Part shown: in pieces, positions 1 through 23,931 of the stretch
Position numbering within the stretch: the stretch's first letter is position 1
Layout of the letters: each line of letters begins with the position of its first letter
Virus record (IMG/VR): IMGVR_UViG_3300021373_000454
Coordinates: 1-23,931 of that record
Strand: one strand, 5' to 3'
DNA length: 23,931 bases
Source of the DNA: a virus
Notes under the pieces: generated by a model
Database searches by the model: none
Told to the model about the DNA's origin: nothing
The model's input: only the letters and a program-made list of their open reading frames with translations
Made by a program: the position numbers and the translations under genes

Positions 1-10
1 TGTCCCGGGT

Positions 11-439
11 TTATACTGTTGTTTCTTTTAACTCGGGTATGCTATCTATACCGTAGTATTCTTCTTTTGTGGGAAAATCAAGATCAGGTCGTATTTCTCT
101 AATTTTAGAAATAGCCTCCTTGTTTTTTTTCTCTAAATATTCTGCATACTCCTGATCATCACGATCAAACTCAGAACCTAATATTGACTTGAACTTCGAG
201 TCTTCCTCTAAGGAAGGACCAAACGTATCGCTTGGCTCTTTTTTTTTTACAGGCTGAACACCTACAATGTCTTTGAATGAATTTATATCTCCTTCATAGC
301 CTGTTTCTACAAAGTGATTATACGCATCTTGAACTGCTTCTTTGTTGGTATTTAGAAGATCTCTAAACTGAAGAATGTTTCCATCATATCCAGTTCTGTA
401 GAAGTAATCATATGCGTCTTTTAATGCCTCTTCGTTCAT
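11..439 (-). CDS. Small protein with two TGYxG repeats
   Basis: A 142-aa protein I cannot name. It opens with two tandem copies of a ~26-residue unit. Copy one is at about residues 6-30 (core DAYDYFYRTGYDGNILQFRDLL without its last residues), and copy two is at about residues 35-59 (core DAYNHFVETGYEGDINSFKD). Both share DAYxxFxxTGYxGxIxxFxxL. The rest is a charged, lysine- and glutamate-rich stretch with no membrane segment. It starts 3 nt after the stop of the 491-aa gene, so it is the distal gene of the virion-protein series. As I recall, similar short repeats occur at the N-terminus of very large virion proteins in Bacteroidota phages, so this could be a free-standing version or the front of a frameshifted longer gene that continues outside the window. 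The coding call is good; the function is unknown. Confidence 0.75.
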   Translation of the reverse strand: MNEEALKDAYDYFYRTGYDGNILQFRDLLNTNKEAVQDAYNHFVETGYEGDINSFKDIVGVQPVKKKEPSDTFGPSLEEDSKFKSILGSEFDRDDQEYAEYLEKKNKEAISKIREIRPDLDFPTKEEYYGIDSIPELKETTV

Positions 440-442
440 TAT

Positions 443-1918
443 TTATTGATTATATTTTGATCCAGTTCCTTGATTCCCTTTTTCTTTTTCTCTTCGTTGT
501 CTAGAAGCTTCCCAGTCCTTTGAGCTTATCATCAGGTCCTTTCTACCCACACCAGCGTAGAAATCATTTATTTCACTTAGATCCCTTATTTCAAAAGATG
601 ATCTTACAGATTGTGTTATAGGCTCATTAAGATCACTTAATACTGGCATTCCTTTTTCATCTACTTTGGCTACATCATAACCAACATTTATCTCAAAAAC
701 CCCTCTGTCTGGAAAGTAATCAGCCCCTAAAAATTTGGCTTCTTTTGTTGCATCAATCTGAAAACCAACTAAATAATCCTTTTGAAGCTCTCTTGATTTT
801 GACTCTTGAAATCCTTTAAATTTTTCTATATAAGACATTGGAAGACCTTGCAATTTATTTGGTGAGAATCTTATTCTATCACCTCTATCATCATTAGCAT
901 CTGCGTTTGTAATCCTACTAGTGCTTACTAAAGATTTATCTACAGGCTTATCTTTTGGTTTAGCCTCAGTAGATATCATTTTAAACTTCTGCTGCTCCCT
1001 TAACTTATCTTGCATTGCAGTTGCAACTTGATCTCTAGTTTTGTCATTTACCTCAAAATCAAAGATGTCTTTTGTGCCTATAAGTTTTACGCCTTCTTTT
1101 GCCTCTTCAGAGTTATCTGTAGCTAAGCCTAATTCAAACATTGCATCTATGACTTGTTGGTCACTATAACCCTCAACTTTGGTTTTTATTAAACTTTTAC
1201 CAAGATCATCATCTCTATCATAAGATCTTACTACTCTTTTACCATTTTTAGTTGTGTATTCTCTATAGCCTCCTAGCTTTAATAAATCATCTAAGTCTTT
1301 TTGCATATCAACCCCAGAATCTGCTTGTAGTATTTTAGAAAATTCAGATACCGATATATTTTTTTGCTTACCATCTTTACCAATAGTAGACATATAAAGA
1401 CCGTCAAGTCCAGAAGATACTTTAACGTTTTTAGAAAAATCTTCTAAAAGGTCCAGCCTAATATCGTTTAACTTGTTACCAAGACCTTGCGACTCGAGTT
1501 TTTCTTTCTCTTCAAGCATCTTATTAGCTTCATCAAAAACTTTAGTTAGCTTTTGTGACTGAGCTTTTAATGTATTGTTTCTTGCTGTAAGTTCGCTCTC
1601 GTCTATGAATCCGTTTCTAAAAGCAAACTCATTTATTTCATATGTTTCTCTAGCAGACTTTGTGAACTTGTCTCCTAGTGTATCGAAATCAGTGAAGCCT
1701 GTATTATCATACAAGTCTTCTTTGGCATACTTTCCGTAGGTTTCTTCTTGCTTTTTCTTAAACTCTGATCTAGCCTTATCGTATGCCTCTTGTCTTTGTC
1801 TACCTATCTCTTCTTGCTTACGGTACTCTTGAGTAAACTTTTGAATGCCCTCTGATATACCAGCAAGTGGTGCATTTGCACTGTATCCTAACTTAAATCC
1901 TTCTGAGTATGATGACAT
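443..1918 (-). CDS. Putative internal virion / ejection protein (491 aa)
   Basis: A hydrophilic, highly charged protein rich in Glu, Lys, Gln and Asp. Residues about 20-65 (QKFTQEYRKQEEIGRQRQEA region) and about 105-160 look like long helices or coiled coils. There is no signal peptide and no clear membrane segment. The C-terminal ~20 residues are very basic and Gln/Gly-rich. It begins just after the stop of the 259-aa gene (1 nt between them) and is followed by the 142-aa gene. In podoviruses the genes after the tail tube and hub often encode proteins stored in the capsid and ejected with the DNA. Composition and position fit that role, but I see no catalytic motif. Start: ATG at 1918 is the first in frame and abuts the upstream stop. 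The structural-protein call rests on context. Confidence 0.8.
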   Translation of the reverse strand: MSSYSEGFKLGYSANAPLAGISEGIQKFTQEYRKQEEIGRQRQEAYDKARSEFKKKQEETYGKYAKEDLYDNTGFTDFDTLGDKFTKSARETYEINEFAFRNGFIDESELTARNNTLKAQSQKLTKVFDEANKMLEEKEKLESQGLGNKLNDIRLDLLEDFSKNVKVSSGLDGLYMSTIGKDGKQKNISVSEFSKILQADSGVDMQKDLDDLLKLGGYREYTTKNGKRVVRSYDRDDDLGKSLIKTKVEGYSDQQVIDAMFELGLATDNSEEAKEGVKLIGTKDIFDFEVNDKTRDQVATAMQDKLREQQKFKMISTEAKPKDKPVDKSLVSTSRITNADANDDRGDRIRFSPNKLQGLPMSYIEKFKGFQESKSRELQKDYLVGFQIDATKEAKFLGADYFPDRGVFEINVGYDVAKVDEKGMPVLSDLNEPITQSVRSSFEIRDLSEINDFYAGVGRKDLMISSKDWEASRQRREKEKGNQGTGSKYNQ

Positions 1919-1919
1919 G

Positions 1920-2699
1920 TTAACCTATATTTCTGTTATTATATGTTCCACTATTATCTATAAACGGAAGATTTGGGGTTTTTAAAAGTCTTGGGGTTCT
2001 TAAAGCTTGAATAGACTCTAATCCGCTTGTATCAGCTTGCATTGGCTTTATCCCTTCGAATCCTTTTAAAACGCTTTGCTCTTTTCCTAGACCTAAAAAT
2101 CCACCTCTTTCTGTAGCAAATTCAGCCGAACCTAACATCCCCTCTTGAGCTTTTAGTCCTGTTTGACTCATCAATGTAGTATTGTTTTTTGGTGTAGCTT
2201 TTCCTGCTGGAGATATAAATGAAGTGGCTAATCCAGCAACGTCACCTAAAGCACTACTAATTTGTGCTCTACCTGCCGCTTGTTGACCAGCAAGCCTTCC
2301 TATCTCAAACCCTTCCCTTTCTTCTTGCATGCCTCTGATTCTTGCTTCATCTTGAACTCTCATCATTTCTATTTGCTGCTGTTGTCTATCTAAATCAGCG
2401 GATATTTGTCTTTGTTGTTGACCTTGAGCCTGCTCTACCCTTCCAAGACCACCTACTAGACCTCTAACTCCTCCAGCTCTTAGAGCATCAACCGAAGATG
2501 CAAACCTCTGTTGAGCTGCTTCTGTTTGAAGCTCGGCTCCAAGAGTAGAAACTCTCATGCCCTCTGTAATGTTTCTTAATTCTTGTCTCTGAAAGTTTTC
2601 AAGAGCTTTTCGTGCTTTAGACGCTTGAACCGCTCCAGAAATTCCTTTTGCTAATGCTGCTCCACCTGCAATTGCAGCCATGACTACTGGTAATGCCAT
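1920..2699 (-). CDS. Putative internal virion protein with N-terminal hydrophobic helix
   Basis: A 259-aa protein. Residues about 3-25 are an Ala/Gly-rich hydrophobic helix (PVVMAAIAGGAALAKGISGA), followed by a long Gln/Ala/Arg-rich helical region, about residues 26-145, with heptad-like spacing (QQQQIEMMRVQDEARIRGMQ and neighbours). The C-terminal part is Gly/Ser/Thr-rich and low in structure. This layout (membrane-active N-terminus plus alanine-glutamine coiled coil) is what T7 gp14- or P22 gp7-like ejection proteins look like. Those proteins leave the capsid and help DNA cross the envelope. It precedes the 491-aa gene, so the two may form one ejection complex. A TATATTTG box lies 18 nt upstream of the ATG. 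Function is inferred from composition and place. Confidence 0.8.
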   Translation of the reverse strand: MALPVVMAAIAGGAALAKGISGAVQASKARKALENFQRQELRNITEGMRVSTLGAELQTEAAQQRFASSVDALRAGGVRGLVGGLGRVEQAQGQQQRQISADLDRQQQQIEMMRVQDEARIRGMQEEREGFEIGRLAGQQAAGRAQISSALGDVAGLATSFISPAGKATPKNNTTLMSQTGLKAQEGMLGSAEFATERGGFLGLGKEQSVLKGFEGIKPMQADTSGLESIQALRTPRLLKTPNLPFIDNSGTYNNRNIG

Positions 2700-2717
2700 A
2701 TTATATCTTATTTAATG

Positions 2718-2725
2718 CAAATATA
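2718..2725 (-). promoter_or_regulatory. Possible Bacteroidota -7 box (TATATTTG)
   Basis: The minus strand reads TATATTTG, an exact match to the Bacteroidota -7 consensus TAnnTTTG. It lies in the 33-nt gap upstream of the 259-aa gene, 18 nt before its ATG. I do not see a TTG at the usual -33 spacing, and the gap is AT-rich, so this may be chance. Confidence 0.25.
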
Positions 2726-2732
2726 CGAATAA

Positions 2733-3680
2733 TTAGATGAAGCTCTTAGATGCCTCTGTATTGACTGAGAATAATTCAATCTTAGAAGTGCTACTATTTG
2801 TAAGCCTGATATTTGCAAAATAACCCTTGAGTCCATAGCTTTCTGCTACGGGAGCTTTTGCTGCAAATATGTAATCATTTACTGTCGGTGTGACAGCTGA
2901 TGCACTTGTAGTGATAGAGCTACTTGTAGTTGCGCTAATTGTTCCTATCTTTTCGTATGAGTTTGCTGTTGATTTGTATAAAACGTCTCCTATTGAAACC
3001 TCAGAGGGCACATCTTGTACCGAAAAAGTATTTGATGAAACCCCTAATAGTCTCCCTATTCCTTGCACGGACAATAGCTCTGTGTTCACTTCATCCGTAG
3101 AGTTTCTTCTTATGTAGGAGTAGTGAAACCCTTCTTTCTTTTCAAAAGAAGTTTTGTCTATGTGACCAGAATCAAGGTCTGTTGTTATTGTTACATCAAA
3201 GTCTTTTGTGTCTCCCTCAATCTCTATTGTCTTAAACACCTTAACCTCTGATGGTCCATCGTTCATTGTAAACTCTATCTCAGAGTTATATTCATCACCA
3301 TAGAATGTATTCCTTACAGTGTCGTTTGCGTGATGCTTGTAAAGCTGACCGTTCTTGAATGTATAAAAATCACCATTAGAGGACACCATAGACTCTGGCT
3401 TCCAAGAGTGAAATGTTGTCCAACCATTTACATACTCACTAAAGCTAAGTGTGTAGTCATTAGCATTTGTTTGTGTAGGGTTAGGCATAGACTGTATTGA
3501 TGGTGTAGTTGTTGTAGCCGTGATACCTGTAGGCAGGTTGTTTACTGGGCAACTATCCGACAAGTACTTTTCTATGTAATCGTCCTGACCTGATACGTTT
3601 GCTTTTGTTACATTCGTAGGCTTGCCATTTATGTACTTTCTGAGTGTCTTAACTACTTTATATCCTGATCTAAATTTCAT
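2733..3680 (-). CDS. Tail protein resembling the C-terminal module of gp10-like hub proteins
   Basis: A 315-aa protein. Residues about 75-120 contain a module I associate with the C-terminal part of P22 gp10-like tail hub ('stabilization' or 'muzzle') proteins of marine and crAss-like phages: LSFSE..GWTTFHSWKPE...FYTFKNGQLYKHH, then RNTFYG and FKTIEIEG near residues 122-157. The C-terminus (GLKGYFANIRLTNSSTSKIE, about residues 283-302, then LFSVNTEASKSFI) also matches how those hubs end. The N-terminus (YINGKPTN...DDYIEKYLSDSCPVN) looks like a linker seen in the same proteins. The 1745-aa hub in this window lacks this part, so the two proteins probably complement each other at the tail tip. 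No signal peptide. The gene lies 13 nt after the 1192-aa gene. The family link is from memory of motifs and was not searched. Confidence 0.8.
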   Translation of the reverse strand: MKFRSGYKVVKTLRKYINGKPTNVTKANVSGQDDYIEKYLSDSCPVNNLPTGITATTTTPSIQSMPNPTQTNANDYTLSFSEYVNGWTTFHSWKPESMVSSNGDFYTFKNGQLYKHHANDTVRNTFYGDEYNSEIEFTMNDGPSEVKVFKTIEIEGDTKDFDVTITTDLDSGHIDKTSFEKKEGFHYSYIRRNSTDEVNTELLSVQGIGRLLGVSSNTFSVQDVPSEVSIGDVLYKSTANSYEKIGTISATTSSSITTSASAVTPTVNDYIFAAKAPVAESYGLKGYFANIRLTNSSTSKIELFSVNTEASKSFI

Positions 3681-3684
3681 ACTA

Positions 3685-3692
3685 CAAATTTA
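3685..3692 (-). promoter_or_regulatory. Possible Bacteroidota -7 box (TAAATTTG)
   Basis: The minus strand reads TAAATTTG, matching TAnnTTTG. It lies in the 13-nt gap before the 315-aa gene, with only 4 nt between the box and the ATG. If used, the transcript would begin at or near the start codon. No clear -33 TTG is visible upstream. Confidence 0.25.
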
Positions 3693-3693
3693 A

Positions 3694-6600
3694 CTAATTA
3701 CATTGATCATAATTTGGTAAGGATGCTACATCTCCTACCTCGTCTACAAAACCATCTGAGTTTACATGTATATAATTTTTATTATACTTATCTGCAAAAT
3801 CTAGCTGAACTGATGAATCTGGATTTCCTCTTTTAAATATAGAAGACTCTTCAGTGTTTCTTGATCCGTAATAACCTGATATAAATGGAGTGCTAGCATA
3901 ATCAGCGTAAAACTTAAGACCTATTATGTTTATATCTCCAGAGCTAGTAAAGATATCATGAGAACGGCTACCATTGAAAAATGTCGGAACAGTGTATCCA
4001 TCAGAATTTCTTTTAGGAAAACAAAATATAACATCACCATAAACAGGCAAACTTCCATTTATAGATTTAAAATTTGAATTTCCAGTTCCTAATGTTGTTC
4101 CACCAGAATACATACCTAGTATATGAGTAAAAGTATACCCAGAAGGAGTTGATAATATAGGTCCATTTGCTGGGTCAAAAAGATATTCTATTGATTGTCC
4201 AGAAGCAACAGCACCTGGTCGATCACCAACTGTCAATTCAGCTCTAGAATATCTTTTAAGGTTGGTAGCTGCATCAGTTCCTGTTGCATCTGTTCGCCAA
4301 AAACCATTTACATAAACTTTAGGAATAAATCCATAATACAAGAAAGCATCTCTAACAACATAATGTCCAAGCTGAGTTAGTCCTGACGTTCCAAATGATC
4401 CAGAAACAAGAGTTCCATTATTTGGTGGATTTGGAACAAGAGATGTAGGCGCAGGACCCATATCAAATACACCCTGATAAGTTGTATACTGTTGATTTGA
4501 CACTGTATCTAAAACAACTGGAAGAGTTTTACTCAATACAACTATATCAAATACTCCGTCAAATTTGCGCTGATCTCCATTACCAGTTGTGAATACTATA
4601 GAAAAAGGATCGTCAGAATAAACTTCATAATAATAACCTTGATTAGCTGATGCTTGTGTTAATGTAGTTCCAGAAGGAAGGGTTGGTGTTGTAATCGTTG
4701 TAAATATCCCTGTGTTTGAAATTGTTGGTGTTGGAGCGGGTGGTATTATAGTGACACCAAAAGCGTAGTCTGTTAGTCTCTGTGAATGAGATATAAATTT
4801 TCTGTTTTCTTCTTTATCTATAAAAACACTTGATGTTTTTTTATATTTTTTTGTTGTATTATAATCGTATTCTTTTAAAATTGACCAATTATCTATAATG
4901 TCACTTACGTTAGCAGAATAAGTTCCACTAACAATGTGACCATATGTGTGGGTCGTTCCGCTTCCTGTATTGTGGAAAAAATACAATGGCGCATCTTCTC
5001 CTGGTAATCTAATATCGGTAAACGCACCAGATGTTCCTGGAGTACCATTTACGGTTACCTCTGTAGTGTATTGATTTGCGTATTGTAAACCAGATGCAGA
5101 CTCAGTAGAGAATAATATTTGTTTTCCCGTATTTGAACTGTCACTTTGATCAAATCTAATAACACTTCCTTTTGGTCCTGAAATAGATTGATTAAATGCT
5201 GAATTACCGTCTATAACAAATATATTATTACTTGGTGACGGAGTATAAGTTTGCACTGTAACAACCTTGGTCGTAACAGTGTTATAATCTGTTGCATCTG
5301 TCCATGAGGAGGGAACTGTCCCTCCTAATCTAGTGTTTTCACCTTTTATACTAACTTTCATAAAAGCGTCAAAAAGACCAAATGTCGTAGTGCTTGATCC
5401 TAAAGGTACGTTTCTATGACCAGCAGCAGATGTACTTGTGATGGCAAATACATTTCCATTTTGTTCGTACAATGCAGGGTGGTATTCTGGATAAATATAA
5501 TTATCACCTGTTACGCTATGAGTTGCACTAATTGACGGAACATTATCTACAGACCAATTAATTCCGTAATTCCAAGATATAGCATATTCGCTTGATCCCA
5601 TATAAATACACAGTCCATTGTCTAATATTAAAAATGGTATATTTCCTTGATTAGCAGCAGTAGATTGCTGTAAATAATATGTTTCATGTGTGTTAAAAAA
5701 GTCAGTATTTTGATTAGCTGTAGATGTTCCGCTCAATCCAGCTATAATTGGTTTTATCACACAATTATCATTAGAAGTATTGTTGTCTTGACTAGGAAAA
5801 TATCTATATAACACAGAGCTTGTAACTGAAACATTGTTTTGATTTGTAAAAGTAATTCCGTCCCATCTCCATATAAATAAATAATCATATTCAATGCTTG
5901 CGTATATTCTTGATTTATTAAAATTATGCAAAACCGTTCCTGTTCCTTGTCCTTGTCCTCTTGGAGTAGTTAATTGTCCAAAAAAATCTGCGTTTCCTGG
6001 TTTTGTTTCATCAAAATCTAATATAGAAAAGGAAACAGCGTTGTCGATTGATTTTGCTAAAAAAAGTTTGTTCTCAGCAGACGCTAAAGGACCTGATATA
6101 TTTTGAGAGTCATTTAACATACATAAAGCGTACCACACATGGTTACCACTAGAGTTTACTCCAGCGTAACAAAAGTCCTCTACATATGTTTGTCTTCTAA
6201 AATTAGCTAGTGATTGATTTTGCCCAAATGTTGCAACAAGTTGACTATCTGTAGGATTAAATTGACATATTTGAAAATTAACTCCATCAGTTGATCTAGC
6301 TAATGTTCCTTGTCCAATTTGACCATCTTGTACAACTGATAAATAAATGTTGTTTTCTTTTTTTGAAAAAGAATAAGTAAGAGGATTATTAAATCTGCTT
6401 TTTAAAGCAAAATTATGAGCTCTTGTTTTTGAATGTATAACCTCTTGATAAAGGCTAGTTGATCCAGTACCTACATATTCACAATCGTCTATTTTTATAA
6501 CATTTAATGCATCATTATCCTCAATAGAAAAATAGGAACTTGATGTATAAGATACTACGCAGCTTTCTTCATACCTAATCCAATCTTTTGTAGATCTTAG

Positions 6601-7272
6601 ACCATCATCAAATATCATACTTGCTGTTCCAAAGTCTCCTGAGCAAGTTACTGTTATATCACCCCAATATATAGTTTTACTTCCTGTATAAACAGAGGTT
6701 GACACGTTAACTGTTTTAGAAAACTGCCCTGTCATAGATAAACCTGTGCCTGATGTGTGTAAACAAAAAGCATCATCCTCACTATCTATAAACCAAGTAT
6801 ATGTTTGTTGTGCTAGTGCTAAATATAAAGGATCAGAACCATAAAATGTTGTTGCGCTGTAATTAGTTATTGGCTCAAAAAAGTTAAAAGACGGAACCCC
6901 ACCTCTCATCACAATATACTCTGATGTGTTAGCACATAAATACTTTATCTTTTCTATATGAAGGTTTAGTGTGATTTCATTTGTATTATCATCTGAAGGG
7001 TTTAAATCTCCTGCTGCATACTCAAGGTTTATATTGAATGTTTGTGTGCCGTGTATACCATTTCCATTTCCATCAACCTCTCTATGATCAGTTCCCGTTG
7101 TTATAGATATGGGAGTATTATCTCCAGTTAAATCCCACTCATCACCACCTATGGTTAATATATCAGGATTCTGTACCATAGCATACCCTTCTTTTACTTT
7201 TATAGTATATACACCTATATCTCCAGAAGAGTTTTCTGCTTTTGTAACGGTCTGTAAAAGCTCTATTGCCAT
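3694..7272 (-). CDS. Putative tail spike / receptor-binding protein with Asp-box-like motifs
   Basis: A 1192-aa protein rich in Ser, Thr, Asn and Gly with alternating beta-strand character throughout, typical of phage fibres and spikes. Three segments resemble the sialidase Asp-box (SxDxGxxW/F): STDGVNF near residue 328, a weaker SIDNAVSF near 412, and SWNYGINW near 567. They suggest a beta-propeller over roughly residues 290-650. The N-terminal ~120 residues (IELLQTVTKAENSSGDIGVY onward) are a separate beta-rich part, possibly the virion attachment domain. The C-terminal half (about 650-1192) holds further beta-rich regions I cannot name. Cysteines are scattered. It sits between the hub (10 nt upstream) and the 315-aa hub-like protein, so it likely belongs to the tail tip. 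Whether it has glycosidase activity or only binds glycans cannot be told; I see no convincing sialidase arginine triad. Confidence 0.8.
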   Translation of the reverse strand: MAIELLQTVTKAENSSGDIGVYTIKVKEGYAMVQNPDILTIGGDEWDLTGDNTPISITTGTDHREVDGNGNGIHGTQTFNINLEYAAGDLNPSDDNTNEITLNLHIEKIKYLCANTSEYIVMRGGVPSFNFFEPITNYSATTFYGSDPLYLALAQQTYTWFIDSEDDAFCLHTSGTGLSMTGQFSKTVNVSTSVYTGSKTIYWGDITVTCSGDFGTASMIFDDGLRSTKDWIRYEESCVVSYTSSSYFSIEDNDALNVIKIDDCEYVGTGSTSLYQEVIHSKTRAHNFALKSRFNNPLTYSFSKKENNIYLSVVQDGQIGQGTLARSTDGVNFQICQFNPTDSQLVATFGQNQSLANFRRQTYVEDFCYAGVNSSGNHVWYALCMLNDSQNISGPLASAENKLFLAKSIDNAVSFSILDFDETKPGNADFFGQLTTPRGQGQGTGTVLHNFNKSRIYASIEYDYLFIWRWDGITFTNQNNVSVTSSVLYRYFPSQDNNTSNDNCVIKPIIAGLSGTSTANQNTDFFNTHETYYLQQSTAANQGNIPFLILDNGLCIYMGSSEYAISWNYGINWSVDNVPSISATHSVTGDNYIYPEYHPALYEQNGNVFAITSTSAAGHRNVPLGSSTTTFGLFDAFMKVSIKGENTRLGGTVPSSWTDATDYNTVTTKVVTVQTYTPSPSNNIFVIDGNSAFNQSISGPKGSVIRFDQSDSSNTGKQILFSTESASGLQYANQYTTEVTVNGTPGTSGAFTDIRLPGEDAPLYFFHNTGSGTTHTYGHIVSGTYSANVSDIIDNWSILKEYDYNTTKKYKKTSSVFIDKEENRKFISHSQRLTDYAFGVTIIPPAPTPTISNTGIFTTITTPTLPSGTTLTQASANQGYYYEVYSDDPFSIVFTTGNGDQRKFDGVFDIVVLSKTLPVVLDTVSNQQYTTYQGVFDMGPAPTSLVPNPPNNGTLVSGSFGTSGLTQLGHYVVRDAFLYYGFIPKVYVNGFWRTDATGTDAATNLKRYSRAELTVGDRPGAVASGQSIEYLFDPANGPILSTPSGYTFTHILGMYSGGTTLGTGNSNFKSINGSLPVYGDVIFCFPKRNSDGYTVPTFFNGSRSHDIFTSSGDINIIGLKFYADYASTPFISGYYGSRNTEESSIFKRGNPDSSVQLDFADKYNKNYIHVNSDGFVDEVGDVASLPNYDQCN

Positions 7273-7282
7273 AATTTATTTT

Positions 7283-10200
7283 TTAAGGAACCGTATGGTC
7301 TACCTTTGTATTGTTGTTTATACTTATGCTAAATGTCGCTTGAGCATCTCTAGTTGCGTCTAATGGATAGGGGTCTTCAGAATCAGGAACCCCATCCCCA
7401 TCATCATCGGTGTCTGTTATATCAGGCGTACCATCTCCATCAGTATCTGTAGGAGTATCAGTTGCGTCTAACGGATCTGTACCAGCAGCTATTTCGTCTG
7501 CATCTGAAAATCCGTCCCCATCGTCATCTGTATCTGTTATATCAGGTGTTCCGTCTCCGTCTGTATCTGTAGGGGTGTCTGTTGCGTCTAGCGGGTCTGA
7601 CCCTGCTGCTGTTTCATCGACATCACTAAATCCATCACCATCGTCATCTGTGTCGTAATAGTCTATAGTACTGTCTCCGTCTGTGTCTGTGGGTGTGTTT
7701 GTCTGGTTCTCAGGATCCGTTGGAAATGGATCACTATCATCAAGAGTACCATCGTTGTCATCATCCGTATCTGCGTTGTCACCCGTTCCGTCTCCATCCG
7801 TATCTATCGATTCATTAGGGTCTGTTGGAAAAACGTCTTGAGTGTCGACAACTCCGTCCCCATCATCATCTGTGTCTGCATTATCACCTGTGCCGTCACC
7901 ATCTGTATCAGTAGTTTCTGTAGGGTCTAAGGGAAATGCATCCGAACTATCTGGAGTACCATCACCGTCATCGTCTGTATCTGCATTATCTCCTGTTCCA
8001 TCTCCGTCAGTATCTACTGACTCTGCAGGGTCTAAGGGAAATGCGTCTGTAGTATCAGGCACACCATCGCCATCATCGTCCGTGTCTATAGAATCATCTA
8101 TACCATCATCGTCTGTGTCTGTCTGGATCGATGAATCTGTTGGGTCATCATCTTCAGAATCTGGTGTTCCATCATTATCGTCATCGGTATCCGTGTCATC
8201 TGGAATACCATCTCCATCAGTATCAAGTTCATCTACATCAGCAATACCGTCATTATCATCGTCTGGATCAGCGTTGTCTCCAACCCCATCTCCATCTGAA
8301 TCTGTAGTCTCATCAGGGTCTTGTGGGAATGCATCTGTTGAGTCAGGAGTGCCATCGCCATCATCATCAGTGTCGGCATTGTCCCCAGTTCCATCACCAT
8401 CAGTATCAACGCTCTCTGTAGCATCAGTTGGGAAGGCATCATCATTGTCGTTTACACCATCCCCATCAGTGTCTGCATTCGTAGAGCTTGTATCTATTTC
8501 TTGCGCATCTGGTATTCCATCATTATCATCGTCTGGATCATGTATGTCTAATATACCATCACCATCAGTATCTAATGTTATTTCTTCTTGAGGATCAAGT
8601 GGTGCTGAATCAGTAGAATCAGGTATACCATCTCCATCATCATCGGTGTCTGCGTTATCTCCTATTCCGTCCCCGTCTGTGTCTACACTTTCTGTAGCAT
8701 CAAGTGGGAAAGCATCGTTTACATCTAATACTCCATCACCATCGTCATCTGTGTCGATAGAATCCACAGTTCCGTCTCCATCCGTATCAGTATTATCATA
8801 TAGTATTTCACACTCCACTTCATCCTCTCTCCACTCTATCTGTGTTCCTTTTAGTGAAAGAGAATATTGTCTGTCTCTAGGGTCATATTGACCAATAGCT
8901 AAGGGAGGTAATCCAGCTGATAAGTTGTCGTTAAACCAATCAATCATTCCATAGTCTGATATCTGAGTGATGCCATCTTGTGATAACCTACAAACAACTC
9001 TTCTTCTCTCATCTACAAAATATATTCTACCACCCCAAAGCACTGTAGCAAATGGATTGCTAGTTATTCCATACTCTCCTAGATAAGGTATATCTTGTCC
9101 CAGTATAGCTGTACTTGCTGTGATATTAGAACTACCATCAGCATTAAATAATACGTTTTTATTAAATAAAAGCTTACTAACTTTGTTTTCTTGAAATACA
9201 ACTAAATCAGCTTCTCTTGCAACTATTTTATTGATGTCTCCAAAGAAGTCATCCATATCCTTATAGTTTACATAAGCTAAATTAAACTCATTTAAGCCAT
9301 TATATTTTGTTGTTTGATCATAAACATTACTATATGTAATTGAGGCTGTCCTGTGGTTCTTTTTGTAGTCCTTGAGGTTTGTAGAAGGTCTGTTCTCTAG
9401 CTCAAAAAACTTTGTATTAAAATCATCTTTGATTTTATATGATTCTAAGCAATTACCCCATGAAAAAACATTAAAGAAATCTAGTGTTATGCTTGCAGGA
9501 GAGTTATGAGTTTGGCTAACGTCTACATCATCTCCAAACACTACTGTAAAATCACCTCCAGCATTTGTAAAAGATCCAGAACCACTTACGTAGTTGCTTG
9601 AATCCATATTGCCTACAGAAGGGCTGTTGTTGAAGAAAGTAATTCTAGTTCCTCCAGTTACATCATATCTTTGAAAATACTGAACTGCAATGGTTATAGT
9701 GGCACTACCTTGTGTAAGCGTTAATTCTTTACCATTGCCATTACCAAAACTTCCGTTGTTTGGACCGCTTCCTCCAGTAAAATAATTTGCAAATGCTGTA
9801 TAAGAATCAGTATCAAGAGCTATTTGAATTTGATAACCATTACTAGTAAAAGGATCAGATGAAAGTGCAGGAAAGTTATCCCAATTATCACTGTCTGGAT
9901 AATTATTAGTGTTTGTGTATCCTATTGTGGAGGCTGCGCTTAAATTGGTATTTCCTTGTGTTAATGTAGAAGTATCTTCTGGCACTAGTCCAGCACCAAC
10001 AGGTCCAGATTGGTGGTATCCTTGTGTTATATTGTATGTTCCAGGTATCTCGTAGAATATCTCTTCATTTTTATCTTCTGGTCTAGTTTCGAATGACAAT
10101 ATATCTGATGACTGTCTTTTAAGAAAGCTAATAAGAGAGTCAATCTTTGGCTTTTTATCTAAAGCATTATTTTTAGTGCCTAGAGACCTAATTATCATCA

Positions 10201-12520
10201 ATATATTATCTGATGTACTGTTAGTTATTGTGGACTCTTTAGCTGCAAACGTACCCCTTAAAAAGAATATTCTGTCCTCTGGAATGTCTGCGTTTAGGGT
10301 TGCTTTAGCTCCGCTTTCGTGATACCACTCTTCTATGTTAGCATAGTCTGCGTTAGCTGTAAACTGTTGAGCAACATATTGTGTTTCTTCATTAAACTCA
10401 TCATAAACAAAGTCTACAATTGTTCCTAATGGTATTTCCTCTACTGCCTGATCAAATGATCTATAGGTGGCAAATGCTTTTGTGTTTGGAGTGTAGGGGA
10501 ATGTAGATGGTCTTGCATTTACAGTCCATTTATCTCCTAGTGTATGACCAGTGTTTGAGGCAAAGTCAACACTTAACCCAGTTCCAGGTATAGCTATTGG
10601 CGTACCTGATGTTATGGATTGACTAGTAGTTGTTGATCCTGTGTTGGGGTCATTGTCTAAAGTTTGTACAGTAGTAGTAAAAGTATCACCTCCTGCGTTA
10701 ACAGAATCAATTTCAATGATTATCCTTGAAAATATATTTGACGTTGTATAAGATCCAGATATAGTGACGTCTGTTGCAAGTGCAGAGCCTCCAGACCCTG
10801 AATAAGGAAAAGGACCTTCAATATATGCCCCTACTGTTTGTGAATTTTTTAAAGGATCATCCCTATCGTTAGCTGTATCATCGTAATCATCATGCTCTGT
10901 AAGCTCATAATCGTCTGTAGAAACAGAAAACCCTACTGGCTTTATCTTCATATACAACCCAGCTTGTTGAGCTATTGGTGGATCGTTAGTGTCTGGGTAA
11001 TCATCTGCCTCTAAAAAGTTTTTGTCTTGAAGTTTTATCTCAAGGACTTGAGTCTCAACTAAGTTTGTTTTTTGACCTCTTGTGTCTGCCTTTACTATAA
11101 GGAAATCACCTTCTTGTATTTTGTTTTTATCATTCCCATTTAGCTGCACATAAACATAACCAGTTTCTGCCTCATTATAAAATATAGAAGGAGTTATTGT
11201 GTCATACCTGCCTTTACTTTGTTTTACATAGAATCTGTAGTATTTAGCAAAAGCTGGTGGTAAATGACTTATAGTTGCATTTATTTGGTTTTGAGTTTTT
11301 GAAGCACTCAGAGGAACATTTACCGTGGCATTATTTGATGTTATAACTGAAGTAGACCTTCCGTAGTCATCTAAATACACTATACCCACCTCATAGTCTA
11401 CGTTTGACTTTATAGACTTAGCTACGCTTGGTGAGGTTATTTGAGATGTGTTAAGGGTTGCGTTTATATTAAAAGGTATAGCGTCTCCGTTTGCATCTTT
11501 TAAGTCAAAGTTTTCCGTATAGTTAGCATAAACGATCCTGTTACCTATCATTTGCTGCGTCTTAGCAGTAAGCGGAACATTGTCGTACACCCTTAGTAAT
11601 TCTTTTTCTGGAAGAACACTATAGACTTTGCTGTTTGAGAACGTGTGTACCTTTGTGCTGTTATCAGCTATTGATTCTTCCTCCTTATTAAAAGTTTGTG
11701 CAACATATACATTGTTGCTGTTGCTTTCCTTAAAAACTAAGTCTATCTCTACAACATTACTTGTACCTGTCTTAAATGTAACATCTACTTGACTGTAGCT
11801 ATTCACCATAGATTTATTTAAACCTGTAGCAAAATCAAAAGAAAAGTCACCTGGTAGAAAAGCAACCTCACTAAATGGAGAAAGTGCACTATATTCACCG
11901 TGTTTATACTTAAACCTATAGGCAAAATAAATAAACCTTTCTTTAATGTTGTTTTCATTAGTAGAAGAGGTGCCTAAAGATAACGTAGGGGCTTCAAGAG
12001 GTGGTTGTTGCACCACGTCTACATCGTATTTTGTAAATGCATTAGCATCTATAAGCTTTGCCGACTCTATCTCTATTCTTCTAGGTGGGTTAATGCCATC
12101 AGTAAAAAACAAAAACCTTTTATCGTTGTCAATATCTATAAGTATATTAGACTCTATAAAGTTTGTTTTGTAGAAGTTCAAGACATTAGTCTTCCAAGAC
12201 CTTGTGTCTTTCAGGACAAAAGTAGAGCTGTCGTTGTCTACATCATACTCACATATGAATGAACCCGTATCAGACCTTACAAACCAATATATTTTATTAT
12301 TAGCATCGTCAGACACAGACCCTATGGAAACTGGATTAGCGCCAAAGTCTAGCTGCGACAAACCTTCATTTGAAGGTGAGTTTTCAATAGCCCCCACATC
12401 AGATGCAGATGAGCCAGAAACTCTTATATTTAGTGCGTCTCTATACTCTCCTTTTGGAACAAGCCTTTCATCAAGGTCCTTGTTCATTTTTCCAAGGTTA
12501 AATATGTTTTTTAACTTCAT
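7283..12520 (-). CDS. P22 gp10-like tail hub protein with C-terminal TSP3 stalk
   Basis: A 1745-aa protein. The N-terminus (about residues 5-45, with FNLGKMNKDLDERLVPKGEY and then DALNIRVS...DVGAIEN) is the signature I associate with gp10-like DNA-stabilization/hub proteins of podoviruses, called muzzle in crAss-like phages, which close the tail end as a beta-propeller ring. Residues about 573-668 look like an inserted beta domain ending GHTLGDKW. Near 1090-1222 the propeller motifs reappear (FFGDINKIVAREADLVVFQE, then RIYFVDERRRVVCRLSQDG and GQYDPRDRQYSLSLKG). Where family members usually continue into a GW-S-F...YFTFKNG module, this protein switches at about residue 1240 to 14 TSP3 units (to about 1723), rich in Asp for calcium binding. 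A ~22-residue tail ends ...TKVDHTVP. The start codon overlaps the upstream stop by one base (TAATG), suggesting coupled translation. Family assignment is by motif memory. Confidence 0.88.
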   Translation of the reverse strand: MKLKNIFNLGKMNKDLDERLVPKGEYRDALNIRVSGSSASDVGAIENSPSNEGLSQLDFGANPVSIGSVSDDANNKIYWFVRSDTGSFICEYDVDNDSSTFVLKDTRSWKTNVLNFYKTNFIESNILIDIDNDKRFLFFTDGINPPRRIEIESAKLIDANAFTKYDVDVVQQPPLEAPTLSLGTSSTNENNIKERFIYFAYRFKYKHGEYSALSPFSEVAFLPGDFSFDFATGLNKSMVNSYSQVDVTFKTGTSNVVEIDLVFKESNSNNVYVAQTFNKEEESIADNSTKVHTFSNSKVYSVLPEKELLRVYDNVPLTAKTQQMIGNRIVYANYTENFDLKDANGDAIPFNINATLNTSQITSPSVAKSIKSNVDYEVGIVYLDDYGRSTSVITSNNATVNVPLSASKTQNQINATISHLPPAFAKYYRFYVKQSKGRYDTITPSIFYNEAETGYVYVQLNGNDKNKIQEGDFLIVKADTRGQKTNLVETQVLEIKLQDKNFLEADDYPDTNDPPIAQQAGLYMKIKPVGFSVSTDDYELTEHDDYDDTANDRDDPLKNSQTVGAYIEGPFPYSGSGGSALATDVTISGSYTTSNIFSRIIIEIDSVNAGGDTFTTTVQTLDNDPNTGSTTTSQSITSGTPIAIPGTGLSVDFASNTGHTLGDKWTVNARPSTFPYTPNTKAFATYRSFDQAVEEIPLGTIVDFVYDEFNEETQYVAQQFTANADYANIEEWYHESGAKATLNADIPEDRIFFLRGTFAAKESTITNSTSDNILMIIRSLGTKNNALDKKPKIDSLISFLKRQSSDILSFETRPEDKNEEIFYEIPGTYNITQGYHQSGPVGAGLVPEDTSTLTQGNTNLSAASTIGYTNTNNYPDSDNWDNFPALSSDPFTSNGYQIQIALDTDSYTAFANYFTGGSGPNNGSFGNGNGKELTLTQGSATITIAVQYFQRYDVTGGTRITFFNNSPSVGNMDSSNYVSGSGSFTNAGGDFTVVFGDDVDVSQTHNSPASITLDFFNVFSWGNCLESYKIKDDFNTKFFELENRPSTNLKDYKKNHRTASITYSNVYDQTTKYNGLNEFNLAYVNYKDMDDFFGDINKIVAREADLVVFQENKVSKLLFNKNVLFNADGSSNITASTAILGQDIPYLGEYGITSNPFATVLWGGRIYFVDERRRVVCRLSQDGITQISDYGMIDWFNDNLSAGLPPLAIGQYDPRDRQYSLSLKGTQIEWREDEVECEILYDNTDTDGDGTVDSIDTDDDGDGVLDVNDAFPLDATESVDTDGDGIGDNADTDDDGDGIPDSTDSAPLDPQEEITLDTDGDGILDIHDPDDDNDGIPDAQEIDTSSTNADTDGDGVNDNDDAFPTDATESVDTDGDGTGDNADTDDDGDGTPDSTDAFPQDPDETTDSDGDGVGDNADPDDDNDGIADVDELDTDGDGIPDDTDTDDDNDGTPDSEDDDPTDSSIQTDTDDDGIDDSIDTDDDGDGVPDTTDAFPLDPAESVDTDGDGTGDNADTDDDGDGTPDSSDAFPLDPTETTDTDGDGTGDNADTDDDGDGVVDTQDVFPTDPNESIDTDGDGTGDNADTDDDNDGTLDDSDPFPTDPENQTNTPTDTDGDSTIDYYDTDDDGDGFSDVDETAAGSDPLDATDTPTDTDGDGTPDITDTDDDGDGFSDADEIAAGTDPLDATDTPTDTDGDGTPDITDTDDDGDGVPDSEDPYPLDATRDAQATFSISINNNTKVDHTVP
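7350..8788 (-). repeat. 14-unit TSP3 (DxDGDGxxD) coding repeat array
   Basis: About 1.44 kb encoding 14 units that each begin DTDGDG or a close variant, usually followed by xxDxxDTDDDGDG and a spacer such as DAFPLDPTES. Units average ~34 residues. The last three (hub residues ~1600-1723) use a different spacer, AAGxDPLDATDTPT, and the fourth unit is shortened. The Asp ladders are the calcium ligands of thrombospondin type 3 repeats, which form stiff calcium-dependent rods. Unit copies are closely alike as protein but differ at many third codon positions, for example near 7429-7480 versus 7549-7600. The reverse strand shows long Ser/Pro reading frames that are by-products of this repeat. Confidence 0.92.
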
Positions 12521-13377
12521 TATTTAATCCACTTGTTGCGTCCTTTGAATGAGTGTACAATGTCAAATGGATGTATATCCATCATTCTAATTTTCATGTT
12601 CTTCATTGCAGCAAACTGCTCGTTTTTCATTCTTCTAACTATGTACTCTTGAACACCAACCTTATACTGAACTATTTGATATGCTATATATTTTATGAGA
12701 AAATCTTCTGCAAGCTTATTGACTTTTAATTCATCTTCTGGCAAGTACGCTAAACCATCTGTGATGTACTCAATAACTACTGTTTTACTTTTAACTTCAG
12801 AGCTAAATCTTATGTACCCTAAGTTTTTATCTATGTTATATTTACCATTGACATTTGTTTTCTCTGTTGCCATTCCAAAACGACCACCGAAAAACTCATA
12901 GTCTAGGTTTGTAAACTGATCATTGTCAACCGTTGACACTTCTGCCAACTTTGTGTCTATTATTGAAGTACCCTCTGTGGCAGCTCCATCACTATCGAAT
13001 ATGATATTATATTCATCATCTTGTAGATAAGCTTTTGCAATAGTAGTTTCACTATCCATCATCAAGGGATGAAGCCTACCTCTATCGTCCACCCAAGACA
13101 GTCTAACGAGCCTTACAAAGTCTTTTGGAAGCTCTAGCTGTAAATCATCAGGAAGATCTAATTCAAGCGCTCTAACGTCTTTTAAAGCATCATAATGAAG
13201 CTCTTGAAGACCTCTTTTTGCTTGATAAACTACATCATATCTACTAACATCGTTTATAATTTTCTCGTCACCTACATAGAATGCCATGAAGTTGTTGATA
13301 ATGTCTTTCAACAATACAAATTGATTCTCCCCCCAATTAGTGCTATTTGTGTAATACTGTTGATCTGTAAGTGCCAT
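12520..13377 (-). CDS. Tail nozzle / tubular-type connector protein
   Basis: A 285-aa soluble protein without signal or membrane segments. The N-terminal third is helical (residues ~20-60: LLKDIINNFMAFYVGDEKII, then RYDVVYQAKRGLQELHYDAL). A beta-rich core follows (LELDLPDDLQLELPKDFVRL at about residues 71-90, then WVDDRGRLHPL), and the C-terminus is helical (about 215-285, with LAEDFLIKYIAYQIVQYKVG). In crAss-like and other Bacteroidota podoviruses a protein of this look precedes the gp10-like hub and forms a ring of the tail barrel, comparable in role to the T7 tubular proteins. The position between the 229-aa connector (3 nt upstream) and the hub (1-nt overlap) supports this. It is a structural protein with high confidence, but which ring it forms is inference. 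Confidence 0.8.
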   Translation of the reverse strand: MALTDQQYYTNSTNWGENQFVLLKDIINNFMAFYVGDEKIINDVSRYDVVYQAKRGLQELHYDALKDVRALELDLPDDLQLELPKDFVRLVRLSWVDDRGRLHPLMMDSETTIAKAYLQDDEYNIIFDSDGAATEGTSIIDTKLAEVSTVDNDQFTNLDYEFFGGRFGMATEKTNVNGKYNIDKNLGYIRFSSEVKSKTVVIEYITDGLAYLPEDELKVNKLAEDFLIKYIAYQIVQYKVGVQEYIVRRMKNEQFAAMKNMKIRMMDIHPFDIVHSFKGRNKWIK

Positions 13378-13380
13378 CTA

Positions 13381-14070
13381 CTATACGTTTTCTTTCTGTG
13401 TTTCTACAGCATCTATTTGTGCTGCTGCTTGAGCCACCTCTGCTTCTCTTATTGTAACACCTGTTAATTTTAAAATTTCAATTATTAATTTAGTTTCATC
13501 GTCAGCTCCTAATTCGAAGTCTTGATAATCTGCAGCAGATGGATTAAACACTGGGTTTTCTCCAACTAAAATGTAGGTCCACTTAGGATCTACTAAGTCT
13601 CTAATGTAATTTACTTTTACATTTCCTGTCAATGTGTTTGGCTTTACGTACCAAAAATCATCTTCATCACAATATCCTGGATAAAGTGCCGAAGGACCAG
13701 CAATGTTTGAGGCTTCTATATATGTTTGATTTTGTTTTGATATATATTCCATTTTCTTGTCGTTGTAAACAAGAGAGATTGGTGTATACATATCAGTAGG
13801 TTTTGTTATTCTGTAACTAGCTATTGCTGAGGTAGCAGTTTTTGTAAACTTATCAATGTTAGCCCTAACAATAGACAACTTATTTCCTTGATCTCTAGAA
13901 AGTCTCCTAGAGTTTTTCATTGTCACAAGCCTAGAATATTCTGAAAAGTATTGATTAAACAAAACTTGTTGTGCGTGCTTGGCATACGAGTTAAATTGAG
14001 CTGGCGTTATAAACCCTCTATTCTCTTTATTAAGCACAGTCAAAACTGTATTTCTAACGTGATTTATCAT
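13381..14070 (-). CDS. Head-tail adaptor / ring protein (229 aa)
   Basis: I place the start at ATG 14070, giving MINHVRNTVLTVLNKENRGF and then ITPAQFNSYAKHAQ. A longer frame runs up to 14181, but its extra 37 codons would read through the terminator hairpins between 14084 and 14144, and their sequence looks random. The helical N-terminus (NKENRGFITPAQFN) is one I recognise from connector proteins in marine Bacteroidota and crAss-like podoviruses, where it follows the MCP region. The middle is beta-rich (YCDEDDFWYVKPNTLTGNVK, ~residues 129-148), and the C-terminus is an acidic then Ala/Gln-rich helix (residues ~190-229). The likely role is the ring between portal and nozzle. A TATTTTTG box sits 4 nt upstream of the ATG, just after the terminator T-run. 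Confidence 0.82.
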   Translation of the reverse strand: MINHVRNTVLTVLNKENRGFITPAQFNSYAKHAQQVLFNQYFSEYSRLVTMKNSRRLSRDQGNKLSIVRANIDKFTKTATSAIASYRITKPTDMYTPISLVYNDKKMEYISKQNQTYIEASNIAGPSALYPGYCDEDDFWYVKPNTLTGNVKVNYIRDLVDPKWTYILVGENPVFNPSAADYQDFELGADDETKLIIEILKLTGVTIREAEVAQAAAQIDAVETQKENV

Positions 14071-14074
14071 GATA

Positions 14075-14082
14075 CAAAAATA
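14075..14082 (-). promoter_or_regulatory. Possible Bacteroidota -7 box (TATTTTTG) after terminator
   Basis: The minus strand reads TATTTTTG, matching TAnnTTTG. It lies directly after the T-run of the 14084-14117 terminator and 4 nt before the ATG at 14070. A restart of transcription here would make sense because the gene sits behind a terminator. No -33 TTG is visible, since that position falls inside the hairpin. Confidence 0.3.
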
Positions 14083-14083
14083 C

Positions 14084-14117
14084 AAAAAAAAGAGGAGCCA
14101 CTTTCGTGACCCCCCTC
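14084..14117 (-). terminator. Intrinsic terminator with GAAA tetraloop and T8
   Basis: On the minus strand a ~10-bp stem with some G-T pairs (GGGGGGTCAC against GTGGCTCCTC) closes a GAAA tetraloop and is followed at once by eight T residues (14091-14084). It lies downstream of the 252-aa gene and upstream of the 229-aa gene, a standard Rho-independent layout. Confidence 0.85.
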
Positions 14118-14121
14118 GGTG

Positions 14122-14144
14122 GTAGTGTTGGGTGGAAACACTAC
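14122..14144 (-). other. Perfect 8-bp hairpin at the stop codon
   Basis: GTAGTGTT and AACACTAC form a perfect 8-bp stem with a 7-nt loop. The stem begins at the TAG stop of the 252-aa gene (14141-14143) and lies 4 nt upstream of the GAAA-loop terminator. With no T-run of its own it is not a terminator, but it could stabilise the 3' end of the upstream message or help pausing. Confidence 0.7.
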
Positions 14145-14899
14145 AGTTTATTGGTGATGCCTTGTAAGACATCAAGACCATCGTCTGTTTTAAAGAATGC
14201 AGCTAGTGCTGAATACACATTCTCCCCATAGGGTACAGTTACAATCTTATCCTTAGCCTTGTTGTTCCAGCATACAGTTCTGTTGTCATCCTTGATAAAG
14301 ATAACACCCATCTCTACTGCACGAACCGCAAGGTTTCTAAGCTTGATATTCTCATCTTGCGCTAAATCCATCACCTCTGCTGGATTCTTTCTAGCATACA
14401 CAAGCATATCACGTCTTAATTCTTTTGAGGTCATATCAGATATAGAGCCATCTAATGCCACACGAGCAATAGCCTCTAGGTCTTCTATGTCCATTTCACG
14501 AACAAGGTTTTGTGCGTCAAGCTTCTCTTCTTCAGATGCAATCTCAGCCTCAGCAAGTTTATTAGGATCAAACTCCTCATACTCTTTGTTAAGGTCTGGG
14601 TGATACAATGAAAGAAACTGTTGCAATAACACTTGTTCTTTTGGAATAATTAGTTTACCATCTTTAAATATGATTGCTGGAAGCGTAACATCTCCGTACT
14701 GCTCATCTTCAAACACAGAGGTTTGATTAGACGCAAATCTTAGAGACCTTGTCATTGTTCCATCAAAATATTGTAGTGGTTTGTTTAAGTGGTGTCTAGA
14801 ACGTAGAATAAAGTTAACTGGTGTTCTATTACCTTTTAGGATGTATATTCTATCCTTTACTTCCCATTGTGGCTGGGTAGCCGTATTCTTTTTTGCCAT
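14141..14899 (-). CDS. Conserved-looking virion-region protein (252 aa)
   Basis: Unknown function, but the sequence has the look of a gene found beside the major capsid protein in marine phages. The N-terminal half (residues ~15-100) is beta-rich with YILKGNRTPVNFILRSRHHL, then KPLQYFDGTMTRSLRFA, DEQYGDVTLPAIIFKDGKLI and a hydrophobic LLQQFLSLYHPD. The C-terminal half (~115-252) is helical and acidic, with DIEDLEAIARVAL and a SAP/HeH-like MTSKELRRDMLVYARKNP near residues 156-173. No signal or membrane segment. It is isolated: a terminator separates it from the MCP upstream and another from the adaptor gene downstream. It might be a capsid decoration, completion or assembly factor; the sequence does not say which. 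Confidence 0.85.
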   Translation of the reverse strand: MAKKNTATQPQWEVKDRIYILKGNRTPVNFILRSRHHLNKPLQYFDGTMTRSLRFASNQTSVFEDEQYGDVTLPAIIFKDGKLIIPKEQVLLQQFLSLYHPDLNKEYEEFDPNKLAEAEIASEEEKLDAQNLVREMDIEDLEAIARVALDGSISDMTSKELRRDMLVYARKNPAEVMDLAQDENIKLRNLAVRAVEMGVIFIKDDNRTVCWNNKAKDKIVTVPYGENVYSALAAFFKTDDGLDVLQGITNKL

Positions 14900-14921
14900 T
14901 TTATTAGAATTTAATTAGATT

Positions 14922-14952
14922 AAAAAAAAGGGGGACAGGAATCCCATCCCCC
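14922..14952 (-). terminator. Strong intrinsic terminator after the capsid gene
   Basis: The minus strand carries GGGGGA and TCCCCC as a perfect 6-bp stem around an 11-nt interior (TGGGATTCCTG) that can add a GG/CC pair, followed by eight T residues (14929-14922). It sits 10 nt past the stop of the major capsid gene. It is a classic Rho-independent terminator for the packaging-to-capsid transcript. Confidence 0.9.
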
Positions 14953-14961
14953 TAATTAATA

Positions 14962-16299
14962 TTACTTCAATAAGATAAAGTTGTTTGCTCCGTGAACACA
15001 AAGAGCTCTCTCACTTAAGAAGTGTACTTCCATAGCGTCTAGGTCGCTAGTCATTCCAGCATTACCAGCAGAACCAGTAATCCAAGACTTGTACTTGCGA
15101 TCTTCAGCTTCTGACTTTCTGTACTTCACATGTAAGAAAGGACGTACAGCATTTTTACCTAGAACTTGGTCGTAGATAGTAGTTGTACCAGCAGGTACTA
15201 ACACACCGTCTACAGCAGAAGTTAAGGCTCCAGTTGTAGCGTCATTTAAGTATTTCCAGTCAGTTTTGTAGAAATCATATCCTAAGTTGAATCCTTTGAA
15301 TCCAAGGCTGATTGCCATTTCTTCATCGTTATCGAATAAACCGTAAGAGCTTGTAGAAGCACCGCTGTTGTTTTGTGCAGCAAGTACATTGTCAATCTCG
15401 AAAGATTTAGTTCTGTTAACGAAAAGAACATTCTCTTGGATCGCTCCTTCTTTGTCAAGAACTTTGATAAGCTCTTCTAAGTCAGTGCGAGCAGCAATTG
15501 AACCAGTAGCAATGTTTCCTCTGTTTTCGATTTCGTAGAATAAACCTTTTGTCCCTTTGTATCCAGCAGTTTCAGCACCAGATGAAGCAACAGCAGGCTC
15601 CCCTTCGATAAGAGATAATTCCATGTAATCTTCGAAACGTAGACGAGTTTCATGCTCTGATTTTAAGTACCATAGGTATCCAGTAGCACCGTTCTCAGTA
15701 GTCACCTCGATCCATCCGATCTGCGCCATATCAGAACCATTGACTTCATACTTGTCTTTGATGATGATAGGGTTAGTAGTTTGGATGTCTTTAGGAGCTT
15801 CTAAAGAACCACTCATTCCGTTAGTTCCTTTCTTGAACTCAGAACCGAAAGCAAATACGCTAAGTCCAGTTGTTCCTACAGCAGCAGCTAAGTTTGCTCC
15901 AGAATAAGAAGCAACATCAAATGTGTTAGTAGTTACAGCTGTTACGATAGCTTTGTCTTGATCAGTTCCGTCAGAAATGATTACTGTTTGGTTTAAGCGG
16001 AAAGGGTGTCCATTTGACGTGATAACGTCTCCAGAACGAGTTGCTCCAGAAACAGCCAAGTGAAGTCTTCCTTGCTCAGACCATTGAATTACATCAGATT
16101 GGAAGGGCATCTCAGCTCCTACCATTCTTAAAAAAGCAGATACAGAACGATTTCCGTATTTTTCAAATTCTGCTTCGTATACATCAGGTAAGTATTGAGA
16201 AGTAAACTCAATAGCAGAACCTAGATAGTTAGTCGATAAAGTCGACTTTGATGGAGCTGGTGTTAACGCACCTTGTACTCCAGAAATAGTTACACTCAT
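14962..16299 (-). CDS. Major capsid protein (HK97-fold candidate)
   Basis: A 445-aa protein in the classic place: after portal and scaffold-like genes, followed by a strong terminator. The N-terminus (about residues 25-60: YLGSAIEFTSQYLPDVYEAE, then FEKYGNRSVSAFLRMV) and C-terminus (FLSERALCVHGANNFILLK) fit capsid proteins of marine Bacteroidota phages as I remember them. Residues ~80-155 form a beta-rich insertion (GDVITSNGHPFRLNQTVIIS, then TAVTTNTFDVASY) that looks like a small surface or E-loop-linked domain. RFEDYMELSLIEGEPA and then the KGLFYEIENRG segment lie mid-protein. Codons appear less AT-biased than in the tail genes (many GCA/GTT/TTC codons), as expected for a highly expressed gene. 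Direct proof of fold would need structure prediction. Confidence 0.85.
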   Translation of the reverse strand: MSVTISGVQGALTPAPSKSTLSTNYLGSAIEFTSQYLPDVYEAEFEKYGNRSVSAFLRMVGAEMPFQSDVIQWSEQGRLHLAVSGATRSGDVITSNGHPFRLNQTVIISDGTDQDKAIVTAVTTNTFDVASYSGANLAAAVGTTGLSVFAFGSEFKKGTNGMSGSLEAPKDIQTTNPIIIKDKYEVNGSDMAQIGWIEVTTENGATGYLWYLKSEHETRLRFEDYMELSLIEGEPAVASSGAETAGYKGTKGLFYEIENRGNIATGSIAARTDLEELIKVLDKEGAIQENVLFVNRTKSFEIDNVLAAQNNSGASTSSYGLFDNDEEMAISLGFKGFNLGYDFYKTDWKYLNDATTGALTSAVDGVLVPAGTTTIYDQVLGKNAVRPFLHVKYRKSEAEDRKYKSWITGSAGNAGMTSDLDAMEVHFLSERALCVHGANNFILLK

Positions 16300-16322
16300 T
16301 TTAAAAGTTTTTTAATGATTAA

Positions 16323-17495
16323 TTATCGTTTTCTAATTTTAAACGAAAAATTATCTCCTGAGTCTACCGCTCTAAACTTTGTGCCTCCAGTATCGGTTGG
16401 TGTGTTTGACCTAACACTCATATCGATGTTTTTAGTCTCCTTCACTAGTCCGTCTGTTGCATCTGCCTTACCCTGCTCGTAAGCGAACTGAAATAAAGCA
16501 TCAGCGTTAGTGGCTGCAAACAAAGCCTTATGATAAGATGCCGCATCCTTCACGATCCCCTTTTCATCTAAGTGCTTGTTAAAGAAGTTATTTATGTCTA
16601 ACTGATTCTCTTTAACCTTACTTACATCATTAGGTTTAAAAACTTGCTTTTTATCTCCGACTTTAAACTCAAAACCTTTGAACTCATCATTGAATAGGGC
16701 ATTTGTTTTTTCTTGGAAGATGCGAGATCTATCTTTCTGCGTTGCAGACTCTTGATCTAATTCTTCTTGGTATTTAGTATAAAAGTTAAAAGCTTCTTTG
16801 TAGTTTTCTGGAATCTCGGCTTCTCTTGACTCAAGGGGAGCTTTGTATTTTTCCTTCATTCCTTCAAAGTAGTTTCTAGCTTTATATAACTCTTCTTTGT
16901 ACGCAATCTTTTTCTTCTTAATGTCTTTTTCTTCATCAAGCTCTGAATCAAAACTGAACTCCTCATTAATAAGGTAGTCAATCTCCTCAGCATCAAGGTG
17001 TGGCTTTTCTTGCTTGTAATACTCACGCAACACGTTAGTATCATCCATAGCATTCCAGTCTTGCTGAAGCCTAGCATAATCCTCAAAGGATCTACCAGTC
17101 TCCTGCTTGTACTTCATGAAGTTAGCCACATCCTCTGGTAAAGGTTGCGTTTCTTCTTTGTCATTATTTAAAAGAACGTCTAAAGACTCCGCTTCTACGT
17201 TTCGTCTTTCTTTTAAGTAGTTTAATATACTTTGGTCATCAAGCTCAATCGGCTTGGCTACTACTTCTTCTTTTTCTTGTACATCTTCGACTTGCTCTTG
17301 GGCTTGCTCTTCGATGTTTTCTTCGGATACGGCATCTGTCGTTTCTTTAACTAATTCTTTTTCTTCTTGTACAGTCTCTTGCACTTGTTCTTGTACGTTT
17401 TCTTGTACAGGTTCTTGTACGTCCTCTTGTACACTTTCTTGTTTTGGCTCTATAGGATTACCTTCGGCATCCAAAGCTCTTAATTTCCATTCCAT
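16323..17495 (-). CDS. Scaffold-like acidic coiled-coil protein
   Basis: A 390-aa, very acidic, helix-rich protein between portal and major capsid genes, the usual place for a scaffolding protein. Residues 1-18 are a short conserved-looking start (MEWKLRALDAEGNP). Residues 20-45 are six VQE tetrapeptide repeats, and acidic helices continue to about 90. The middle (~100-260) is charged helix with few hydrophobic residues. The C-terminus ends in a basic patch (FSFKIRKR), the kind of charged tail that scaffolds use to touch the capsid protein. No protease triad is visible. The ATG at 17495 is the first in frame. A TAATTTTG box lies 21 nt upstream. Scaffold role is inferred from position and composition. 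Confidence 0.75.
   Translation of the reverse strand: MEWKLRALDAEGNPIEPKQESVQEDVQEPVQENVQEQVQETVQEEKELVKETTDAVSEENIEEQAQEQVEDVQEKEEVVAKPIELDDQSILNYLKERRNVEAESLDVLLNNDKEETQPLPEDVANFMKYKQETGRSFEDYARLQQDWNAMDDTNVLREYYKQEKPHLDAEEIDYLINEEFSFDSELDEEKDIKKKKIAYKEELYKARNYFEGMKEKYKAPLESREAEIPENYKEAFNFYTKYQEELDQESATQKDRSRIFQEKTNALFNDEFKGFEFKVGDKKQVFKPNDVSKVKENQLDINNFFNKHLDEKGIVKDAASYHKALFAATNADALFQFAYEQGKADATDGLVKETKNIDMSVRSNTPTDTGGTKFRAVDSGDNFSFKIRKR
17364..17432 (-). repeat. 12-bp tandem repeat encoding VQEx x6
   Basis: Six copies of a 12-nt unit, GTACAAGAA (or a one-base variant) plus a variable codon, encode VQE followed by D, P, N, Q, T or E at residues 22-45 of the scaffold-like protein. The period is exactly four codons, so copy-number change would keep the frame. 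Confidence 0.85.
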
Positions 17496-17516
17496 TTTAA
17501 TTAAATTAGATTATTG

Positions 17517-17524
17517 CAAAATTA
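17517..17524 (-). promoter_or_regulatory. Possible Bacteroidota -7 box (TAATTTTG)
   Basis: The minus strand reads TAATTTTG, matching TAnnTTTG, in the 34-nt gap between portal and scaffold-like genes. It is 21 nt before the ATG at 17495. The nearest TTG is only 10 nt upstream of the box, not at -33 spacing, so support is weak. Confidence 0.25.
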
Positions 17525-17529
17525 TTAAA

Positions 17530-19953
17530 TTAATCAATGCCCACGATTCCCTCCATACCTGAGCCTAACGTGTCTTGACCATCAAAGTCTATAGGATCTA
17601 AGTCTTGTTGTCTTTGCTGTATCAACTTCGACTGTTGAGACGCTTGCTTAGCTGTTCTCTTATCCTTCCTATCTTCTTTGTATCTATCTTTTTCTTGTTG
17701 CAGTTGTAGCTCTGAAGATTTTATTTGACTTTCAATACCCTTCTGCATTTTAATGAGTTCTGCCTTAAGCATAAACTCTTGCTGCATTCTTTGCATCTCT
17801 AGCTCAGCCTCTAACTGTTTTATCTTAGCCTCTGCCTCCATCTTAGCTAATGCGGTTTGTTGTTTAGCTTGTTCAGATGTCATTGATGCTTGCTGATTAG
17901 CCTCTGCCTGTAGAGCAATGTTCTCTTGCTGTCTCTTGTTGTCAAGCTTCTCTTTACGTCTTTTTCTAACCTTTAGAAGTTGTGATGCAATCTTTACGTT
18001 CTTGATGTTTCTAATATCAATAGCATCATCAATATCAATCTTTCCAGCAGAGAGTGAAGTCTGAATGTTTTGTTCTAGCATCTGCTTCTCTTCTTCGTCT
18101 GGATGCATTTCAATAAAAATTCCAAAGTCATGTAGATGAAGCTCTTTGATTTCTTCTAGTATATCTACGCTGTACTTTCCAATATTCTTTACAAAGTCAT
18201 CCTTCATATCAGAATACTCTAAAACATCAGACAGCCTGTAAGCAATACACTCTGCTAGTCTCTCTGTCATAAAGAGTCCAGACTTTAAGATATGTCTTGT
18301 AGCTGTGTTTGAGTTTAGTGCCGCTAGTTTCTGTACACCAACTAGAGCATTAGAGTCTGGCATAGATCCATCTCTCGCTTCATTTAAGCCTGTCACGCCT
18401 CTCAACATATTGAGATTGTAGTTGTACATATTAATAAGAGAGGATATCTTGGAGTTAGCCCCAGATGAGGTTAACTCTTGTACTGGGATTTTACCACTGT
18501 TAAACTCTCCTTCTTCAGTCAAGCTTCTACCTAACACAGAACCTGTTTGGAAGTACATATTCAATGCCTCTTGTGGAGAGTATGTATTCCCGTTTCCAAG
18601 GTTGATAGATGATAGTCCGTCTAAATCAATAAAGACTCCATCTGGAATCATTTTGGCAGCAACCTGCTGAAGCTTAAGGTGTAAGAGTTGTATCTGATCC
18701 GCAAAAGGAATCATTCTTTTTACAAGTGAATCAATCTGACCTCTGTACATTTTTGGCGCAGACACAACGTAGGGAGCGTATACTCTCTCCATTGAACTCT
18801 TTGGACGCACCATGTTTTTCATCAGTTCCCACTTGAGGATTTTGTTCGTTCCTAATACAAGAACACCTTCGTACCATACATCAATTCTTTTAGATAATTT
18901 TTCAAAACGTGCTTGTTCTGTTTTAGGTGGGTTGAATTGATCGTCTTTTTTTAGCACTTTTTCTCCGCCTTGTGCTGTTTTCTTTTTCTTGTATACGATA
19001 TTCTTGTCAGTCTTGTAACAGAAATATAATAATGTTGCAGTATTCTTATCAAATGAGTCAGTTTTATAACCACCTCTCATTCCTTGATATGAATCAAACT
19101 TAGATGCCGACTTAGCAATCTCTTCTACTTCTTCTTGTGTTATTGATGGATCAACCTTCTTGATCTCTGTGATGTTTACATTTTTAACCTCCCCAAAGTA
19201 ATAGCAATCCTGAAAGTGTGGATCTTCTGTGGGGCTGAATACTAAATCAGCTGGGTCAACGTAATCAACTTTAATTCCATCGTGTGTATTGAACGTGTGC
19301 TTTGCAGCAGAGACTCCAATAACTGTAGAGTCTTCATCTAATCTTTTCTTTATGTACTCGTAGTCGTTATGCTTTAAAACAGATGTAATGGCTTTTTCTT
19401 CAGCAATCTCGATGTCATCTTTATAATCGATTTGCATATGTATATCTAGCTCATCATCTGTTTCAGGAAGCATGTCTGGCTGTACGCTAAACATATCCTT
19501 TCCTAGCATAGCTCCGATTTCCTCGAAGTCTTCTTTGTTTCGCATCTCTGTCTGGATGCGATTCTTGTACATTGCCTTCTTGTTTGAAGATACTGGGTCT
19601 ACTGCCTCAGCTTTTACATCAAACAATCTATTTGAAATGCCATTTACTACGATGTCTACAAACTTAGGTATAATAGGCACAGGAGTCCAATCAAGATTTA
19701 GATAAGATATGTCTCCATTAATAGCAAGCTCGTCTTTATACTTTCGCACAGACTGCTCACCCATTGCATATGTTCTTAGTTTATGATAGGTGTCACGGTT
19801 GTTGTAAAACCTTGATTGACCACCCTCTTTTCTAAACCACTCAGACTCTATAGCGTGCCCTACCATAAGCCCATATTCTTTTGATGCTTTAACAGCATCT
19901 GAAGCTAATTGATTTGGAAATCCAATAACGTACTTCCCAGAAGTTCCTCGCAT
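17530..19953 (-). CDS. Portal protein with long C-terminal coiled coil
   Basis: An 807-aa protein directly after the terminase, 4 nt apart. It forms the ring through which DNA enters and leaves the capsid. Portal-like features are the wing/stem layout: an N-terminal helical part (~20-120, including WTPVPIIPKFVDIVVNGISN), a beta-rich middle (VDYVDPADLVFSPTEDPHFQ near 230-250), a stem and crown helix segment (RMIPFADQIQLLHLKLQQVA), and a VTGLNEARDGSMPDSNALVG loop near 518-537. Residues ~665-790 are a continuous Gln/Lys/Glu coiled coil, likely a crown or barrel that extends into the capsid. The length is long for a portal but usual for the crAss-like/podovirus type with a barrel. The last ~20 residues are acidic with Gly. 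Confidence in the portal role is high from gene order and overall pattern. Confidence 0.88.
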   Translation of the reverse strand: MRGTSGKYVIGFPNQLASDAVKASKEYGLMVGHAIESEWFRKEGGQSRFYNNRDTYHKLRTYAMGEQSVRKYKDELAINGDISYLNLDWTPVPIIPKFVDIVVNGISNRLFDVKAEAVDPVSSNKKAMYKNRIQTEMRNKEDFEEIGAMLGKDMFSVQPDMLPETDDELDIHMQIDYKDDIEIAEEKAITSVLKHNDYEYIKKRLDEDSTVIGVSAAKHTFNTHDGIKVDYVDPADLVFSPTEDPHFQDCYYFGEVKNVNITEIKKVDPSITQEEVEEIAKSASKFDSYQGMRGGYKTDSFDKNTATLLYFCYKTDKNIVYKKKKTAQGGEKVLKKDDQFNPPKTEQARFEKLSKRIDVWYEGVLVLGTNKILKWELMKNMVRPKSSMERVYAPYVVSAPKMYRGQIDSLVKRMIPFADQIQLLHLKLQQVAAKMIPDGVFIDLDGLSSINLGNGNTYSPQEALNMYFQTGSVLGRSLTEEGEFNSGKIPVQELTSSGANSKISSLINMYNYNLNMLRGVTGLNEARDGSMPDSNALVGVQKLAALNSNTATRHILKSGLFMTERLAECIAYRLSDVLEYSDMKDDFVKNIGKYSVDILEEIKELHLHDFGIFIEMHPDEEEKQMLEQNIQTSLSAGKIDIDDAIDIRNIKNVKIASQLLKVRKRRKEKLDNKRQQENIALQAEANQQASMTSEQAKQQTALAKMEAEAKIKQLEAELEMQRMQQEFMLKAELIKMQKGIESQIKSSELQLQQEKDRYKEDRKDKRTAKQASQQSKLIQQRQQDLDPIDFDGQDTLGSGMEGIVGID

Positions 19954-19957
19954 ATTT

Positions 19958-22237
19958 TTACTTTATAATAGAGCTAACTGTGCCTGTATTATTATACCTT
20001 GCAAAGTTAACATTTATTTCTGTATCTTTTCTTTTAGCCTTAATGACGTATTTCTGGTTTGCCATGATAGCAAGACCTGAGCTTACTGTTGCATCAAACT
20101 TGGTTCTGTTACCAATATCATAGTTAGCCCAATCCAATAATGTCCTATTAAAGTACATATTACCAGTACCTTCATCACTAAATCCTACATTGTTCTCTAT
20201 ATAACTTTCTATTGCTTCAGCGTGTATAGATATTACAGCTGGAGATGAGGGAATCCCCCCAAGCTCTCTTTCGGCTTTAGATAAATCATTTCTGTGTTTG
20301 TCTGGTCTGTTTATGCTCCATTTTCTATATCCCCTGTTTTTAAGATGATACAAAAGCCTAGGCTTGTTGTTCTCTGCTAATACTGGCATTCCATAAAACA
20401 CCATAGCCATAAGAACATCCTCATAAAACAGCTCTGCCGTTTGTGGTCTGTATACATACTCTAAGAAGAACATATTAGTTGGACCATCTAAATTCATTCT
20501 AGTGTATCCATGTAAAGCACCATTAGAACCTCCACCACCAACAGTTCCTGATATATCATAAGAGTCACATCCAAAAGCACCTATGTGCTCATTACCTGGA
20601 TACTTAAATCCATTTTTATTTATAACTCTGTTTCTAAGCTCAAGAGGTGGTATCCAACTTACATAAAACCTTCCGTGCTTCTCTGGTGTCCATATAACCT
20701 CTGTATCCTTAACACCATTTTTCCAAGAGAACCCTCCTCTTTGAACCACACGCTGTCTTTGAAGGTTATCGTTAAAGTCTATCTGCTCATATATTCTAGT
20801 TAAATTAAATAGACTATTCTTTGCCTCATCCCTAAATGCATGACCCTCTGTTCTAGGAAACTGTCTATAGAACTCATTAAGTGCGTCAGAATCGTTTCTA
20901 AGGCTCTCTACTTCATTTTCCCAGTAGTCTAGTACCCCTCCATCTATAACGTCTCCATAGTGGTCTAAAACGGCTTTATTTGGCTTCCTGAAGACTGGCT
21001 GTCCGTACTGATCTAAAAACCCTTCAAAGTTCCACTCCATAGGAATAAATAAAGAGTATAATCCGCTCTTAGTCTGTCCGTTTGCATTTCTTTGTGTTAC
21101 ATCAGAGTCTCTAAAGAGCTTTTTAAAAGTACCCCCACCTTTGTCTTGAGAGTTTGAAGTAGATCCCATCAGACACTTGCCTATGATTCTTCTACCTAGC
21201 CTTAGTGTAGTTTTAGTGACACGCCAGTTGTTGAGGATATTATCGGGACGTTCCCACTTTCCAGATTCATCATGCACGAGAAGTCGTAGCTTTTCACCAT
21301 CGTAGGAGTTATCTCCAGTGTTTTTCCAGTCAATGGTTGTATCGAGTCCTGCAAGGTCGTCATCATTCTCTGTGTCTGCAATAGACCTTCTTGTAAGCTT
21401 TGATGCTGGCACTCTGTATGCAAGCTCTGTCTTCGGTCTATCCATACCGTCTTGGATTGGCTTGAAGAAGAATGGATAATTTGTTGAGATTGGCACGACT
21501 TTGTCTGTGAACATTTTCTTTGCATCCGCACCACTCTTGGATAGAATACCAAACCTAGCATCGGAGGTAACTGTAGCTTGGTTAACTGTTTCTGCTGATG
21601 ACATAAAGCTGAATCCTGAACGTCTGTTCTTAAGATAGCACATGCCGTAGCATCTGTCGTCTGCTTTACAGGCTTCCCAGAAGATAAAAAATATTCTGTT
21701 TGATTCTCTGAACTCAGGGTGTCCGACATCAATCTTTGTCCACTGTAAGTACATGTAGTGAGACCCAGTAATATAAGTAGGAAAGCCATTATTTTTAAAC
21801 CAAAAACCACTCTCCCTTCTATTGAACTCATCCTCAATATAGTCGACCCATGACTCTTTGAATGCACTCGGATACTCATTCCACTGGAAAATGGTCTTGA
21901 TCCTTGACAGCTCTTTTGGATACTCAAATGGCTCCCAATATTGTTCCGAGTCTTTTTCACTTCTTTTGTGAATTTCTTTCGGTTGCAAAGGTAGTGCTAT
22001 TTTTAAATTTTGCACTTCAACAACTTCACCAATTTGTCCAGATTTTGATATAACAATTACATCGTGGTCACTGTTATACCCATAGTCCCAAGCTTTCTTT
22101 TTGTTTAGCTTATCCCTAGTCTTATCATCGATATGAGAGATAACCTTACATAGCTCAAGACTTTCGTCCTCTGGACTCTGCAAAGCTTTGGAATCCTGTA
22201 TCTTTTCCTTTGCCGTCTTTAGTCTGATCTTCGCCAT
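19958..22237 (-). CDS. terL: Large terminase subunit (TerL)
   Basis: A 759-aa DNA-packaging motor with ATPase and nuclease parts. The Walker A-like segment is CYLKNRRSGFSFMS (residues 200-213), of the KxRRxGxS kind and without the usual GK[S/T]. Walker B is LRLLVHDESGKWE (317-329, with D323 and E324), followed by a coupling motif CLMGSTSN (355-362). The nuclease part carries acidic positions at GCDSYD (556-561), E622 in VLAENN, and FDATVSSGLAIMA (714-726, D715), the RuvC-like pattern. It lies between the small-terminase candidate and the portal. The ATG at 22237 falls inside the upstream gene (83-nt overlap). No closer in-frame Met exists for well over 100 codons, and the region after about residue 50 looks conserved, so this start is reasonable. 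Confidence 0.93.
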   Translation of the reverse strand: MAKIRLKTAKEKIQDSKALQSPEDESLELCKVISHIDDKTRDKLNKKKAWDYGYNSDHDVIVISKSGQIGEVVEVQNLKIALPLQPKEIHKRSEKDSEQYWEPFEYPKELSRIKTIFQWNEYPSAFKESWVDYIEDEFNRRESGFWFKNNGFPTYITGSHYMYLQWTKIDVGHPEFRESNRIFFIFWEACKADDRCYGMCYLKNRRSGFSFMSSAETVNQATVTSDARFGILSKSGADAKKMFTDKVVPISTNYPFFFKPIQDGMDRPKTELAYRVPASKLTRRSIADTENDDDLAGLDTTIDWKNTGDNSYDGEKLRLLVHDESGKWERPDNILNNWRVTKTTLRLGRRIIGKCLMGSTSNSQDKGGGTFKKLFRDSDVTQRNANGQTKSGLYSLFIPMEWNFEGFLDQYGQPVFRKPNKAVLDHYGDVIDGGVLDYWENEVESLRNDSDALNEFYRQFPRTEGHAFRDEAKNSLFNLTRIYEQIDFNDNLQRQRVVQRGGFSWKNGVKDTEVIWTPEKHGRFYVSWIPPLELRNRVINKNGFKYPGNEHIGAFGCDSYDISGTVGGGGSNGALHGYTRMNLDGPTNMFFLEYVYRPQTAELFYEDVLMAMVFYGMPVLAENNKPRLLYHLKNRGYRKWSINRPDKHRNDLSKAERELGGIPSSPAVISIHAEAIESYIENNVGFSDEGTGNMYFNRTLLDWANYDIGNRTKFDATVSSGLAIMANQKYVIKAKRKDTEINVNFARYNNTGTVSSIIK

Positions 22238-22469
22238 TAAGCTTTTCTCTTTCGTTTTCTATCCTTTGAAGTATTTCAAAAGCATCAAATATCGCAAGCT
22301 TTTTAGTTGCTGCAGCATTCTTTAATCTATCAGCAGCTAAGTCATCATCAGGCTTTCCTGTAATAATCTTTTCTTGCGCTACTTTTATTAGTTCTTCTAC
22401 AGCTCTTTCACCTGCTTCTATAACTCTGTTTATAGTCTCAACTACTTTGTTTTCATTATCTCGTTCCAT
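22155..22469 (-). CDS. Small terminase subunit candidate
   Basis: A 104-aa, helix-rich, highly charged protein directly before TerL, whose first 28 codons it overlaps. Residues ~5-35 form an amphipathic helix (VVETINRVIEAGERAVEELI), ~40-75 form a second (LAADRLKNAAATKKLAIFDA, then FEILQRIENEREKL), and the end is basic and Ser/Gly-rich. Size, position and oligomer-friendly helices fit a small terminase, which recognises phage DNA and activates TerL. I see no clear helix-turn-helix, so this is a candidate only. It begins inside the 3' end of the lipoprotein gene (28-nt overlap). It could instead be another small virion or regulatory protein. Confidence 0.65.
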   Translation of the reverse strand: MERDNENKVVETINRVIEAGERAVEELIKVAQEKIITGKPDDDLAADRLKNAAATKKLAIFDAFEILQRIENEREKLNGEDQTKDGKGKDTGFQSFAESRGRKS

Positions 22470-22624
22470 AGTGCTTGCGCTAATCTAACTTCATGTTTAT
22501 TTTCTATGCAAATATCTTTAGTCAGATCTTCAAACCTCTTCTTGTTCAATTGAATTACTTGTTGTTGTGTTCCACAGCTTGCCATCAATAAAAGGCTTGC
22601 CGTTAATGTAATGATTGTCTTCAT
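22442..22624 (-). CDS. Small lipoprotein, possible lysis or superinfection factor
   Basis: A 60-aa protein with a lipoprotein signal: positive start (MK), hydrophobic TIITLTASLLLMA, then ASC with the lipidated cysteine at residue 17. The mature part (~44 aa) is charged and helical with no second membrane segment and no acidic Bacteroidota surface-export signal right after the cysteine, so it may face the periplasm. It overlaps the 71-aa gene by 95 nt in another frame and the small-terminase candidate by 28 nt. Such nested lipoproteins recall Rz1 spanins, but the partner gene has no membrane anchor and no holin or endolysin is visible. A CAAA repeat lies directly before the ATG. The coding call is moderate; the function is open. 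Confidence 0.65.
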   Translation of the reverse strand: MKTIITLTASLLLMASCGTQQQVIQLNKKRFEDLTKDICIENKHEVRLAQALWNEIMKTK

Positions 22625-22745
22625 GTTGTTTGTTTGTTTGTGCCATAAGAATGGCGTTGGTTAGTTTGTCGATACTCTTACGTATCTCCTTTAGTTCGTT
22701 TCGAAGTCCGTTAGACTTCACATTTATTGTGTCTTTACCACTCAT
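22530..22745 (-). CDS. Small overlapping protein of unknown function (71 aa)
   Basis: The ATG directly follows the stop of the GroES-like gene with no gap, the same tight packing as its neighbours. Residues ~10-40 (LRNELKEIRKSIDKLTNAIL) look like a real charged coiled coil. Residues ~41-71 lie over the lipoprotein gene in another frame and have a random, Asn/Thr-rich look, so the C-terminal half may be shaped by the other gene. No signal or membrane segment. Possibly a small regulatory or assembly protein. The start and first half are the convincing part. Confidence 0.55.
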   Translation of the reverse strand: MSGKDTINVKSNGLRNELKEIRKSIDKLTNAILMAQTNKQHEDNHYINGKPFIDGKLWNTTTSNSIEQEEV

Positions 22746-23291
22746 TTAATTAAATTTTATACAAATATCATTATGATTCATTCTGTAGACTTTTTGATCG
22801 TCTATAGTAAACTCATACTCTGAGTTTTTTGTAAACCCTATTTTTTCTCCCTCATTAAATACAGAGCTATGCTTTACAATTCCCACATGCTCCTCTTCTT
22901 TCTTGTCCGATCTATAAATTTCACTGTCTTGATTATGATCGATAGGAGAAATGAAACAGTAATTTTTTGTAGTTTTCCACCCCTTGTCATCCTTGTACAT
23001 ATATATTCTTTGAGGATTAACTAAATACTCTCCATCCCTAAAGAACTCGTTACTCTTTCTTTTCTTACCCTTGGCGTCTAAGTATGTTCTAAACACATTG
23101 TGATGAACAACTACTAGGCTACCAAGTGGTATCTCTCCACCCTTCGGCACCGCACACACAACTCCCAGCCTGTTCACATAACTGGCATCCTCTATTGAAG
23201 TGTTTATCGTGAACTCTTGATCCGCTATTGTTTTTGTGTTGTTGTACTCTTTCCCGAATGGCTTTATTAAATAATCCCATCTTGGTGTCAT
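22746..23291 (-). CDS. Putative tandem GroES-like co-chaperonin
   Basis: A 181-aa protein. The C-terminal half ends with VGIVKHSS...GEKIGFTKNSEYEFTIDDQK and YRMNHNDICIKF, which aligns well by eye with the GroES end (GxVxAVG...GDxVxFxxYxGxExxIDGExYxxxxExDILA). The N-terminal half repeats the plan: RLGVVCAVPKGGEIPLGSLV, VVHHNVFRTY, then a long loop and IYMYKDDKGW. Residues ~15-42 (NNTKTIADQEF region) sit where GroES has its mobile loop. Phages such as T4 (gp31) encode co-chaperonins to fold their capsid protein with host GroEL, and the gene lies just upstream of the head cluster. The start overlaps the upstream stop (ATGA). Proteins of this look are common in marine phages, as I recall. The fold is inferred without a search. 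Confidence 0.6.
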   Translation of the reverse strand: MTPRWDYLIKPFGKEYNNTKTIADQEFTINTSIEDASYVNRLGVVCAVPKGGEIPLGSLVVVHHNVFRTYLDAKGKKRKSNEFFRDGEYLVNPQRIYMYKDDKGWKTTKNYCFISPIDHNQDSEIYRSDKKEEEHVGIVKHSSVFNEGEKIGFTKNSEYEFTIDDQKVYRMNHNDICIKFN

Positions 23292-23506
23292 ATTAAATTT
23301 ATATTGTATTCTACTACTATTGGAATGTCTTTAAACTCTTTCCATTTTACAGACTCTTCGTTTTTCTTGACCCAAACACTGAATCCTTCTTGCTCTTGAG
23401 CTATATCACTTATTGTGTATGATCCCCCTAGAACCTCTTGATTAACTATGTAGTGCATAGCATTCTTGTAGTCTGCTCCAACTGAAATCTTTCTAATATA
23501 ATTCAT
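23288..23506 (-). CDS. Small conserved-looking protein of unknown function (72 aa)
   Basis: A compact soluble protein with mixed alpha/beta pattern: a strand (YIRKISVGADY), a helix (KNAMHYIVNQEVLG), then strands (YTISDIAQE, FSVWVKKNEES, IPIVVEYNINL). No signal or membrane part. It is translationally coupled on both sides, with TAATG at its start (1-nt overlap with the MORN-like gene) and ATGA at its end (4-nt overlap with the GroES-like gene). I recall similar short proteins next to GroES-like genes in marine phages but know no function. It may act with its neighbour. Confidence 0.7.
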   Translation of the reverse strand: MNYIRKISVGADYKNAMHYIVNQEVLGGSYTISDIAQEQEGFSVWVKKNEESVKWKEFKDIPIVVEYNINLI

Positions 23507-23802
23507 TACATTTTATTTTCATCACTAAAGTTAGTGATTTTAACTATCTTACCCATATCATAGTGTATGGTTTGTTCTACAAAACCATTTGGTTTATAGA
23601 CCACAAACATACCGTGATTAATAAGTTTATCCCCTACAGCGATAACATACCCTTCAACCACAGGCTTCCCATTAGAATAAAGAACCATTTTAAGCTCTTT
23701 AGTTGGGGACTTGACTATATGCTTGTCGTTTTCTTGAGAAAACCCAACTTGAAAAGTTAAGAATGCAAATATGCTTAGTATGTATATCTTCAATTGTTCC
23801 AT
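23506..23802 (-). CDS. Secreted MORN/YwqK-like small protein
   Basis: A 98-aa protein with a clear N-terminal signal peptide: charged start, hydrophobic residues ~6-17 (IYILSIFAFLTF) and cleavage probably around VGFSQ-E at residue 22 or 23, a pattern typical of flavobacteria. The mature part has two MORN_2/YwqK-like beta-hairpin units, NGKPVVEGYVIAVGDKLINH (about 46-65) and GMFVVYKPNGFVEQTIHYDM (66-85), then GKIVKI. Such repeats form short beta meanders and in bacteria occur in surface or toxin-immunity proteins. The gene starts 3 nt after the stop of the upstream fibre-like gene. A phage gene with a host-type export signal may act in the envelope, for example in superinfection exclusion, but that is inference. 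Confidence 0.7.
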   Translation of the reverse strand: MEQLKIYILSIFAFLTFQVGFSQENDKHIVKSPTKELKMVLYSNGKPVVEGYVIAVGDKLINHGMFVVYKPNGFVEQTIHYDMGKIVKITNFSDENKM

Positions 23803-23805
23803 TGC

Positions 23806-23931
23806 TTATGCTATTGCTAAATAGATGTATGTTCCCCCACTTTGATTTACTGCATCACCTGCTGATGAAGTCCACTCAAATCCATCACTTAAAAAATCAC
23901 AATAAACATCACCACTTCCTGCAAATTCAGT
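23806..23931 (-). CDS. C-terminal end of a tail-fibre-like protein (partial)
   Basis: Forty-one codons before a TAA at 23806-23808; the start lies outside the window. The end reads ...GDVYCDFLSDGFEWTSSAGD and then NQSGGTYIYLAIA. The pattern FLSxGF...N.SGxTYIYxAxA is one I know from C-termini of large concanavalin/LamG-type phage fibre and structural proteins in marine phages. Its presence upstream of the packaging genes, far from the tail genes at the other end of the window, suggests a second fibre module or a circularly permuted genome. The frame is open to the window edge and is followed 3 nt later by the next gene. Confidence 0.7.
   Translation of the reverse strand, partial: TEFAGSGDVYCDFLSDGFEWTSSAGDAVNQSGGTYIYLAIA

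Follow-up and report, generated by a model that had tools for sequence, protein, structure and literature searches.

Gene arrangement at the locus

The window (the whole stretch of DNA analysed here, a 23.9-kb virus record from IMG/VR) carries its large ORFs on the minus strand. Three of them are the subject of this report: a hub gene, P0001 (12520-7283, 1745 aa), a spike-like gene, P0002 (7272-3694, 1192 aa), and the gene of a 315-aa protein, P0003 (3680-2733). They are separated by spacers of 10 bp and 13 bp, and each is open from end to end. A sequence-only reading of the same DNA had given this layout, which we recovered unchanged. According to PHROG profiles, other products of the window include the capsid-like P0010 (PHROG 13704), structural proteins of PHROGs 13977 and 14543, and P0004 (PHROG 13764); a short tandem repeat, VQE-rich in the protein, lies at 17364-17442 in the neighbour gene of the capsid protein. 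By hub comparison, the closest named relatives are an uncultured spring-water podovirus and phages that infect Flavobacterium, Cellulophaga, Tenacibaculum and Maribacter; comparison of the muzzle C-terminal module (MUZ_C) adds Bacteroides phages more weakly. The known relatives of the virus infect Bacteroidetes bacteria. The features of the locus, in the order in which the minus strand encodes them, are as follows.

8843..12520, minus strand: hub (muzzle) core, residues 1-1226 (PHROG 14478, Pfam crAss_MUZ, two-piece alignment to intact hubs ending at 1226)
8789..8842, minus strand: hub exit segment, residues 1227-1244, composed of EW, six residues and C (in split hubs belonging to the window's clade, this motif comes immediately behind the last hub strand)
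7370..8788, minus strand: TSP3 stalk, residues 1245-1717, with 26 D.D.DG..D motifs (Pfam TSP_3/TSP3_bac, motif positions and shuffle count)
7286..7345, minus strand: C-terminal 20 residues of the hub chain, a candidate docking site of the spike (SINN..KVD kept)
3694..7272, minus strand: spike-like gene P0002, 1192 aa (partial tail-fibre family match, matches to phage tail-fibre/virion proteins, exchange between phages)
3531..3671, minus strand: N-terminal module of P0003, residues 4-50 (the same module starts interposed genes in related loci)
2736..3455, minus strand: MUZ_C, displaced C-terminal module of the muzzle, P0003 residues 76-315 (Pfam crAss_MUZ_C, abuts hub 1226 as judged against L038, fold of gp44 1200-1371)

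Muzzle sequence divided between two genes

In profile searches against muzzle families, the hub matches PHROG 14478 (E 2e-257) and Pfam crAss_MUZ (46.9 bits, cut-off 27, with the best stretch at residues 1080-1200), and P0003 matches Pfam crAss_MUZ_C (58.1 bits, cut-off 27). How the two proteins belong together can be seen in a related locus, L038, whose intact hub has 1297 aa. Residues 1-837 of the window hub align to L038 1-830 (37% identity), 927-1226 to 756-1057 (42%), and P0003 76-314 to 1058-1296 (46%). The junction is seamless with no residue missing, and because the counterpart of hub 1226 (L038 1057) abuts that of P0003 76 (L038 1058), the two window proteins flank a single point of the muzzle. 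The intact hub of phi38:1 gives a similar picture: hub residues 1-842 and 1000-1225 align to it, ending at phi38:1 residue 1076, and P0003 residue 76 resumes at 1078. With both intact hubs, the alignment of P0003 ends at most two residues from the C-terminus. In the DNA of the window the cut extends from 8843 to 3455, with 5,387 bp between the halves. A second variable spot of the hub is found at about 9520-9940 (residues ~860-1000), where ~140 residues are missing from L019 and L015.

The sequence-only reading had taken the 315-aa protein for the missing module of a split hub, and the family matches and the seamless junction bear this out; its junction, put at hub residues 1210-1222, was near the right place and is moved by the alignment to about 1226. 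It had also supposed that intact hubs carry the module directly after the propeller, and we found this arrangement in one ORF in phi38:1, Gundel_1, two elemo phages and crAss001 gp44. Homologues of P0003 with 54-100% identity are separate genes wherever the sample permits a judgement (L035 is cut by the contig end and stays outside the judgement), and the homologue at 46%, in L038, is joined. The split model is thereby supported. The definition of the crassvirus muzzle has both domains in one polypeptide; in the window they occupy two ORFs, with the homologous parts 5.39 kb apart, and judged from its genes the window muzzle is a two-chain variant, not a standard member of that group.

Directly after the cut point, the motif EW plus six residues plus C is common to the split hubs of the window's clade, irrespective of the cargo downstream. 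At the C-terminus of the L111 hub, this exit motif is present three times within about 40 residues as EWREDTYEC.

The displaced module and its N-terminal addition

With 47 rows as input, AlphaFold models P0003 at a mean pLDDT of 74; the ten-residue blocks of 131-310 are at 82-95 except for one at 71, and the first 90 residues are poor. Foldseek with this model places crAss001 gp44 on top (7qok_A, E 5e-6; 7qol_P, E 1.5e-5), with TM-scores that are low, 0.27 and 0.37 by query length. A second structure aligner gives Z 9.5 for 7qol_P and Z 9.4 for 7qok_A, the next entry being at 7.9. In the superposition with Z 9.5, residues 76-312 of the model lie on the extreme C-terminus of gp44 (1200-1371) over 147 residues, with rmsd 3.6 and 24% identity. 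A sequence profile search of the PDB also finds gp44 (E 4e-10), and direct sequence searches of the PDB with P0003 and with the intact phi38:1 hub gave nothing at E 1. The place of the module after gp44 residue 1200 suggests that it comprises the last blade strands and the C-terminal, ring-side domain of the muzzle.

The first part of P0003 has a different affiliation. Residues 4-50 resemble the N-termini of interposed proteins, with 16 matches between hub and MUZ_C, none upstream or downstream, and 7 unplaced, and the same module starts 30 MUZ_C genes of the window's clade (near-copies are counted in both figures). The ~45-residue module has the consensus G.K.V.TLRKY..G..T..TK.N....DY......C and is carried by interposed genes in L036, L037, L043, L052, L116, L143, L157 and L160; in L185 a gene with this tag lies directly before MUZ_C. 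The simplest reading is that the extra ~50 residues of P0003 would be the head of the last cargo gene, fused to MUZ_C. That the module works as a docking tag is a guess.

This addition has to be considered in asking whether the free MUZ_C still builds the muzzle at all, since a separate gene with an N-terminal module common to interposed genes could have taken another role, such as a chaperone, cargo or a free capping protein. We consider this quite improbable. The MUZ_C core is kept in split and joined forms alike, with 12 invariant columns in 47 sequences; no second MUZ_C copy was found in the 23.9-kb record, which may be a fragment; and the window hub is without the MUZ_C part that is present in the joined relatives examined.

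Stalk and spike

Beyond the exit segment the hub enters TSP3 repeats, as the sequence-only reading had noticed. Pfam TSP_3 scores 51.9 bits and TSP3_bac 43 bits (cut-off 25 each), in keeping with the definition of TSP3 repeats, and 26 D.D.DG..D motifs occur in residues 1241-1720, as compared with 0.9 on average and at most 7 in 2,000 shuffles of the same residues. Repeats of the TSP3 type bind calcium. The tail of the hub chain, with SINN..KVD, is kept in TSP3-type hubs that precede a spike of the P0002 type (the window, L009, L019 and L034); in L031 and L033 the hub tail differs from SINN..KVD and the spikes begin differently. This pattern suggests that the last ~20 residues of the stalk probably hold the separately encoded spike.

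The spike itself is less easily classified. P0002 matches no Pfam family at E 0.5, no domain for receptor binding or enzyme activity is recognised in it, and a profile of seven spikes finds nothing in the PDB at the same level. PHROG 30742 matches one of the seven. A Pfam match to LbH_EIF2B was obtained for one spike other than P0002 (E 2e-4, one of seven) and was taken as chance. The AlphaFold model of the spike has a mean pLDDT of 34.5, too low to be usable. Residues 680-785 (window 4918-5235) are similar to tail-fibre/virion proteins of cyanophages and a Pelagibacter phage, and this region may be cupredoxin-like. The gene lies between the two halves, as the sequence-only reading had said. 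The label "Asp-box-like", given there to the 1192-aa protein, is weak: its S-x-D-x-G-x-[TS]-W motifs number one strict and two relaxed, a level reached by 3-4% of 1,000 shuffles, and P0002 has no match to a BNR/sialidase profile.

Exchange of the spike between phages

Two related contigs make the history of the spike visible: IMGVR_3300034375_005925 (L009 and L026 in our scans) and IMGVR_3300042731_003085 (L019 and L024). The window and L026 are 100% identical in the major capsid protein (MCP), in three neighbouring proteins and in MUZ_C, 99.7% in the hub, and 81.5% in the spike. The spikes of L009/L026 and L019/L024 are 97.1% identical, and L019/L024 compared with the window has 71% identity in MCP, about 78% in the hub, 54% in MUZ_C and 48% in the 285-aa protein before the hub. 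Along the DNA, the identity between the window and L026 is 97-100% down to ~7690, 0.95-0.92 over the stalk end and the spike start and 0.65-0.95 within the spike, and it returns to 0.99-1.00 from ~3815 to the end of MUZ_C. Between L026 and L024 the pattern is reversed, with 0.57-0.87 outside the spike and 0.92-1.00 inside. Because the identity switches abruptly at the spike, we attribute the pattern to recombination; the spike gene moves between phages in this manner, independently of the backbone. When the window spike is compared with that of L010, which is of the same type as in L009, most variation is at residues 450-650 and 750-850. From the gene exchange and the position we infer that stalk and spike may form an exchangeable host-recognition cassette, and they could also be a decoration rather than an adhesin. 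Another mosaic border is observed downstream of MUZ_C at 443-2699, where the window and L026 diverge (P0004 60% over 146 residues, P0005 26% over 129).

Split and joined forms among related phages

Viral contigs were scanned with P0003 alone (12 loci), with an alignment having P0003 as its first sequence (80 of 467 confirmed candidates) and with an alignment of joined hubs (80 of 382); the 80-locus scans overlap the earlier loci, and the sampling is led by the chosen queries. The pooled set adds named phages and five spike-led loci, and removal of identical MUZ_C copies reduced it from 157 to 123 rows. Loci whose hub end could not be placed were kept out of the tree, with the exception of crAss001 and Fpv3, as were MUZ_C fragments shorter than 150 aa.

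The 123 sampled rows with different MUZ_C sequences comprise 77 split (window included) and 46 joined ones, and the best 80 of 382 in the scan led by joined hubs comprise 52 joined, 17 split and 11 incomplete. The spacing between hub and MUZ_C has two humps. Of the joined rows, 44 were measured (all but crAss001 and Fpv3), and 43 of these lie at -5 to 55 nt; the 76 measured split rows span 678 to 9,057 nt. The 44th joined row is Maribacter phage Panino (372 nt), which has an intact junction and an ORF break upstream. In Panino (L003, 6653-6764) the hub similarity spans the break, which may be a sequencing error, a frameshift or a second kind of split; we had counted it as a split locus and recoded it as joined, since the junction is intact and the ORF break lies upstream of it.

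Trees were built from hub and MUZ_C sequences. In a quick tree of the 123 rows rooted on crAss001, in which crAss001 and Fpv3 are joined, at least five changes of state are needed, four of them forced by branches with at least 95% SH-aLRT; the trees have long branches and no bootstrap, and the number of events is approximate. The first tree gives four changes with Panino as split, five after recoding and four with Panino uncounted; the 123-row tree uses the recoding. As nearest kin of the window, the first tree gives L019, and the 123-row tree, for which a shorter part of the hub was used, gives L031/L033. To judge from these trees, the cut appears to be old and recurrent, with the split state arising or being lost several times, the number of events being approximate. 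A recent insertion specific to the window phage was ruled out, because the sampled clade holding the window (15 rows in the 123-row tree) is split throughout.

The split form is also seen outside viral contigs. Of 20 loci on genome contigs, 10 have the split form and 5 the joined one, and in the other 5 the hub end could not be placed; Aquimarina longa and Myroides odoratus have the split form on long host contigs, and contigs of Aquimarina algiphila and Wenyingzhuangia have the joined form. These occurrences bear on the suspicion that the two halves are one gene broken by an assembly error, a frameshift or pseudogene decay, which might be raised by the metagenomic origin of the contig and by the Panino break, though the latter lies further upstream. 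The recurrence of this layout in contigs from three metagenomes (L009, L010 and L011, the last with a partial hub) and of the split in named isolates and host contigs, together with the full-length opening of the three window ORFs, leaves this explanation a negligible probability, and the independent copies rule out an assembly or frameshift artefact.

Other occupants of the cut site

The layout of the window is found in L009, L010 and L019, and L011 and L034 show as much of it as their contigs contain. In L012 and L014-L018 a single hub ORF of 2357-2572 aa is followed by MUZ_C 2 to 23 nt on; L015 and L017 were confirmed to have TSP3 repeats, and no similarity to P0002 is seen at the C-terminal ends of L015, L016 and L017. 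The stalks of L031 and L033 are S/T-rich, and their spikes are longer proteins related to P0002 (28-30% identity over ~700 residues). In these two loci (L031 ~1395-1415, L033 ~1325-1340) the hub ORF ends at an identical ten-T run, and the ORF of the S/T-rich stalk resumes in frame after the loss of one T; the run, found in two distinct phages, can be either programmed slippage or a real stop.

Some occupants are of a quite different type. Between hub and MUZ_C, L043 (5533-8798) has 2OG-oxygenase-like, O-fucosyltransferase-like (PF10250) and NAD-epimerase-like (PF01370) genes, which are possibly for sugar decoration of the tail. In L185 (1205-3436), a Bacteroidetes MAG contig, three genes possibly of glycosyltransferase type, as judged by eye, precede the tagged gene and MUZ_C. 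Longer proteins end in the MUZ_C domain in L049, L189 and L191, where it starts at residue 381, 380 and 326, respectively, so cargo can be present on the MUZ_C side too and the free subunit is not always clean; the part ahead of it (325-380 residues; L049 8879-10756, L189 3321-5246, L191 7053-8816) is cargo-like. L203 was considered as a joined hub with a large insert (436 nt) and was rejected, since by eye the insert precedes the last hub strand and only ~20 residues of linker are at the junction.

The stalk and spike of the window are, in short, what currently fills a site where other loci have 0.7-9 kb of different cargo. The idea of the sequence-only reading that a hub was opened to receive the host-recognition cassette holds in that the hub is split and the module freed; the cut was not made for this particular cassette, as the sampled clade is wholly split and its cargo varies.

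The same observations can be read otherwise: the split may be ancestral in the window's lineage, the interval gathering tail genes, and stalk and spike being ordinary tail-fibre genes without a special link to the cut. The all-split clade, the widely varying cargo with its metabolic-type genes and the cargo domains on the MUZ_C side would all fit this account. We regard it as unlikely, because the stalk is covalent with the hub chain and begins a few residues past the last hub strand, and because the joined loci measured, Panino aside, have at most 55 nt at the junction, the insert of L203 being located before the last strand. Together these observations indicate that cutting is tied to carrying cargo.

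Proposed arrangement of the two-chain muzzle

We propose, with a probability of roughly 0.8, that the locus encodes a crAss-like muzzle made of two polypeptides, whose cut end carries a stalk and a swappable spike at a shared hot spot. The hub chain would supply the muzzle body up to one inter-strand loop and the 315-aa chain the C-terminal module, and the two would pack together non-covalently in the virion, where relatives have a single chain. Since the hub chain stops at the cut and does not turn back into the body, its end is free to extend outward, presumably as a calcium-stiffened TSP3 stalk, and the spike held by the stalk end would probably bind the host surface. In related phages the cut site serves as a shared hot spot for other stalks, spikes and genes of sugar-modifying type.

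This arrangement can be extended to a general rule, to which we give slightly better than even odds: insertion of a large receptor-side module into one inter-strand loop of the muzzle propeller would always entail a cut of the chain there, with the new C-terminus becoming a stalk, and with the last blade and the C-terminal domain returning as a free protein that closes the propeller non-covalently. The site would then be a plug-in port reused in many flavobacterial-type phages, whose stalks are of the TSP3, S/T-rich or fused kind and many of whose interposed proteins share the ~45-residue N-terminal tag. Once a chain has ended in a distant stalk, it can no longer come back to complete the propeller, and this would account for the association of large inserts with the cut in our sample.

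In crAss-like phages the muzzle acts as the gate and, according to the published model, is probably the tip that contacts the host. A hub site that is recurrently cut, bears cargo and swaps spikes points to where host range may be set, and candidate receptor-binding genes in uncultured relatives can be looked for between hub and MUZ_C. The locus also offers a testable case of a two-chain propeller in the virion, for which the split-muzzle isolates phi19:3 and phi13:2 exist.

Comparison with known systems

The nearest known structure is crAss001 gp44 (PDB 7qok/7qol), described as a hexamer with a ring-joining domain and a seven-bladed propeller, whose chain also makes two Ig-like domains and a crass domain, with the IG2 region at residues 318-1021 (PMC10172136). 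In the section of that paper on the muzzle, differences in length are put down to insertions into the crass and IG2 regions, away from the cut site, and no split is mentioned (PMC10172136). The window hub and P0003 match the same muzzle families as gp44, and P0003 76-312 has the fold of gp44 1200-1371; gp44, however, is a single chain of 1371 aa from one CDS, whereas the window has two chains. We view the two-chain, cargo-bearing form as a variant of the known crAss-like muzzle, whose mechanism, beyond the gene anatomy, is a proposal. Among the titles and abstract openings surveyed, none names a split muzzle or a TSP3-repeat stalk on it, which is weak evidence because most subscription journals are outside the coverage.

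Split hub genes are visible in the public records of phi19:3, phi13:2 and the Manatee Spring podovirus MW202828, with annotations that pass over it. The Cellulophaga phages phi19:3 and phi13:2 (gp120 and gp121) are listed as Pachyviridae, genus Baltivirus. Their hub ORF continues beyond the last hub strand, and MUZ_C has a gene of its own, with 241 aa and the annotation of a structural protein; unlike the window, they have no gene between hub and MUZ_C. By protein similarity alone, phi18:3 and phi46:3 have 97-99% copies of the 241-aa protein. For the Cellulophaga phages, the record annotation would place the free MUZ_C in the virion; phi8:3, whose virion proteins are the basis of these annotations, is not among the 12 records listed out of 87. 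MW202828 is like the window in having an extended hub, a small gene and then a separate MUZ_C gene, but its cargo differs, being a 183-aa gene annotated as a putative glycosidase.

A more distant likeness is to podophage nozzles. MUZ_C weakly matches 7ey9_s 523-790 (listed as "tail proteins", and which we take to be T7 gp12) with Z 5.7, where a Z below 8 may mean a common arrangement only, and 7boy_s, listed as T7 gp12, has Foldseek E 0.22 to the MUZ_C model. The T7 nozzle gp12 and other podophage nozzles are known as single chains.

In the behaviour of its spike, the window resembles phages with modular tailspikes, which are exchanged by recombination: in both, a receptor-side gene is swapped between near-identical backbones. 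Unlike modular tailspikes in general, the module of the window comes after the cut end of the tail hub itself.
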